Assembly: GCF_001418225.1 (NCBI RefSeq)
Contig: NZ_LIPT01000003.1
Coordinates: forward strand, 372,001 to 436,000
Source: Pannonibacter indicus
GTDB lineage: Bacteria > Pseudomonadota > Alphaproteobacteria > Rhizobiales > Stappiaceae
Reading direction: 5' to 3'
DNA: 64,000 bases
The notes beneath the pieces are model-generated. The model was not told the DNA's origin and did not search any database. It worked only from the letters and a program-made list of their open reading frames with translations. This document shows positions 1 through 64,000 of this stretch, piece after piece. Position numbers and translations under genes: made by a program. The stretch's first letter is position 1; each line of letters starts with the position of its first letter.

Positions 1-1156
1 CGTTTGATGCACCGGCCGACTGGGCCGCCTCGAAGGCGGCCAGCGCCTTCGCCGCATCGGCCGGCACGCCGATGCCGTCGCGGTAGATTTCCCCAAGGCG
101 GAGAGAGCTGGCGGCGTTTCCGGCTTCGGCGGCCTGGGTCAGGTAGTCAACGGCCCTGGCGCCATCCACCGGAATGGGGCCGCCGCGCGAATAAAGATCG
201 CCCAGGGTGTGAAGCGCCCAGCGGTCGCCGGTCTCCGCCACTTCGCTCAGCAGGGCAAGGCCCTCTTCCGGGCTGGCTTCAACGCCCTCGCCGTTGATGA
301 GAGCTAGAGCATAAGCACGCTTGCCACCGGTATTGCCGTTGTCTGCGGCGGACTTGAAAAAGGCGGCTGCCCTGGCCCGATCCTTGTCCACGCCAATGCC
401 GTCCCGGTAAATTTCCCCCAGACGGAGAGAACTGGCGGCATTTCCGGCTTCTGCGGCACGGGTCAGATAGTCAACGGCCCTGGCCCCATCCACCGGAATG
501 GGGCCGCCGCGCGAATAAAGGTCACCCAGATTGTGAAGCGCCCCGCGGTCACCGGTCTCTGCGACTTCTGTCAGCAGGGCAAGGCCCTCTTCCGGATTGG
601 CTGCAACGCCCTCGCCACTGATGAGGGCACGGGCATAGGCGCGCCTGCCGGCGGCATTGCCATTGTCTGCGGCCGATTTGAAGAAGGCGGCTGCCCTGGC
701 CTGATCCTTGTCCACGCCAATGCCGTCCCGGTAAATTTCGCCCAGGCGGACATAGCTGGAGGCATTTCCGGCTTCGGCGGCGCGGGTCAGATAGTCAACG
801 GCCCTGGCGCCATCCACCGGCACCAGGCCGCCGCGCGAATAGAGATCACCAAGGGCGTGGAGGGCATCCTTGTCGTCCGCCGAGGCCGCGTCTTCCAGGT
901 GCTGTACTGCGGTCTGTAGAGCGGCTTCGTCCGTGCCCTGCCGCACGATCTCGCGCAGGTCCTGTATGCTCGGCGTCTCCGGCGCGGTCTGTGCGTAACT
1001 GTCAGAGACTCCCGGCAGGACTATTGCTGACGAGAGCAAAAGATAGGCAGCGGCCATCCTGCCGAAACGGGGCAGAGCGGCGCAGCGCCAAAAAGAACTG
1101 GTCTTTCCACTCTTTAGGTCAAGATTTAGATCAAGGTTCAGGTATTGTATTGGCAT
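1..1156 (-). CDS. Sel1-like repeat protein, secreted (3' end beyond window)
   Basis: Reading the minus strand from the ATG at 1156 gives an open frame that runs off the window start. A GGAGG motif lies 9 nt upstream of this ATG, which favours it over the in-frame ATG at 1057. The N-terminus has a basic stretch, then a hydrophobic segment (AAAYLLLSSAIVLPG) ending near SYA, so a signal peptide is likely. The remainder is Sel1/TPR-like helical repeats with recurrent A-x-x-G-N-A-x-S-x-x-x-LG-x-IY-x-DGIGV and GxLYSRGGP motifs. Three consecutive 108-codon blocks are nearly identical at DNA level (period 324 bp). Sel1 proteins act as protein-interaction scaffolds, often in envelope signalling or stress; the partner cannot be told from sequence. 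The C-terminus is not visible. Confidence 0.85.
   Translation of the reverse strand, partial: MPIQYLNLDLNLDLKSGKTSSFWRCAALPRFGRMAAAYLLLSSAIVLPGVSDSYAQTAPETPSIQDLREIVRQGTDEAALQTAVQHLEDAASADDKDALHALGDLYSRGGLVPVDGARAVDYLTRAAEAGNASSYVRLGEIYRDGIGVDKDQARAAAFFKSAADNGNAAGRRAYARALISGEGVAANPEEGLALLTEVAETGDRGALHNLGDLYSRGGPIPVDGARAVDYLTRAAEAGNAASSLRLGEIYRDGIGVDKDRARAAAFFKSAADNGNTGGKRAYALALINGEGVEASPEEGLALLSEVAETGDRWALHTLGDLYSRGGPIPVDGARAVDYLTQAAEAGNAASSLRLGEIYRDGIGVPADAAKALAAFEAAQSAGASN
74..870 (-). repeat. 324-bp in-frame tandem repeat inside the Sel1 gene
   Basis: The same sequence recurs starting at 74, 398 and 722, exactly 324 bp (108 codons) apart, with few differences, most of them silent. Each unit encodes about three Sel1 repeats. 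The array continues toward the window edge, so the total copy number is unknown. High DNA identity points to recent duplication or gene conversion. Confidence 0.8.
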
Positions 1157-1902
1157 GGCAAATTGCCTCCGGAATGCAGGCGAAAATCATGTATGAAAAT
1201 GATCGTGATCATTAAAATTTTAAACAGACATGTCAACCTTTGTCATTTGATTTGACGGCTGTTTATGTATTTCTGTGCGTTTCCCGAATATAGTGTTCGC
1301 GCTTTATTTGTTGGGATTTTTTACCGCGTCAATGTTCGTGCCGGGTGATAAATAAAACAGCAAGTCTTACGGTTTGTTGCCGGGGCGGGCAGGTGATGCC
1401 AGCTCCCGATAAGCTTGACGCATCGGGATCCGGTACAGCCTGAGCGGCATCCGCGTATTTTCGGGGCGTCATGCGGCAGCATTGCGGCGCCTTGATATTG
1501 AACGGCGTCATACCCGTCCTGACCGGATGCCACGGGCCCATGACCCTGCAGGCCAGGAGCGGATTTCCAGAAGACGGGGCATCGTCAGACGGGGGACTGT
1601 CCGCTGGCTGCGGCCTCCGCCGCCCGGAGGGCGTTGAAACCGGTCACGCGAATACGGGCGAGCAATGCAATTGCCGCAACCTGATGTCTGCGGAGCTGCT
1701 TTCCCGAAGAAAAACATGCGCTTGCCGGAAACGAAATCGGCCGGCGGACTGGCCTGTGAGCTGGTCTGTGTGCTGGCCGGCGGGCTGGATGGATCTGCTG
1801 AAGCCGCGCTTGCAGTCTGCTGCCGCATGGGGCAAAGCTGCCATGTTTGCGGTGGCGGGCTGCCGCCGGTGCAGGCTTCGTTTCGAAGGAAAGACATTTG
1901 CC
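1157..1902. other. Long intergenic region, Sel1 gene / galE
   Basis: 746 bp between divergent genes. The part next to the Sel1 gene (about 1180-1370) is much more AT-rich than the surroundings and probably holds that gene's promoter. It contains two palindromes (see 1198-1223). From about 1370 to 1900 composition returns to GC-rich. Open frames exist here (including an upstream extension of the galE frame) but none has recognisable protein features. A degenerate copy of the dispersed hairpin repeat lies near 1396-1433. Confidence 0.6.
1198..1223. promoter_or_regulatory. Two adjacent palindromes in AT-rich region
   Basis: At 1198-1213 the arms AATGATC and GATCATT flank 2 nt, and at 1212-1223 there is a perfect 12-bp palindrome TTAAAATTTTAA. 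They lie about 40-65 bp upstream of the Sel1 gene start, a position suited to an operator. No regulator is identified. Confidence 0.35.
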
Positions 1903-2907
1903 ATGACGACACTCATCACCGGCGGCGCCGGCTATATCGGCAGCCACATGGCCCATTGCCTGGTGCGGGCGGGGGAGAAGGTTGTTGTGCTCGACAATCT
2001 CACCACCGGCTTCGGCTGGGCGCTGCCTGCTGAGGCACAGCTGGTGGTGGGCGATGTGGCCGATGCCGCGCTGGTGGGCCGCCTGCTGGCGGATCATGGC
2101 ATCGAGGCGGTGATCCATTTCGCCGGATCCGTCATCGTGCCGGAGTCGGTCTCCGATCCGCTGAAATATTACCGCAACAACACCTCCGCCTCGCGCAGCC
2201 TCATCGAGGCCTGCGTCACGGCCGGGGTGGACAAGTTCATCTTTTCCTCCACGGCCGCCGTCTATGGCGATCCGCTCAGCGTGCCGGTGCCGGAGGATGC
2301 GCCGCTGGTGCCGCTGTCGCCCTATGGCATGTCCAAGCTGATGACGGAGCTGATGCTGAAGGATGTCAGCGCCGCGCATGACTTCCGATACACGGCGCTG
2401 CGCTATTTCAATGTGGCCGGGGCTGATCCGGAGGGCGCGACGGGGCAGAGCACGCCGCAAGCAACCCATCTCATCAAGGTGGCCTGCGAGACGGCACTTG
2501 GCCAGCGGCCGCAGATGAGCCTGTTCGGCAGCGATTATGACACCGTGGATGGCACGGCGGTGCGCGACTATATCCATGTGAGCGATCTTGTGGAGGCGCA
2601 CCGGCTGGCGCTTTTGCGCCTGCGCGAAGGCGGGGCCAGCGCGGTGATGAACTGCGGCTATGGCGAGGGCTATTCCGTGCGCCAGGTCATTGAAACGGTG
2701 AAAGCCGTTTCGGGCATAGATTTCAAGGTGGAGGAAGCCCCGCGCCGGGCGGGCGATTCGCCAAAGGTGGTGGCGGACAGCGCCCGCGCCCGGCAGGAAC
2801 TGGGCTGGCAGCCGAAATACAATGATCTCGAGCTGATCGTCCGCCATGCTTTCGCCTGGGAGGAGACGCTGAAGGCTCGCCGGGTCAATTCGGTACAAGA
2901 GGGGTGA
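1903..2907 (+). CDS. galE: UDP-glucose 4-epimerase
   Basis: The 334-residue product matches the family length. It opens with the Rossmann nucleotide-binding motif TGGAGYIGS (residues 6-14), has the GDVAD acidic segment, the SSTAAVYG strand and the catalytic YGMSK (YxxxK) motif, followed by LRYFNVAGADP, all typical of GalE. The enzyme interconverts UDP-glucose and UDP-galactose in the cytosol, supplying precursors for surface polysaccharide. The frame stays open far upstream, but homology begins at this ATG, which has an AAGGA motif about 12 nt upstream. No sugar-pathway partner lies next to it; it stands as a single gene facing the spike genes. Confidence 0.95.
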   Translation: MTTLITGGAGYIGSHMAHCLVRAGEKVVVLDNLTTGFGWALPAEAQLVVGDVADAALVGRLLADHGIEAVIHFAGSVIVPESVSDPLKYYRNNTSASRSLIEACVTAGVDKFIFSSTAAVYGDPLSVPVPEDAPLVPLSPYGMSKLMTELMLKDVSAAHDFRYTALRYFNVAGADPEGATGQSTPQATHLIKVACETALGQRPQMSLFGSDYDTVDGTAVRDYIHVSDLVEAHRLALLRLREGGASAVMNCGYGEGYSVRQVIETVKAVSGIDFKVEEAPRRAGDSPKVVADSARARQELGWQPKYNDLELIVRHAFAWEETLKARRVNSVQEG

Positions 2908-2950
2908 CGGGAGGCGGCGGGACCGCATCAGGCTTCCGGTGCTGGCGCAT

Positions 2951-3054
2951 TATGCCAAGGCTTTCGATGCTGAGGCATCACGCTTGAAATGGCTCATGCG
3001 CCGCAGGGGCTTGAGCACCTCCCGGTGAGCCGGGCTCACCGGGAGGTGGTATAA
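2951..3054 (-). repeat. Dispersed two-hairpin repeat, copy A
   Basis: Copy in minus orientation. A small hairpin (GATGC-TGAG-GCATC inside an AAGGC/GC-TT frame) is followed at 3016-3048 by a perfect 16-bp inverted repeat with a 1-nt loop. The family is shared with 25019-25100, 26578-26692, 38822-38935, 39077-39145 and 43226-43327. It lies between convergent galE and the spike genes and may act as a bidirectional terminator. Confidence 0.75.
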
Positions 3055-3080
3055 ACGGGCCGCTGCCGCCACAGGCCGGG

Positions 3081-4166
3081 TCACCGCCAGCCCACAGCCG
3101 TCACCAGAGGTGCTGCGCCAAACGGGCTTTCCGGCACGGACAGGCCGGCCGGGCCTGCGGCTGTGGCGGCGCTTGTGTCCAATGACAGCGTTGCACCGGA
3201 TGCGGCAGCCAGCGTCACATTGCTGGTGCCTTGCGGCAGATGCAGGGTGAGCGTATCCGCCGGCCGCAGGACAGGGCTCCCGCGCGTCGGCACCGGGGCG
3301 GCCAGCCCCCGCGCGGACAGGTTCGCAGCGGGCGAAAGCTCCAGATGCGCACCGGCGATCCGCAAGGTCAGGTCGAAAGCGCCGGAAAGGGTCAGTTCCA
3401 GCCCGAATCTGAGGCGCGACGTCCCGCTGTTCTGGACCGTCCAGCTCTTGCTGAAGTGCGCAAGCTCCAGGGCGGCGGCGGACGGGACGACGGTTTCGAG
3501 TTGCTTTGTGAGATAGATGTTGCCTGCGGCCAGTTCTGTCAGGCGCAAGCGGCAGGTGACGTTGCCGAGGCTGCCGGCCGCAAGCACCAGGTTCAGGTTG
3601 CTGAGAACTGCCGCGCTGCTCCCCGCTGTGATGCCGAGGTGCTGGTCTTCGGCATTGGAAAAGTAAAGCTGCAGGTCCGTGGCAGTGGAATTGCCCCAGA
3701 AGCGGACATCCACGTAAGGCAGGCCGCCAAAGCTGCCTTTGGCGGTAATCCGGGCCCGGATGGTGGAGCCATCCACCCGGGATTGCCCCCAGCTGCCGGG
3801 CAGTCCGTTCAATGTATCGGTGGTGGAAAGGCTTGCCCCGGTTCCGGTGCTGTCCGCGATGGCATTGCTGACCACCGGAGAGAGAAACAGGCCAAGGTCC
3901 GTGCGGGCAGGCACATGGGCGGCAAAACCCTGATAGCTGCCGGTACTGTCAGGGGCGAGGGCTTCGCCGGCGCGCGTCAGGCTGAAGGCGGCGGCCGGTG
4001 TGATGCTGCGCCCGCCTGTCATATAGCGGTGCTTGCGGAAGTCGGCGGCATAATGCGCCCCGCGCGGCCACCAGCCGCCGCCCTGCATCGGGGCCGCAAG
4101 GCCAAGACCCAGCACCGGCCCCAGACAGAGGCTGGGCGCCGCGAGCGAGGGAACGGCGGCGCTCAC
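3081..4166 (-). CDS. ghsB: Putative GTA head-spike fibre protein (GhsB-like)
   Basis: 361 residues, starting at a GTG whose last two bases overlap the stop of the spike-base gene (GTGA). The open frame extends further upstream, but that part lies inside the spike-base gene and is not protein-like. The product is rich in Ser, Thr, Leu, Ala and Gly with alternating beta-strand patterns throughout and no signal peptide or membrane segment, as expected for a fibre or carbohydrate-binding structural protein. An N-terminal motif (GWWPRGAHYAADFRKHRYM) may be the attachment part. Assignment rests mainly on tight coupling to the recognisable spike-base gene: in Rhodobacter capsulatus rcc01079/rcc01080 encode the head spikes of the gene transfer agent. 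No other capsid gene is in the window. Confidence 0.6.
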   Translation of the reverse strand: MSAAVPSLAAPSLCLGPVLGLGLAAPMQGGGWWPRGAHYAADFRKHRYMTGGRSITPAAAFSLTRAGEALAPDSTGSYQGFAAHVPARTDLGLFLSPVVSNAIADSTGTGASLSTTDTLNGLPGSWGQSRVDGSTIRARITAKGSFGGLPYVDVRFWGNSTATDLQLYFSNAEDQHLGITAGSSAAVLSNLNLVLAAGSLGNVTCRLRLTELAAGNIYLTKQLETVVPSAAALELAHFSKSWTVQNSGTSRLRFGLELTLSGAFDLTLRIAGAHLELSPAANLSARGLAAPVPTRGSPVLRPADTLTLHLPQGTSNVTLAAASGATLSLDTSAATAAGPAGLSVPESPFGAAPLVTAVGWR

Positions 4167-4426
4167 AGCAGGCCAACCAGGCCGGAGGCGGTGGTGCCGG
4201 TGGCTTTCACCGCCGTGGTGCGCAGCGGCAGCAGGCTGCCATCGGGCACGTTGGTGAGGGTGATTGCCGCGCCGCTGCGCAGGGTCAGGGCGAGCGAGCC
4301 GCCCGTGCCCACATAGATTGCGCGCACCACTTCGCTCAAGGCGGCGCTGTCGCTGGGGGTAATGGAAAAACCGTGACTGGCGGGGGCTGTCAGGCCGGCG
4401 CCATGGCTGTCGAAGCGGTCCGTCAT
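4163..4426 (-). CDS. ghsA: GTA/phage head spike base protein (RCAP_Rcc01079 family)
   Basis: 87 residues with a strong AAGGAG ribosome site upstream. The pattern MTDRFDSHGAGLTAPAS, then TPSD, RAIYVGTGGSLALTLRSG, T-x-x-NVPDGSLLPLR and VKATGTTASGLVGL matches the small spike-base family defined by R. capsulatus rcc01079. In that organism the protein forms the base of vertex spikes on the gene-transfer-agent head, which help particles bind the recipient capsule. It is translationally coupled to the downstream fibre gene. The pair sits alone beside a tRNA gene, in line with spike genes lying outside the main GTA cluster in R. capsulatus. A prophage-derived origin cannot be excluded. Confidence 0.78.
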   Translation of the reverse strand: MTDRFDSHGAGLTAPASHGFSITPSDSAALSEVVRAIYVGTGGSLALTLRSGAAITLTNVPDGSLLPLRTTAVKATGTTASGLVGLL

Positions 4427-4672
4427 CGTATCTGTCTCCTTGCAGCAGGCCGCGCCTGCGAGGAGGACAGAATAGGGCTGCCGCGGGAGGCGGGGATAAG
4501 CCGCCGGCAGCGTGACGCTGGCAGGCAGCGCAGTGCAATCAGGCAGGCGGTGGGGCGGAGCGGGGCAGGGATTTGAGTCTGGCCGGAACAGTGTGACCAG
4601 GATTTGCGATGATTTTCAGGTGCTTGTAGACGCCGTCTTCCGGCGGGCTTCGGCAAAATTAGCGAAGAGGGA
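4427..4672. other. Intergenic region upstream of the spike genes
   Basis: Holds the ghsA ribosome site (AAGGAG) and presumably the promoter of the spike pair. A small CGCCG/CGGCG hairpin near 4631-4645 follows tRNA-Gln. No gene is seen. Confidence 0.4.
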
Positions 4673-4747
4673 TGGCTGGGGCGGGAGGATTCGAACCTCC
4701 GAATGTCGGTACCAAAAACCGATGCCTTACCACTTGGCGACGCCCCA
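4673..4747 (-). tRNA. tRNA-Gln (anticodon UUG)
   Basis: The minus strand starts TGGGGCG and ends in the pairing CGCCCCA followed by GCCA, with a T-arm GGAGGTTCGAATCCTCC and an anticodon loop containing TTTTTGG, giving anticodon UUG. Encoded CCA is at 4673-4675. The cloverleaf is complete at 75 nt including CCA. Confidence 0.95.
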
Positions 4748-5060
4748 GAATGAGGAACAAGCGGTGTGTGACCGCGCCTCAGGCGCGCTGTATGCCTCAA
4801 GCCCGGCGCGGGCGCAAGCCTTCCAGTCAAACACCTTCTACACATCCACATGATGCGCAGGGCCGCATTTCGTGAAACAGGAGAGGCGGTGCAGGGACTT
4901 ATCCACTGCCGGAGGGCCGATTGTGGAGCACTGGCAAACTTTCTTTGCCGATGTGCGAGAGGGGGCTTGCGGGGTCAAAAAAGCGGTGCTAATACCCGCC
5001 ACATCGACGGGGCAGCGCCCCGGCGGTTCCCGGCCCGGGTCTCCCGGTGCTCGACTGGAT
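4748..5060. other. Intergenic region between divergent tRNA-Gln and tRNA-Pro
   Basis: 313 bp with no open frame having protein-like features. It must contain both tRNA promoters. No clear repeat or conserved RNA is visible. Confidence 0.5.
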
Positions 5061-5137
5061 CGGAGTGTAGCGCAGCCTGGTAGCGCACCTCGTTCGGGAC
5101 GAGGGGGTCGAGTGTTCGAATCACTCCACTCCGACCA
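5061..5137 (+). tRNA. tRNA-Pro (anticodon CGG)
   Basis: CGGAGTG ... CACTCCG acceptor pairing, D-arm GCGCAGCCTGGTAGCGC, anticodon stem CTCGT/ACGAG around TCGGG (anticodon CGG), T-arm with GTTCGAATC, followed by encoded ACCA. Length is 77 nt with CCA. Confidence 0.95.
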
Positions 5138-5280
5138 TCCAGTTTTCTTCCGCAAAACCAAATAGATAGCCGCCCTTTGGCGGAACGGTCATGCCGTTTG
5201 TGCCGCAATTCCGGATAAAGCCGCACATTCTGCGCCGCCCCGGAGACCGGTGTGCGCTCAGGGGAAAATGACTCACCCAC

Positions 5281-5312
5281 AAAGAAAAAGCCGGAGACAT
5301 GCGCCTCCGGCC
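5281..5312 (-). terminator. Rho-independent terminator of the peroxiredoxin gene
   Basis: On the minus strand a GCCGGAG/CTCCGGC stem with an 8-nt loop is followed by TTTTTCTTTG, about 35 nt beyond the peroxiredoxin stop codon. Confidence 0.8.
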
Positions 5313-5345
5313 TTATGTGTTCCCGTTCCGGTTTCCCCAACTGGA

Positions 5346-5831
5346 TCAGAGCGCTTCCAGCATCGCGGCGGCACCGGAAACGGTGGCCTGGCCGGGGGCG
5401 TCTTCCACGTTGAGGGCGGTGACAACGCCGTCCTTGGCGATGAGGGCGAAGCGCTTGGAGCGGATGCCCATGCCGAAACCTGAGGCGTCCAGCTCAAGGC
5501 CCAGTTCCTTCACGTAGGACGCGCTGCCATCGGCGAGGAAAAGGATCTTGTCGCCGGCGCTGGTGGCCTTCTTCCAGGCATCCATGACGAACATGTCATT
5601 CACGGAAACCACGGCGATGGTGTCCACGCCCTTGGCCTTGAAGGCATCGAAATGCTCGACGAAGCCCGGCAGGTGATTCATGTGGCAGGTCGGGGTGAAG
5701 GCGCCCGGCACACCGAACAGGACAACGGTCTTGCCGTTGAAGATGTCGCTGGCCTTCATCTCCACCGGGCCGTCGCCGCCGATGACCTTGAAAACGCCGT
5801 CCGGCAGACGGTCGCCAATCTTGATGCTCAT
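5346..5831 (-). CDS. Peroxiredoxin (Prx5 / AhpC-TSA type)
   Basis: 161 residues, the usual length for bacterial Prx5-type enzymes. The active-site segment VPGAFTPTCHMNHLPGF places the peroxidatic cysteine at residue 49, with the conserved Pro/Thr two and three residues before it. An Arg near residue 124 in GMGIRSKRFALI completes the usual catalytic set. The enzyme reduces H2O2 and organic peroxides with glutaredoxin or thioredoxin in the cytosol. It stands alone with its own terminator, followed upstream by the DsbD-like gene after 144 bp. Confidence 0.93.
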   Translation of the reverse strand: MSIKIGDRLPDGVFKVIGGDGPVEMKASDIFNGKTVVLFGVPGAFTPTCHMNHLPGFVEHFDAFKAKGVDTIAVVSVNDMFVMDAWKKATSAGDKILFLADGSASYVKELGLELDASGFGMGIRSKRFALIAKDGVVTALNVEDAPGQATVSGAAAMLEAL

Positions 5832-5975
5832 CCGGATCTCTCCACGTCCAAAGAAAAACGCTCCAGGACTGCCGCAGGCGTTGCACGCAAGGGCGGTCCG
5901 CCCTTCGACATAGGGTCATATGGCGGCGCCGTCGAGCCCTATTCAGCGGAAGGAGGCGTGCCGCCGGGCCGGATG

Positions 5976-6884
5976 CTACTGCGCCGGGCCGTCCGTCCGC
6001 CGGATGCTGCGGGTCCTGCTGTCGATCTCGTAGGTAGCCTCCACCGCCCGTCCGTCCGTCACCAGCACGAGGTGCAGGGGCAGGGCCTCTTCCGGCCCGC
6101 TCAAGCCCTTGAGCGACAGGCTCCAGCGGACTTTGCTGCCGTCCCGCGCGCCCGGTTTGGGCAGGCCGGTGGTGGCTTCTGCTGCGCCTTCGGCAAAGAG
6201 ATCGGCCGAAGTGGCGTCTCCCACATCTGCGGTGATGTCGAGTTTCAGCGCGCTTTTGCCTTCCCGGAAACTGAAGCCGACAAGGCGCGGGCCTTCGGTC
6301 TCCTGCATGGCAACAGGCAGGGCAGCCCGGGCCGTGCTGATGAGCCGTGCGGCAATGCGGTCCGGCTGCGGGTCAGCGGCCAGATCCAGCGTGAAACGCG
6401 CTTCAGCGGGCACACAGATCTTGTTGCAGACGCCGAAGAAGGCATTGGCCTGCAGCTTGAGCGGCGTGTCTGCCGCTTCGGGCGTCAGGCGGAGGGGCAG
6501 CAGAACGCTGTCCGTATAGACAATGGACTGGCTGAAGCCATCGTCATAGCGCTCCGGCGCCGGAAAGGAGAGGCTTCCATCCGCCAGATTCGTGCTTCCC
6601 TCGAAGCTGAGTTCTGGCGGAATGCCGGTTTCGCCCGGATAGCGCCAGTAAGTGTGCCACTCCGGGTCCAGGGCGATTTCAAGGCCGGCCTCGTAGCTGC
6701 CATCGGGCGCCTTGCCGGCCACCACCAGCCGCACGGCACCGCCCTCAACAACCTGCCACTCGGTAATGACGGCATCGGCGGGCGATGTTCCGGCCAGCAG
6801 CAGGGCGGAGCAGGCCGCTGCAAGGCGCTGTGCTGCAGAGCGAAGGGGCGTTGCCGTCTGATCGTGGGGCTGACGTGAAGACAT
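5976..6884 (-). CDS. DsbD N-terminal-domain-like periplasmic thiol protein
   Basis: 302 residues from the ATG at 6884. The frame continues upstream, but this start gives a clear signal peptide (LAAACSALLLAGTSPADA). The mature part resembles the immunoglobulin-like DsbD alpha domain, with the segment WHTYWRYPGETGIPPEL and a paired-cysteine motif GVCNKICVP (CxxxC) that would carry the redox disulfide. The transmembrane and thioredoxin parts of full DsbD are absent, so this protein probably receives electrons from a separate membrane partner such as CcdA. It is divergent from yqgE. Confidence 0.75.
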   Translation of the reverse strand: MSSRQPHDQTATPLRSAAQRLAAACSALLLAGTSPADAVITEWQVVEGGAVRLVVAGKAPDGSYEAGLEIALDPEWHTYWRYPGETGIPPELSFEGSTNLADGSLSFPAPERYDDGFSQSIVYTDSVLLPLRLTPEAADTPLKLQANAFFGVCNKICVPAEARFTLDLAADPQPDRIAARLISTARAALPVAMQETEGPRLVGFSFREGKSALKLDITADVGDATSADLFAEGAAEATTGLPKPGARDGSKVRWSLSLKGLSGPEEALPLHLVLVTDGRAVEATYEIDSRTRSIRRTDGPAQ

Positions 6885-7056
6885 GCGATAGGTGATAGCG
6901 CAAAGCCTGCGCGGCGTCCTCCCCTTCTGTGGCCGGGGAATGCTCATAACTCTGTGAACGCAGCAAAAATTGCAACCCGCCCCAGCGTGAAGCAAGTTAA
7001 CAAATCGCCTGGCAGCAGGTAATCTCTGCGGGGGTGCGATGCAAAAGGGAGGCTGC

Positions 7057-7653
7057 ATGACACAAGGTTCGGACACAGGCTGGCTCGACGGGCAGTTTCT
7101 GATTGCCATGCCGAACATGCCTGACAGCCGGTTTGCCCACACTGTCATCTATCTCTGTGCTCACTCTTCTGATGGGGCGATGGGGCTGATCATCAATCAG
7201 CCATCCAACAGCTTGTCCGTGGCTGATCTTCTGGTGCAGCTCAACATCGTGCCGGAAGGCCAGTCGATCCGCCTGCCTAACGCGCTGCGTGGAATGAGTG
7301 TCTATCGCGGCGGCCCGGTGGAAACCGAACGCGGCTTTGTGCTTCATTCCGATGACTTCCAGCTGGAAAGCTCCACCTTGCCCATTCAGGATGGCATCTG
7401 CCTGACGGCAACGATGGACATTCTGAAGGCTCTGGCCGAGGGGCGCGGACCGTCGCAGGCCATGCTGGCGCTTGGCTATGCCGGCTGGGCGCCCGGCCAG
7501 CTGGAGCAGGAGATCCAGTCCAACGGCTGGCTGACCGGCCCGGCCGATCCGTCGATCCTGTTTGACGCCGAAATCGGCACCAAGTGGCAGAGAGCCTTGT
7601 GGCAGATCGGTGTTGATCCTTCCATGCTCTCCAGCGACTCAGGCCATGCCTGA
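7057..7653 (+). CDS. YqgE/AlgH family protein (UPF0301)
   Basis: 198 residues from the ATG at 7057, preceded by AAGGGAGG 4 nt away; an in-frame ATG at 7039 would add six residues. The sequence has the family signature [21 protein letters not shown] near the N-terminus, [11 protein letters not shown], the GGPV-x-x-RGFVLH segment and [15 protein letters not shown]. The family is widespread in proteobacteria and of unclear biochemical role; AlgH has been linked to alginate regulation in Pseudomonas. No membrane segment is present. Confidence 0.92.
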
Positions 7654-7853
7654 TGCGGGGCGGGGCACCTGCAAGCCATGCTGAACCGGGCGGGCAGGTG
7701 TTCTCAAATGCAGTTTGCGCGCCTTGGCAAACTGTCTTATGGGTCATGGTCCCGGGACGCCCGTCCCGCCGAAGATCAAACGCCTGTTGACTGCGCCCGC
7801 CGCAAATTGGCCAGGGCGCAGGACTGTAGCCAGACATAAAGGGATCCGGCGCG

Positions 7854-9260
7854 GTGAGATATGTCAGTACGCGTGGTGACGCACCTGTTCTCGATTTCGC
7901 AGATGTTCTTCTTCAGGGTCTTGCCCGTGACGGCGGGCTTTACCTGCCCGAGACCTGGCCGCAGTTTGACGCCAAAACCATCGCAGGCTTTGCCGGCAAG
8001 TCCTATCAGGACGCCGCCTTCGAGGTGATCCGCCCCTTCACCGGCGGCACCATCAATGACGCCGATCTCAAGCGCATGATCGACGAGGCCTATGCTACGT
8101 TCCGCCATCCGGCGGTGACGCCGCTGGTGCAGATCGCGCCGAACCGCTTCGTGCTGGAGCTGTTCCACGGCCCGACGCTGGCCTTCAAGGATGTGGCCAT
8201 GCAGCTGCTGGGCCGGCTGATGGACCATGTGCTGAGCGAGCGCAACCAGCGCGCCACCATCGTTGGCGCCACGTCCGGCGACACGGGCGGTGCGGCCATC
8301 GAGGCCTTCCGCGGCCGTGAGCGCACGGATGTGTTCATCCTCTTTCCCGAAGGCCGCGTGTCCGGCGTGCAGCGCCGCCAGATGACGACGCCCACGGAAG
8401 CCAATGTTCATGCACTGGCGGTGGAAGGCAATTTCGATGATTGCCAGGCCATCGTGAAGGGCATGTTCAACCATTTCGAGTTCCGCGACAGGGTGGGCCT
8501 GTCGGGTGTGAACTCCATCAACTGGGCGCGCATTCTGGCGCAGATCGTCTACTACTTCGTGGCAGGCGTTGCCGTTGGCGCACCGCACCGCCCGGTGTCT
8601 TTCACTGTGCCGACCGGCAATTTCGGCGATATCTTTGCAGGCTATGCAGCCATGCGCATGGGCCTGCCGGTGGACAGGCTGGTGATCGCCACCAACCGCA
8701 ACGACATTCTGGTGCGCACGCTGGAAACGGGCCGCTACGAGATGCGCGGCGTCTCGGCGACCATCTCCCCGTCCATGGACATTCAGATCTCGTCGAACTT
8801 CGAGCGGCTTCTGGCGGAAATGCATGGCCGCGATGGCGCCGCCGTGAAGGCCATGATGGGCAGCCTTTCCCAGTCTGGCAGCTTCACCATCTCTGATGGC
8901 CCGCTCGCAGAGATGCGCAAGCTCTTCGCAGCCGGGCGCTGCGGCGAGGATCAGACGGCTGCCACCATCGCCCGCACCCATGCGGAAACCGGCTACCTGC
9001 TCGACCCGCATACCGCCATCGGCGTGCATGTGGCGGAAGAGCTGGGGGCGGGCGAAGCGCCGATGGTTGTGCTGGGCACGGCCCATCCGGCCAAGTTCCC
9101 CGCCGCCGTCAAGGCCGCCAGCGGTGTCTATCCGGCGCTCCCCGAACAGCTGGAGCCGATGATGACCGCACCGGAGCGCCAGAGCGTGCTGCCGGCGGAT
9201 CTTGGCGCCATCGAGCGCCATGTCGAGGCAAATGCCCGCGCCGTGAAGGGTGCGGCCTGA
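7854..9260 (+). CDS. thrC: Threonine synthase
   Basis: 468 residues from a GTG codon; the family N-terminus RYVSTRG begins right at this start. PLP-binding Lys lies in FHGPTLAFKDVAMQ, the SGDTGGAAIEAF phosphate-binding motif follows, and VPTGNFGDIFAGY is typical of the long thrC class. It converts O-phosphohomoserine to threonine, the step after homoserine kinase, whose gene thrB lies about 7 kb away in a different operon. The M16 protease gene follows in the same direction after 227 bp. Confidence 0.95.
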   Translation: MRYVSTRGDAPVLDFADVLLQGLARDGGLYLPETWPQFDAKTIAGFAGKSYQDAAFEVIRPFTGGTINDADLKRMIDEAYATFRHPAVTPLVQIAPNRFVLELFHGPTLAFKDVAMQLLGRLMDHVLSERNQRATIVGATSGDTGGAAIEAFRGRERTDVFILFPEGRVSGVQRRQMTTPTEANVHALAVEGNFDDCQAIVKGMFNHFEFRDRVGLSGVNSINWARILAQIVYYFVAGVAVGAPHRPVSFTVPTGNFGDIFAGYAAMRMGLPVDRLVIATNRNDILVRTLETGRYEMRGVSATISPSMDIQISSNFERLLAEMHGRDGAAVKAMMGSLSQSGSFTISDGPLAEMRKLFAAGRCGEDQTAATIARTHAETGYLLDPHTAIGVHVAEELGAGEAPMVVLGTAHPAKFPAAVKAASGVYPALPEQLEPMMTAPERQSVLPADLGAIERHVEANARAVKGAA

Positions 9261-9273
9261 AACTGACGCGGGG

Positions 9274-9304
9274 AGGGGGGCAGAATGCTTGCGCCCCTTT
9301 CTGC
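9274..9304 (+). terminator. Possible terminator after thrC
   Basis: A GGGGGC...GCGCCCC stem-loop followed by TTTCT lies 14 bp after the thrC stop. The stem is imperfect and the T-run short. Confidence 0.4.
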
Positions 9305-9487
9305 TTGAGCTGCCATCTGGCCGTGCCCTAGGCTATGTGTCACAACAATGACAAGGGCTGGCAAAGGCCCGCAAGCCGTGAAACAGTAGTGCCGCAGCCG
9401 GAGCGCCGGAATGCCTGAGGGCAGGAGGGCTGAAACGAGGGCAGGCGTGACACGCCGCCCGCTCCCCTGTGAGGCCGGGAGGACCGC

Positions 9488-10774
9488 ATGGAAGTAAGGA
9501 CGACCCGGTTGGCCAATGGGCTGACCGTCATCACGGACCGGATGCCGAGCCTCAGGACTGCGGCGCTCGGGGTGTGGGTGAGGACCGGGTCACGGGCGGA
9601 GGCACCAGAGCAGAATGGCATCACCCATCTGCTGGAGCACATGGCCTTCAAGGGCACCGCCACCCGCAGCGCCCGCCAGATTGCTGAAGAAATCGAGGCT
9701 GTCGGCGGCGAGCTGAATGCCTCCACCAGCGTCGAACACACCAATTACTATGCCCGCGTGCTGGCCGAGGATGTGCCGCTGGCGGCTAATCTTCTGGCCG
9801 ATATCCTCAAGAACTCGGTCTTCGATGCGGAAGAGCTGGCGCGCGAGCAGCATGTGATCCTGCAGGAAATCGGTGCCTCGCTCGACAGCCCGGACGATCA
9901 GGCCTTTGACCTGTTCCAGTCCACCGCCTGGCCGGGGCAGCCGCTGGGCCGGCCGATCCTTGGCACGCCCGAAACCCTGATGAGCTTCGACCGGGATTCG
10001 CTGACCCAGTATCTGGCCAACCGCTACCGGGCGCCGGACATGGTTCTTTCGGCGGCAGGGGCCGTGGATCACGACGAGCTGGTGCGTATTGCGGAGGATC
10101 AGTTCTCCAGCTTCAGCGCCGAACCGGCGGCGCCTGTGGGCGAAGCCACCTATGCCGGTGGTGAGGGCCGTCTGGAAAAGGAGCTGATGGAGGCGCAGAT
10201 CCTGCTGGGCTTCAAGGGCCAGTCCTATGCCTCGCCGGATTATTATGCGTCGCAGATCCTGGCCTCGGTGCTGGGCGGTGGCATGTCCTCGCGCCTCTTT
10301 CAGGAAGTGCGGGAAACGCGCGGCCTGTGCTACGCGATCTATGCCTTCCACTGGGCCTTCAACGACACGGGCCTTTTCGGCCTGCATGCCGCGACGGGCG
10401 AGGAAAACCTCGAAGAGCTGATGCCGGTGATCCTGGGCGAACTGGAGCGCGCAGGCAGCGACATTTCCGAGGATGAGGTGGCCCGTGCCCGTGCGCAGAT
10501 CCGCGCCGGACTGATGATGGCACTGGAAAGCCCGGCCGCCCGCGCCGGCCAGATCGCCCGGCAAATGCTGATCCATGGCCGTACGCTGAGCCTTGAGGAA
10601 GTGTCGCAGCGCATCAATGCGGTGACCGCCGAGAGTGTGCGCCGTGTGGCATCGGACATCTTCACCTCCAGCCGGCCGACGCTGACGGGCCTTGGCCCCA
10701 TCGGCAAGATGATGACACTGGACGAGGTGCAGCTGCGCCTCAGCGGCCCCATGCCGCGGCGTGCCTTCGCCTGA
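9488..10774 (+). CDS. M16 family zinc peptidase (mitochondrial processing peptidase-like)
   Basis: 428 residues, matching single-domain alphaproteobacterial M16B enzymes. The inverted zinc motif HLLEH (residues 47-51) sits in NGITHLLEHMAFKGTATR, and the downstream Glu ligand is in the AREQHVILQEI segment. A C-terminal inactive half with LGGGMSSRLFQEVRE follows. It is an ortholog-type of the mitochondrial processing peptidase beta subunit and cleaves small peptides or presequence-like substrates. The GNAT gene follows after 26 bp and the two are probably cotranscribed. Confidence 0.92.
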   Translation: MEVRTTRLANGLTVITDRMPSLRTAALGVWVRTGSRAEAPEQNGITHLLEHMAFKGTATRSARQIAEEIEAVGGELNASTSVEHTNYYARVLAEDVPLAANLLADILKNSVFDAEELAREQHVILQEIGASLDSPDDQAFDLFQSTAWPGQPLGRPILGTPETLMSFDRDSLTQYLANRYRAPDMVLSAAGAVDHDELVRIAEDQFSSFSAEPAAPVGEATYAGGEGRLEKELMEAQILLGFKGQSYASPDYYASQILASVLGGGMSSRLFQEVRETRGLCYAIYAFHWAFNDTGLFGLHAATGEENLEELMPVILGELERAGSDISEDEVARARAQIRAGLMMALESPAARAGQIARQMLIHGRTLSLEEVSQRINAVTAESVRRVASDIFTSSRPTLTGLGPIGKMMTLDEVQLRLSGPMPRRAFA

Positions 10775-10800
10775 ACCGGGCCGGGATAAGGGGGCGTCAG

Positions 10801-11439
10801 GTGGCCTTGCTTCTGTCCTTCGGAGCGTCGGAGACAGAGCCCACATTGCGGGGGCAGGGCTTCTATCTGCGCCCGCCCCTGATGGCGGATTTCCCGCAGT
10901 GGTCTGTGCTGCGGGAAGAAAGCCGCAGCTTTCTGACCCCTTGGGAGCCGCTGTGGCCGGTGGATGATCTGACCAAGCCCGCCTTCCGCCGCCGCCTTCG
11001 CCGTTATGCCAATGACCGCAAGGAGGGGCGCAGCTATCCCTTCTTCCTCTTTTCACAGGATGGAACGCTTCTGGGCGGGGCGACCTTGTCCAATATCCGG
11101 CGCGGTGTCGCCCAATGCTGCTCGCTCGGCTACTGGATGGGCGCACGGCACGCTGGAAAAGGTTACATGTCCAGCGCGGTCGCCTTGATCGCGCCATTCT
11201 GTTTCGATGTGTTGCGCCTGCACCGGATCGAGGCGGCCTGCCTTCCCAGCAACGGGCCGTCGATCCAGCTTCTACGCAAGAACGGGTTCATACGCGAAGG
11301 TTATGCGCGCCGCTACCTCAATATCAACGGTCAGTGGCAGGACCATATCCTCTTCGCGCGCCTTGCCGATGATCCGGTGCCGGCCGCTGCGGCCGCCTCT
11401 CCACAATGGACCAGTGGCGCCTCGAAAGAAATCTTGTGA
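10801..11439 (+). CDS. GNAT family N-acetyltransferase (RimJ/RimL-like)
   Basis: 212 residues from a GTG start. The fold is recognisable from LRPPLMADFPQW, GYWMGARHAGKGYMSSAV (acetyl-CoA-binding R/Q-x-x-G-x-G/A region) and the closing IEAACLPSNGPSIQLLRKNGFIREGYARRYLNI, typical of RimJ-like N-terminal or ribosomal-protein acetyltransferases. The exact substrate is unknown. It sits between the M16 protease and the EAL gene; its stop is separated by one base from the next ATG, which implies translational coupling. Confidence 0.88.
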   Translation: MALLLSFGASETEPTLRGQGFYLRPPLMADFPQWSVLREESRSFLTPWEPLWPVDDLTKPAFRRRLRRYANDRKEGRSYPFFLFSQDGTLLGGATLSNIRRGVAQCCSLGYWMGARHAGKGYMSSAVALIAPFCFDVLRLHRIEAACLPSNGPSIQLLRKNGFIREGYARRYLNINGQWQDHILFARLADDPVPAAAAASPQWTSGASKEIL

Positions 11440-11440
11440 C

Positions 11441-14371
11441 ATGGCCGACAACCCTTTAACTGTTCGAGCCATGCTCGCCACTCCGCTTCAACTGCCGGTG
11501 ACATTTCTCCGGTTCCTGGCTGCCGTATTGCTGTTGCTGACTGCGACCCTGTTCGCAGGCCGCGCCCTTGCGCTTGAGCCGATCCCGGTGCCGCTGGATG
11601 TGGAGGCGCTGGAACTCACCGGCGCAATCGATCTTTACCGCGATGCCGGACCACGCCTGCAGGTCTCCACCGCGCCCGGTGCCGATGGCATCGTCCGGCG
11701 CATCGAAGTGGCCTCGCGTGACGGGCAGAACACCAACTGGGCGGTTTTCTCGCTGACCAACACCTCCGATGAGCAGGTCGACCGGCTCATCGTCGCGCCG
11801 TTCTATCAGCTCGCCGGTTCACGCATGATCTGGCCGGATCTGGGCACTTCCCGTGTGGCTTCGATCACGCCCAGCCAGGGCATTGCCCCGGAGCGGCAGA
11901 AAAGCCTTGAGGCCGATGTCTTCCTGATCACGCTCGATCCGGGCGCCATCGTCACCTATGTGGCCGAACTGCGCACGCCCGAGCTGCCGCAGATCCGCCT
12001 GTGGGAGCCCGATGCCTACAAGGAAACGGTCAACGCTTACACGCTGTACCGCGGTATCATTCTCGGCATTTCCGGTTTGCTGGCGCTGTTCCTGACCATT
12101 CTGTTCGTGGTCAAGGGCACGGTGATGTTCCCGGCAACGGCCTCGCTGGCCTGGGCGGTTCTGGCCTATCTGTGCATTGACTTCGGCTTCTGGAGCCGGG
12201 TGTTCAACCTCACACAGGGCGAAGACCAGCTCTACCGGGCGAGCGCCGAAGTGATGCTGGCGGCCAGCCTGATCATCTTTCTCTATGCCTATCTCAACCT
12301 GAACCGCTGGCACATCCGCTACAGTCACCTCGCGCTGGGCACGCTCAGCCTGCTGCTGGGGCTCCTGGGCGTCGCGGTATGGGACCCCTCGATTGCGGCC
12401 GGCATCGCGCGTCTGTCGCTCGGCTTTATCGGCTTTGCCGGTTTTGCCACGGTTCTGGTTCTGGCGCTTCAGGGCTATGACCGGGCGATCATGCTGATCC
12501 CCACCTGGTTTCTGCTGATCGTCTGGCTCATTGGCTCGGCGATGACCGTCCTGGGGGTGCTCAACAACGACATCGTCCAGCCGGCGCTGGGCGGCGGACT
12601 GGTCCTGATCGTTCTGCTGATCGGCTTCACGGTGATGCAGCACGCCTTTGCAGGCGGCGCCATCGTTCAGGGCCTGATTTCGGATGTGGAGCGGCGCGCT
12701 CTGGCCCTCACCGGGGCAGGGGACATCATCTGGGACTGGGATATCGACCGTGACCGCATCTACACCGGCCACGAAGTCGAGGATTTGCTGAACCTTCGCC
12801 ATGGCACGCTGGATGGCCCGGCACGTGACTGGCTGGACGTGCTGCACCCGCAGGACCGAGACCGCTTCCGCGCCACGCTGGATGCAGTGGTGGATCAGCG
12901 GCGCGGCAAGGTGCAGCAGGATTTCCGCCTGCGCTCCGAGGATGGCCATTTCCGCTGGTTCCGCCTGCGTGCCCGCCCCATTCTGGGCTCGGATGCCGAA
13001 GTCATCCGCTGCGTCGGCACGCTGCTGGACATCACCGAGCAGAAGACCGCCGAAGAGCGGCTGCTGCATGATGCTGTGCATGACAACCTGACGGGCCTTG
13101 CCAACCGCGAACTGTTCATGGACCGGCTGGAGGCAGCTCTTGCCCGCTGCAAGGCGGACAGCAGCATCGCCAAGCCGACGGTGCTTCTGCTTAATCTCGA
13201 CCGGTTCAAGCAGGTGAATGACGGCATCGGCCTGTCGGCAGGGGATTCGATCCTGCTGACCATCGCCCGCCGCCTCGACCGCATGCTGCAGCCGCAGGAT
13301 TCCCTCGCCCGGCTCAACGGCGACCAGTATGGCATGATCCTGCTGTCGGAGCAGGAGGCCGGACGCATTGCTCAGGTGGCCGACGCCTTCCGCAAGGCCG
13401 TGCGCGCGCCCGTGACCTATGGCGACCGCGAAGTCTTCCTCACCTGCTCCATCGGTTTTGCCCTGTTCGAAGGCGGGCGCCAGACGGCGGAAGAGCTGGT
13501 GACGGATGCGGAAATCGCGCTGAACCACGCCAAGCGCCTCGGCGGCGACCGTCAGGAGGTCTTCCGCCCGATCCTGCGCCCGCTGGGCCGCAATGTCATC
13601 GATCTGGAAGGCGACCTGCGCAAGGCGATCAAGGAAGGCGAACTCGCCGTCCATTTCCAGCCCATCGTGCGCCTTTCGGATCAGTCCGTCGCCGGGTTCG
13701 AGGTTCTGTCCCGCTGGAAACATGCCAAGCGCGGGCCGATTGCTCCGAGCGAGTTCATTCCGATTGCCGAACAGTCCGGTCTGATCAACGAACTGGGCGT
13801 CTATGTGCTCGACAAGGGCGCGCGCCAGCTGGCCGAATGGCAGGACAAGATCCGCACGCCGGTGCCGCTGTTCCTCTCGGTCAACATCTCCTCCCGCCAG
13901 CTGCTGCGTCATGACCTCATCAACGAAGTGAAGGCCATCCTGTCGCGCTCGCGCATTGTTCCGGGCACGCTGAAGCTGGAGCTGACCGAATCCATGGTCA
14001 TGTCCAACCCGGAATATGCCGCCAAGGTGCTGGAGCGCCTGCGCGGTCTAGGGGCAGGGCTGTCGCTGGATGATTTCGGCACGGGCTATTCCTCGCTGGC
14101 CTATCTGCAGCGCTTCCCCTTCGACACGATCAAGATCGACCAGTCCTTCGTGCGGCACAACGGCCAGTCGGCCCGCCCTGTCATCCTGCGTTCCATCATC
14201 GCCCTCGGCCATGATCTGGGCATGTCCATCGTCGCGGAAGGGGCGGAAAGCGAGTCCGATGCGCTCGAACTGTTCCAGCTCGGCTGCGAATATGCGCAGG
14301 GCTATTTCTTCGGCGAAGCCATGACCGCAGAAGAGGCCACCGTGTATCTGCGTGAGCAGCACGAGGCTTGA
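11441..14371 (+). CDS. 7TM-PAS-GGDEF-EAL cyclic-di-GMP protein (degenerate GGDEF)
   Basis: 976 residues from the ATG one base after the GNAT stop. Order: an N-terminal hydrophobic segment, a periplasmic beta-rich domain (about 35-200) resembling 7TMR-DISM extracellular domains, seven membrane segments (about 205-415), a PAS domain (about 425-555) ending in ITEQKTAEERLLHDA, a GGDEF domain whose active-site loop reads NGDQY (residues 626-630) instead of GGDEF, and an EAL domain starting FQPIVRLSDQSVAGFEVLSRW with E-V-L for EAL, then LTESMVM, DDFGTGYSS (877 onward) and VAEGAES. The metal-binding acids of EAL are kept, so phosphodiesterase activity is plausible, while diguanylate cyclase activity is unlikely. 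The sensor ligand is unknown. Confidence 0.9.
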   Translation: MADNPLTVRAMLATPLQLPVTFLRFLAAVLLLLTATLFAGRALALEPIPVPLDVEALELTGAIDLYRDAGPRLQVSTAPGADGIVRRIEVASRDGQNTNWAVFSLTNTSDEQVDRLIVAPFYQLAGSRMIWPDLGTSRVASITPSQGIAPERQKSLEADVFLITLDPGAIVTYVAELRTPELPQIRLWEPDAYKETVNAYTLYRGIILGISGLLALFLTILFVVKGTVMFPATASLAWAVLAYLCIDFGFWSRVFNLTQGEDQLYRASAEVMLAASLIIFLYAYLNLNRWHIRYSHLALGTLSLLLGLLGVAVWDPSIAAGIARLSLGFIGFAGFATVLVLALQGYDRAIMLIPTWFLLIVWLIGSAMTVLGVLNNDIVQPALGGGLVLIVLLIGFTVMQHAFAGGAIVQGLISDVERRALALTGAGDIIWDWDIDRDRIYTGHEVEDLLNLRHGTLDGPARDWLDVLHPQDRDRFRATLDAVVDQRRGKVQQDFRLRSEDGHFRWFRLRARPILGSDAEVIRCVGTLLDITEQKTAEERLLHDAVHDNLTGLANRELFMDRLEAALARCKADSSIAKPTVLLLNLDRFKQVNDGIGLSAGDSILLTIARRLDRMLQPQDSLARLNGDQYGMILLSEQEAGRIAQVADAFRKAVRAPVTYGDREVFLTCSIGFALFEGGRQTAEELVTDAEIALNHAKRLGGDRQEVFRPILRPLGRNVIDLEGDLRKAIKEGELAVHFQPIVRLSDQSVAGFEVLSRWKHAKRGPIAPSEFIPIAEQSGLINELGVYVLDKGARQLAEWQDKIRTPVPLFLSVNISSRQLLRHDLINEVKAILSRSRIVPGTLKLELTESMVMSNPEYAAKVLERLRGLGAGLSLDDFGTGYSSLAYLQRFPFDTIKIDQSFVRHNGQSARPVILRSIIALGHDLGMSIVAEGAESESDALELFQLGCEYAQGYFFGEAMTAEEATVYLREQHEA

Positions 14372-14421
14372 GGCAGCAGAAACGGCGGTTTTTCGCGCCC
14401 GGGTGCAGGCGACGCTCCGAT

Positions 14422-14567
14422 CTCTCCATCGTCATCCGGACGCGCCCCGCGCGATCCGGGACCGGAGAGCCGGGGTGCAGCTTAATCACATGAAATCCAA
14501 AGCATAAGCCGAGACTCACCGGTCCCGGATCTCCGCTTCGCTGCGTCCGGGACGACGACGGAGAGGT
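14422..14567. repeat. Alphaproteobacterial CCGGA palindromic repeat, paired copy (H1)
   Basis: Two related palindromes, CCGGACGCGC...GCGATCCGG at 14436-14460 and CCGGATCTCCGCTTCGCTGC onward at 14525-14552, flank about 50 bp. The outer ends CTCTCC/GGAGAG also pair. The same unit occurs at about 39000-39212, 51338-51391 and 56787-56840. It lies between the convergent EAL and kinase genes. Confidence 0.75.
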
Positions 14568-14626
14568 TTAACCTGGAGTTTGTGCTGAACTGGCTGGCCA
14601 GGCTCGGAACGCTTTTCCAGTAAGCG

Positions 14627-15652
14627 TCACCCCACCAGCAGGGCCAGCGGACGGTTGCCGTCCGTCAGGGTCAGCGGCGTGACGCCGAAGGGATCGCCGT
14701 CGATCTGGGCGGGCACGGCGCGGCGGCTGGTGAGGGTGAGGCTGTTCACCGGCACCAGCGTGGCACCCTTCGTCTTGTGCAGGCGGCCTGTCAGCAGTGC
14801 AAGGCCGAAGCGCAAGGCGGCCAGCGGCGTGTCCTTTTCCAGCGCCAGAAGATGCAGGCCGGGCCTTGTCACGCCGCCATCCGGGCAGATGACGAAAGGA
14901 CCGCCATAGTGGCGGGCCTTGGTGACGACGGCGAGGCGGCAGGTCAGCGTCCGGCCCGCATGGTCGCCGTTCTCCGGCTCATCGCCGATCCGCACGAAGA
15001 GGTCTTCCCCATGGCGCGAGAAGGCGATGTCGAGCGCCGTGAGCACATAGGCGAGCTTGCCGAGGCGGCGCTTCAGCGCCAGCGGCACCGCGTGAACGAC
15101 TTCCGCATCAAACCCGGCAGAGGCCATCAGCACGAATGGACGGCCATTGGCGAGGCCGTAATGCAGCGGCACACTGCGCCGTTGCAGCATCATGCGGGCG
15201 ATGCCTTCGGCGCTGCGCGGAAGCTTCAATTCGGCGGCCAGAACATTGGCGGTACCGCAGGGAATGACCGCCAGTTCGGGAGCGGCCGCTGCCGTGTTCT
15301 GCTGAAAGCCGCGGATTGCCTCATTGACCGATCCATCGCCGCCGGCCACCGCCAGAATGCCGGTCCGCAGGGCCGGATCGGCGCAGATCTCACCAATTTC
15401 TCCGGCCCGGCGTGTCAGGCGGATGGTCACCGTGCAGCCCTGTGATTCAAGCCTTGCGGCAATGTCCTGCAAAAGGCGCGGGCGGTAGCCGCCGGAAACG
15501 GGATTGGCGAGGATCAACACGCTGCGGGCAAGGGCGGCGGCGCTGTCATGCGCGCCGGATCCGCCTTCCTGTGAATGAGCGGCGGCCCGAGTCTCTTCCG
15601 GCCCGGAGCTGTCATCTCCCGCCATGAAATCTGCCTTGCGCAGGGGCTTCAT
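14627..15652 (-). CDS. Diacylglycerol kinase-family lipid kinase
   Basis: 341 residues; the start ATG overlaps the rnhA stop by 4 bp. The kinase signature [16 protein letters not shown] (GGDGSVNE at residues 104-111), [13 protein letters not shown] and a late IDGDPFG motif identify the DAGK catalytic family, which also includes YegS-like and sphingoid-base kinases. The likely substrate is a membrane diacylglycerol or long-chain base. The first 40 residues are low-complexity and an alternative ATG exists at codon 10. Last gene of the ispH-thrB-rnhA operon. Confidence 0.88.
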
Positions 15653-16125
15653 CCGTTGCTGCCTCCAGCTGCATTGCGGCCTTTCTGAAAGGGCTTCATG
15701 CCGAGCCGGGCCAGTTCGTCGGCCCGTTCATTCTCCGGGTGTCCGGCGTGACCTTTCACCCAGTGCCAGGAAATCTGATGCTGGCGCTGCGCGGCGTCGA
15801 GAGCCTGCCAGAGGTCGGCATTCTTCACCGGCTTCTTGTCTGCCGTGCGCCAGTCATTGCGCTTCCAGTTGAACAGCCATTTGGTGATGCCATCACGCAC
15901 ATAAACGCTGTCGGTGTACAGATCGACGGAGCAGGGGCGCTTGAGGGCCCTCAAAGCCTCGATGGCCGCCGTCAGCTCCATGCGGTTGTTGGTGGTTTCC
16001 GCTTCGCCGCCGTTGAGCTCTTTCTCGTGCGGGCCGAAACGCAGGATCGCGCCCCAGCCGCCCGGTCCCGGATTTCCCGAGCAGGCACCGTCCGTGTAGA
16101 TGACGACCTTTGCGTCCTCGCTCAT
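15649..16125 (-). CDS. rnhA: Ribonuclease HI
   Basis: 158 residues, close to E. coli RNase HI. The metal-binding carboxylates are all present: D12 in [16 protein letters not shown]50 in NNRMELTA, D72 in YTDSVYV and D136 in NERADELA, with the GHAGHPEN loop histidine. It degrades the RNA strand of RNA-DNA hybrids during replication. It overlaps both neighbours by 4 bp (thrB stop, kinase start), so translation is coupled. Confidence 0.97.
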
Positions 16126-17087
16126 GCGTCCAGCCCGTAATCATGAGCGGAGATGGCGCCCCGGTGGAAGCGCAGCTTGCGCAGATATTCGGTGGGGTCC
16201 TTCGGCGTCACCAGCGCGCCGGGAGGCACGTTGAGCCAGTCGTAAAGCCGCGTCAGCAGGAAGCGGATGGATGCGCCGCGCGCCAGCAGGGGCAGGGCCG
16301 CGAATTCTTGCCGCGTGAAGGGGCGGATCTTTCGGTAGCCATTAAGGAAGGCACGCGCCTTGGTGACATTGAAGGCGCCGTCGGCCTCGAAGCACCAGGC
16401 GTTGATGCAGATGACCGCGTCATAGGCAAAGCTGTCGGTGCAGGCGAAGTAGAAGTCGATGAGGCCGGACAACTCGCTGCCAAGGAAGAACACGTTGTCG
16501 GGGAAGAGATCCGCATGGATCACTCCGCCCGGCAGGTCTTTGGGCCAGTTGGCTTCCAGATAGTCGAGTTCGCCGGCAAGCTCTTCGGCAAGGCCTGGCA
16601 CCACTGTATCGGCGCGCTCCCCCGAGCGGTTGAAGAGGGGGCGCCAGCCGCTGACATCCAGCGCATTGTGCCGCTTCATCGGGAAATCGGCGCCGGCCAG
16701 ATGCAGCCGGGCAAGCGCCTCGCCAAGGGCGGCGCAATGCTCAAGGCGCGGGCGGCGCACCCACATGCCTTCCAGGAAGGTAACCATGGCAGCGGGGCGG
16801 CCCGACAGAGTGCCCAGCATGGTGCCGTCTTCTGCCACCAGCGGCTGCGGGCAGTTGATGCCCTTCTTCGCCAGATGCTGCATCAGGTTGAGGAAGAAGG
16901 GCAGATCGTCCGGGTTCACCCGCTTTTCATAGAGGGTGAGGATGAAATTGGCCTGATCCGTGCGCACCAGAAAGTTGGAGTTCTCCACGCCCTCGGCGAT
17001 GCCCTTGTAGGACAGGAGACGGCCAATGCCGTATCGGGCGACAAAGGCGGCAAGGTCTTCGTCGGCAACTTCGGTATAAACGGCCAT
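16122..17087 (-). CDS. thrB: Homoserine kinase (APH-like type)
   Basis: 321 residues with the aminoglycoside-phosphotransferase fold: EGVENSNF near the N-terminus, then [15 protein letters not shown] (Brenner-like HxDLxxxN catalytic motif) and [12 protein letters not shown] (metal-binding D). This is the alphaproteobacterial ThrB type, unrelated to the GHMP enzyme of E. coli. It phosphorylates homoserine in threonine synthesis. It follows ispH by 6 bp and overlaps rnhA by 4 bp. Confidence 0.94.
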
Positions 17088-17093
17088 TGGGGG

Positions 17094-18089
17094 CTACTCG
17101 GCTGCGCTGGGAACGTCTGCCATGGTGCGAAGCTCGCGCGGCAGGTTGAAGGCGATGGTTTCTTCCGCCGTGCGCACCTCGTTCACCGTTACGGTGAAGC
17201 GCTCTGCAAAGGCGGCGATGATTTCCTCGACCAGCGTTTCGGGGGCAGAGGCGCCTGCCGTCAGGCCGAGGCTGGAAATGCTCTCGAAATCGGTCCAGTC
17301 GATGTCCGAGGCCCGCTGCACCAGAACGGCCTTGCGGCATCCGGCACGCTCTGCCACTTCGCGCAGGCGCTGCGAGTTGGACGAGTTGGGCGCGCCCACC
17401 ACGATCATTGCATCCACCTGCGGCGCCACTACCTTCACCGCATCCTGACGGTTGGTCGTGGCGTAGCAGATGTCTTCCTTGTGCGGGGCGACGATATCGG
17501 GAAAGCGCTGCTTCAGCACCTCGACAATGCCCTTGGTGTCATCCACCGAAAGGGTTGTCTGGGTGATGAAGGCAAGCTGACGGCCGGTGCGCGGCTGATA
17601 GTTGCGCGCATCCTCTTCCGTCTCGATCAGGAACACCGTGCCCTCCGGCAGCTGTCCCATGGTGCCGATCACTTCCGGGTGGCCGGCGTGGCCGATCAGC
17701 AGGATCTCGCGGTCGCGCCGGTCGTGGATCTCGGCTTCCTTGTGCACCTTGGACACGAGCGGGCAGGTGGCGTCGAGGAAGAACATGTTCCGCCCGCGCG
17801 CATCTTCCGGCACGGATTTCGGCACGCCATGGGCGGAGAAGATCACCGGGCGGCCGCGCTGGTCTGCCGGGATCTCGTCAAGCTCCTCGACGAAAACGGC
17901 GCCCTTGGCCTTCAGCCCGTCAACCACAAACCGGTTATGCACGATCTCGTGGCGCACATAGACCGGACGTCCGAACTTCTCCAGCGCCAGTTCGACGATC
18001 TGGATGGCACGGTCCACCCCTGCGCAGAAGCCGCGCGGTGCACACAATTTCACGTCCAGCGCCGGAAGAGCGCCATGATTGCCGGTCAT
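17094..18089 (-). CDS. ispH: 4-hydroxy-3-methylbut-2-enyl diphosphate reductase
   Basis: 331 residues from the ATG at 18089, which has AAGGA 6 nt upstream; further in-frame ATGs upstream lack a ribosome site. Signature [14 protein letters not shown] gives the first cluster cysteine (residue 22), [14 protein letters not shown] the second, and the NSSNSQRL stretch binds diphosphate. IspH carries a [4Fe-4S] cluster and makes IPP/DMAPP in the last MEP-pathway step. First gene of the operon ispH-thrB-rnhA-lipid kinase. Confidence 0.96.
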
Positions 18090-18285
18090 GTCAGGTCCTT
18101 GAGCGTGGCTCATGGGGGCAATAGAGTGATCACCCCATGGCATGTCAAGGGGAAGCATGCGCATTGCTGCCGGGCAAGCCCTGCATTCTGCGCCGTGAAT
18201 CCATAGAGGCAGGCTGCGTCTCGCCAAAACGGATATGGCCTGTTATAGACCGGCGAACAGGTTTCGAGTGAAGTGGAACTTCTGA

Positions 18286-18924
18286 ATGCTGCAAGTCGAA
18301 CGCATTTCCGCCCGTTCTGCCGCAGGCCGCGTGGCCACCTTTGCCGCGCTGGCGGGACTCCTTTCCGGCTGCATGTCATTCGGCGGCGGTGATTCCGCTG
18401 ATACGGGCGGTGCGCCGGCAGGCCCCAGCCTGACGCAGAAGATCGTCAGCGGCGGGCAGGGGCCGATCCAGGTGGACCCGCAGGCCTTCGAAAAGCAGCC
18501 CTACTGCCCGCCGATCGAGTTGCAGTCGGACACGTTCCTCATCACCAAATATGAGCGCGGCAAGGAGCATGACGCACGGGCGCTGCTCTATCAGGCCAAT
18601 CTTGAAGACTGGGCCCGCGAATGCCGCCGCGAAGGCGACCAGACCCGCATCAAGGTCGGCCTTGCCGGGCGCGTGACGCCGGGGCCCGCCTGGCCGGGCG
18701 GTGAAATCAAGCTGCCGGTGCGCGTTGCCATTATCCCGCAGGGCGTTTCGGACGCCGCCCCGGTGGTTTCTCAGCTTCTGTCCGTGTCCGTGACGGCGGC
18801 GGCAGGGGCTCCGGCCATAACCTGGTCGCTGGTCGAAGACTCCTTCGTGGTGCCGCGCGATGCCTCGCTCAAGATCGTCTTCGGCTTTGACGAAGGCGCA
18901 CCGCAGCGGACGAAGCGCCGCTGA
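18286..18924 (+). CDS. Putative outer-membrane or periplasmic lipoprotein
   Basis: 212 residues. The N-terminus AAGRVATFAALAGLLSGC has a lipobox (LSGC, Cys 29), so the mature protein should be lipid-anchored. The rest is soluble with one CPPIEL segment and a beta-rich body (IKVGLAGRVTPGP, KLPVRVAII, VPRDASLKIVFGFDE), resembling conserved alphaproteobacterial hypothetical lipoproteins. I do not recognise a functional domain. It sits upstream of the glycine-cleavage leader and is divergent from ispH. Confidence 0.75.
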   Translation: MLQVERISARSAAGRVATFAALAGLLSGCMSFGGGDSADTGGAPAGPSLTQKIVSGGQGPIQVDPQAFEKQPYCPPIELQSDTFLITKYERGKEHDARALLYQANLEDWARECRREGDQTRIKVGLAGRVTPGPAWPGGEIKLPVRVAIIPQGVSDAAPVVSQLLSVSVTAAAGAPAITWSLVEDSFVVPRDASLKIVFGFDEGAPQRTKRR

Positions 18925-18996
18925 GGCATTGCAGACGTTCTTAACCCTTGCCATCAAACGGGATGGGAATACCTATCCGTCTCAGGATGGCGGATA

Positions 18997-19025
18997 TTGA
19001 CAAGGGCAGGGCGGGAATAGACAAT
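18997..19025 (+). promoter_or_regulatory. Candidate sigma70-type promoter of the gcv operon
   Basis: TTGACA at 18997-19002, a 17-nt spacer and GACAAT at 19020-19025. Transcription would begin near 19032, about 75 nt before the first glycine aptamer. Confidence 0.55.
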
Positions 19026-19107
19026 CACACTGCTCATCTGGGTCGTGACAGGTGGGCGGAACGGTGGTGCCGGCATTTCATCTGGCAGGTGCCGCCGGTT
19101 CAAAAAG

Positions 19108-19334
19108 GCGACAGCGGGAGAGGCTGGAGAGGTGCCCTGCAGCAATGCAGGGATCTGAGACAGCGCCGAAGGAGCAACCGCCCCGGAAACTCTCAGGCAA
19201 AAGGACCGCTTCGCTTTGACGCTCTGGAAAGCAGGCCTCGCATGCTGATGCGTGAGGCCTCACCGAAGGAGTAACCTTCCGGCTGCCTCCGTGCGCCGGG
19301 CGGGAAATCTCTCAGGTACTCGGACAGAGGGGGT
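19108..19334 (+). promoter_or_regulatory. Tandem glycine riboswitch
   Basis: Two consecutive aptamer-like units precede gcvT. Unit 1 (about 19108-19214) contains CGGGAGAGGC, GCGCCGAAGGAGCAA and AAACTCTCAGGCAAAAGGAC. Unit 2 (about 19219-19334) contains GCTCTGGAAAGCAGG, CACCGAAGGAGTAA and AAATCTCTCAGGTAC, ending CGGACAGAGG. These are the conserved glycine-aptamer blocks, and the two-aptamer form usually activates glycine cleavage genes when glycine is high. The distance from unit 2 to the gcvT ATG is about 53 nt, leaving room for an expression platform acting on translation or transcription. Confidence 0.93.
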
Positions 19335-19387
19335 GCGGATGGGCCGTCACAGGTCTGTCCTTGCGCCACTGACGACGAGGACCCTTG

Positions 19388-20554
19388 ATGGCCACGACTG
19401 ATTCTGCGGCCGCCCCTGAGGCGGACCTGAAGCGTACCCCCCTTCATGACCTGCATGTGGCGCTTGGCGCCCGCATGGTGCCTTTCGCGGGCTATGAGAT
19501 GCCCGTGCAATATCCTGCCGGTATCCTGGCCGAACATCTCCACACCCGCGCCGCTGCCGGACTGTTCGACGTGTCCCATATGGGCCAGGCCTGGCTCATC
19601 GGCCCGGACCACGCCACCACCGCCCGTGCGCTGGAGGCTCTTGTGCCCTCCAACATGGTGGAACTGGGCCGCGGCAAGCAGCGCTACACGGTTCTGCTCA
19701 ACGCAGAAGGCGGCATTGTTGATGACCTGATGGTCACCCGCCCGGTGGCTGAAGAAGACGATGGCCGCCTGTTCCTGGTGGTCAATGCCTCGCGCAAGGA
19801 TGTGGACTATCCGCTGATCGATGCCGCGCTTCCCGAAGGTGTCCGCCTTGAAATCATCGAGGACCGCGCGCTGATCGCCGTGCAGGGGCCGGAAGCTGTT
19901 GCCGCTGTTGCCCAGCATGCGCCGGAGGCGGCGGACCTCGGCTTCATGAGTGCGGCCTGGATGGACTTCGACGGTATTCGCTGCCACGTGTCGCGCTCCG
20001 GTTATACCGGCGAGGACGGGGTGGAAATGTCCGTCCCCGCAGACGCTGCGGAAGCCATCGTCAAGGCGCTGCTGGCGGATGAGCGGGTGAAGCCGATTGG
20101 TCTTGGCGCGCGCGACAGCCTGCGCCTTGAAGCCGGGCTGTGCCTTTATGGCCATGATCTTGATGAGACCACCTCGCCGGTTGAGGCCGGCATCACCTTC
20201 ATCCTGCAGAAGCGCCGCCGCGACGAAGGCGGCTTCCCCGGCGCCGCCCGTGTTCAGGGCGAACTCGCCGCAGGTCCGGCCCGCAAGCGCGTCGGCCTGA
20301 AGCTGGAAGGCCGTGCGCCAGCACGTGAGGGCGCGGAAATCCGCGTGCCCGGCGGCAGCGAGGCCATCGGCACCGTCACCTCCGGCGGCTTTGCCCCGAC
20401 CCTCGGCCAGCCCATCGCCATGGGCTATGTTGCCGCTGCCCATTCCGCCCCAGGCACGAAGCTCGCACTCATCGTGCGCGGCAAGGAGCTGGAAGCCACC
20501 GTCACCACGATGCCTTTCGTGGAGCACCGTTACGTGCGCGCCGCCAAGGTGTGA
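19388..20554 (+). CDS. gcvT: Glycine cleavage system T protein (aminomethyltransferase)
   Basis: 388 residues from the ATG at 19388 (a TTG codon sits directly before it). GcvT features are LHDLHVALGARMVPFAGYEMPVQYP, FDVSHMGQ, the folate-site RDSLRLEAGLCLYGHDLDE and GGFAPTLGQPIAMGYV. It transfers the methylene group from the lipoyl-bound aminomethyl of GcvH to tetrahydrofolate, releasing ammonia. First gene of the riboswitch-controlled operon. Confidence 0.96.
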   Translation: MATTDSAAAPEADLKRTPLHDLHVALGARMVPFAGYEMPVQYPAGILAEHLHTRAAAGLFDVSHMGQAWLIGPDHATTARALEALVPSNMVELGRGKQRYTVLLNAEGGIVDDLMVTRPVAEEDDGRLFLVVNASRKDVDYPLIDAALPEGVRLEIIEDRALIAVQGPEAVAAVAQHAPEAADLGFMSAAWMDFDGIRCHVSRSGYTGEDGVEMSVPADAAEAIVKALLADERVKPIGLGARDSLRLEAGLCLYGHDLDETTSPVEAGITFILQKRRRDEGGFPGAARVQGELAAGPARKRVGLKLEGRAPAREGAEIRVPGGSEAIGTVTSGGFAPTLGQPIAMGYVAAAHSAPGTKLALIVRGKELEATVTTMPFVEHRYVRAAKV

Positions 20555-20596
20555 ACCGTTCAGAAACAGAAGATCATCCAGTCTGGAGACCAGAGA

Positions 20597-20968
20597 ATGA
20601 CGACCTATTACTCCAAGGATCATGAATGGGTTGCCGTGTCCGGTGGCATCGCCACCGTCGGCATCACCACCTATGCCCAGAGCCAGCTTGGCGATGTGGT
20701 CTATGTGGAACTGCCGGATGTTGGCCGCACCGTCTCGCAGGGCGATGACGCCGCCGTGGTGGAATCGGTGAAGGCCGCCAGCGAGGTCTATGCCCCGGTC
20801 AGCGGTGAGGTAACCGAGGTCAACAATGCCCTCACGGACAGCCCGGCCTTGGTGAACGAAGATCCGGAAGGGGCGGCCTGGTTCATGAAGCTGCGTATCT
20901 CCAACGAGGGCGAGCTGGCAGAGCTGATGGACGAGGCGGCCTACAAGGCCTACGTGGAAACGCTCTGA
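20597..20968 (+). CDS. gcvH: Glycine cleavage system H protein
   Basis: 123 residues. The lipoylated lysine is K59 in [25 protein letters not shown] and GIT-x-YAQSQLGD at the N-terminus and [13 protein letters not shown] are also family hallmarks. H protein shuttles the aminomethyl group between the P, T and L proteins. It lies 42 bp after gcvT and 3 bp before the OsmC gene. Confidence 0.97.
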
Positions 20969-20971
20969 TCC

Positions 20972-21475
20972 ATGCCCGGCCATCTTTACACCGCCGAAGT
21001 GATCTGGCGCCGCGAGGGTGAGTTCCGCACTGGACGCTACTCCCGCGGCCATACCTGGCGCTTTGACGGCGGTGTGGAGGTGCCAGCCTCTGCCTCGCCC
21101 ACCGTCGTGCCGCTGCCCCATTCGGTGCCCGAAGCCGTGGATCCGGAAGAGGCCTTCGCGGCCGCCATCTCCTCCTGCCACATGATGACCTTCCTTGATC
21201 TGGCCCGCCGTGACGGGCTGCTGATCGAGGCCTACGAGGACAGGGCAGAGGCGGAAATGAGCCGCACTGCGCCGGGGCGCATGGGCATCACCCGTGTCAC
21301 CCTGCGCCCCGTGATGGCCATCATCGCGGACAGCCAGCCAGACCCGGCCCGGCTCGCCGAACTGCACGAGAAGGCGCATGAGATGTGCTTCATCGCCAAC
21401 TCGGTGAAATGTGAAATCGTCGTGGCGCCCGGCCCGGTGCGCCTCGTTGCTCCGCAACCGCATGAAGGGACGTAA
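20972..21475 (+). CDS. OsmC family protein
   Basis: 167 residues. The family pattern [22 protein letters not shown] contains the redox-active Cys 69, and the second conserved cysteine region is [14 protein letters not shown] near the C-terminus. OsmC/Ohr proteins reduce organic hydroperoxides using the two cysteines. The gene sits between gcvH (3-bp gap) and gcvPA (5-bp gap), so it should be expressed with the glycine cleavage system and under the same glycine riboswitch. A role protecting lipoyl or thiol groups is an inference only. Confidence 0.9.
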
Positions 21476-21480
21476 ACCCG

Positions 21481-22827
21481 ATGCGTTATCTGCCGCTTTC
21501 CGACACTGACCGCGCCGACATGCTGGCGCGCGTCGGCGTGTCATCCATCGATGAGCTGTTCGCCGATATCCCGGAAGCCGCCCGCCTCAAGGGCCTCGTC
21601 GACCTGCCCAGGCGCAAGTCCGAGATCGAGGTGGAGCGCCACCTGAACCGAATGGCCGGCAAGAATGTCGCTGCCGGTTCCGTGCCCTTCTTTGTGGGGG
21701 CAGGCGCCTACCGCCATCACGTTCCGGCAACGGTGGATCACCTGATCCAGCGCTCCGAATTCCTCACCTCCTACACGCCGTATCAGCCGGAAATCACGCA
21801 AGGCACCCTGCAGTATCTGTTCGAGTTCCAGACGCAGGTCGCCCGCCTCACCGGCATGGAAGTGGCCAACGCCTCCATGTATGACGGCTCCACCGGTACC
21901 GGCGAAGCCGTGCTGATGGCCCACCGCGTCACCCGACGCAACAAAGCGGTTCTCTCCGGCGGGCTGCATCCGCAGTACCGCGCCGTGGTTGAGGGCCTGT
22001 CGAACCTCTCCGGCGACAAGGTTGAAGTACTTCCCGCCGATCCGATGGGCACCGAGGACATTCTGGCGGCCATCGACGGCGAGACGTCCTGCGTCGTTGT
22101 GCAGTCGCCGTCCTTCTACGGCCAGATCATCGACCTGAAGCCGATTGCCGAGAAGGCTCACGCCCATGGCGCGCTGCTGATCGCCGTCTTCACCGAAGTG
22201 GTGTCGCTGGGGCTTATCGAGCCGGCTGGTACGCAGGGCGCTGATATCGTCGTCGGCGAAGGCCAGTCCATCGGCAATGGCCTCAATTTCGGCGGACCTT
22301 ACGTTGGCCTCTTCGCCACCAAGCAGAAATACATGCGGCAGATGCCGGGGCGCCTGTGCGGCGAGACCGTGGATGCGGAAGGCAAGCGCGGCTTCGTGCT
22401 GACGCTCTCCACCCGCGAGCAGCACATCCGCCGCGAAAAGGCGACGTCGAACATCTGCACCAACTCCGGCCTTTGCGCGCTGGCCTTCACCATCCACATG
22501 ACGCTGCTGGGCGAAGCCGGGCTGACGCGCCTGGCCCGGATCAACCACGCCAATGCGGTGAAGCTGAAGAAGCTGCTGGCCGCCGTCCCGGGCGTCGAAG
22601 TGCTGAACAAGGCCTATTTCAACGAGTTCACCGTCACCCTGCCCAAGGTGGCGGATCAGGTTGTCGAGGCGCTCGCCGAACGGGGCATCCTCGCCGGTGT
22701 GCCGGTGTCGCGGCTGGAGCCGCGCAACAAGGACCTTGCGAACCTTCTCGTTGTCGCCTCGACCGAAATCAACACCGATGAAGACCGCGCTGCCTTCGCA
22801 ACCGCGCTCAAGGAGGTGCTGGCATGA
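21481..22827 (+). CDS. gcvPA: Glycine dehydrogenase (decarboxylating) subunit 1
   Basis: 448 residues, the length of the N-terminal half of glycine decarboxylase in organisms with a split P protein. It begins [15 protein letters not shown] and has [39 protein letters not shown] and [14 protein letters not shown], all diagnostic. The subunit forms the PLP enzyme with GcvPB and lacks the PLP lysine itself. Its stop overlaps the gcvPB start by 4 bp (ATGA). Confidence 0.96.
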
Positions 22828-24416
22828 GCATGAACACTCAGGGACGCCCGACCGCTGCGGGCGATGCGGGCGCGGCATTCCGGCCCAGGACCTTCACCGG
22901 CAACCGTGCGCTCGACATGGAAGAGCCGCTGCTGTTCGAGATCGGCCGCCTCGATGTGACGGGCGTTGATCTGGACGAGCCGGAGGCTTTCGAGGCGGAG
23001 CTGGGCACCCACGCCCGCACGTCCAAGATCGGCCTGCCGGGCCTTTCCGAACCGGAGACGATGCGCCATTATGTGCGCCTGTCGCGCAACAATTACGCCA
23101 TCGACAGCGGGCTTTATCCGCTCGGCTCCTGCACCATGAAGCACAACCCGCGCCTCAACGAAAAGATGGCGCGCGTGCCGGGCTTCGGTGACATCCACCC
23201 GCTGCAGCCGCTGTCCACCGTCAAGGGGGCTGTGGAACTCATCTCCGAGCTGGGCGACTGGCTGATGGAACTGACCGGCACCACCGCCGTGGCCATGAGC
23301 CCGAAGGCCGGCGCCCATGGCGAGCAGTGCGGCATGATGGCAATCAAGGCCGCGCATATCGCTGCGGGGCGTGATCCGAAGATCGTGCTGGTGCCGGAAA
23401 GTGCCCATGGCACCAACCCGGCCACCGCTGCGCTCCTCGGCTTCAAGGTCGTTGCCATCGACGCCAAGGACGACGGCACGGTGGATCTGGCCTCGGTGAA
23501 GAAGGCGATTGCGGAGAATGACGGCAACATCGCCGCCATCATGCTGACCAATCCGAACACCTGCGGGCTGTTCGAGCGGGACATCATGGAGATTGCCGCC
23601 GCCATCCACGCCGCCAATGCCTATTTCTACTGTGACGGCGCCAACTTCAACGCCATCGTCGGCAAGGCGCGGCCGGGGGATCTGGGCATCGACGCGATGC
23701 ACATCAACCTGCACAAGACCTTCTCCACCCCGCATGGTGGCGGCGGACCGGGCTCCGGCCCGGTGGTTCTGTCGGACCGTCTTGCTCCGTTCGCGCCGCT
23801 GCCGTTTGTCCGCAAGTCGGACAGCGGGCTGGAGCTGGTGGAAACGGAAGCTGACCTCAAGGATGGCGAGAAGCCGTTCGGCCGCATGACGGCCTTCCAC
23901 GGCCAGATGGGCATGTTTGTCCGGGCGCTGACCTACATGCTGAGCCACGGCTCGGACGGTTTGCGCCAGGCCTCCGAAGATGCGGTGCTGAACGCGAACT
24001 ATGTCCGCGTTGGCCTGCAGGATCTGATGAGCCTGCCCTTCGGCGAGCGCCCCTGCATGCATGAAGTGCTGTTCGATGACAGCTTCCTCAAGGACACGGG
24101 CGTCACCACCCTCGACTTCGCCAAGGCGATGATCGACGAGGGCTATCACCCGATGACCATGTATTTCCCGCTTGTTGTCCATGGGGCGATGCTGATCGAG
24201 CCGACCGAGTCCGAAAGCCGGGCTTCGCTCGACCTGTTCGTCGCCACGCTGCGGGATCTCGTGATGTCCGCCAAGCGCGGTGAGACGGAGCGCTTCACCG
24301 GTGCGCCGTATCTTGCCCCGCGCCGCCGCCTTGATGAAACCCGCGCGGCCCGCAGCCCGGTTCTCACCTGGAGCGAACCGGCCCCGGCCAGCGTCACCCC
24401 GGCTGCGGCGGAGTAA
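22824..24416 (+). CDS. gcvPB: Glycine dehydrogenase (decarboxylating) subunit 2
   Basis: 530 residues. It carries the PLP-binding lysine in [18 protein letters not shown], together with [13 protein letters not shown] and [18 protein letters not shown]. With GcvPA it decarboxylates glycine and transfers the aminomethyl group to GcvH. The N-terminal 35 residues are longer and less conserved than in thermophile orthologs. The start overlaps the gcvPA stop, and a strong terminator follows 25 bp after the stop, closing the operon. Confidence 0.96.
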
Positions 24417-24441
24417 GCAAGCTGTCAGCCTGACTGGATCC

Positions 24442-24473
24442 AAGGCCCGGCGTCACTGCCGGGCCTTTTTCTT
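24442..24473 (+). terminator. Rho-independent terminator of the gcv operon
   Basis: Perfect 10-bp stem AAGGCCCGGC / GCCGGGCCTT with a 6-nt loop followed by TTTCTTG. Confidence 0.88.
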
Positions 24474-24560
24474 GCTGCCTTGCGCTTCTGCGCAAATTTC
24501 ACGGGATTAAAGTATTGATGCTTCCATGCGTTGTGGGCGCTTTGCCGGGGCTGGGAGGAC

Positions 24561-25016
24561 ATGGCGGGCGCAGGCGATGCCAGGTCAGGTATGGTTCATC
24601 AGTTCAAGAATCCGGCCGGGGAAGCGGCGGAGCTTTACGGCAATGCCGGGGATCTGGGGGCGCCGGGTTACGGTTGCGGGCGAGTTTCTGAGCTTCCCAG
24701 GAACGGGCTGCGCCATTCATCCGCTCGTCATTTCCATGATGCCGGGGAGGTAACGGGCTGGCATCAGCACCATTGTCCGGTCTTCTGCTATGTGCTGGAG
24801 GGAGAGATTACGGTCACCTATCAGGGGGGACAGACGCGCCTCTTCCGCCAAGGCGAGTGCATGGTGGACGTCATGCGTGTGACACATCAGGGCGAAAACA
24901 CGGGCCAGAGCCTGACCCGTATTCTCACTGTCTTTCTCAATGGCGATGGCCTTCCGGAAAAGGCCGCCTTGCCGGAACCTGACGAGCTGAAGCACAGTTC
25001 ACCGGCTCCCTTCTGA
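24561..25016 (+). CDS. Cupin-domain protein, apparent frameshift in the N-terminal half
   Basis: From about 24751 this frame encodes a clear small cupin: EVTGWHQHHCPVFCYVLEGEITVTY, then FRQGECMVDV and THQGENTGQSLTRILTVFL. The residues before it are not cupin-like in this frame. In the neighbouring frame (ATG at 24526, stop at 24753) the segment FLSFPGTGCAIHPLVISMMPG fits the strand that normally precedes GWHQH in such cupins. The two frames would join if one base were added at about 24741-24750, in a G-rich stretch. So the gene is probably frameshifted, either genuinely or by sequence error. The start used here is therefore uncertain (24526, 24561 or 24591). Substrate unknown. Confidence 0.6.
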   Translation: MAGAGDARSGMVHQFKNPAGEAAELYGNAGDLGAPGYGCGRVSELPRNGLRHSSARHFHDAGEVTGWHQHHCPVFCYVLEGEITVTYQGGQTRLFRQGECMVDVMRVTHQGENTGQSLTRILTVFLNGDGLPEKAALPEPDELKHSSPAPF

Positions 25017-25018
25017 TC

Positions 25019-25100
25019 TCATGCCAAGGCTCTGAGATGCTGACGCATCACGCCTTGAAGATGCTCAAGCCCTTCATGGCGCAGCCATGCCGCTTGACAG
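25019..25100 (-). repeat. Dispersed two-hairpin repeat, copy B
   Basis: The small-hairpin core CCAAGGCTCTGAGATGCTGA and onward matches the other copies; the large-hairpin part is replaced by a divergent imperfect palindrome (TTCATGGCGCAGCCATG). This is the only copy not between convergent genes. Its end supplies the TTGACA used as a possible -35 for the tyrS leader. Confidence 0.6.
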
Positions 25101-25123
25101 ACGGGATGGTTCCGGGGCATCTA
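25094..25123 (+). promoter_or_regulatory. Candidate promoter of the tyrS leader
   Basis: TTGACA at 25094-25099 with a weak -10 (GCATCT or CATCTA) 17-18 nt downstream. If used, transcription would begin at or next to the leader-peptide ATG at 25131, giving a leaderless transcript. That fits the absence of a ribosome site there. Confidence 0.4.
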
Positions 25124-25130
25124 TCCTGCG

Positions 25131-25196
25131 ATGATCAAGACTGCCGCCACCTTTGTGTATTTTTATTACGTCACCTCCATACCGGCGGCTGCGTAG
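25131..25196 (+). CDS. Putative aromatic-codon leader peptide of tyrS
   Basis: A 21-codon open frame beginning MIKTAA, with the core TFVYFYYVT and ending in Ala-Ala-Ala then TAG. Codons 8-13 are Phe-Val-Tyr-Phe-Tyr-Tyr, a density of tyrosine codons unlikely by chance just ahead of a tyrosyl-tRNA synthetase gene. There is no Shine-Dalgarno, but a -35-like TTGACA about 32 bp upstream would allow a leaderless start, as known for trpL in Sinorhizobium. It is too short to be a functional protein; its translation probably senses charged tRNA-Tyr. Confidence 0.75.
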   Translation: MIKTAATFVYFYYVTSIPAAA

Positions 25197-25250
25197 GATC
25201 TTGCTCATTTGATCAAACCCGAAAAAGCCGCCGCGTCAGGCGGCTTTTTG
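25143..25250 (+). promoter_or_regulatory. Transcription attenuator of tyrS
   Basis: Four mutually complementary segments alternate: GCCGCC (25143-25148), GGCGGC (25184-25189), GCCGCC (25227-25232) and GGCGGC (25239-25244), the last followed by TTTTTGGTTTT. Pairing 3:4 gives a terminator (GCCGCC-GCGTCA-GGCGGC plus T-run) and pairing 2:3 gives an antiterminator. Segment 1 lies in leader codons 5-6, the Tyr codons fall between 1 and 2, and segment 2 is just before the leader stop. Stalling at Tyr codons would mask segment 1 and free segment 2 to block the terminator. This is the classical amino-acid attenuator geometry. Confidence 0.78.
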
Positions 25251-25299
25251 GTTTTCAAAGGCTCTCCTGACAGGGGCAAACTCCCGAAGGAAGCCGCAA

Positions 25300-26577
25300 G
25301 TGACCCAGCATATGATCGAGGCCGGAAAACCGGCCAGCCCGCTCAAATCCGAAGCTCTGCAGGTGTTGTTCGAGCGCGGGCTCGTCAACCAGACCACGGA
25401 ACTGGAGGCGCTGGATGCGCGCCTCGCAGAGGGGCCTGTCACAGTCTATGCCGGTTTTGATGCCACGGCCGCCAGCCTGCATGTCGGCCATCTGATGCCG
25501 CTGATGACCATGCGCTGGCTGCAGAAACTCGGCCACCGGCCCATCATCGTTCTGGGCGGTGGCACCAGCCAGGTGGGTGATCCCAGCTTCCGCAATGAGG
25601 CCCGTCCTATCCTCGAAAAGCAGCAGATTGCCGCCAACATCGCCGGCATCCGCCGCTCGGTGGAGACGCTGATCGACTTCTCCGGCGCGGAAGGCGCGCT
25701 GCTGGTGGACAATGCCGACTGGCTGACGGAAGTGAAGTTCCTCGAATTCCTGCGCGATTACGGCAGCCATTTCACAGTGAACCGCATGATGACCTTCGAC
25801 AGCGTCAAGTCGCGGCTTGAGGCGCAGATGCCGCTGACCGTGCTGGAATTCTGCTACATGATGCTGCAGGCGGTGGATTTCCTGGAACTCTCACGCCGCC
25901 ATGGCTGCAGCTTGCAGGTCGGCGGTTCGGACCAGTGGGGCAACATCATCAACGGCGTCGAGCTTGGCCGCCGCGACGGGCGCAAGCTGCATGGGCTGAC
26001 CGTGCCGCTGGTGACCACGGCGAGCGGGGCCAAGATGGGCAAGACGGCGGCCGGTGCCGTGTGGCTGCATCCGGAGCATCTGTCGCCTTTCGGCTTCTGG
26101 CAGTTCTGGCGCAACACGGCAGATGCGGACGTGCCGCGCTTCCTGCGGCTTTTCACCGAGCTGCCCCTGAGCGAGGTGGAGCGCCTGTCCGATCTGCAAG
26201 GCGCCGAACTCAACGAGGTGAAGAAGCTGCTGGCGACCCACGTCACCGGCATCGTCCACGGTGCCGATGCTGCCCGCCACGCGCTGGAGCAGGGCGATGC
26301 GCTGTTCTCCGGTGACGAGATGAGCGCCGAGCCGACCCACACTCTGCCGCTCGCCATGCTGGCGCAGGATCTGGGCTTGCTGGAGCTGCTGGTTGCCACG
26401 GGCTTTGCCGCCTCCAACAGCGACGCCCGGCGTCTGGTTGAGGGCGGCGGCGTGCGTCTCAACGGCAATGTCGCCGACGATCCGCGCCGCCGCATTTCCA
26501 GCGGAGATCTGGGCGCCAACGACCGCCTGACCCTCGCCGCCGGCAAACGACGCAAGGCGCTGGTGGCGTTTGGGTGA
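25300..26577 (+). CDS. tyrS: Tyrosyl-tRNA synthetase
   Basis: 425 residues from a GTG with AAGGA about 8 nt upstream. Class I signatures are HVGHL (HIGH-like, after YAGFDATAASL) and KMGKT (KMSKS-like); the Tyr-binding QVGGSDQWGNI is present, and the C-terminus has an S4-like RNA-binding domain (SNSDARRLVEGGGVRLNG). It charges tRNA-Tyr. Expression appears controlled by the attenuator immediately upstream. The product has no transmembrane or extra domain. Confidence 0.97.
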   Translation: MTQHMIEAGKPASPLKSEALQVLFERGLVNQTTELEALDARLAEGPVTVYAGFDATAASLHVGHLMPLMTMRWLQKLGHRPIIVLGGGTSQVGDPSFRNEARPILEKQQIAANIAGIRRSVETLIDFSGAEGALLVDNADWLTEVKFLEFLRDYGSHFTVNRMMTFDSVKSRLEAQMPLTVLEFCYMMLQAVDFLELSRRHGCSLQVGGSDQWGNIINGVELGRRDGRKLHGLTVPLVTTASGAKMGKTAAGAVWLHPEHLSPFGFWQFWRNTADADVPRFLRLFTELPLSEVERLSDLQGAELNEVKKLLATHVTGIVHGADAARHALEQGDALFSGDEMSAEPTHTLPLAMLAQDLGLLELLVATGFAASNSDARRLVEGGGVRLNGNVADDPRRRISSGDLGANDRLTLAAGKRRKALVAFG

Positions 26578-26692
26578 GGATATACCAACTCCCGATAAGT
26601 TTGACTTATCGGGAGTTGGTCAAGTCCGTGCGGCGCTTGAGCCATTTCAAGGCGTGATGCGTCAGCATCTCAGCGCCTTGGCATTGGCGGCG
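26578..26692 (+). repeat. Dispersed two-hairpin repeat, copy C (best preserved)
   Basis: Begins directly after the tyrS stop. A perfect 17-bp inverted repeat with arms ACCAACTCCCGATAAGT / ACTTATCGGGAGTTGGT and loop TTG spans 26584-26620. It is followed by the shared tail with GTGCGGCGCTTGAGCC and the small hairpin GATGC-GTCA-GCATC at about 26654-26669. It is placed between the convergent tyrS and orphan genes. Confidence 0.85.
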
Positions 26693-26728
26693 AGGCGGCG
26701 GGCCACAATCCGCCGCCTGCCATATCCA

Positions 26729-27526
26729 TCAGGAAAAGCTGCGGATCATTGTCATCAGGAAGGCCTGCTGTTCGACTTCAGCCTGTGCAGGGTTGCTGGT
26801 ATCGAACATTGTTTGTGGGAAATACTCAACATTGCTGCGGATCGGGATCGACAGGCTGCGCCCGGTGGAGGGCAGCGGAATTGTCAACTCCTGCTTGCTC
26901 TGGCCAGCCTGCATCAGGCAGGTCAACAACCCGGGAAAACGGCTTTCGTAAAAGCCTGTGATTGCCTGAGGCATGGTAACTGTGTGACCCCGGTGAACGC
27001 CATTGACCGCTCCCGGTCGGAAGTCAAGCATGTTGAGGGGTTGATACTTGTTGTTCGTCGCCGTCGCGCTGCCGCCGAAGAACAGTCCCTGCAGGGGACC
27101 GGCGTTGATATAAACGGTTTCCTCTCCCATCGGGATCGGGTTGTTGGCTGCATTGAACGCGATGAGCTGCTGCGTGCTCTTCTGATTTGCTTGCGAAGCC
27201 AGCAGGTTGTTACCGATCGTGGTTTTGTTGTTGCCAAGCTGGACCGAGTAGATCGTGTTATTTGCAAGATTTGCCTGAATCGTCTGGTTATCGTTCCACT
27301 GGCCTGCATACATGTAGACTTCGCGGCCCGCCTTCTCGGAGATGAGAAAGCCAGCCCGGTGCAAGGGGCGGTAACGGATGAAGTTCACGGCATTGTCGAT
27401 GAAATAGAGGCTCGGAAATTGGCCGTCTTCGATGCTGTACTGACCGGCATTGTTGGCAAGGCGCAGGGTGCCAAGCAGGAAGTTGGCCGGAATGACGGGC
27501 CGGATCGGCGTGGGATTTGCAGGCAT
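26729..27526 (-). CDS. Orphan protein of unknown function, AT-richer than neighbours
   Basis: 265 residues from the ATG at 27526, which has GAGAGG 9 nt upstream. The frame stays open to 27757, and an ATG at 27700 would add a hydrophobic MDLMLAALAYRFF segment, so the start is uncertain. The body is unusually rich in Asn, Gln and Thr (QANLANNTIYSVQLGNNK, ASQANQKSTQQLIAF) with short beta-like segments (REVYMYAGQWN, ETVYINAGPLQGLFFGG). Codon choice and base composition differ clearly from the flanking genes, which suggests transfer. No known domain, signal or catalytic motif is recognised. It could be a structural or surface protein, but that is speculation. Confidence 0.65.
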   Translation of the reverse strand: MPANPTPIRPVIPANFLLGTLRLANNAGQYSIEDGQFPSLYFIDNAVNFIRYRPLHRAGFLISEKAGREVYMYAGQWNDNQTIQANLANNTIYSVQLGNNKTTIGNNLLASQANQKSTQQLIAFNAANNPIPMGEETVYINAGPLQGLFFGGSATATNNKYQPLNMLDFRPGAVNGVHRGHTVTMPQAITGFYESRFPGLLTCLMQAGQSKQELTIPLPSTGRSLSIPIRSNVEYFPQTMFDTSNPAQAEVEQQAFLMTMIRSFS

Positions 27527-27763
27527 CTTAGTAATCCTCTCAACAGGAAGGCTTGGGGAAGGTGGCAAGCTGTCCTGAGGAAGGGCCGGCAGAAGCAAGG
27601 CCAGCAGGCTGGCGGCCTCTTCCTCAGGAGAAAGAGGCTGTGTCTGCTGGCGGTTCTGCCTGAAAAAGCGGTAGGCCAAAGCGGCCAGCATCAAGTCCAT
27701 CTGGGTCACCGTTCCGGGCAGGACATGCCCACACGTGCAAGGACGCCTGATGCTCATTCATGT

Positions 27764-27795
27764 GAAAAAGGCCCGGAGCGAGGGCTCCGGGCCTT
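27764..27795 (-). terminator. Rho-independent terminator of the arsenic operon
   Basis: On the minus strand GGCCCGGAGC..GCTCCGGGCC forms a long GC stem followed by TTTTTCAC, about 25 bp after the last arsenic gene. Confidence 0.85.
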
Positions 27796-27818
27796 GAAAG
27801 CTGCTTGCAGGATCGCGC

Positions 27819-28241
27819 TCAGCTGATCCGCTTGCCGTCCGCGTCCAGAACCTTTTCGCCGTCTTCCTTGGTGAAGGCGCCCTTGTGGGTGTCGGGCAGG
27901 ATTTCCAGCACCACTTCCGAGGGACGGCAGAGGCGGGTGCCAAGCGGGGTGATGACGAAGGGGCGGTTGATGAGGATGGGCTCGCACATCATCGCGTCGA
28001 GCAGCGCCTCGTCATCAAGGTCCGGGTTGCCAAGGCCCATCTCCTCGAAGGGCGTACCCTTCTCGCGCAGGGCGCCGCGCACGGTGAGGCCTGCGGCGGC
28101 GATCATCGCGGCCAGGTCCTCGCGGGCAGGCGGGCTCTTCAGATATTCGATGACCGTGGGCTCTATCCCGGCGTTGCGAATCATTTCCAGCGTGTTGCGC
28201 GAGGTGCCGCAGGCAGGGTTGTGATAGATCGTGGCATCCAT
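27819..28241 (-). CDS. arsC: Arsenate reductase, glutaredoxin-dependent (R773 ArsC type)
   Basis: 140 residues. The catalytic Cys is in YHNPACGTSRNTLEMI, with the arginine set in LINRPFVITPLGTRLCRPSEVV, as in E. coli plasmid R773 ArsC. It reduces arsenate to arsenite using glutathione and glutaredoxin in the cytosol. It ends the operon, 3 bp after acr3. A second, unrelated arsenate reductase lies two genes upstream. Confidence 0.93.
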   Translation of the reverse strand: MDATIYHNPACGTSRNTLEMIRNAGIEPTVIEYLKSPPAREDLAAMIAAAGLTVRGALREKGTPFEEMGLGNPDLDDEALLDAMMCEPILINRPFVITPLGTRLCRPSEVVLEILPDTHKGAFTKEDGEKVLDADGKRIS

Positions 28242-28244
28242 GGT

Positions 28245-29303
28245 TCAGGCCTGTCCTTCTGTGATGCTGCGGGCCGAGACCGCGCGGGAGGCCTCGTACC
28301 AGCCCTTGCTGCGGTTGACGACGGCAACGAGCGCCAGCATCACCGGCACTTCGATGAGCACGCCCACGACCGTGGCGAGCGCTGCGCCGGAATTGAAGCC
28401 GAAGAGGCTGATGGCGGTGGCGACGGCCAGCTCGAAGAAGTTCGACGCGCCGATCAGGGCGGAAGGGCCTGCGATGCAATGGGCTTCGCCGGCCACCCGG
28501 TTGAGGATATAGGCAAAGCCGAAGATGAACACGGTCTGCAGCAGGATCGGCACGGCCAGCAGGGCGATCACCAGCGGCTGGGCAAGGATTTGGCTGCCCT
28601 GGAAGGCGAAGAGCAGCACGACAGTCAGCAGCAGGGCGCCGATGGACAGCGGCTGGATCTGCTCCTGAAAGCGCGCCAGCGCGCGGCCATCGCCAGATCC
28701 AAGCGCCTTGCGCAGCATCTGCGCGGCGATCACCGGCACGACGATGAACAGGGCAACCGAGATCAGCAGCGTATCCCAAGGCACGATGATCGAGGAAACG
28801 CCCAGCAGCAGCGCGACGATGGGGGCGAAAGCCAGCACCATCACAGCGTCGTTGAGGGCAACCTGCGTCAGGGTGAAAGGCGGGTCGCCCCGGGTGAGGT
28901 TCGACCAGACGAAGACCATGGCCGTGCAGGGCGCGGCCCCCAGGAGGATCAGCCCGGCGATGTAGCTGTCGATCTGGTCCTGCGGCAGCAGCGGGGCAAA
29001 CAGCCAGCCGATGAAGATCCAGCCGAGCACCGCCATGGAGAAGGGCTTCACCGCCCAGTTCGAGAACAGCGTGATGCTCATGCCGCGCCAGTGCTGGCCG
29101 ACCTGCCGGATGGCGGCAAAGTCGATCTTCATCAGCATGGGGATGATCATCAGCCAGATCAGCGCGGCGACGGGCAGGTTGACCTTGGCGATTTCCAGCG
29201 TGCCGATCACCTCGAACACCTGCGGCAGCAGGTGGCCGAGGGCGATGCCGGCGATGATCGCCAGCCCCACCCACAGCGTCAGGTAGCGTTCGAACAGGGA
29301 CAT
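28245..29303 (-). CDS. acr3: Arsenite efflux transporter, ACR3 family
   Basis: 352 residues with about ten membrane segments. The ACR3 signatures LLGAAPCTAMVFVWSNLTRGDPPFT (with the essential Cys), ALNDAVMVLAFAPI and GPSALIGASNFFELAVATAISLFG are clear. It pumps arsenite out across the inner membrane. It is located 3 bp after the low-molecular-weight reductase gene and 3 bp before arsC, so it belongs to the same transcript. Confidence 0.95.
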   Translation of the reverse strand: MSLFERYLTLWVGLAIIAGIALGHLLPQVFEVIGTLEIAKVNLPVAALIWLMIIPMLMKIDFAAIRQVGQHWRGMSITLFSNWAVKPFSMAVLGWIFIGWLFAPLLPQDQIDSYIAGLILLGAAPCTAMVFVWSNLTRGDPPFTLTQVALNDAVMVLAFAPIVALLLGVSSIIVPWDTLLISVALFIVVPVIAAQMLRKALGSGDGRALARFQEQIQPLSIGALLLTVVLLFAFQGSQILAQPLVIALLAVPILLQTVFIFGFAYILNRVAGEAHCIAGPSALIGASNFFELAVATAISLFGFNSGAALATVVGVLIEVPVMLALVAVVNRSKGWYEASRAVSARSITEGQA

Positions 29304-29306
29304 GGA

Positions 29307-29834
29307 TCACTTCACCTTTTCAGCAAGGGTGGTGGCACCTTCGAGGGTGCCGATGTCGGCAAGCTTCTTCTTCAGGGCCATGGCGTCGATGGAGGCCAGG
29401 GGCAGATTGATGAAGGCGCTGATGCGGTTCTTGAGATAGCGGGCAGCCTGGCCGAAAGCCTGCTCCTTCTCGAACGCTGCGCCTTCAAAGGCGGCAGGAT
29501 CCTCGATGCCCCAATGGGCTGTTACCGGCTGGCCGGGCCACACGGGGCAGGCTTCGCCAGCGGCGTTGTCGCAGACCGTGAAGACGAAATCGAACTGCGG
29601 TGCGCCGGGCACGGCGAATTCGTCCCAGCTCTTGGAACGGAACCCTTCTGCCGGATAACCAAGGGCCTCCAGCGTCTTGAGGGCAAGCGGATGGACCTCG
29701 CCCTTCGGCTGGCTGCCCGCAGAATAGGCGTGGAACCGCCCGCCGCCTGTCGCGTTCAGGATGCCTTCGGCGAGGATGGAGCGGGCAGAATTGCCGGTGC
29801 AGAGGAACAGCACATTATAGGTCTTCTCGGTCAT
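29307..29834 (-). CDS. Arsenate reductase, low-molecular-weight phosphatase type
   Basis: 175 residues from the ATG at 29834, preceded by AAGGAG. The phosphatase loop FLCTGNSARSILAEG (C-x5-R) and the HPLALKTLEALGYP and FDFVFTVCDNAAGEACPVWPG segments match LMW-PTP-related ArsC proteins, which use a Cys relay for arsenate reduction. The C-terminal tail after AFINLPLASID is longer than in the minimal family. It lies between arsR and acr3. Confidence 0.92.
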   Translation of the reverse strand: MTEKTYNVLFLCTGNSARSILAEGILNATGGGRFHAYSAGSQPKGEVHPLALKTLEALGYPAEGFRSKSWDEFAVPGAPQFDFVFTVCDNAAGEACPVWPGQPVTAHWGIEDPAAFEGAAFEKEQAFGQAARYLKNRISAFINLPLASIDAMALKKKLADIGTLEGATTLAEKVK

Positions 29835-29844
29835 GGCAGGCTCC

Positions 29845-30228
29845 TTATGGCATCCGGCTGTCAGGCAATGGGGCACAGGCCGGAGAACAGGTATCCGTGC
29901 AGCTTCCGGTCAGTTCGGCGATCAGCGGCTCGCACAGGCTGGCCTTGCCGCCGCAGCAATCTTTCAGGAGGTAGAGCATCATCTGCCTGAGCTGCTCGGG
30001 ATTCGCGTGATAGACGATAGAGCGTCCTTGCCGCAGTCCTGTGACAAGTCCTGCTTGCGAAAGAATCGTCAGATGCGCGGAAAGCGTGTTCTGCGGCACG
30101 CCGAGGCGCTGGGCGAGGTCACCGGCGGCAATGCCATCGGGTTCTGCCTGCACGAGTGCGCGGAAGGCCTGAAGGCGGGTCGCCTGAGCAAGGGCTGCAA
30201 GGGCAGCGATGGTTTCTAGCTCATCCAT
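29845..30228 (-). CDS. arsR: ArsR-family arsenic-responsive repressor
   Basis: 127 residues from the ATG at 30228; upstream extension of the frame runs through the operator and is not protein-like. The winged helix is LAQRLGVPQNTLSAHLTILSQAGLVTGLRQGRSIVYH. The usual ArsR ELCVCDL-type arsenic site in the DNA-binding helix is absent. Cysteines instead cluster C-terminally (KDCCGGKASLCEPL and CTDTCSPAC), which suggests arsenite binding there. First gene of the operon arsR, arsenate reductase, acr3, arsC. Confidence 0.92.
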   Translation of the reverse strand: MDELETIAALAALAQATRLQAFRALVQAEPDGIAAGDLAQRLGVPQNTLSAHLTILSQAGLVTGLRQGRSIVYHANPEQLRQMMLYLLKDCCGGKASLCEPLIAELTGSCTDTCSPACAPLPDSRMP

Positions 30229-30251
30229 ATATCCAGAATTATGGATATATA
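30226..30251 (-). promoter_or_regulatory. Probable ArsR operator
   Basis: Inverted repeat TATATCC-AGAATTAT-GGATATA at 30228-30249, overlapping the arsR start codon and sitting in AT-rich sequence. The position suits repression of the whole operon by ArsR. Confidence 0.6.
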
Positions 30252-30287
30252 AGGGGCGAGTCAATCCCCCTGCGCCGGACTGGTGCA

Positions 30288-30324
30288 CAAAAAACACCCC
30301 CGGCCTCGGGGAGCCGGGGGTGTT
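30288..30324 (-). terminator. Rho-independent terminator of ccrM
   Basis: Minus strand ACACCCCCGGC..GCCGGGGGTGT stem followed by a run of Ts, about 45 bp after the ccrM stop. Confidence 0.85.
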
Positions 30325-30369
30325 CCGGGAATTCGCGGGGACGCGAATGTCCGGCCTTTCGCCTATGGA

Positions 30370-31803
<1,434 letters not shown>

Positions 31804-31943
31804 TCATGCCCCTGCAATACGATTCCATCAAACTGAAAAATCATTCGCGTGATGAAAAATATTTCAAAAAATGACGTCTTTGGCTTGACGAAAGCAGGCC
31901 TCTGTTAGAGCCTGCCCGGTTAAGAACAATAAGGAGAACGCAT

Positions 31944-33452
31944 TTGAAAAACCGGCCCTACCGAAATCCCCTCACGGATCCCCGCCCGTTCGTGCTGGCG
32001 CCCGCTGCGCCGCTGGAACCCTTCACCGATGCGGCCGCCGCCGTCGCCCGGCTGATGGAGCTGTTCGAGCGCAACACCGCCTTCATCCGGGACGCCTTCC
32101 GCGATCTCGTGGCAGGGACGGCGCCCGAGGGCCGGGTGAGGGCCTATTATCCGCAGATCCGTCTGATCACGGAGAGCCATTCGCGCCTCGACAGCCGCCT
32201 GCCGTTCGGGTTTGTTTCGGGGCCCGGCATTCATGGCACCACGATTACCCGGCCGGATCTGTTCCAGCAGTATCTGACGCAGCAGATTGCCCTGCTGATC
32301 CGCAATCACGGGGTGCCGGTGCTGGTGGGGGACAGCACGACACCGATCCCGCTGCACTTCGCCTTCTATGATGGCACCCATGTGGAAGGGGCAGGGGATC
32401 TGGCCGGAGAGCGGCCGCTGGCGGACATGTTCGACCTGCCGGACCTGACACTGATGGACGACGCCATCGCCAACGGCACCTATGAGCCGGTGGATGGCAT
32501 CATGCCGCTGGCGCCTTTCACCGGTCCGCGCATCGACTATTCCCTGCACCGCCTGCAGCACTACACCGCGACGGCGGCGGAGCATTTCCAGAACTACGTG
32601 CTTTTCACGAACTACCAGTTCTACATCGACGAGTTCTGCCGCATGGCGGAAGCAGCGATTGCCGATCCGGAAAGCGGCTACACCGCCTTCGTCGAGCCCG
32701 GCAACCTGCTGACGCTGGCGGGGCAGAAAACCCCGTCGGCCGGCACGGCGCCGGCCAAGCTGCCGCAGATGCCGGCCTATCACCTGAAGCGGGCCGACAG
32801 TTCCGGCATCACCATGGTCAACATTGGTGTGGGCCCTTCCAACGCCAAGACCATCACCGACCATATCGCCGTGCTGCGGCCGCATGCCTGGCTGATGCTG
32901 GGCCATTGTGCGGGCCTGCGCAACAGCCAGACGCTGGGCGACTATGTGCTCGCCCACGGCTATGTGCGCGATGACCATGTGCTGGATCAGGACCTGCCGC
33001 TGTGGGTGCCGATCCCGCCTCTGGCCGAGGTGCAGGTGGCGCTTGAAAGCGCCGTTGCCGAGATCACCGGTTTCTCCGGCTATGAGTTGAAGAAGGTGAT
33101 GCGCACCGGCACGGTGGCCTCCATCGACAACCGGAACTGGGAACTGTGGGACCAGCGCGGCCTCGTGCAGCGCTTCTCCCAGTCCCGCGCCATTGCGCTG
33201 GACATGGAATCGGCCACCATCGCCGCCAACGGTTTCCGCTTCCGTGTGCCTTACGGCACGTTGCTCTGTGTCTCCGACAAGCCGCTTCACGGCGAGTTGA
33301 AGCTGCCGGGCATGGCGACGGATTTCTACAAGCGGCAGGTGGCACAGCATCTGGAAATCGGCATGCGGGCCATGGAGCTGTTGCGGTCGATGCCGCCGGA
33401 ACGCCTGCATTCGCGCAAGCTGCGCAGCTTTGCGGAGACGGCCTTCCAGTAG
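31944..33452 (+). CDS. amn: AMP nucleosidase
   Basis: 502 residues from a TTG codon with AAGGAG about 9 nt upstream. It matches the AMP nucleosidase family in length and in an N-terminal regulatory domain (RVRAYYPQIRLITESHSRLDSRLPFGFVSGPG) followed by a C-terminal nucleoside-phosphorylase-like domain (NIGVGPSNAKTITDHIAVLRPHAWLMLGHCAGLR and LDMESATIAANGFRFRVPYGTLLCVSDKP). It splits AMP into adenine and ribose 5-phosphate and helps control adenylate levels. It is divergent from ccrM. Confidence 0.94.
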   Translation: MKNRPYRNPLTDPRPFVLAPAAPLEPFTDAAAAVARLMELFERNTAFIRDAFRDLVAGTAPEGRVRAYYPQIRLITESHSRLDSRLPFGFVSGPGIHGTTITRPDLFQQYLTQQIALLIRNHGVPVLVGDSTTPIPLHFAFYDGTHVEGAGDLAGERPLADMFDLPDLTLMDDAIANGTYEPVDGIMPLAPFTGPRIDYSLHRLQHYTATAAEHFQNYVLFTNYQFYIDEFCRMAEAAIADPESGYTAFVEPGNLLTLAGQKTPSAGTAPAKLPQMPAYHLKRADSSGITMVNIGVGPSNAKTITDHIAVLRPHAWLMLGHCAGLRNSQTLGDYVLAHGYVRDDHVLDQDLPLWVPIPPLAEVQVALESAVAEITGFSGYELKKVMRTGTVASIDNRNWELWDQRGLVQRFSQSRAIALDMESATIAANGFRFRVPYGTLLCVSDKPLHGELKLPGMATDFYKRQVAQHLEIGMRAMELLRSMPPERLHSRKLRSFAETAFQ

Positions 33453-33462
33453 GTCCGGATTT

Positions 33463-33493
33463 GACGGCAGGTGGGCGCTGCCTGCCGTCTTTG
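33463..33493 (+). terminator. Rho-independent terminator of amn
   Basis: Perfect 9-bp stem GACGGCAGG / CCTGCCGTC followed by TTTGCC, starting 11 bp after the amn stop. The T-run is short. Confidence 0.65.
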
Positions 33494-33574
33494 CCCTGTA
33501 AAAGAGGACAGGCACTCTTGCCACTGTCCGTCCGGGGGCACATTTGACCTGAGGGCAGGCGCGGAGGCGAAGGC

Positions 33575-34231
33575 ATGAACTGGACGGAACCGCTGAACAA
33601 TTACTGCGAGCGGCTGGACGCCAGTTTCTGGTCCGAGCCGGTCAATGCCATCACTAATGCCTCCTTCATTCTGGCGGCGCTGGTGGCCTTCCTGATGTGG
33701 CGCAAGCGGGCGCCGGACGACTGGCTGGCTCTGGCGCTCATCCTGATCACACTGGCGACGGGTATCGGCTCCTTCCTGTTCCACACCTTCGCCAACCGCT
33801 GGTCGCTGCTGGCGGATGTGATCCCGATTGCCCTTTTCATCCATGTCTATCTCTTTGCGGCGCTGAACCGGTTTCTGGGACTGCGCTGGTACTGGGCGGC
33901 GGGCATAACCGGCCTCTTTTTTGTGGCCTCGCCTTTCGCCGGGCGGCTTTTTGCCCCGCTGGTGGGCTCTTCCGCCGGCTATCTGCCAGCACTTGCCGCC
34001 ATCTTCGTCGTTGCGGCTCTGGTCTGGCGCTCCAATGCCCGGCTGGCGAAGGGGCTTGCGGCGGCAGGTGTGGTGTTTGCTGCCTCGCTCACCTTCCGCA
34101 CGCTCGACATGCCGGTGTGCGACAGCCTCGCACTGGGCACCCATTTCATGTGGCATATCCTCAACGGACTGGTTCTCTTCCTGCTTTTGCGGCTGCTTTT
34201 GCCTGCAACCGGTGGAGCAGGTGCGAAATAA
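33575..34231 (+). CDS. Ceramidase-domain (alkaline-ceramidase-like) membrane protein
   Basis: 218 residues, about seven membrane segments. The start NWTEPLNNYCERLDASFWSEPVNAITNASFI and the metal-binding pattern GIGSFLFHTFANRWSLLADVIPI, plus a late THFMWHILNG, match the alkaline ceramidase/PAQR-like CREST superfamily. Such bacterial proteins may hydrolyse amide-linked lipids, but the substrate is not established. It lies between amn and maeB in the same direction. Confidence 0.82.
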   Translation: MNWTEPLNNYCERLDASFWSEPVNAITNASFILAALVAFLMWRKRAPDDWLALALILITLATGIGSFLFHTFANRWSLLADVIPIALFIHVYLFAALNRFLGLRWYWAAGITGLFFVASPFAGRLFAPLVGSSAGYLPALAAIFVVAALVWRSNARLAKGLAAAGVVFAASLTFRTLDMPVCDSLALGTHFMWHILNGLVLFLLLRLLLPATGGAGAK

Positions 34232-34309
34232 GGTTGAACCGCACGCGCGGATGGGCCATGCCTCCTTGAGGGAAAGGCGGCTGAGACCGCTGTTGAGACG
34301 AGAGGCGAC

Positions 34310-36604
34310 ATGAGCGACAAGAAACCGGCTGGAAGCGACCTGACCGAATCAGCACTGTTCTTCCACAGCCACCCGCGCCCGGGAAAGCTTGAGATCAAGG
34401 CCACCAAGCCGCTCGGCAACCAGCGCGATCTGGCTCTGGCCTATTCTCCCGGCGTCGCCGCTCCCTGCCTGGAAATCGCCCGTGACCCGTCCACGGCCGC
34501 GCTCTTCACCTCCCGCGCCAATCTTGTGGCCGTGATTTCCAACGGCACCGCCGTGCTGGGCCTCGGCAACATCGGCCCGCTCGCCTCCAAGCCGGTGATG
34601 GAAGGCAAGGCCGTCCTGTTCAAGAAATTCGCCGGGATCGATGTCTTCGACATCGAGGTGGACGAACTCGACGTCGACCGGTTCGTCGATGCAGTTGCCG
34701 TTCTGGAGCCGACCTTCGGCGGCATCAACCTTGAGGATATCAAGGCGCCGGAGTGCTTCCAGGTTGAAGCCAAGCTGCGCGAGCGGATGAACATCCCGGT
34801 GTTCCACGACGATCAGCACGGCACGGCGATTATCGTCGGTGCAGCTGTCAAGAATGCGCTGGAACTGGCCGGCAAGCCGATCGATCAGGTGAAGATCGTC
34901 GCCTCCGGCGCCGGTGCCGCCGCGCTCGCCTGCCTCAATCTCATCGTCTCTCTCGGCGCAAAGCGCGAAAACATCTGGGTCTCGGACATCGAGGGTGTGG
35001 TCTATGAAGGCCGCGAAGCCCTGATGGACCCGTGGAAGGGCATCTTCGCCCAGAAGACGGACAAGCGCACGCTGGGCGAGATCATCGAGGGCGCCGACGT
35101 GTTCCTCGGCCTGTCTGCCGCCGGCGTGCTGAAGCCGGAGATGGTCGCCAAGATGGCGCCGAACCCGCTGATCCTGGCGCTCGCCAACCCCAATCCGGAA
35201 ATCATGCCGGAAGCCGCACTGGCCGTGCGCGACGACGTGATGATGTGCACCGGCCGTTCGGATTTCCCGAACCAGGTGAACAACGTCCTGTGCTTCCCCT
35301 ACATCTTCCGCGGCGCGCTGGATGTGGGCGCGACGGCGATCAACGAAGAAATGAAGCATGCGGCGGTGAAGGCCATCGCGGATCTTGCCAAGGAAGAACC
35401 ATCCGACGTCGCGGCCCGTGCCTATGGCGGCGTGACCGAGACCTTCGGGCCGAAATACCTGATCCCGTCGCCCTTCGATCAGCGCCTGATCCTGCGCATT
35501 GCACCGGCGGTGGCCCGTGCGGCCATGGAAACCGGTGTCGCCACGCGCCCGATCGAGGACTTTGACGCCTATCTCGACACGCTGAACCGCTTCGTCTTCC
35601 GCTCCGGCCTCGTGATGAAGCCGATCATCCAGGCAGCGACCCGCGAGCCAAAGCGCATCATCTATGCGGAAGGCGAGGACGAGCGTGTTCTGCGCGCGGC
35701 CCAGGTGCTGATCGAGGACAAGGTGGCCGTGCCGGTCCTCGTTGGCCGTCCGGACGTGCTGAAGGCCCGCTGCGAGCGTTTCGGCCTGAAGATCCGCCCG
35801 GGTGTGGACTTTGAATTCGTCAACCCGCAGGACGATCCGCGCTACCGCGATTATGTGGAGGAGTATTTCTCCTGCGTCGGCCGCAAGGGCGTGCCGCATG
35901 ATGCGGCGCGAACCATCGTGCGCACCAACTCCACCGTCATTTCGGCGCTGGCCGTGCGGCGCGGGGAAGCCGATGCGGTGATCTGCGGTCTTGAAGGCCG
36001 TTTCATCCGCCATCTGCGCGATATCCGCCAGATCATCGGCCTCAAGGCCGGTGTGCGCGACCTCTCGGCCCTGTCGCTGCTGATCAACGACCGTGGCGCG
36101 ATCTTCCTCACCGACACCTTTGTCTCCGAGGATCCGGACGCGGAAGAGCTGGCCGAGATGGCAAGGCTTGCTGCTGAGGAAATCCGCCGCTTCGGCATCG
36201 AGCCCAAGGTGGCGCTGCTGTCGGCCTCCAACTTCGGCTCACGCGAACTGGCCTCTGCCGATAAGATGCGCAAGGCGCTGGACATCCTCTGGAAGGAATG
36301 TCCGGAGATGGAAGTGGACGGCGACATGCACGGCGATTCGGCCCTGTCCGAACTGCTGCGCCAGCGCGTCATGCCGGACAGCCGCCTGAAGGGCGAAGCG
36401 AATCTGCTGCTCTTCCCAAATCTGGACGCGGCCAACATCGCGCTGAACCTGCTGAAAGTGGCGACGGAGGCCCTGCATGTCGGCCCGATCCTGCTCGGCA
36501 CAGCCAAGCCCGCGCATATCCTCACCGGCTCGGTGACCTCGCGCGGCGTGGTCAACATGTCGGCTCTGGCCTGCGTCGAGGCACAGAAGAAGGCGGAAGC
36601 CTGA
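34310..36604 (+). CDS. maeB: NADP-type malic enzyme with phosphotransacetylase domain
   Basis: 764 residues. The first part (to about 430) is malic enzyme with [27 protein letters not shown] and the dinucleotide fold [15 protein letters not shown]. The second part (about 440-764) is a phosphotransacetylase-like domain ([46 protein letters not shown]) that usually has only a regulatory role, binding acetyl-CoA. The enzyme decarboxylates malate to pyruvate with NADPH formation. A perfect 11-bp stem-loop without a T-run follows its stop. Confidence 0.95.
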
Positions 36605-36618
36605 GCTATCTATTGCTT

Positions 36619-36651
36619 GCGCCTGCCGGAGCCAGCGGCACCGGCAGGCGC
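36619..36651 (+). terminator. Stem-loop after maeB
   Basis: Perfect 11-bp arms GCGCCTGCCGG / CCGGCAGGCGC with an 11-nt loop, starting 15 bp past the maeB stop. There is no T-run, so termination is uncertain; it could stabilise the maeB 3' end. Confidence 0.4.
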
Positions 36652-36698
36652 AACGGCGTTCATCCTCTCCGGCTTGGACAGGCAAAGGGCCTTTTGGA

Positions 36699-37025
36699 AT
36701 GAAACCTGCGAAGGACTGCGTCACCAAGGGGGACATCCGGTCCGAGATCGACCGGATCGACGAGCTTCTTCTGAGGCTTTTCGCCGAGCGGCAGACCTAT
36801 GTGCGCCGGATGGCGCAGATCAAGCAGCACCCGGACGAAGCCTTTGATGCGGAGCGGATCGAGACCATGATCGAGCGGCTGCGCGGGCGGGCGGAAGACC
36901 TCGGACTGGAAGCCGCTCAGGCCGAAGCCGTCTGGCGTGTGCTGATCGACTGGAATGTCGATTATGAGCGCCGCACCATTGCCGCCCGGCTGGGGCTCGC
37001 GCCGCAGGGTACCGTTTTATCTTGA
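36699..37025 (+). CDS. Chorismate mutase (AroQ type)
   Basis: 108 residues, a single all-helical AroQ domain: RSEIDRIDELLLRLFAERQTYVRRMAQIKQHP, a DAERIETMIERLR middle and VWRVLIDWNVDYERRTI at the end. The Arg, Lys and Glu needed for the prephenate-forming reaction are at their expected places. It supplies prephenate for Phe and Tyr. No signal peptide. Its neighbours are not other aromatic genes. Confidence 0.9.
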   Translation: MKPAKDCVTKGDIRSEIDRIDELLLRLFAERQTYVRRMAQIKQHPDEAFDAERIETMIERLRGRAEDLGLEAAQAEAVWRVLIDWNVDYERRTIAARLGLAPQGTVLS

Positions 37026-37395
37026 CTTTCAGGCTTCATGCGCCGATACAGGCGCCAAGATACGGTTTGGCCGCCGCGTGAGCGGCCTGCGTCCTCTCCA
37101 CGCGCCTGCCCCTCACATGTTGTTGCGGGGCACCCGCAGATGCTGCGGTCTGGCAGATCCGGCCCTTCCCGAAAGGTGATCCGCGACGGAGACTGACAGG
37201 ATGCGTGAGCCGTTCCGCGTCGCGCCAGAGGCTGCGATGCCTTTTCCCAGGTTCCCATTTCACGCGGGGTTCTGACGGTCCGGATTGCCATTTGGCCCGT
37301 GCCGTAACCGCCACGAAAGGCTGGTCCATCAAGGGCCGGTCCACCTTGTGCGCGTGCCCTTCGATGCGGCAGGCGCGACAGTTGAAGGTTTTCAT
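37026..37395 (+). other. Long leader/intergenic region ahead of the RNA helicase gene
   Basis: 370 bp with a GGCCGC...GCGGCC hairpin at about 37067-37086 after the chorismate mutase gene. The helicase frame is open back to 37285, but helicase homology starts at 37396. No known RNA motif is recognised. Long leaders are common in cold-inducible DEAD-box genes, so regulation at RNA level is possible. Confidence 0.4.
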
Positions 37396-38823
37396 TTGAC
37401 TCAGTTTGAAGCTCTCGGGCTTTCCCAGTCGATCCTCAAGGCCATCGCCGCGATCGGCTACGACCAGCCGACCCCGATCCAGCGCGAAGCCATCCCGCTC
37501 ATTCTCGCCGGCAATGACCTGATGGGCCTTGCCCAGACCGGCACTGGAAAGACCGCCGCTTTCGGCCTGCCGCTGGTCGAACGCATGCTCGCCAACCCCA
37601 AGCCGGCTCCAGCCCGCGCCACCCGCGCCCTGATCCTGGCGCCGACCCGCGAACTGGTGAACCAGATCGCGCAGAACATCATCGGTTTCATCAAGTCGAC
37701 GCCGCTGCAGGTTGCCACCATCATGGGAGGTGTTTCCATCGGCCCGCAGATCAAGCGCATGTCCCGTGGCTGCGACATTCTCGTCGCCACGCCGGGCCGT
37801 CTGCTCGATCTGATCGACCGCAACGCCCTGCGTCTTGACCAGGTGGAATATCTGGTTCTGGACGAAGCCGACCAGATGCTGGACCTCGGTTTCATCCATG
37901 CCCTGCGCAAGATCGCCAATCTGGTGCCGAAGAAGCGTCAGACCCTGCTGTTCTCGGCCACCATGCCGAAGCAGATCGAGGAACTTTCCCGCTCCTACCT
38001 GACCGATCCGGTCCGCGTGGAAGTGGCTCCGGCCGGCCGCACGGCAGACAAGGTGACCCAGTGCGTTCACTTCGTCTCGAACGGCGACAAGATCAGCCTG
38101 CTGATCAACTGCCTGTCCGAGCGCCCCGACGATCTGTCGCTGGTCTTTGCCCGCACCAAGCATGGCGCGGACAAGGTGGTGCGCCGTCTGGAAGCCGCCG
38201 GGTTCAAGGCCAATGCCATCCATGGCAACAAGAGCCAGAACCAGCGCGACCGCGCCATCAAGGAACTGAAGTCCGGCGAGACCCGCATTCTGGTGGCCAC
38301 GGATGTGGCCGCACGCGGCATCGACATTCCGGGCGTCAGCCACGTCTACAACCTCGACCTGCCGGATGTGCCGGAAAGCTACGTCCACCGAATTGGCCGT
38401 ACCGCCCGTGCAGGGGCCGATGGCGATGCCATCGCCTTCTGCGCGCCGGACGAAATCGGCCTGCTGCGTGACATCGAGCGTCTGACAGGCATCCGCATCC
38501 CCGTGGCCAGCGGCGAAGCTCCGCCTGAAGGCCGTGCTGCTGCCAAGCGTCCGGCACGCGGCGGCGGCCAGCAGGGCCGTGGTCAAGGCCATGGACGCGA
38601 TCAGGGTCGTGGTGATCAGGGCCGCCAGCACAATGCCCGTTCTGAAGGTGGACGTGGCCGTGGTGAAGGCGGCAAGGGCGGTTCCGGCAATGGCCATGGC
38701 AAGCCGCAAGGCAGCCAGGGCCGCAAGCCCGGCAGCGGCCAGCGCCGTCCGCAGAACGGCGGTCCGGCCCAGATTGCCGCGCAGGTCCAGTCCCGCAGCG
38801 ACCGCCGCGACGCCCGCCCATAA
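37396..38823 (+). CDS. DEAD-box RNA helicase (RhlE-like)
   Basis: 475 residues from a TTG with GAAGG 7 nt upstream; the helicase Q motif (FEALGLSQSILKAIAAIGYDQPTPIQ) begins right there. Motifs in order: AQTGTGKT, PTRELVNQI, TPGRLLDL, DEADQMLD, SATMPKQ, the C-terminal ATDVAARGIDIPGV and HRIGRTARAG. The last 80 residues are a Gly/Arg/Gln-rich basic tail (ARGGGQQGRGQGHGRDQGRG) for RNA binding. It probably acts in ribosome assembly or mRNA turnover, often at low temperature. Confidence 0.94.
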   Translation: MTQFEALGLSQSILKAIAAIGYDQPTPIQREAIPLILAGNDLMGLAQTGTGKTAAFGLPLVERMLANPKPAPARATRALILAPTRELVNQIAQNIIGFIKSTPLQVATIMGGVSIGPQIKRMSRGCDILVATPGRLLDLIDRNALRLDQVEYLVLDEADQMLDLGFIHALRKIANLVPKKRQTLLFSATMPKQIEELSRSYLTDPVRVEVAPAGRTADKVTQCVHFVSNGDKISLLINCLSERPDDLSLVFARTKHGADKVVRRLEAAGFKANAIHGNKSQNQRDRAIKELKSGETRILVATDVAARGIDIPGVSHVYNLDLPDVPESYVHRIGRTARAGADGDAIAFCAPDEIGLLRDIERLTGIRIPVASGEAPPEGRAAAKRPARGGGQQGRGQGHGRDQGRGDQGRQHNARSEGGRGRGEGGKGGSGNGHGKPQGSQGRKPGSGQRRPQNGGPAQIAAQVQSRSDRRDARP

Positions 38824-38935
38824 TACCACCTCTCGATGAGCTTGACTCATCGAGAGTTGGTTAAGCCTGTGCGGCGCTTGAGCAATTTCAAGGCGTGATG
38901 CGTCAGCATCGAAAGCCTTGATATAAGGGTGAGGC
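38822..38935 (+). repeat. Dispersed two-hairpin repeat, copy D
   Basis: Begins at the helicase stop codon. Large hairpin at 38825-38861 (CTCTCGATGAG/CTCATCGAGAG core), then the shared tail GTGCGGCGCTTGAGCAATTT and GATGC-GTCA-GCATC. Same orientation as copy C. Confidence 0.85.
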
Positions 38936-38999
38936 TGCTTCCGGTGTGAAAATTTCAGGGCCCGGCGGGAAACCGCCGGGCCCTGTTGATTGAAAGCCT

Positions 39000-39212
39000 T
39001 CTCCATCGTCTTCCCGGACGCGCTTGCGCGATCCGGGACCGGAGAGCCGAGGTGCAAGTTGTTTGTCCTGAATGCCTCATACCAAGGCTTTCGATGCTGG
39101 CGTATCACTCCTTGAACATGCTCAAGCGCCGTATGGACTTGGTCTCAGCCGATGGACCTTGACTCACCGGTCCCGGATCTCCGCTACGCTGCGTCCGGGA
39201 AGATGATCTCGA
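39000..39212. repeat. CCGGA palindromic repeat (H2) interrupted by another repeat
   Basis: Left half CCCGGACGCGCTTGCGCGAT at 39013-39036 and right half CCCGGATCTCCGC...GCGTCCGGG at 39172-39199 correspond to the two halves of the copy at 14422-14567, but the spacer is longer and contains copy E of the other family (39077-39145). Confidence 0.75.
39077..39145 (-). repeat. Dispersed two-hairpin repeat, copy E, nested inside the H2 repeat
   Basis: CATACCAAGGCTTTCGATGC is followed by a degraded hairpin (GATGC-TGGC-GTATC), then TTGAACATGCTCAAGCGCCG and GGACTTGGT. Orientation is opposite to copy D 150 bp away. The large hairpin is reduced. Confidence 0.65.
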
Positions 39213-39230
39213 AGCTGCATATTCTTCAAA

Positions 39231-39271
39231 CAAAAAAAAGCCCGCAGCGGTGGCGTTCCGTTGCGGGCTTT
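39231..39271 (-). terminator. Rho-independent terminator of glyS
   Basis: On the minus strand AGCCCGCAACGG..CCGCTGCGGGCT forms a stem followed by a run of eight Ts, about 20 bp after the glyS stop. Confidence 0.88.
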
Positions 39272-39290
39272 CTGTTTCAGATGGCTGAAC

Positions 39291-41369
39291 TCAGCCGGCG
39301 ACCTTGGAGAAGTCGGCGACGAGACCGGCGATGTCGCGGATTTCGGCGAGGAGCTTCAGGCGGTTGGCGCGCAGGGCGGCTTCATCGGCGTTGACGAGGA
39401 TGTCCGCAAAGAACCGGTCGACCGGAGCGCGCAGGGCGGCGAGGGCCTCCATTGCGGCGGCGAAGTCTTCGCCCGAAAGCGCTTCGCTGACCGCAGCGCG
39501 GGCCGTGTCGATGGCGCTGGCGAGTGCAATCTCGGCTTCCTCGCGGAAGTGGCTTGCGGCCGGACGGCCGGAAACGGCGGCGCCGTCCTTTTTCTCCTCG
39601 GCCTTGAGGATGTTGACCGCACGCTTGTAACCCGCCAGCAGGTTGGCCCCGTCCTCGGTGGCAAGGAATGCCCCCAGAGCCTCGACGCGGCGCACGACCA
39701 TCAGCAGGTCATCCTGCCCGCCAAGGGCAAAGACCGCATCGATCAGATCATGCCGCGCGCCTTCTTCCTTCAGATGCACCTTCAGGCGGTCGGCGAAGAA
39801 GGAGAGGAGGTCCGCCGTGGTGGCGGAGGCATCGGCACCGCGCGCGCCGATCTGCGGCGCTGCTATGCTGCCAAGCCGCAGCCGCAGCTTGTTTTCCAGA
39901 ATGATACGGATGACGCCAAGGGCGGCGCGGCGCAGGGCGAAGGGGTCCTTGGAGCCGGTCGGCTTTTCGTCGATGGCCCAGAACCCGGTGAGAAGATCCA
40001 GCTTGTCGGCGAGCGCAACGGCGACGGCAACCGGGTTCGACGGCACGCGGTCGGACGGGCCCTGCGGGCGGTAATGGTCCTCGATGGCCGTGGCGACGTC
40101 GGCGCTTTCGCCCTGGTGGGTGGCGTAGTAGCGGCCCATCAGGCCCTGCAGCTCAGGGAACTCGCCAACCATGCCGGAGACGAGATCGGCTTTGGCCAGC
40201 CGGGCAGCGCGGCGGGCTTGATCAGCATCAGCACCGCATGAAGAGGCAAGCTCGGCGGCCAGCGCCTCAAGGCGCTTCACGCGTTCGCCCTGCGAGCCGA
40301 GCTTCTCGTGGAAGACGATGCTGTCCAGCTTCGGCAGATTGTCTTCCAGCCGGGTCTTGAGATCGGTTTCCCAGAAGAAACGCGCATCGGACAGGCGGGC
40401 GCGGATCACCTTCTCGTTACCCGCGATGATCGTCTTGCCGCCGTCGGCTGCAATCAGGTTCGAGGTCAGCACGAAGCGGTTGGCAAGGCGCCCCGTTGCC
40501 GGGTTGCGCAGCACGAAGCACTTCTGATTGGCGCGGATCGTCAGGCGGATGCACTCGTCCGGGATCGACAGGAACGCCTCGTCGAAGGAGCCCGTCAGCA
40601 CCACCGGCCATTCCACCAGTCCGGCGACTTCCTCCAGCAGGCCTTCGTCTTCCACCAGTTCCAGCCCCAGGGCCATGGCCTGATCGCGCGCATCATGCAC
40701 GATCACGTCCTTGCGCCGGTCGGCATCCAGAATGACCTTCTGCTTTTCCAGCTTGGTCATGTAGTCGTCGAAGCGGCGGACGGTGAATGTCTCGTTGCCG
40801 TGGAAGCGGTGGCCGCGCGTCGTGTTGCCCGCGGTGATGCCGTCGATGTCGAAGGCGATCACTTCCGGCTCTTCCGTTTCCGGGCCGAAGGTGGCGACGA
40901 TGGACTTCAGCGGGCGCACCCAGCGCAGGGTGCCGGAGCCCCAGCGCATGGATTTGGGCCAGGGGAAGTTGCGGATGATGCCAGGCATCACCTCCGCGAT
41001 GATCTGTTCCGCCGGGCGGCCCGGCTTCTCGATGACGGCGATGTAGAACTCGCCCTTTTTCGGGTCGCTCTGGATCGTGGCTTCCTCGATGGAGGAAAGG
41101 CCCGCACCGCGCAGGAAGCCTTCCAGCGCCTGCGCCGGGGAGCCGACACGCGGGCCCTTGCGCTCCTCGCGGGTGGCCTTCGAGGCAACGGGCAGGCCGG
41201 CGATATGCAGGGCAAGGCGGCGGGGCGTGGCAAAGGCCTTTGCGCCCTCATAGGTCAGACCGGCTTCCACCAGCGCATTGGTGACCAGTGACTTCAGGTC
41301 ATCGGCAGCACGGCGCTGCATGCGGGCAGGGATTTCCTCGCTGAACAGTTCAAGCAGGAGATCGGGCAT
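39291..41369 (-). CDS. glyS: Glycyl-tRNA synthetase beta subunit
   Basis: 692 residues from the ATG at 41369; the family N-terminus [18 protein letters not shown] begins here although the frame extends upstream. Other GlyS landmarks are [45 protein letters not shown] and [15 protein letters not shown]-terminal anticodon-binding-like helical domain follows. With GlyQ it forms the tetrameric bacterial enzyme charging tRNA-Gly. glyQ lies 2 kb upstream, with a plus-strand gene between them. Confidence 0.96.
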
Positions 41370-41631
41370 GGGTCTGAACCTTCGATTGAAAACATCAGGG
41401 CAGGGCGCGGGCAAGCACTCGCACACCGCAGCGCGTGTGCCTAGCAAGCCCGGCCCAAAATGTCACCCCCAACCTTGCGGCAGCGCCGCGAAATGAAGCC
41501 TTTCCGCCGTCAGTGCAAATTCCGTCAGGGCATGTTTCGGGGACGTGTGCAGATTTAAGAGGTTCGTTTCATGCTTTCTCAATGGGCTTCAAGAGATAAT
41601 CTAACGAGAGCAGTTTGGAGTTCGCCCTAAC

Positions 41632-43225
41632 TTGGCAAAAATATCAGTAACAAGAAGCCTGTCTGAAATAATGCCTTTGATATCAAGCAGCAAGTTCTGC
41701 TTACCTGCAATTGTGGCTGCTGTTCTGTTTGTTATATTTCTGGTTGCGGCTTCTGCTTTAGCCACTGAACAGGGTGATTGGCCATATGCCATTGTGATCT
41801 TTTTGTCCTTTCTGTCCAGCGCGGCTGCCGGTGCGTGGGTTGGCTCTGTCCGCAAGACGCATGAACTGTCCGATGCCCTGGAAGAAGCAGAGGCCGCGCT
41901 GACGCAGGCGCAGGCGCAAGCCCTGCATGATCCGCTGACCGGCCTGCCGAACCGGCGTCATATCGAAATGGTGTTTCCATCCATGGTGCACATGATGGAG
42001 CCGGACGAGTTCCGCGCTGTCATCATGATGGACATCGACGGCTTCAAACCGGTCAACGACGTCTATGGCCACAGCTTCGGCGATCTTCTGCTCAAGGAGT
42101 TCGCCGGCCGCCTGATCGAGGCCGTGGGCGAGGGAGGGCTTGTCGCCCGGCTGGGCGGGGATGAGTTTGCCATCGTCACCGGGGTTCTGGCCAACAAGGA
42201 TGCGGCTGCGGGCGTTGCGCGGCGGGTGCTGAACCGGGTGCAGGAGCCCTTCCTCATCGGCGCCCGGCAGGTCACGGTGGGCTCCGGCATCGGCATCGCC
42301 GTTTTTCCGGACAATGGCTATTCCATCGTCGAGCTGCTGCGCCGGGCCGATGTGGCACTGTACCGGGCGAAGACGTCCGGCCGTTCCACGTTCCGCTTCT
42401 TCGAGACGGAAATGGATGCGGCGATCCTGCACCGGACGCTGCTGGAGCAGCGGCTGCGCGGGGCGATTGCCGGCAACCAGATCAGCCCACACTTCCAGCC
42501 GGTCTGGAACCTGCGCAGCGAGAAGATTGCCGGCTTCGAGGCTCTGGCCCGCTGGACCGACCGGGACTTTGGCAAGGTGCCCCCTTCGCATTTCATTCCC
42601 ATCGCGGAAGACTGCGGCCTGATGCCGGAGCTGACCGACCACCTTTTGATGAAATCCTGCGAGGCGGCACTGCGCTGGCCCGCCGACATCTATCTGTCTT
42701 TCAACCTGTCGCCGGTGCAACTGCATGACCGGATGCTGCCGCTGCGCATCCTGACCATTCTGGGCAACACCGGCTTTCCGCCGGAGCGGCTGGAAATCGA
42801 AATCACGGAAAATGCCCTGATCAAGGACCCCAAGACGGCGCGGGAGATCCTCGGCCAGCTCTCCGAAGCGGGTATGCGCATTGCGCTGGATGACTTCGGC
42901 ACCGGACACTCCAGTCTCAGGTATCTCAGGGACTTCCGTGTCGACCGCATAAAGGTCGACCGGTCCTTTATCGCGGGCATGGGAGAGGGGGGGGGAGAAC
43001 GCCGCCATCGTCCGCGCCATTCTTGGGCTTGCGGCGGGCCTTGGTATCGAGGCCATTGCCGAGGGGATCGAATTGCAGGAGCAGCGGGAGCAGCTGCGCC
43101 ACGAAGGCTGCAACTACGGGCAGGGTTTCCTGTTTTCCCATGCGGTCAGCGCGGAAGAGGCTTATGCCCTGCTCTGCGCCAACATTGCACGCCAGCAGAT
43201 CCTGGACGCCTCGTCTCCTGCTTGA
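41632..43225 (+). pseudogene. GGDEF-EAL protein gene, frameshifted at a G9 tract
   Basis: From a TTG at 41632 (or ATG 41671) the frame encodes two N-terminal membrane segments, a short coiled linker (ALEEAEAALTQAQAQA), a GGDEF domain with intact GGDEF (ARLGGDEFAIVTG) and an EAL domain with intact EAL (FEALARW), ITENALI and DDFGTGHSSLRYL. After DRSFIAGMGEG the frame becomes nonsense. The expected continuation (ENAAIVRAILGLAAGLGIEA, IAEGIELQEQ, YGQGFLFSHAVS) is present one frame over and ends at 43225. The break is in a run of nine Gs at 42987-42995; eight Gs would restore the reading frame. Both catalytic sites look functional otherwise, so this is either recent decay, a phase-variable switch or a sequencing error. 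Without correction the frame ends at 43260. Confidence 0.85.
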
Positions 43226-43327
43226 CCAAGTTCAAGGCGTCAAGCCTGTGCGGCGCTTGAACATTTTCAAGGTGTGATGCGTCAGCATCGAAAGCCTTGC
43301 TATCAACATCGAAAGCCCTGGTATGAG
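43226..43327 (+). repeat. Dispersed two-hairpin repeat, copy F
   Basis: Shared tail GTGCGGCGCTTGAACATTTT and GATGC-GTCA-GCATC-GAAAGCCTT, followed by a duplicated CATCGAAAGCC segment. The large hairpin is mostly lost. It lies between the convergent GGDEF-EAL and glyQ genes. Confidence 0.75.
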
Positions 43328-43332
43328 GCGCG

Positions 43333-43362
43333 GAAAGGGGCACCCGCTGTGCGGATGCCCCT
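43333..43362 (-). terminator. Probable terminator of glyQ
   Basis: On the minus strand GGGGCATCCGC-ACA-GCGGGTGCCCC (one mismatch) is followed by TTTCC, about 40 bp after the glyQ stop. Confidence 0.55.
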
Positions 43363-43400
43363 CTGTCATGTCTGCCGGGTTTTGATGGTGAAAGGCGGTC

Positions 43401-44357
43401 TCAGCCCGAATAGCCGACGCCGCCCGCTGCCGTCTGCAGGAAGGCGCCGCCACAGGCCTTGGCCAGTTCGCGCACCCGCAGGATGTAGCTCTGGCGTTCG
43501 GTCACGGAAATCACGCCGCGTGCATCCAGCAGATTGAAGGCGTGGCTGGCCTTGATGCACTGGTCATAGGCGGGAAGCACCATCTGATGCACATCGGCGC
43601 CGGCCGCTTCCTTAGCCGCTTCGCCAGCGGCGAGCAGGCGGCGGCATTCTTCTTCCGCATCGCGGAAGTGGCGGAACAGCATCTCGGTATCCGCATGCTC
43701 GAAATTGTGCCGCGAGTACTCCTGCTCGGCCTGCAGGAACACATCGCCATAGGTGATCTTGTCCGCGCCTTCGCGGCCGTTGTAATTCAGGTCATAGACG
43801 TTATCGACGCCCTGAATATACATGGCCAGGCGCTCCAGCCCGTAGGTCAGTTCCCCGGAGACGGGTGAGCACTCGAAACCGGCCACCTGCTGGAAATAGG
43901 TGAACTGCGACACTTCCATGCCGTCACACCAGCATTCCCAGCCAAGACCCCATGCTCCGAGGGTGGGGCTCTCCCAGTCATCTTCCACGAAGCGCACATC
44001 ATGCACCGACGGGTCGAGGCCGATGGCGTAGAGGCTGTCGAGGTAGAGTTCCTGCAGGTTCTCGGGCGAGGGCTTCAGGATCACCTGAAACTGGTAATAG
44101 TGCTGCAGGCGGTTCGGATTCTCGCCATAACGGCCGTCCGAGGGGCGGCGCGAGGGCTGCACATAGGCTGCCCTCCACGGGCGCGGCCCGAGCGAGCGCA
44201 GCGTCGTCGCCGGATGGAATGTTCCTGCTCCCACTTCCATGTCATAGGGCTGCAGCACGACGCAGCCCTGATCCGCCCAGTAGCGCTGCAGGGTCAGGAT
44301 CAGCGCCTGAAAGGAATTTTCAGGGCGCATGTGGTCCGGAAGGGTTTCATTCGGCAT
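43401..44357 (-). CDS. glyQ: Glycyl-tRNA synthetase alpha subunit
   Basis: 318 residues. Diagnostic stretches are [70 protein letters not shown]-like, [17 protein letters not shown]-like and QEYSRHNFE. This subunit holds the aminoacylation site. The start ATG at 44357 gives the expected N-terminus; upstream frame extension is unsupported. It is oriented with glyS but separated from it by a divergent signalling gene, so the two subunits are probably transcribed separately. Confidence 0.96.
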
Positions 44358-44838
44358 CTGGCATTTCCCGGTCGTTCGAGACGGAGAGGGCACGGCGCAG
44401 CTGGCCGCCGCCCTGATTGGCCGGAGAGGTGCCACGGAGGCGGGACAAGGTCAAGCCGCACCCGCACGCAGGCGCGTGAATTGGGTGCCTGTCAGCCTGC
44501 CGGGGGCAAAGCCCTGCCTATGGCCGCAACGCCCCTCCCCCCCTTGAGGGGGAGATGTCTGCGCCAGCAGACAGAGGGCGGGGCAGCGCTTCGCAAACGC
44601 AGGAGCTCTCTTACGAACGGACAGTCAGTTACCCCCTCTGCCCACTGCCGGGGGCATCTCTTCTTAAGGGCAGGAGAGGAACTGGTGCCTGGCTGACAGT
44701 CCGGAACGGATGCTGACAGCCGCCGGAGGATCAGTCCTGCGGCATGTAACGGCCCGATCAGTCTTGCGGACGGCAACGGCCCAGTCAGTCTTGCGGCCGG
44801 TAACAGCCCAGTCAGTCTTGCGGCCGGTAACGGCCCAA
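44358..44838. other. Intergenic region upstream of glyQ, repeat-rich
   Basis: 481 bp without a credible gene. At about 44520-44680 there is a C/G-rich palindromic stretch (CCCCTCCCCCCCTTGAGG and related) of the kind seen between genes in Hyphomicrobiales genomes, and at 44731-44838 the 27-bp tandem repeats described separately. The glyQ promoter must be in the part nearest 44358. Confidence 0.5.
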
Positions 44839-44868
44839 TCAGTCTTCCGGCCGGTAACGGCCGGTGCT
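44731..44868 (-). repeat. 27-bp tandem repeat containing a stop codon, five copies
   Basis: TCAGTC-like blocks recur at 44731, 44758, 44785, 44812 and 44839, exactly 27 bp apart. On the minus strand each unit reads GGCCGTTACCGGCCG then CAAGACTGA with small changes. The first unit is the C-terminal end of the small membrane protein gene (GRYRPED and its TGA stop); the other four lie downstream of that stop, each in frame and each with its own TGA. Confidence 0.85.
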
Positions 44869-45021
44869 GGGGTCGAGCTTCAGCGTTACCGGAATGGACG
44901 TGCCCGGCGCGGCACGAACCTTCGACAGGCGCCGGTCCACCTTGGCCATCTCACGGCGCATGACGCGGGCAAGAAGGAGGCCGGCGGTTCCGGCAAGGGC
45001 GAGGATGGCGAGAGGATGCAT
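44839..45021 (-). CDS. Small membrane protein of unknown function
   Basis: 60 residues from the ATG at 45021, with GGAG 9 nt upstream (an ATG at 45036 is the alternative). One N-terminal membrane segment (LAILALAGTAGLLLARV) is followed by a basic linker (MRREMAKVDRRLSKVR) and a short tail VTLKLDPSTGRYRPED. No known family is recognised. The last nine codons including the stop are the first unit of a five-copy tandem repeat. It sits between the S49 protease and glyQ on the same strand. Confidence 0.65.
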   Translation of the reverse strand: MHPLAILALAGTAGLLLARVMRREMAKVDRRLSKVRAAPGTSIPVTLKLDPSTGRYRPED

Positions 45022-45117
45022 GCGGAATATCTCCATATGATGTGCAATCCTCCCGTCCGATCGTGGCGGAGGCAAGGCAAAACGGGCCTCAAGGTGTGGC
45101 GTCCCGGTCAAAAAATG

Positions 45118-45981
45118 TCACAGACCGTAACGGGCCCACAAGCTGCGGCTTTCGAGGGCGCCCAGCACCTCCTCAGTCAGAGCACCTGCGCCCAGCGTGG
45201 CCCCGATGCCGCCGCCAACGCCGCCTGAGGATCTGCGGCCGAACAGTCCGCGCGGCTGGCTGATCAGCACCGGCTGCGCCTTCTCGCCGAACCGTTCCTT
45301 CAGCACGGAGACAAGATCTCCTTCCTTGTCGGCAAGGCCGAGACTGCAGGCGGTGCGTCCGGTCCAGAACAGGCCGCTGAACAGATCCGGATCCTGCGAG
45401 AGCAGTTCCCCGCGCCGCTCCTTGACCATGGTGATGAACACGTCATGGATTTCGGCCTGCAGCGACTTCAGATGCGCCACGTCTTCCGGGTTCTCCGGGC
45501 TGAAGGCATCCAGCGACACCTTGCGGCTGCCTGCGGTATAGACGCGCCGTTCCACGCCGATCTTGCTGATGAGTTCGGTAAAGCCAAAGCCAGCGGAGAC
45601 GACGCCGATGGAGCCGACCACGGAGGACGGATCGACGATGATTTCATCGCCTGCGATGGCGATCATATAGCCGCCGGATGCCGCTACATCCTCCACGAAC
45701 ACAAGCACCTGCTTGCCGTGTTCTTCGGCAAGGGCACGGATGCGCGTATAGATGAGGCGGGACTGCACGGGTGAGCCGCCGGGCGAGTTGACGATCAGCG
45801 CCACGGCAGGCGCCTTCTTCATCGAGAAGGCCCGTTCGAGCGGTTTGGCCACGGACGCGAGCGTGAGGCCGCTGCGCAAAGGGCCGGTACTGCCAATGAC
45901 GCCCTGCAGGCGGACCACAGGAATGGCAGCGCCGCCACGCCCGAGGAGTTTCTGAAATCTGTTCTTGAATGCTGTCAGCAT
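45118..45981 (-). CDS. S49 family signal-peptide-peptidase-like serine protease
   Basis: 287 residues. The pattern VIGSTGPLRSG, LIVNSPGGSPVQS, FVEDVAASGGYMIAIAGDEIIVDPSSVVGSIGV is the SppA/S49 core: nucleophile Ser in AASGGY and the oxyanion-region NSPGG. The N-terminus is short and only weakly hydrophobic, so membrane attachment is uncertain; the Gly-rich C-terminus (SSGGVGGGIGATLGAG) is unusual. It probably degrades membrane-released peptides. It is followed by the small membrane protein gene. Confidence 0.9.
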   Translation of the reverse strand: MLTAFKNRFQKLLGRGGAAIPVVRLQGVIGSTGPLRSGLTLASVAKPLERAFSMKKAPAVALIVNSPGGSPVQSRLIYTRIRALAEEHGKQVLVFVEDVAASGGYMIAIAGDEIIVDPSSVVGSIGVVSAGFGFTELISKIGVERRVYTAGSRKVSLDAFSPENPEDVAHLKSLQAEIHDVFITMVKERRGELLSQDPDLFSGLFWTGRTACSLGLADKEGDLVSVLKERFGEKAQPVLISQPRGLFGRRSSGGVGGGIGATLGAGALTEEVLGALESRSLWARYGL

Positions 45982-46032
45982 GAAATCCCGTTCCGGCTTG
46001 CCAGGGCAGGCGGTAATGCCTGCCAGTGAGCA

Positions 46033-46743
46033 TTAGATAGTGCCGCGCGCGAGAAAATCAGCCTTTGTCTTGGCCGCCAGCTGACTGACAGCTTGCCAGT
46101 TGAGGCGCAGGCCCGCCCCCTCATCGTCGCACCACATGACTTCCGCGACGATGGCGCGGGGCATGCCCAGCACGCGCAGATGGATGGTTTTGCCCAGATG
46201 CTTGACGCCGGCCGCCTGTACGCGGCATCCGGAACGGGCGGCATCGACGATGCGTCCCGTGACGCGGCGTGTGCGTTCAGGGTCCGTCAGCACCACCTGG
46301 ATCGAGACGGCGCGGCGCACTTCCTTGCGCTGGCTTTCGGCGCCGCCTGCCACCCCAGCAAAGACAATCGTTGCATCATTGCCGTTGATCGACGTCACCG
46401 TCGCTGCGCGGAGGCTTTTTTCGTCGCTGAAGCGCAGGGCGATGTTCTTCTGCAGCAGCTTGATATCGGGAGAGGAGAGAAGGCCCCCCCACTGTGTGAG
46501 GTTGCTGATGGACGCCGGAATGCAGGTCAGGCGCTCGATATCGATGGCCAGAACAGTCTGAGCCGCTTGCGTATCAGGTGCAGGCTTGGCCGTGCGGGGG
46601 GCTGCGAAACCGGATGGGATCCCGGCTGCTGCAGGCTTGACCACGGCCACAATTCCACCGTCCGGCCCGGATGGTTTTTCCGGCGCCTTTTCCGCTGTCT
46701 GGTCCGGCCGTTGCCGCCTTGTCGAGAATGCCGTATCTGTCAT
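46033..46743 (-). CDS. PilZ-like domain protein
   Basis: 236 residues from the ATG at 46743 (an ATG at 46767 adds eight). The N-terminal 60 residues are Pro/Ala-rich and disordered. The C-terminal half resembles PilZ: RKEVRRAVSIQVVL supplies the RxxxR motif and RIVDAARSGCRV the D/NxSxxG strand, but with Ala for the usual Ser, followed by the beta strands LRVLGMPRAIVAEVMWCDDEGAGLRL. It may bind cyclic-di-GMP weakly or not at all. Two GGDEF/EAL genes elsewhere in the window give it possible context. Confidence 0.7.
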   Translation of the reverse strand: MTDTAFSTRRQRPDQTAEKAPEKPSGPDGGIVAVVKPAAAGIPSGFAAPRTAKPAPDTQAAQTVLAIDIERLTCIPASISNLTQWGGLLSSPDIKLLQKNIALRFSDEKSLRAATVTSINGNDATIVFAGVAGGAESQRKEVRRAVSIQVVLTDPERTRRVTGRIVDAARSGCRVQAAGVKHLGKTIHLRVLGMPRAIVAEVMWCDDEGAGLRLNWQAVSQLAAKTKADFLARGTI

Positions 46744-46821
46744 CGCCCGCGATGCCCCGCCCAACATATTAGAGCTAGCTGATACAACTTTAACAATGCG
46801 TATACTTAAGGGTTCGCCCGG

Positions 46822-47778
46822 TCATCCAATTGCGTCACTTGCGTTGGAAAGTGCTTGTTTCAATGCAAGGAAGTCCCGCCAGGCCAGCCGTTTTTCCAGC
46901 GGGCTGCGCAGGAGATAGGCCGGATGATAGGTCGCGATGGCGCGGATCTTCCGCCCGCCCGCATCATAATCCATCCAGCGCCCGCGCATGCGGCGGATGC
47001 CATCCGTGTTGCCTGTCAGCGCCTTGGCGGATGCAGCGCCCAGGAAGACCAGAAAATCCGGGTTGGCCAGTTCGATCTGCCGGGCGATGAAAGGACGGCA
47101 GATTTCCGTTTCCTGCGGTGTCGGCGTGCGGTTGCCCGGCGGGCGCCAGGGCACGACATTGGCGATATAGACAGAAGATCTGTCGAGCCCGATGGCCGCC
47201 AGCATCCGGTCCAGCAACTGTCCGGAGCGGCCGATGAAGGGCACACCGGACAGATCCTCGTCCCGGCCCGGCGCTTCGCCCACCAGCATCACCCGGGCAG
47301 ACGGATTACCATCAGCAAAGACCAGCGACTTGGCGGTGAGGCGCAGATTGCAGCCATTGAAGGCGGCAAGGCAGGCCTTCAGGTCTTCCAGCGTTGCGGC
47401 TGACTTTGCCGCCTCGCGGGCAGACTTCACCGCCTGTTCGCCGGGGATGACCGCCGGATCCGTGGAGGCAGAAACAGGTGCCTGCGCCTGCGGTTTGAGC
47501 GTTACGTTGCGGTTGAGTGACGGCAGATTGAGGGGCGGCGGGGCAGCTTGACCGGCAATGCGTGACTGAACCGGACCCTGACCGTAATCCTGCGGGCTGA
47601 AACCGCCGCCGCGCGACTGGCGCGCCATCGCAGCCTGCTCTGCCTCCAGCGCCGACTGGGCAAAACGGTCGATGACGTCATCTTCCACCCAGCCATCCAC
47701 ACCGGCGCCTTGAAGAAAGTCCAGAAGCGCCTCGATGTGCCGGGCCGTCAGGCCAGATGCTGAGAAAGACGTGATCAT
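46822..47778 (-). CDS. Uracil-DNA glycosylase, family 4 type
   Basis: 318 residues. The C-terminal 200 carry VMLVGEAPGRDEDLSGVPFIGRSGQLLDRML (motif 1 GEAPGxxE and uracil-site F), ANVVPWRPPGNRTPTPQE and the late motif TYHPAYLLRSPLEKR. Cluster cysteines are in LKACLAAFNGCNL, EICRPF and nearby positions, fitting the [4Fe-4S] UDG class. The first 100 residues are a Pro/Gln-rich extension. It removes uracil from DNA for base excision repair. Divergent from ETF-QO. Confidence 0.92.
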   Translation of the reverse strand: MITSFSASGLTARHIEALLDFLQGAGVDGWVEDDVIDRFAQSALEAEQAAMARQSRGGGFSPQDYGQGPVQSRIAGQAAPPPLNLPSLNRNVTLKPQAQAPVSASTDPAVIPGEQAVKSAREAAKSAATLEDLKACLAAFNGCNLRLTAKSLVFADGNPSARVMLVGEAPGRDEDLSGVPFIGRSGQLLDRMLAAIGLDRSSVYIANVVPWRPPGNRTPTPQETEICRPFIARQIELANPDFLVFLGAASAKALTGNTDGIRRMRGRWMDYDAGGRKIRAIATYHPAYLLRSPLEKRLAWRDFLALKQALSNASDAIG

Positions 47779-47869
47779 GCCGCCAATGTAACGGGAGATG
47801 GCGCAAACACAACATGCCTTGCTCCGCTCTCCCGTGATATCGGTTCCATTCCTGCGGCAAGCTGATGGG

Positions 47870-47895
47870 TTGACTAACGTTTACGTTAACGTAAA
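47870..47895 (+). promoter_or_regulatory. Perfect palindrome ahead of ETF-QO (LiuR-like operator)
   Basis: TTTACGTTAACGTAAA at 47880-47895 is a perfect 16-bp palindrome, preceded by a -35-like TTGACT at 47870-47875. The sequence resembles sites described for the MerR-family regulator LiuR, which controls branched-chain amino-acid and acyl-CoA oxidation genes including ETF components. The regulator gene is not in the window. Confidence 0.55.
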
Positions 47896-48047
47896 GTCCT
47901 TGCCAGCCGAAACGGAGGAATTGCAGGTCCACTTGAGCTGCTCTAAAGAGGACGCGACGCTTAGACAGTCAAGCGGGCAGGGTGGGGCCGCCTGCTGCAA
48001 TTGCGCCAGTCTGTTCGCAGTCTGGCGTGCTTGAGAGGGAGAGTGCG

Positions 48048-49724
48048 ATGACGGAAGAGCTTGAGCTGCCCGAGCGCGAAAGCATGGATTTTGATGTGGT
48101 GATTGTCGGTGCTGGCCCCGCAGGCCTTTCCGCCGCCATTCGCCTCAAGCAGATTGCGAACGAGAAGGGCGAAGAGCTGTCCGTCGTGGTCCTGGAAAAG
48201 GGCTCGGAAGTGGGCGCTCACATCCTGTCGGGCGCGGTCATTGACCCGATCGCCCTGGACCGCCTGCTGCCGGACTGGCGCAGCGAGGACACGCCCATCA
48301 AGACGGCGGTGACGGCTGACCATTTCCTCGTGCTGGGACCCGCCGGTTCCATGCGCCTGCCGAATGTTCTGATGCCGAAGCTGATGAACAACCATGGCAA
48401 TTACATCGTTTCGCTGGGCAATGTCTGCCGCTGGCTGGCCACCAAGGCCGAAGAGCTGGGCGTGGAGATCTACCCCGGCTTTGCCGCCGCCGAAGTGCTC
48501 TATGACGGAGAGGGCAAGGTTGTAGGTGTCGCCACCGGCGACATGGGCATTGGCCGTGACGGCAAGCCCAACCAAAACTACACCCGCGGCATGGAACTGC
48601 GCGGTAAATATGTGCTGATCGCCGAAGGCGTGCGCGGTTCGCTGGCCAAGCAGCTCATTTCCCGCTTCGAGCTGGACAAGGATGCGGATGTGCCGAAATT
48701 TGGCATCGGCATCAAGGAACTGTGGCAGATCGATCCGGCAAAGCATCAGTTGGGGCTGGTGCAGCATTCCTTCGGCTGGCCGCTGGACAACCGCACGGGC
48801 GGCGGCTCCTTCCTCTATCATCTGGAGGACAATCAGGTCGCCGTCGGCTTCGTGGTGCATCTCAACTACCAGAACCCGTACCTGTCGCCCTTCGACGAGT
48901 TTCAGCGCTTCAAGACCCATCCGGCCGTCCGTGACACCTTCGAGGGTGGCAAGCGCCTTGCCTATGGTGCACGCGCCATCACCGAGGGCGGCTACCAGTC
49001 GGTGCCGAAGCTGTCTTTCCCCGGTGGCCTGCTGATTGGCTGCTCCGCCGGCTTCGTCAACGTGCCGCGCATCAAGGGCTCGCACAACGCCATGCTCTCC
49101 GGCATGATCGCTGCCGAGCATGTGATGGAGGCGCTGGGCCGGGGTGAGGCGAATGCCGAACTGACGGCCTTTGACACCGCCTGGCGCGAAAGCGACATCG
49201 GCAAGGACCTGAAGAAGGTCCGCAACGTCAAGCCGCTATGGTCGCGCTTCGGTGCGGTCATGGGCGTCATGCTGGGCGGCCTCGACATGTGGACGAACGA
49301 ACTGTTCGGCTTCTCCTTCTTCGGCACCATGAAGCACGGCAAGACCGACGCGCAGAGCCTGAAGCCGGCCGCCGAGTGCAAGCCGATCGCCTATCCCAAG
49401 CCCGATGGGGTCGTCACCTTCGACAAGCTGTCCTCGGTGTTCCTGTCCAACACCAACCATGAGGAGGATCAGCCGGTCCACCTGAAGGTGAAGGACATGG
49501 CGCTGCAGAAGGCTTCCGAGCACGACGTCTATGGCGGCCCGTCCAACCGCTATTGCCCGGCCGGTGTCTATGAATGGGTCGAGGAAGGTGAGGGCGCGCC
49601 CCGCTTCCAGATCAACGCGCAGAACTGCGTCCACTGCAAGACCTGCGACATCAAGGACCCGAACGGCAACATCACCTGGACGGTGCCCGAAGGCTCCGGC
49701 GGTCCGAACTACCCGAACATGTGA
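48048..49724 (+). CDS. Electron transfer flavoprotein-ubiquinone oxidoreductase
   Basis: 558 residues from the ATG at 48048 (GAGGGAG upstream). FAD-binding DVVIVGAGPAGLSAAIRL opens the protein; GRDG-like and GGGSFLYHLEDNQVAVGFVV, SFPGGLLIGCSAGFVNVPRIKGSHNAMLSG follow. The C-terminal ferredoxin part has CPAGVYEW and NCVHCKTCDIKDP, giving the four cysteines of the [4Fe-4S] cluster. It moves electrons from ETF to ubiquinone at the inner membrane during fatty-acid and amino-acid oxidation. It is a single gene with its own terminator. Confidence 0.97.
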   Translation: MTEELELPERESMDFDVVIVGAGPAGLSAAIRLKQIANEKGEELSVVVLEKGSEVGAHILSGAVIDPIALDRLLPDWRSEDTPIKTAVTADHFLVLGPAGSMRLPNVLMPKLMNNHGNYIVSLGNVCRWLATKAEELGVEIYPGFAAAEVLYDGEGKVVGVATGDMGIGRDGKPNQNYTRGMELRGKYVLIAEGVRGSLAKQLISRFELDKDADVPKFGIGIKELWQIDPAKHQLGLVQHSFGWPLDNRTGGGSFLYHLEDNQVAVGFVVHLNYQNPYLSPFDEFQRFKTHPAVRDTFEGGKRLAYGARAITEGGYQSVPKLSFPGGLLIGCSAGFVNVPRIKGSHNAMLSGMIAAEHVMEALGRGEANAELTAFDTAWRESDIGKDLKKVRNVKPLWSRFGAVMGVMLGGLDMWTNELFGFSFFGTMKHGKTDAQSLKPAAECKPIAYPKPDGVVTFDKLSSVFLSNTNHEEDQPVHLKVKDMALQKASEHDVYGGPSNRYCPAGVYEWVEEGEGAPRFQINAQNCVHCKTCDIKDPNGNITWTVPEGSGGPNYPNM

Positions 49725-50061
49725 TCCTTCTTCGCCCCCCGGCGAGCCCAGCTCTCCGGGGGCTGGTTTTGGGCAAACAGGAACACTCCCGCGCCGTCCC
49801 GGCACAAGGCCGGGTCGGCGCGGTGCCTGGCTTTTTCCTCAGTGGCATTGATGATCAGGGTCGGGCAGTGCGCACTTGCCTGCCGGAGGTAGCCTTAACC
49901 ATGTCCCGCGTCCCCAAGAAAAAATAACGCAGGGGCAGGCTGGAAATTTCGCGGCATTAACTCCTTCTCAAGGTTAACAGGACAAACTCAAGGTCAAGTC
50001 TTGATGGGATGTCCCCTGTTGCGTTCGCGGCCCTGTAAAGGCGCGGAAGGTTGGAGTTGCG
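49725..50061. other. Intergenic region ETF-QO / SleB-like gene
   Basis: 337 bp. It holds the ETF-QO terminator and a second GC-rich stem near 49798-49837 followed by CTTTTTCC. An 8-codon frame ending PKKK at about 49900-49927 has no support as a gene. The remaining 130 bp probably hold the promoter of the hydrolase gene. Confidence 0.4.
49734..49771 (+). terminator. Rho-independent terminator of the ETF-QO gene
   Basis: GCCCCCCGG...CCGGGGGC stem with a 13-nt loop followed by TGGTTTTG, beginning 9 bp after the stop. Confidence 0.75.
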
Positions 50062-51300
50062 TTGCGTATGTTCGGCCCCGTTTATCTCTGCGGCAAGCCC
50101 ATCCGTCCGCGCCGGCGCTTCAAGCTCCGTCACGCGCTGGCCGCCGCCCCCCTCGCGTTCATCGGTCTCACCGGCTCCATCGGCCAGCAGGATATCAGTG
50201 CACTGATGTCAGCAGGCGGCATGCCGTCCTGGATGCAGGCGCTGGAGACCGTCGATTTCAGCTCGCAGCTGCCTCCCACTTTGACATTGGCACAGGCAAC
50301 GCCCCTGCCGGCGCCGGAGCTGACGCTGGAAGGCGTTACTGTATCGGCACCGCAGGGCATGCAGAACACCGTGATCAAGGGGCTTGAGCCTCTGGTGCGT
50401 GAGACGCTGCCGACGGAAGTGCCGGATGAGATCCGGATCAACCGCACCGGCAAGGGCGACCGTTTCATGTCGATGGCGCCGGACCGGGAAATGCTGGAGC
50501 AGGCTTCCGGCTCGGTCTATGCCATGGCCAGCCTCATTGGAAACGGCGGTCAGGCCGACATGCCGCGCGTTGCCTTCGTCAAGCCCGAGCCGCTGACGGC
50601 CGATCAGCGCAATCAGTTCGCCAGCGCCGCAAAGCAGCCGAAGGGCGGCCGCAGCAAGGGCACGGAGGAAGCGGGCGAGCCGATGGATCTGCAGCGCATG
50701 ATGATGGCGCGCAACGCGGCAGCTGCCGGCTTCTCGCTGGTGTCAGCCTATGCGCCGGAAGCGGCCGATACGTCCCGCGATCCGTTTACGGCTTTGTTCG
50801 GTCCGCAGTATGAAGTGGACCTGCCGCCGCCGGAAGATCCGCAGAACCCGCATTGGTGGGCGCAGAAGCCGTTGCCGCTGTCTGTTTTGGAACCCAAGGA
50901 GCAGCGCTGCATGGCCGAGGCGATCTACTTCGAGGCGCGGGGTGAATCCGAGGAGGGGCAGGTCGCGGTGGCTCAGGTGGTGCTGAACCGGGTGAAGAAC
51001 CCGGCCTATCCGAACTCCATCTGCGAAGTGGTCTATCAGAACCAGAACAGGCGCAACCAGTGCCAGTTCTCCTTCGCCTGTGACGGCATTCCGGACCGGA
51101 TCACCTCACCGGACGCCTGGGCCACGGCGCAGCGCCTTGCCAAGGAAGTGGTTTCGGGCCAGCAATATCTGAAGATGGTGGATGCCTCCACGCACTATCA
51201 CGCCACCTATGTGAAGCCGCGCTGGGCCGGTGAAATGAACAAGCGCGGCCAGATCGGCCTGCACATCTTCTACAAGACCAAGGCCGGCGGCTGGAACTGA
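50062..51300 (+). CDS. Cell wall hydrolase, SleB type
   Basis: 412 residues from a TTG (ATG at 50068 is the alternative). An N-terminal hydrophobic stretch (LAAAPLAFIGLTGS) after a basic segment suggests an uncleaved anchor or signal. Residues 60-270 are low-complexity. The C-terminal domain (about 285-412) has AEAIYFEARGESEEGQVAVAQVVLNRV, CEVVYQ, QCQFSFACDG and ASTHYHATYVKPRWA, the Hydrolase_2 domain of spore cortex enzyme SleB. In non-sporulating alphaproteobacteria it is thought to cleave peptidoglycan; Glu in EARGE is the probable catalytic residue. Confidence 0.9.
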   Translation: MRMFGPVYLCGKPIRPRRRFKLRHALAAAPLAFIGLTGSIGQQDISALMSAGGMPSWMQALETVDFSSQLPPTLTLAQATPLPAPELTLEGVTVSAPQGMQNTVIKGLEPLVRETLPTEVPDEIRINRTGKGDRFMSMAPDREMLEQASGSVYAMASLIGNGGQADMPRVAFVKPEPLTADQRNQFASAAKQPKGGRSKGTEEAGEPMDLQRMMMARNAAAAGFSLVSAYAPEAADTSRDPFTALFGPQYEVDLPPPEDPQNPHWWAQKPLPLSVLEPKEQRCMAEAIYFEARGESEEGQVAVAQVVLNRVKNPAYPNSICEVVYQNQNRRNQCQFSFACDGIPDRITSPDAWATAQRLAKEVVSGQQYLKMVDASTHYHATYVKPRWAGEMNKRGQIGLHIFYKTKAGGWN

Positions 51301-51337
51301 GGCTGATCAGGAAATGTAAGGGGCGGGAGAACTGCCC

Positions 51338-51391
51338 CTCCGTCGTCGTCCCGGACGCAGCGAAGCGGAGATCCGGGATGACGATGGAGAA
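51338..51391. repeat. CCGGA palindromic repeat, single copy (H3)
   Basis: CCCGGACGCAGCGAAGCGGA then GATCCGGG, flanked by CGTCGTCGTC and ATGACGATGGAGA. It lies between the convergent SleB-like gene and nadC. Confidence 0.75.
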
Positions 51392-51414
51392 GTCAAGGCA
51401 CTGGTTCTGCCCAA

Positions 51415-52275
51415 TCAACCGATGCCGATATCCAGTCCCAGGTCGAGAACCGGGGCGGAGTGGGTGATCCAGCCGGAGGAGATGAGGTCAACGCCAGCCT
51501 CGGCCACGGCGCGCACGGTGGTCTCGTCGATGCCGCCCGAAGCTTCCAGCAGCACCTTGCCGCCGGCGATGGCGACGGCCTCGCGCAGGCGGTCCGGGCC
51601 CATGTTGTCCAGCATGATGACGTCGGGCTTTGCCTCCAGCGCCTCGCGCAGCTGGTCCAGCGTGTCCACCTCCACCTCGATCTTCACCAGATGGCCGGCA
51701 AAGGCCTTGGCCGAGTGGATGGCTTTGGCGACGCCCCCCGCAACGGCGATGTGATTGTCCTTGATCAGGATCGCATCATCGAGGCCGAAGCGGTGGTTGG
51801 AGCCGCCGCCGCAGCGTACAGCATATTTTTCAAAGGCGCGCAGGCCCGGTGTCGTCTTGCGGGTGCAGACGATCTTCGCTTTTGTATGTGCGATTGCATC
51901 GGCAAAGCGGGCGGTCGCGGTGGCAATGCCGGAGAGGCGGCCCAGATAGTTAAGCGCCACGCGTTCCGCCGCCAGCAACGCCCGTGCCGGGCCATCGATG
52001 CGGGCAACGATGGCGCCCGGCGTCAGCCTTGCACCGTCGCCGGCCAGAACGTCCACCTTGAGCTTTGGCGAGGTGAGGGCAAAGGCGGTGATGGCAAGGT
52101 CGATGCCTGCCAGCACGCCGTTCTTGCGCGCGGCGATGACGGCGCTTGCCGATACATCCGGGCCGATGGTGGCCTGTGAGGTGATATCCCCGGCGCGGCC
52201 CCAGTCTTCCAGCAGGGCAGCGCGCACGGCGTCTTCCACCATCAGATGCGGCAGTTCGGGCAGGAAGGCGGTCAT
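51415..52275 (-). CDS. nadC: Nicotinate-nucleotide pyrophosphorylase (carboxylating)
   Basis: 286 residues. Family marks are [78 protein letters not shown] and [12 protein letters not shown]. It converts quinolinate and PRPP to nicotinate mononucleotide. The start overlaps the nadB stop by 4 bp, and it is the last gene of nadABC. Confidence 0.96.
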
Positions 52276-53924
52276 GCGCCTTCTCCGGCCATGTTGGCGA
52301 GGTCAAAGGCAGACAGCGGGTCCTTCACCGCCTCGCTGGCGCCTGCTGCGGCCGCGTCGACCTGATCCAGCGTCAGGAAGCTGCGCTTGGCCTGTGCCGG
52401 ATCGGCCTGCGGGAAGTCGGAGCGGTAATGTGCGCCCCGGCTTTCCTTGCGCAGGAAAGCGGCTGCGGCAACGATCTTGCCCGCAATCATCATGTTGCGG
52501 ATGGAGGTGCGCTGTACCTGCGCCTCAGCCGCCGCAATGCGGGCGAGGGCGGTCTGAAGGCCCTCCGCATCCCGCTCCACACCCACCAGATCATTCATGG
52601 TCTGGCGCAGGATGGAGATGGCGGTGCGCTCATCGTGGTTGCGCTGGCTGGGCAGGCCCGGCTCGTCGTCCAGTTCTTCCCAATAGGCGGTGCGCGGGGT
52701 CGGCATCAGGCCCTGAATGTCCTCGGCAATCCGCGCAGCAAAGACCACGGCTTCCAGCAGCGAGTTGGAGGCCAGCCGGTTTGCGCCATGGGCACCGGTG
52801 GAGGCGACTTCGCCCGCCGCCCACAGTCCGTCCAGCGAGGTGCGCCCGTTCGCGTCCGTCAGCACGCCGCCCATGTGATAGTGCTCTGCCGGGGCAATCG
52901 GGATCGGCTGCGTCACCGGGTCGATGCCCGCGGCCATGCAGGCGGCGTAAACGGTGGGGAAGTGCCCGGCAAAGCCTGCGCCGATTGCCTCGCGGCAATC
53001 AAGGAACACGCCGCGCCCGGCGGCCCGCTCGCGGAAGACGGCGCGGGCGACGATGTCACGCGGGGCCAGTTCGGCCAGCGGATGCACCCTCTGCATGAAG
53101 CGTTCACCGGCGGCGTTCACGAGGATTGCGCCTTCGCCCCGCAGGGCTTCGGTGGCCAGCGGTGCCGGATCGCGGCCAAGATCCAGAGCGGTGGGGTGGA
53201 ACTGCACAAATTCCGCATCCGCCAGCACGGCTCCGGCTCGGGCTGCCATGCCGAGGCCGTGGCCATTGGCTTCGCCCGGATTGGTGGTGACTGAATAGAG
53301 ATGGCCGATGCCGCCGGAGGCAAGAACAACGGCAGGTGCCTGGAAGGCGAGCCGCTCCAGCCCGCCGCGGCGGCGCGCCATCACGCCCGTGACATAGCGC
53401 CCTTCGGTGATCAGGCTCTCGCCGAGATAGCCTTCGATGACGCGGATGGACGGCGTGTTGCGCACCGCCGTCACCAGTGCATCCATGATGGCGCGTCCGG
53501 CCATGTCGCCGCGCACCCGCACCACGCGGCTCTGGGAATGGGCGGCCTCGCGGGAGACCTGCAGGCGGCCTTCCAGATCCTTGTCGAAGGGCACGCCATA
53601 GCTCAGGAGGTCATGCACCCGGCGCGGCGCTTCCGCCGTCATCATGGCAACGATCTTGTCCTGGCAGATGCCGCCGCCCACGGCCAGCGTATCGGCCAGA
53701 TGGCTTTCGGATGTGTCCCCGTCGGAAACGGCAGCGGCAATGCCGCCCTGCGCCCAGGCCGAGGAAGCCCCTTCACCGATCGGCGCATTGCTGATGATGG
53801 TGACGGGGCGCGGGCTGAGTTTCAGCGCGCAGAACAGGCCCGCAAGACCACCTCCGAGGATCACCACATCGTCCACGCCACGCGCAGACAGGGAGGGGGC
53901 CAGGATTTCGCTACGTATTGCCAT
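52272..53924 (-). CDS. nadB: L-aspartate oxidase
   Basis: 550 residues from the ATG at 53924. FAD-binding [17 protein letters not shown] at the N-terminus, [13 protein letters not shown], the catalytic-region [22 protein letters not shown] and [12 protein letters not shown], and a C-terminal helical domain ([34 protein letters not shown]). It oxidises aspartate to iminoaspartate for quinolinate synthesis. It lies 142 bp after nadA and overlaps nadC. Confidence 0.96.
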
Positions 53925-54066
53925 CGCAGGGGCTTTCCAAACGGCGCCGGAAGGCAGCTCCGCCTCCGGCCGCAAGGCCGCACCCGGACAGATGGGGGAG
54001 GGAAGGTCCGGGCGGGTCAGGAAACAGGACAGGCCGGTACGCCAGGGTTATGCGCCGGCTTGCCGG

Positions 54067-55152
54067 TCAGCTCTTCAGGTTGATCATACGTTCCACCGCA
54101 CGGCGCGCAAGGCCGGCAACAGCGGGATCAACCGTGACTTCTTCCTTCATCTCGATCAGGGCATCGAGGATCTTGGACAGGGTGATGCGCTTCATGTGCG
54201 GGCACAGATTGCAGGGGCGGATGTAGTCCACGCCCGGCGTCTCGCTCGCCACATTGTCCGCCATGGAGCATTCGGTGATCATCATCACCTTGGCGGGCTT
54301 CTTTTCCTTCACCCAGTCGATCATGTGCTTGGTCGAGCCGGCAAAGTCGGCTTCGTCCACCACTTCCGGCGGGCATTCCGGATGGGCAATGATCTTCACG
54401 TCCGGATCGATCTTGCGGTAGTCGCGCAGTTCCTGCGCGGTGAAGCGCTCATGCACCTCGCAGGCCCCGTCCCAGACAAGTACTTCCACGTTGGTCTTGC
54501 GGGCGACGTTGGCGGCCAGATACTTGTCCGGGATCAGAAACACCCGGTCCACACCAAGGCTCTCCACCACTTCCACGGCATTGGACGAGGTGCAGCAGAT
54601 GTCGCACTCTGCCTTCACGGCAGCAGAGGTGTTCACATAGGTGATGATCGGCACGCCGGGATTGCGCTCGCGCAGGGCACGCACATCTTCGGCAGTGATG
54701 GACTCGGCCAGCGAGCAGCCAGCGCGGCTGTCAGGGATCAGCACCGTTTTGGACGGATTGAGGATCTTGGAGGTCTCGGCCATGAAATGCACGCCGCACT
54801 GGACGATCACGTCCGCGCTGGTGCGTGTTGCCTCGATGGCCAGCTGCAGGCTGTCGCCCACCACATCCGCCACGCCGTGATAGATGTCCGGCGTCATGTA
54901 ATTATGCGCCAGAATGACCGCGTTGCGCTCCTTCTTGAGCTTGTTGATCGCATGGATCGTCGGCGCAAGAGCGGGCCACTCGATGGCGGGGATGATGTGC
55001 TTGACCTTCTCGTAGATGGGCGCCGTCTCGCGCGCCACCTCTTCCGTATAGGCCAGGTCCGGACGGTTCACCGCACCATGACGGTCAATCGCCAGCTCCG
55101 CTGCGGGCCTGACCTCGCAGGCGGAACGTGAGGAAATCAGCGTGGTAGCCAT
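54067..55152 (-). CDS. nadA: Quinolinate synthase A
   Basis: 361 residues from the ATG at 55152. [64 protein letters not shown] and the late [15 protein letters not shown] give the pattern and the three cysteines that hold the [4Fe-4S] cluster. It condenses iminoaspartate with dihydroxyacetone phosphate to quinolinate. First gene of the nad operon; a NadQ-type operator lies 33-51 bp upstream. Confidence 0.96.
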
Positions 55153-55546
55153 AGGGCCGTACTCCCTTTGGAGCTCAGATCTATTATGCTCATTTTGAGC
55201 ATATGGCCGGTAAAAGAAAACGGGACTTACGCCCCTTGCCTGCCACCGTCTTTTGCTCTTGCTGAGCTTATATAGTCCTGCCCGCAGACCAAATCCACAC
55301 TTTCTGCAGAAAAGTGCCATATTTTTGAAAAGATGATATTTTCCAGAGGCTTGTTTATGTGCTGGCAATGGGGTGCGGATTGGAGGTGAGGCCGTTCCAA
55401 AACAAAGCCCCCCGTTCAAACGGCCCATAAGAAGCTCTCATCCCTGCATCACAAACATTCACTTGAGCAAAACTACTCGAGGGGCATAGTAGCGGGCGAG
55501 GGGCTCATCACACGGCCCGGAGTGTGTGAATTGGAGAAACCGGGTC
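55153..55546. other. Divergent promoter region nadA / MFS transporter
   Basis: 394 bp. It contains the nadA operator (55185-55203), a -10-like TATAAG on the minus strand near 55268, and AT-rich sequence to about 55380. The nearer 100 bp to the transporter gene show only a partial GAGC...CTC motif. No gene or RNA is seen. Confidence 0.5.
55185..55203 (-). promoter_or_regulatory. Probable NadQ operator of nadABC
   Basis: TATGCTCATTTTGAGCATA: perfect 7-bp arms around 5 nt, in the nadA leader. The nadQ-type gene lies at 56863-57843, one gene away. NadQ proteins of alphaproteobacteria repress nadABC through palindromes at this position. Confidence 0.72.
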
Positions 55547-56770
55547 ATGTCCGCCGCATCTGCGCCCGCAAGGGCCAATATTCCGCTGATCATCATCTGC
55601 GGCTGTGCCATTGCGCTTCTGTCCTTCGGGCCGCGCTCGACCATGGGCATGTTCTTTCAGCCGATGACGGAAGCGCGCGACTGGTCGCGGGAGATCTTCT
55701 CGCTGGCCATCGCCATCCAGAACCTGATGTGGGGCATCGGCCAGCCGGTGGCGGGCATGTTTGCCGACCGGTTCGGCACCTGGAAGACGATTGCGCTGGG
55801 CGCGGTGTTCTATGGCTCGGGCCTGTGGCTGATGGCGGACGCCACCTCGCCGGTGGCGCTGCACATGACCGGCGGCGTACTGATCGGCCTTGGCATTGCC
55901 TTCTCCAGTTTCTCCATGGTGCTCGCCGCCTTTGCCCGCACGGTGACGCCGGAAAAGCGCTCGCTCGCCTTTGGTGTCGGCACGGCTTCCGGTTCGCTGG
56001 GCCAGTTCCTGTTTGCGCCGCTGGGTGCGGGGCTGATTGCCGGGATCGGCTGGCACAACACGCTGCTGGCCTTTTCCGGCCTGATGGCGCTTCTCCCGCT
56101 GCTCGCCATCGCCCTGCGCGGCAAGCCGGATGCAGCCGCCTATGCCGGCACCAGCGCTGACCAGAACCTTAAGCAAGCCATCACCGAGGCGTTCAAGACG
56201 CGCGGCTATCTGCTGCTGACGCTGGGCTTCTTCGTCTGCGGCTTCCATGTGGCTTTCATCACCGTACATTTGCCGCCTTACATCTCCGACCTCGGACTTG
56301 AGGCGCGCTGGGGCGGCTATGCCATCGCCCTCATCGGCCTGTGCAACATCGTGGGGTCTCTGGCATCGGGCTATATCGGCACGCGCCATTCCAAGCCGCA
56401 TTTCCTGTCACTGATCTACTTTGCCCGTGCGGTTGCCATCACCCTGTTCCTCATGGTCCCGGCCTCACCGGCCTCGGTGCTGATCTTCTCGGCGGCCATG
56501 GGCTTTCTGTGGCTGTCCACCGTGCCGCCCACGTCCGGCCTTGTCGCTGTCATGTTCGGCCCGCGTTACATGGCAACGCTTTTCGGTTTCGTCTTCCTGT
56601 CGCATCAGATCGGGTCTTTCCTCGGTGTCTGGCTGGGCGGCAAGCTTTATGACGAACTGGGTTCCTATGATGCGGTCTGGTGGCTCGGCATCGCCCTCGG
56701 CCTTCTCGCGGCCATCGTCCATTGGCCGATCCGCGAACAACCCGTCGTCCGCCTCGCTGTGGCGGAGTGA
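55547..56770 (+). CDS. MFS transporter (OFA/monocarboxylate-like)
   Basis: 407 residues, twelve predicted membrane segments. Landmarks: STMGMFFQPMTEARDWSREIFSLAIA in helix 1-2, GMFADRFGTWKTIALGAV (loop 2-3 motif A) and GVGTASGSLGQFLFAPLGAGLI in helix 5. This is the pattern of the oxalate/formate and monocarboxylate-like branch. The start at 55547 is chosen because GGAG lies upstream; a GTG at 55526 adds seven residues. The location between nadA and nadQ makes transport of an NAD precursor conceivable, but the sequence does not show this. Confidence 0.85.
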   Translation: MSAASAPARANIPLIIICGCAIALLSFGPRSTMGMFFQPMTEARDWSREIFSLAIAIQNLMWGIGQPVAGMFADRFGTWKTIALGAVFYGSGLWLMADATSPVALHMTGGVLIGLGIAFSSFSMVLAAFARTVTPEKRSLAFGVGTASGSLGQFLFAPLGAGLIAGIGWHNTLLAFSGLMALLPLLAIALRGKPDAAAYAGTSADQNLKQAITEAFKTRGYLLLTLGFFVCGFHVAFITVHLPPYISDLGLEARWGGYAIALIGLCNIVGSLASGYIGTRHSKPHFLSLIYFARAVAITLFLMVPASPASVLIFSAAMGFLWLSTVPPTSGLVAVMFGPRYMATLFGFVFLSHQIGSFLGVWLGGKLYDELGSYDAVWWLGIALGLLAAIVHWPIREQPVVRLAVAE

Positions 56771-56786
56771 GTGATCTGCACCTCTA

Positions 56787-56840
56787 CCTCTCCATCGTCA
56801 TCCGCACGCGCCTGCGCGATCCAGTATGACGATGGAGAGG
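56787..56840. repeat. CCGGA-family palindrome, divergent copy (H4)
   Basis: Perfect 15-bp arms CCTCTCCATCGTCAT / ATGACGATGGAGAGG around a GC-rich centre (CCGCACGCGCCTGCGCGATC). It lies between the convergent transporter and nadQ genes. Confidence 0.75.
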
Positions 56841-56862
56841 ATGTGCCTTTGTCTCTCTTCCC

Positions 56863-57843
56863 TCACCGCCCGCCAACCCTGAGCCCCGGGGCGGGACGTT
56901 CTTTCAGGATCTCGCGGCGGAAGCGGAAGAGGGCGGCGGGGCGGCCGCCGGTGGCGGTGGAGGTGGCGCCGGTCGGTTCCACCAGTTCGGCGTTTTCCAC
57001 AAGGCGGCGGAAGTTCTGCTTGTGCAGGTGCCGCCCGAAGATCGCTTCCACCGTCTGCTGCAATTCGGTGAGGGTGAAAGTGTCGGGCATCAGCTCGAAG
57101 ATCACCGGGCGGTATTTCAGCTTGCCGCGCAGGCGCGAGAGGGCGGTGGCCAGCACCCGGCGGTGATCGAAACGCATGGGGCGGCCGAATTTCGGCAGAT
57201 CCGGGCAGGCCAGCGCCTCGGGCCGCCCGTCGCGCAGGGCCTCCTGCACAAGCCCGGCGCCATAGATCAGCTCATAGCGGTCAAGCGCCCGCTCCTCGTC
57301 CCAGCTGCCTTCATCCTCGCCAAAGGCAAGGCGGATGCGCTCGGCCCGGCCAAGGCCGCTGTGCGGCGGCTCCGGCGGCATGCGGCCGGAGGCAGCGTGC
57401 AGAGCGGGCAGAAGATCGCGGTCGAGCATCGCCGGCCGGCCGTCACGCCAGTCTTCCCAGGGGAAATAGTCATACCAGGACCGCCAGGACGAATGATGCT
57501 GCGACAGCACATCCTCGCTGTCCGCGCTCTTGCGCGTGAGGGCGAGATAGCCGACGGACACCACATGCGGGCCACTGTCGCCGCTGGTCATGTGGCGGCC
57601 CCGGTCGCCGAAGGTGTAAAGCTGCTCCACATAGCCGATTGTAAGGGCGGTCTGTTCCTCCACCCAGGTGCGCAACCCGCTTTCAAAGGTGCGGTGATGC
57701 AGCGGATCGAAAGGGCCGAAGGGTAAGCCCTCTGCCTCGTCCTCTCCGCCACCGGCGAAGGTGACGACCTGCGGCACGCCCTCGCGCACGGCCACGATCA
57801 CGGCATTCAGGCCGATCTCAATGGTTGCCGTGGTCTGGTTCAT
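56863..57843 (-). CDS. nadQ: NadQ-type NUDIX/winged-helix transcriptional regulator
   Basis: 326 residues. The N-terminal half resembles a NUDIX fold (IEIGLNAVIVAVREGVPQVVTF, LRTWVEEQTALTIGYVEQLYTFGDRGR) without an intact NUDIX box, and the C-terminal part has the NrtR/NadQ winged helix (GKLKYRPVIFELMPDTFTLTELQQTVEAIFGRHLHKQNFRRLVE followed by a Gly/Arg-rich wing). NadQ proteins of alphaproteobacteria sense NAD-related ligands and repress de novo NAD synthesis. It is near nadABC, which has a matching palindrome. It is also the last gene of a ygfZ-HD-phosphatase-nadQ run. Confidence 0.85.
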   Translation of the reverse strand: MNQTTATIEIGLNAVIVAVREGVPQVVTFAGGGEDEAEGLPFGPFDPLHHRTFESGLRTWVEEQTALTIGYVEQLYTFGDRGRHMTSGDSGPHVVSVGYLALTRKSADSEDVLSQHHSSWRSWYDYFPWEDWRDGRPAMLDRDLLPALHAASGRMPPEPPHSGLGRAERIRLAFGEDEGSWDEERALDRYELIYGAGLVQEALRDGRPEALACPDLPKFGRPMRFDHRRVLATALSRLRGKLKYRPVIFELMPDTFTLTELQQTVEAIFGRHLHKQNFRRLVENAELVEPTGATSTATGGRPAALFRFRREILKERPAPGLRVGGR

Positions 57844-57857
57844 CCGCCCCTGCTCCT

Positions 57858-58364
57858 TCAGGCCAAGGGCATTTCGAAGGGCGTGCCCTCGAAGGCATCT
57901 GCCCCGCGGCCGATGGCCCGGATCGCCTCGATCATGCGCCCGTCGCGGGCAAGCATGCGGTCGGCAATCGCCACCAGCCTGGCATTGGGCGTGGCGGAAG
58001 GGGCGCGGGCACGCAGAACCGAGGCAAGCTCCGCCTCATCGGCATCCGGCGTCAGCGCACAGGCGGTGATGAAGGCGCCCGCCGTGGACCGGCTGATTCC
58101 CGCCCAGCAATGGATGACCAGCGGGGCGGATTGGTCCCAGTTCTGCACGAAGTCCAGAAGCGAGCTCACATGCGCTTCGCCGGGCGGCACGAGGCCTTCC
58201 ACCGGGTCCACAATGTCGTTGAAGCCAAGGAACAGGTGATTGTCTGCCGCAATGGACCGGGGCCGTTCCACCGGCGTGCCGGCATTGATCAGGCTGACCA
58301 TGCGGGTGGCGCCCGTCCGCTCCACCGTTTCCTTGAGGCGGGAAAGAGAAGACACGTAAAGCAT
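57858..58364 (-). CDS. Protein tyrosine/dual-specificity phosphatase-like protein
   Basis: 168 residues from the ATG at 58364. The phosphatase loop is VIHCWAGISRSTAGAF (C-x5-R) with the preceding beta strand and a DIVDP segment that may supply the general acid. It probably removes phosphate from tyrosine or a small molecule. It is 14 bp upstream of nadQ and follows the HD gene, so it is likely cotranscribed with both. Substrate unknown. Confidence 0.85.
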   Translation of the reverse strand: MLYVSSLSRLKETVERTGATRMVSLINAGTPVERPRSIAADNHLFLGFNDIVDPVEGLVPPGEAHVSSLLDFVQNWDQSAPLVIHCWAGISRSTAGAFITACALTPDADEAELASVLRARAPSATPNARLVAIADRMLARDGRMIEAIRAIGRGADAFEGTPFEMPLA

Positions 58365-58419
58365 CAATCGGTCATCCTGAACCTGTGTCTTTGGAGACTA
58401 ACCTTTTTACACCCCTGCG

Positions 58420-59076
58420 TCACCGCCCGCGCGCGGGCTTCTGCGGCGTGTTTACGGCAAGGGCGGCTATGGCCTCGAAGCGTTCGGTGAAGGCAATCTG
58501 TGCGGCAGCTGCGGGCATCGGTTCAAGGCCAAGGCGCGGAGCATTGGCCGGGCCGGTGCCGAAACCCTTGGGCCGTCCGAAGATCTTGCCTGCCTCCTCA
58601 TCGCCGAATCCTGCCAGTTCCACCGCTTCGAAATAGGCGCAGATGATATCGGCCTTCTTCGCCAGTTTCTTGACAGCCTCCGGCAGCTTGCCCGGCAGGC
58701 CGAAACGCCTGTGGATGGCTTCCTGCAGACGGCCTTCCACCAGTTTGTAGTCGCCGCCCATCACCGACTTGAAGGGGGAGATCATGTCGCCGATCACATA
58801 TTCCGGCGCATCGTGCAAAAGCACGGCCAGCCGCCACTGCGGCGTCAGGTCCGGCTTCAGCTGCAGGGCGATGTCTTCCACCACGAGGCTGTGCTGGGCG
58901 ACGGAAAAGGCATGATCGCCGTGCGTCTGGCCGTTCCAGCGGGCGACACGGGCAAGGCCGTGAGCAATGTCTGACAGCTCCACATCCAGCGGCGAAGGGT
59001 CCAGCAGGTCGAGCCTACGGCCGGAAAGCATGCGCTGCCAGGCGCGGGGCGGAAGTTCGGGGCGGTCGGCAGCCAT
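58420..59076 (-). CDS. HD-domain phosphohydrolase (YfbR-like)
   Basis: 218 residues from the ATG at 59076, with GGAG 6 nt upstream; the frame stays open further upstream but without homology. The HD metal site is formed by HSLVVEDIALQL, LLHDAPEYVIGDMISPFK and a later Asp. This matches the YfbR/5'-deoxynucleotidase-like family. The product probably hydrolyses nucleotides. It belongs to the minus-strand run with ygfZ, the phosphatase and nadQ. Confidence 0.87.
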   Translation of the reverse strand: MAADRPELPPRAWQRMLSGRRLDLLDPSPLDVELSDIAHGLARVARWNGQTHGDHAFSVAQHSLVVEDIALQLKPDLTPQWRLAVLLHDAPEYVIGDMISPFKSVMGGDYKLVEGRLQEAIHRRFGLPGKLPEAVKKLAKKADIICAYFEAVELAGFGDEEAGKIFGRPKGFGTGPANAPRLGLEPMPAAAAQIAFTERFEAIAALAVNTPQKPARGR

Positions 59077-59140
59077 GGATGCTCCGTCAGTCTTGGGCCG
59101 TCGGTCTCGGGCCAGTGCGGCGAAAGGGTTGAAGGGCTGG

Positions 59141-60049
59141 TCAGGCGCTGTCCGTGCCTGCGAGGCTGCCGCTTTCGGGCCAGGTGAAACGCGCCCAGCC
59201 GGGCAGCGTGACATCAAGCGCCGTTCCGGCAGCGGTCAGCTGGACGCCTTTGTCGAGGGCCGCCTTCACCTTGTCAAGCCGCAGCAGCGCCAGTCCCCGG
59301 CCGCCTGAGGATGAGCCAAGCGTGCCCACCTCCTGTTCCCCGGCAAGAACCGGGCTGCCCATGGCGGGCAGGGCCTTTGCCGCTTCCACCCTGACGAAGC
59401 GCTTGCGTGCGGTGGAGCGGTGCTCCATGCGCGAGACGATCTCCTGCCCCACGTAGCAGCCCTTGCGAAAGGAGACGCCGTTCAGCTGGTCCATGTCCGC
59501 GTCATGGGGGAAGATCTCGCCATAGGCAAAGTCGCTTTCCGCCTCCGGCACGCCAAGGCTGATGCGGTGGGCATGCCAGTCTGCGGGCTCTGCCGCCTGC
59601 AGGCCGAGGCCTTCCAGAATGCCTGCCAGCCCTTTCGGCCCTGCTACACGCAGCCCCAGTTCTCCAAGGCGCGGGTCGCTCGCGGCCAGTACGTCAGGCG
59701 CCAGTGGCATAGCGGGCAGGGCATCGCCAAAGATCACCGCCACCTCATGGGGGGCGGTGCAATCCTCCAGCGTCACCTTGGCGCGCAGCCGGTAGAAGCC
59801 GAGCCGCTTCAAAAGCGCTGCCACCTGCGTGGCCGGCGTGTCGAGCAGGAAGCCGTCAGCATCCTTCAGCACCAGAAAATCGAACAGGATCTTGCCCTGC
59901 GGTGTCAGGAGGGCGGCAAAGGCGGCTTCGCCCGTGGTCAGGCCTTCCACATCCCGGGTCAGCAGGTTCTGCAGGAAATGCGTGGCTTCCGGCCCGCTCA
60001 CCCGCACCAGGCCACGGTCAGGCAGAAGGGCAAAACGGGCAGCGGACAT
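59141..60049 (-). CDS. ygfZ: YgfZ/GcvT-like folate-binding protein
   Basis: 302 residues from the ATG at 60049 with GGAGG upstream. It has the YgfZ signature FRKGCYVGQEIVSRMEHR (KGCY-x-GQE with its essential Cys) and the GcvT-like fold with GPEATHFLQNLLTRDV and LTPQGKILFDFLV. YgfZ proteins help assemble or repair iron-sulfur clusters in enzymes such as MiaB, with folate. It starts the run ygfZ-HD-phosphatase-nadQ and is divergent from the dihydroorotase gene. Confidence 0.92.
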   Translation of the reverse strand: MSAARFALLPDRGLVRVSGPEATHFLQNLLTRDVEGLTTGEAAFAALLTPQGKILFDFLVLKDADGFLLDTPATQVAALLKRLGFYRLRAKVTLEDCTAPHEVAVIFGDALPAMPLAPDVLAASDPRLGELGLRVAGPKGLAGILEGLGLQAAEPADWHAHRISLGVPEAESDFAYGEIFPHDADMDQLNGVSFRKGCYVGQEIVSRMEHRSTARKRFVRVEAAKALPAMGSPVLAGEQEVGTLGSSSGGRGLALLRLDKVKAALDKGVQLTAAGTALDVTLPGWARFTWPESGSLAGTDSA

Positions 60050-60242
60050 AAAGGCCTCCAGTGAAACTGCGTATATCTCTCCGTTGAGATAGCCCCGCGC
60101 CTGCCCGGCGGCAAGGCGCGGTGTTGCCGGGCAGGCTCTTTCCCGAAAAGCCTGTGGACCCGTGCGTCCTGCCAATCGTATAAGCGCGCCAGAAAAAAGC
60201 CGTGCGCCAAGGCCCGAGCCGAAGATGGAAGAGGAGTCATCA

Positions 60243-61583
60243 ATGTCTGCTGCCCATGATCTCATTCTCACCGGCGCTACAGTCGTCAATCAGGACGGCA
60301 CCGCGATCCGCGATGTGGCCGTGCGCAGCGGGCGCATTTCCGCTATTGGCGATCTGCGGGGCGTAAAGGCGGCAGAGGTCATCGGCTGCAAGGGCCTGAC
60401 CATTCTGCCGGGCGTCATCGACACGCAGGTGCATTTCCGCGAGCCGGGCCTCACCCACAAGGAAGACCTTGAAACCGGCTCCCGCGCCGCCGTCATGGGC
60501 GGTGTGACGGCGGTGTTCGAGATGCCGAACACCAATCCCAACACCACCACGGCCGAAACGCTGGCGGCAAAGGTCTCGGCCGGTCATCACCGCATGCACT
60601 GTGACTTTGCCTTCTTCGTTGGCGGCACGGCGGAAAACATCGAAGAAATTCCGATCCTGGAAAAGCTGCCGGGGGCAGCGGGCATCAAGGTCTTCATCGG
60701 CTCGTCCACCGGCAACCTGCTGGTGGAGGATGACGAGAACCTGGCGAAGATCCTGAAGAAGATCACCCGCCGCGCCTCGTTCCACTGTGAGGACGAAATG
60801 CGCCTGCGCGACCGGATGAACCTGCGCGTGCCGGGGGATCCACGCTCGCATCCGGTCTGGCGCGACGAAACGGCAGCACTGCTTGCCACCCAGCGGCTTG
60901 TCACGCTGGCCCGCCGCCTCGGCAAACGGGTGCATGTGCTGCATATTTCTACCGGCGATGAGATGGAATATCTGGCGGACCACCGCGATGTGGCCAGCAC
61001 GGAAGTGACGCCGCATCACCTGACCCTGTTTGCCCCGGACTGCTACGAGCGGCTTGGCACCTACGCCCAGATGAACCCGCCGGTGCGTGATCTGTCGCAT
61101 CAGAAGCGTCTGTGGTGGGGCGTCAATCAGGGTGTCGCCGATATTCTCGGCTCCGACCATGCCCCGCACACCCGCGAGGAAAAAGATCACGCCTATCCGG
61201 GCTCTCATTCCGGCATGACCGGCGTTCAGACGCTGGTGCCGACCATGCTCGATCACGTCAATGCCGGGCGCCTGACGCTCGAGCGTTTCGTCGACATGAC
61301 CAGCGCCGGCCCCGCCCGCCTGTTCAACATGGCACGCAAGGGCCGCATTGCCGTTGGCTATGACGCCGATTTCACCATCGTCGACATGAAGCGCAAGGAA
61401 ACCATCCGCAACGAGTGGATCGCCTCCCGCGTGGGCTGGACGCCCTATGACGGCGTGGAAGTCACCGGCTGGCCCGTTGGCACCTTCGTGCGCGGCCACA
61501 AGGTGATGTGGCAAGGCGAACTGACCACCCCCTCGCAGGGCGAAACCGTCCACTTCCTGGACGCCCTCCAGCCGCAGGGCTAA
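60243..61583 (+). CDS. pyrC: Dihydroorotase
   Basis: 446 residues from the ATG at 60243 (GAGGAG upstream). Amidohydrolase marks are TILPGVIDTQVHFREPGLTHKEDLETGS (first metal motif, with QVHFR in place of DxHxH), KVFIGSSTGNL, VHVLHIST, EVTPHHLTLF and LGSDHAPHTREEK, the last metal motif. This is the class I alphaproteobacterial type annotated as dihydroorotase. It catalyses the cyclisation of carbamoyl-aspartate in pyrimidine synthesis. The metal-bridging residue is in the carboxylated-Lys/Asp position seen as IKVFIG; I did not test the alternative of a related hydantoinase. Confidence 0.88.
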   Translation: MSAAHDLILTGATVVNQDGTAIRDVAVRSGRISAIGDLRGVKAAEVIGCKGLTILPGVIDTQVHFREPGLTHKEDLETGSRAAVMGGVTAVFEMPNTNPNTTTAETLAAKVSAGHHRMHCDFAFFVGGTAENIEEIPILEKLPGAAGIKVFIGSSTGNLLVEDDENLAKILKKITRRASFHCEDEMRLRDRMNLRVPGDPRSHPVWRDETAALLATQRLVTLARRLGKRVHVLHISTGDEMEYLADHRDVASTEVTPHHLTLFAPDCYERLGTYAQMNPPVRDLSHQKRLWWGVNQGVADILGSDHAPHTREEKDHAYPGSHSGMTGVQTLVPTMLDHVNAGRLTLERFVDMTSAGPARLFNMARKGRIAVGYDADFTIVDMKRKETIRNEWIASRVGWTPYDGVEVTGWPVGTFVRGHKVMWQGELTTPSQGETVHFLDALQPQG

Positions 61584-61812
61584 GGGGGCTTCTAACTGAA
61601 AAGGGCAGGGGAGGGGGAAGCGTCATGTACGCACCGCCTTCCTTCAAATCTGGCGAAAATGTGACGGGCGCTACAGCGGTTTCAGGGTTAAGCTTCTATG
61701 ACCGGAACCGGTCAAATTCGCACACTTCGGTAACCCTGTTCCCTAACCCTAAGTACACGGAGCGTGGGTAAGGTGAGTGCGGGCTGACGGGTATGGCGTA
61801 GATGAGGCTCGC

Positions 61813-63144
61813 ATGGTGATGGACACGGCAACTGGGTTTAATCGCGGAGTTGAGCGTGGGAGTGTCTGGCGCGTGGCGCTGATGACGGGCTGTGCTCTTG
61901 CCATGATGCAATTCGCAGTTTCGCAGGCGAGAGCCGAAGGCCCGGCCGGGCTGAAGCAGATCGCGGGGCTGGCGAAGCCTGCCGAAGCCAGCATGACCGC
62001 CAGTGCCGCGGAAACGCTGCAAGGGGCCGTTGAGATCAGCGATCCCGAGCATCCGATGCAGATCGTCGTGTCCTTGCGCGAGCAAAATCTCAAGGTCTAC
62101 CGCGGGCTGGAGCTTGTCACCTCCACGCCGGTCTCCTCCGGCAAGACCGGGTACAGCACGCCGACGGGCGTGTTCTCCATTCTCGAAAAGCGCCGCAAGC
62201 ACTTTTCCAATCTCTATGACAACGCGCCGATGCCCTATATGCAGCGGCTGACCTGGTCCGGCATCGCCCTGCATGAAGGCAAGCTGCCCGGCTATCCGGC
62301 CTCGCACGGCTGTGTGCGTATGCCCATGCGCTTTGCGCAGGACCTCTTCACCATGACCCGGCACGGCATGCATGTGGTGATCACCAATGGCGAAACCGCG
62401 CCCGTGGCCATCACCCACGCCGTGCTGCCGCAGCCCTATGCGCCGGGCACAACGGTAGCGAGCCTTGACGAAAGCATTTTGCCTGCCAGCGGCGGCCTGC
62501 GCGGCTCCATTATCACGGACACCGCTTCGACCGCATCCATTGCACCGCAGACGGAAACACAAGCCGCAGCCGATTTCGGTACGCCGCTGCGCATGATCAT
62601 CCAGCCCCGCCCCTCGGGCCGGGAAATCCACGACCTGCAGGCCATGCTGAACCGGCTCGGCTTCGAGGCGGGCCCCGTCGATGGCGTCATGGGCCGCAAG
62701 ACGCGGGACGCAATCCGTCTGTTCCAGCAAGGCTACGAGCTGCCCGTCACCGGCAATTACAGCCTCAGCCTGTTGAAGCGGGTCTACCGCGAGGCGGGGG
62801 AGGATCTGCCGCTGAACGCGGAACTGCGCATCCGGGCGAAGTTCAAGGACATCTATCAGGCAGGCGTCACCCTGAAGGATCCGAAGGCGCCCATCGGCAC
62901 CGTCATCTTCACCGCGCTGGGCTTCAAGCCCGGAGACAGCGAAACCGGCTGGATGGCCGTGGTGGCGGAAGAGGCCGAAGGCATGACGCCGGCGCGCATC
63001 CTGGACCGGATCGACATGCCCGCCACTGTGCGCAAGGAGGTTGGCGCCATGCTGACGCCGGGCTCATCGCTCATCGTCACCGACCGGCCGTTCCTGCGCA
63101 ACACCGGCCTTGGCACCGACTTCGTGGTGACGACAACGAACTGA
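61813..63144 (+). CDS. L,D-transpeptidase with peptidoglycan-binding domain
   Basis: 443 residues from the ATG at 61813, GAGG 5 nt upstream. The signal peptide is VWRVALMTGCALAMMQFAVSQARA. The YkuD domain (about 70-195) has SLREQNLKVYRG, SSGKTGYSTPTGVF and the catalytic SGIALHEG...SHGCVRMP with Cys nucleophile. A peptidoglycan-binding domain follows (IHDLQAMLNRLGFEAGPVDGVMGRKTRDAIRLFQ). A C-terminal domain with a second VTDRPFLRNTGLGTDFVV stretch is typical of alphaproteobacterial members. The enzyme forms 3-3 cross-links or attaches proteins to peptidoglycan in the periplasm. Confidence 0.93.
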   Translation: MVMDTATGFNRGVERGSVWRVALMTGCALAMMQFAVSQARAEGPAGLKQIAGLAKPAEASMTASAAETLQGAVEISDPEHPMQIVVSLREQNLKVYRGLELVTSTPVSSGKTGYSTPTGVFSILEKRRKHFSNLYDNAPMPYMQRLTWSGIALHEGKLPGYPASHGCVRMPMRFAQDLFTMTRHGMHVVITNGETAPVAITHAVLPQPYAPGTTVASLDESILPASGGLRGSIITDTASTASIAPQTETQAAADFGTPLRMIIQPRPSGREIHDLQAMLNRLGFEAGPVDGVMGRKTRDAIRLFQQGYELPVTGNYSLSLLKRVYREAGEDLPLNAELRIRAKFKDIYQAGVTLKDPKAPIGTVIFTALGFKPGDSETGWMAVVAEEAEGMTPARILDRIDMPATVRKEVGAMLTPGSSLIVTDRPFLRNTGLGTDFVVTTTN

Positions 63145-63170
63145 TCTGCCGGGGCGGCCGGCTGGCCCTT

Positions 63171-63222
63171 CCGTCCTGTTCCGGCCGTCCTGTCCCGGCC
63201 GTCCTGTCCCGGCCGTCATGTC
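63171..63222 (+). repeat. 14-bp tandem repeat upstream of btaA
   Basis: Units of CCGTCCTGTCCCGG repeat about 3.5 times (63171, 63185, 63199, 63213) with a T/C change in the first unit and CAT in the last. It lies 87 bp before the btaA start, in the promoter or leader region. Confidence 0.8.
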
Positions 63223-63308
63223 TCTGTCGCGTGTCTGCAGTATCGCTCCCCCTCAGGTTCTTATCCGGCGGAAGAATCGCCGGCGGGCAGTCCCTGAGGG
63301 AGCGAACA

Positions 63309-64000
63309 ATGCCGGTGAGCACGCTTGAAGCATCGAAAGCCAGACTGAAGAAGGCCGTCCACCGGTCCAGCGCCACCTCCCGCGAGGGCTTTCTGGAGCG
63401 CATGTTCACCTTCGCCTTCAAGGGGCTGGTCTATCCGCAGATCTGGGAAGACCCGGATGTGGATCTGGAGGCGCTGCAGCTCAAGCCGCATTCGCGCATG
63501 GTCACCATCGCCTCTGGCGGCTGCAACGTCATGTCCTATCTGACGGCTGATCCGGCGGCGGTCACGGCGGTGGATCTCAACCGCGCCCATGTGGCGCTGG
63601 GCCGCCTGAAGCTCGCTGCCGCCCAGCACCTGCCGAACCATGACAGCTTCTACCGCTTCTTCGGCGAAGCGGACGAGAAGGCGAACATCGCCGCCTACGA
63701 GCGTTTCCTGCGTGACAAGCTGGATGCGGAAACCCGCAGCTACTGGGAAGGCCGTGGCATCAGCGGGCTTGGCCGGCGCCGCATCACCCTGTTCTCGCGG
63801 GATCTCTATCACCACGGTCTGTTGGGCTATTTCATCGGCGTGGGCCATTTCGTCGCCCGCCTCTATGGCGTCGACCCGAAGCATTTCGTCCGCTCCCGCA
63901 CGCTGGATGAGCAGCGCAGCTATTTCGAGACGGCGCTGGCGCCCCTGTTCGACAAGCGGCTGGTGCGCTGGGCAACCTCAAAGAAGATGTCGCTCTACGG
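63309..64000 (+). CDS. btaA: BtaA-type betaine-lipid synthase (partial, 3' end beyond window)
   Basis: The ATG at 63309 opens a frame that runs to the window end (230 codons seen). MFTFAFKGLVYPQIWEDPDVDLEAL then the SAM-binding TIASGGCNVMSYLTADPAAVTAVDLNRAH and the segment GRRRITLFSRDLYHHGLLG identify the DUF3419 family, S-adenosylmethionine:diacylglycerol 3-amino-3-carboxypropyl transferase. It makes the diacylglycerylhomoserine precursor of the betaine lipid DGTS, used to spare phosphate. The partner methyltransferase BtaB would be expected just beyond the window. Confidence 0.9.
   Translation, partial: MPVSTLEASKARLKKAVHRSSATSREGFLERMFTFAFKGLVYPQIWEDPDVDLEALQLKPHSRMVTIASGGCNVMSYLTADPAAVTAVDLNRAHVALGRLKLAAAQHLPNHDSFYRFFGEADEKANIAAYERFLRDKLDAETRSYWEGRGISGLGRRRITLFSRDLYHHGLLGYFIGVGHFVARLYGVDPKHFVRSRTLDEQRSYFETALAPLFDKRLVRWATSKKMSLY

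Follow-up and report, generated by a model that had tools for sequence, protein, structure and literature searches.

A probable, apparently leaderless tyrosine attenuator ahead of a second tyrosyl-tRNA synthetase gene in Stappiaceae

In the T-box of Bacillus subtilis tyrS, which serves the same gene as the locus described here and answers the same signal, the charging of tRNA with tyrosine, the tRNA binds the RNA directly and there is no leader peptide. In autoregulation of the thrS kind, the synthetase binds an operator at its own gene. The attenuator of the enterobacterial his operon is a six-segment chain, in which the pairings A:B, C:D, and E:F are set against B:C and D:E; that chain ends in a terminator, whereas the one considered below would continue to the Shine-Dalgarno (SD) sequence of the gene. 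The pheST leader of Escherichia coli has an SD, and the ilvBNC leader of Corynebacterium glutamicum is reportedly made without a ribosome binding site.

Classical attenuation of a synthetase gene by the cognate amino acid is named for E. coli pheST in PMC1262725; that system answers to Phe and is gammaproteobacterial. The paper also reports predicted classical attenuators before Streptomyces trpS and leuS genes, one of them before trpS2, which differ in belonging to Actinobacteria and in using Trp or Leu; for tyrosine, the known RNA control that it gives is the T-box, and it places most synthetase genes of Firmicutes under T-box control (PMC1262725). According to the accessible text of PMC4046766, C. 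glutamicum aroF has a putative leader peptide with Phe-Tyr-Phe; aroF and ilvBNC are biosynthetic genes of another phylum and are likened to the present locus by description, not by sequence. The alphaproteobacterial trpLE(G) system of Sinorhizobium meliloti has a leaderless ORF, control codons, an antiterminator, and a terminator, and its trpL RNA begins at the ATG, a precedent for a leaderless leader (accessible parts of PMC7298713 and PMC10117765); it differs in using Trp and in preceding a biosynthetic gene, and those parts describe no SD switch. We found no tyrosine attenuator before tyrS in the open-access literature; it may, however, have been predicted before in a study of aminoacyl-tRNA operons (Lopatovskaya et al. 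2010). Classical synthetase attenuation is known, and what appears to be new here is the combination of Tyr with tyrS, a leaderless arrangement, and a predicted chain of pairings that would run on to the SD.

The locus lies within 64,000 nucleotides of Pannonibacter indicus DNA, the whole stretch analysed, hereafter called the window. Read from its sequence, it very probably carries a transcription attenuator that is Tyr-specific, works through the ribosome on a leaderless leader ORF, and controls a second tyrosyl-tRNA synthetase (TyrRS). Most likely, the leader and its alternative hairpins turn on this extra enzyme when tyrosine-charged tRNA is short. Searches against Rfam gave no T-box match, even at E values up to 10, and the Phe_leader and Thr_leader models scored 19.7 and 16.7 bits, respectively, below the gathering cut-off of 55; no known riboswitch matched at the leader.

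The leader ORF and its promoter

The gene behind the leader, tyrS1 (positions 25300–26577; all features are on the forward strand unless marked otherwise), starts with GTG and encodes a protein of 425 amino acids. This product scored 353.5 bits against TIGR00234 (curated cut-off, 113.8), identifying it as a tyrosine–tRNA ligase; a profile search also found PF00579 and S4 matches, the KMSKS-like motif reads GAKMGKT in the translation, and the protein is 100% identical over its 425 residues to the copy in Pannonibacter phragmitetus DSM 14782, also of the Stappiaceae. From 80 related loci retrieved, 50 close orthologues (L039–L088, 64–100% identical) together with the window's copy (L009) made up a set of 51 tyrS1 loci. 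A small ORF with a cluster of Tyr codons was present in all 51, its stop codon lying 84–134 nt before the tyrS match. The Tyr leader also occurred at L021 and L023 (genomes G001 and G006), giving 53 leaders in total.

In the window, the leader ORF (25131–25196) starts with the ATG at 25131, has 21 codons, ends with the TAG at 25194–25196, and encodes the peptide MIKTAATFVYFYYVTSIPAAA. Its control codons, TAT TTT TAT TAC (25158–25169), include Tyr codons at 25158 (TAT), 25164 (TAT), and 25167 (TAC), and a Tyr cluster is present in all 53 leaders; such a short ORF with clustered cognate codons is characteristic of a ribosome-mediated attenuator. The two Phe codons that the leader also contains are a point against a Tyr-specific reading. 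The peptides vary among relatives (FVYFYYVTDIPAAA in Roseibium, AVYYYATDISAAAFL and MDFYYAANI in Pseudovibrio, SVYYFTAPF in P. carbonis, and FYYYATHS in genome G006), and what stays constant across them is Tyr and its spacing to segment 2 of the hairpins described below. Among 41 aligned loci, 40 have 15–18 nt between the last Tyr codon and the GCGGC that follows it, and L075 reads GGCGGT there. Given the general size of a ribosome footprint, by which the masking of segments 1 and 2 was judged, the spacing of the control and stop codons fits the covering of one or the other segment by a ribosome. An earlier note on this DNA, made from the window alone, had described a 21-codon Tyr-rich frame ahead of tyrS, with its stop and Tyr codons placed for attenuation; the frame is read directly in the sequence, and both its presence and its placement recur in the relatives.

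The leader promoter has a −35 box, TTGACA (25094–25099), separated from the leader ATG by 31 nt, and a putative −10 element, CATCTA (25118–25123), 7 nt before that ATG; CATCTA, CATTTA, or CATATA stands at the −10 position in many relatives. This putative −10 would place the first transcribed nucleotide on the A of the leader ATG or immediately beside it. TTGAC starts 34–38 nt before the leader ATG in all 51 tyrS1 loci (counting the nearer of two TTGAC in L060 and L068 and the second ATG in L063), and the background for TTGAC at 33–39 nt is 12 of the 2145 ATGs in the window (0.56%). An SD motif (AGGA, GGAG, GAGG, or AAGG, 4–16 nt upstream) precedes 0 of 51 leader ATGs versus 49 of 51 tyrS1 starts. 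The −35-like box and the missing SD, both pointed out in the earlier note, are regular features of these loci. This promoter geometry and the absent SD favour a leaderless start, and transcription from the leader ATG would be the simplest reading.

Alternating hairpins between leader and terminator

The alternating GCCGCC and GGCGGC segments and the T5 terminator, as first listed from the window, can all be read directly in its sequence. The core of segment 1 (GCCGCC, 25143–25148) pairs with segment 2 in the predicted fold, and the start region (25131–25140) also pairs with 25199–25208. Segment 2 (GGCGGC, 25184–25189) lies near a ribosome standing at the stop codon and would be exposed while the ribosome waits at the Tyr codons. 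Segment 3 (GCCGCC, 25227–25232) can pair with segment 2 or segment 4. The next stretch (25233–25244) comprises the loop GCGTCA and segment 4 (GGCGGC, 25239–25244), the latter supplying the 3′ arm of the terminator; the two together are also a partner of segment 5, farther downstream. The U5 tract of the predicted intrinsic terminator (25245–25249) follows at once, and the GTG of tyrS1 stands 50 nt beyond this TTTTT. The leader RNA folds with a z score of −3.35, and 1 of 200 shuffles was equally good. The predicted pairings include a mutually exclusive antiterminator (2:3) and intrinsic terminator (3:4). The U-tract is broken or absent in some relatives, for example L067, L068, and L021.

Within the family, the antiterminator 2:3 is paired in 96.9% of cells and the terminator 3:4 in 90.9%. 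The earlier note had named non-conservation in relatives as the outcome that would speak against its reading; these percentages and the Tyr cluster in 53 of 53 leaders are the opposite outcome. It had also suggested looking for covariation: inside the family there was none in 2:3, and 3:4 scored 0.042, not above its slid versions (0.059 and 0.054), 2:3 and the core of 3:4 being nearly invariant there. That each segment has two partners may explain this absence of drift. By eye, the segments of two GNAT leaders from a different family (L156 and L161) read GGTGGT/ACCACC/GGTGGT, a concerted change.

The helix with the start region (1:2) gave a mixed picture. It is paired in 77.2% of cells versus at most 39.3% in slid versions, a comparison biased in favour of the tested structures, which were derived from the window's own sequence, and its covariation score was reached by 2 of 500 shuffles. 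Two of the five measures were ordinary (38 and 191 of 500 shuffles as good), and one slid version had more cells changed on both sides (10 versus 5). In Roseibium, 1:2 forms mainly between the start region (ATGAnCAAGA) and the sequence that follows the stop codon. Of the three exclusive pairings proposed originally, 2:3 and 3:4 are conserved, whereas the GCCGCC:GGCGGC form of 1:2 is not kept in Roseibium.

The Shine-Dalgarno hairpin and the proposed chain

The regulatory feature extends beyond the terminator to the SD of tyrS. This SD hairpin and its 4:5 alternative, like the second tyrS copy and the relatives outside the family treated below, go beyond the earlier note. Segment 5, GGCTCTCCTGAC (25260–25271), is an anti-SD strand and the alternative partner of the loop and segment 4; it covers segment 6, AGGAAGCC (25288–25295), which includes the tyrS SD. 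Compared with shuffles, the stretch from the terminator to the start codon had a mean z of −2.39, with 41 of 51 tyrS1 loci below −1.5 and the window at −1.3. In a fixed span of 48 nt, the SD was at least 75% paired at an energy of −12 or lower in 42 of the 51 tyrS1 loci, and the same held for 7 of the 24 genes with a recognisable SD among the 39 genes of the DNA stretch analysed. The arms of 5:6 co-evolve: when native arms were compared with swapped ones, 0 of 2000 permutations were as low (48 variants).

The terminator loop, together with the beginning of segment 4, offers segment 5 a second complementary partner. With G-U pairs counted, the unbroken 4:5 run spans 11 pairs in 7 of 13 Pseudovibrio loci and in L067, L068, and L021, 7 pairs in most Roseibium, and 6 in the window; five leaders (L074, L076, L078, L085, and L023) have runs of 4–5 pairs with a bulge or mismatch. 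Swapping loop and segment 5 inside the family gave 14 of 2000 permutations as low, on rows that are not independent. Across genes and lineages, own partners averaged −14.4 versus −10.3 kcal/mol for swapped ones (17 groups, 0 of 5000 as low), and this co-evolution was the same over 23 loci (0 of 5000). That run followed one uniform rule and included all 20 outside leaders; an earlier run over 14 and 22 loci, in which the L152 loop was set by hand and L155, L157, L159, L164, L168, and L172 were left out, was concordant. The window's own match between loop and segment 5 is weak, being equalled by 104 of 1000 shuffles, and seven further leaders lack a good match, with 708 (L172), 353 (L170), 160 (L156), 157 (L168), 148 (L166), 125 (L162), and 101 (L157) of 1000 shuffles as good.

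When folding was simulated on RNA ending at segment 5 with segment 3 held, at least five pairs formed between segment 5 and the loop plus GG in all 53 loci. After the SD had been made, again with segment 3 held, 4:5 persisted in 18 of 53 and 5:6 took over in 17 of 53, the remainder being mixed. Against shuffles of the downstream part, the family median z was −2.7, with 39 of 53 below −2 and the window at −1.3; z was about 0 for L162 and L163 and +0.9 for L187. Masking of segment 1 left the full-length RNA folded, by eye, as 3:4 and 5:6 in 6 of 7 loci, including the window, and only L085 adopted 2:3 and 4:5. The switch must therefore be kinetic.

The kinetic and regulatory steps that we infer would run as follows. 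RNA polymerase would begin on the leader ATG or immediately beside it, and a ribosome would load on the 5′ AUG. When Tyr-tRNA is ample, the ribosome would reach the stop codon and cover segment 2; the 3:4 terminator would then form, and transcription would not continue into tyrS. Under a shortage of Tyr-tRNA, the ribosome would wait at the Tyr codons with segment 1 covered and segment 2 free, 2:3 would form, and tyrS would be transcribed. In a second step, 2:3 would leave the loop and segment 4 free to catch the emerging segment 5 before the SD appears, keeping the SD open; with 3:4 formed, segment 5 would instead close the SD (5:6). A single stall would in this way set both termination and translation. 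The pairings suggest a six-segment chain, with 1:2, 3:4, and 5:6 in the OFF state and 2:3 and 4:5 in the ON state. For the second step, in which 4:5 would keep the tyrS SD open, we see the chances as about even. If the scheme is true, the locus offers a leaderless leader with a testable stall-dependent switch, and one leader that sets both transcription and translation.

Three other readings of this anatomy, in addition to chance, were weighed. The SD hairpin could be an operator bound by TyrRS itself, in autoregulation outside the attenuator chain, and the conservation of such a hairpin at the SD of a synthetase gene speaks for it. We consider it unlikely: similar hairpins follow the leaders of GNAT, tyrA, and trpS genes (by eye; L222 not counted), and the 5′ arm of the hairpin co-evolves with the terminator loop. 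A purely translational attenuator, in which 3:4 is not a terminator and the leader merely opens or closes the SD hairpin, would account for that hairpin in most loci (42 of 51, by the pairing and energy limits above) and for the missing terminator U-tract in L067, L068, and G001; the window and the Roseibium loci inspected, however, have a T-run directly after the GC-rich hairpin, which makes this reading very unlikely. It is highly improbable that the leader acts through arrest of its nascent chain and senses something besides Tyr-tRNA. The stretch FVYFYYVTDI(P/S)AAA is nearly constant in Roseibium, as that would require, but it is nearly constant at synonymous sites as well, as RNA pairing demands, and in other lineages only the Tyr codons are kept. 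A decayed or accidental terminator beside a chance Tyr-rich ORF, without regulation, is hardly credible: short ORFs and terminators are common, and 14 of 22 other genomes matched by the covariance model described below show no leader, but conservation in 53 loci already contradicts it, as do the promoter geometry and the absence of the leader from 98 of 103 other tyrS loci.

The second TyrRS and related leaders in other genomes

A covariance model (R1), for which 41 of the 53 leaders served as input, matched 67 of 87 family genomes at E ≤ 5.5e−12. These 67 are all the genomes of genera g1, g2, g3, and g6; none of the other 20, which belong to g4, g5, and g7, was matched at this level. Those three genera gave two weak matches (E = 6.2e−4 and 0.0094), the first of which precedes a trpE-like frame and has WWW codons, and weak second matches occurred in Roseibium and Pseudovibrio genomes (E from 4.5e−6 to 0.01). 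No plasmid copies of the leader were found. In 37 family genomes that were searched with the protein as well, tyrS1 and the leader were both present in 22 and both absent from 14, genome G029 being intermediate. There (L279, G029:C1:3417800-3419150), a leader reading SYVYFTVAHI by eye and its promoter are kept before a degraded TyrRS gene, the remnant of which is a C-terminal fragment with 40% identity.

All 22 family genomes with tyrS1 carry another TyrRS, 46–51% identical to that of the window; in the Pannonibacter genome it lies at G000:C11:13266-14501. None of 15 family loci with a TyrRS other than tyrS1 (10 second copies and 5 sole copies) has the leader. Tyr-rich matches at three such copies (L196, L198, and L209) were rejected as leaders, since they resemble what we take to be the end of glnA. 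In a tree built from 54 TyrRS rows, a selection of those retrieved, one branch (support 100/97) separates 19 attenuated Stappiaceae copies and 3 copies from other families (G349, G286, and G580) from 32 unattenuated TyrRSs, which include the second copies of those same three genomes; two of the three outside attenuated rows have long branches (0.86 and 0.56), which makes their placement less sure. Among 103 other tyrS loci scanned, a count in which some places appear twice, a Tyr leader was found at 5 loci of 4 genomes (L189 of G349, L222 of G782, L190 of G286, and L221/L210 of G580) and was absent from 98; 17 further loci gave no frame. TTGAC at 33–39 nt was seen only in L221/L210 among these Tyr leaders. 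Tyr-rich small ORFs at L225, L240, L259, L272, and L089–L091 lack the leader geometry and were rejected by eye. Because the attenuated copies lie on one side of the branch and leaders are rare elsewhere, the attenuator, as traced by sequence, appears to travel with one patchily kept TyrRS lineage. The product of tyrS1 would then be a spare enzyme called up when charging fails, and the mechanism, if true, would give the second TyrRS a role under starvation or in the presence of an inhibitor.

R1 matches outside the family were read individually, with nine downstream genes, and the window's tyrS as a tenth, named by profile and the others by likeness. Leaders before tyrS read NYYATLP, RYYATFP, and VYFARLP, and those of prephenate dehydrogenase (tyrA) genes read NSYYRLSS and LYYAASH (loci L162 and L169; L169 starts with GTG). 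DAHP synthase genes have FWYFYY before class I (L152, from which L155 differs by one codon) and FYDRWYIPAA before class II (L172); no TTGAC was found at leaderless distance in these three. The trpS leader AFIWWRSF (L187) has WW codons and TTGAC at 36 nt. GNAT acetyltransferase genes of several alphaproteobacterial families follow leaders rich in Tyr, Phe, and Trp (YFWLYL, YWYPS, WYFTPLT, and WYFSATS among them; L154, L159, L163, L164, L156, L161, L166, L168, L170, and L181, at about 1501–2200 on the leader strand), with terminators and TTGAC 35–37 nt before the start. TTGAC at that distance was found in 14 of 20 loci with such leaders, one of the 20 (L157) being a trpL-like leader of the window's own family; a search of the window's own genome with the leaderless trpL pattern gave 10 matches, none of them trpL-like. 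No leader was seen at the R1 matches L160 and L165 or, by eye, in 14 of the 22 other genomes of the second outside search.

We give even odds to the broader proposal that a single stall in a leaderless ORF shifts the register of all six segments in the manner of dominoes, coupling antitermination to SD opening, and that this arrangement belongs to a mostly leaderless class of aromatic-amino-acid attenuators in Alphaproteobacteria, which would serve extra synthetases (tyrS and trpS), tyrA, DAHP synthases, and GNAT genes. No name for such a class was found in the open-access literature. If the proposal is true, the GNAT genes that follow aromatic leaders would be candidates for a function in the metabolism of aromatic amino acids or of tRNA.

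The surroundings of tyrS1 show other features of their own. The gene and its leader are flanked on both sides by a dispersed repeat of about 50 bp, the two copies being inverted (25017–25070, forward strand; 26635–26684, reverse strand); this repeat has at least 39 short matches in the genome (40 of 213 candidates scored). A long hairpin, ccaactcccgataag...cttatcgggagttgg, lies directly 3′ of tyrS1 at 26585–26619. Elsewhere in the window, a tandem glycine riboswitch is located at 19105–19329, and the genes downstream of it resemble, by eye, glycine cleavage genes.
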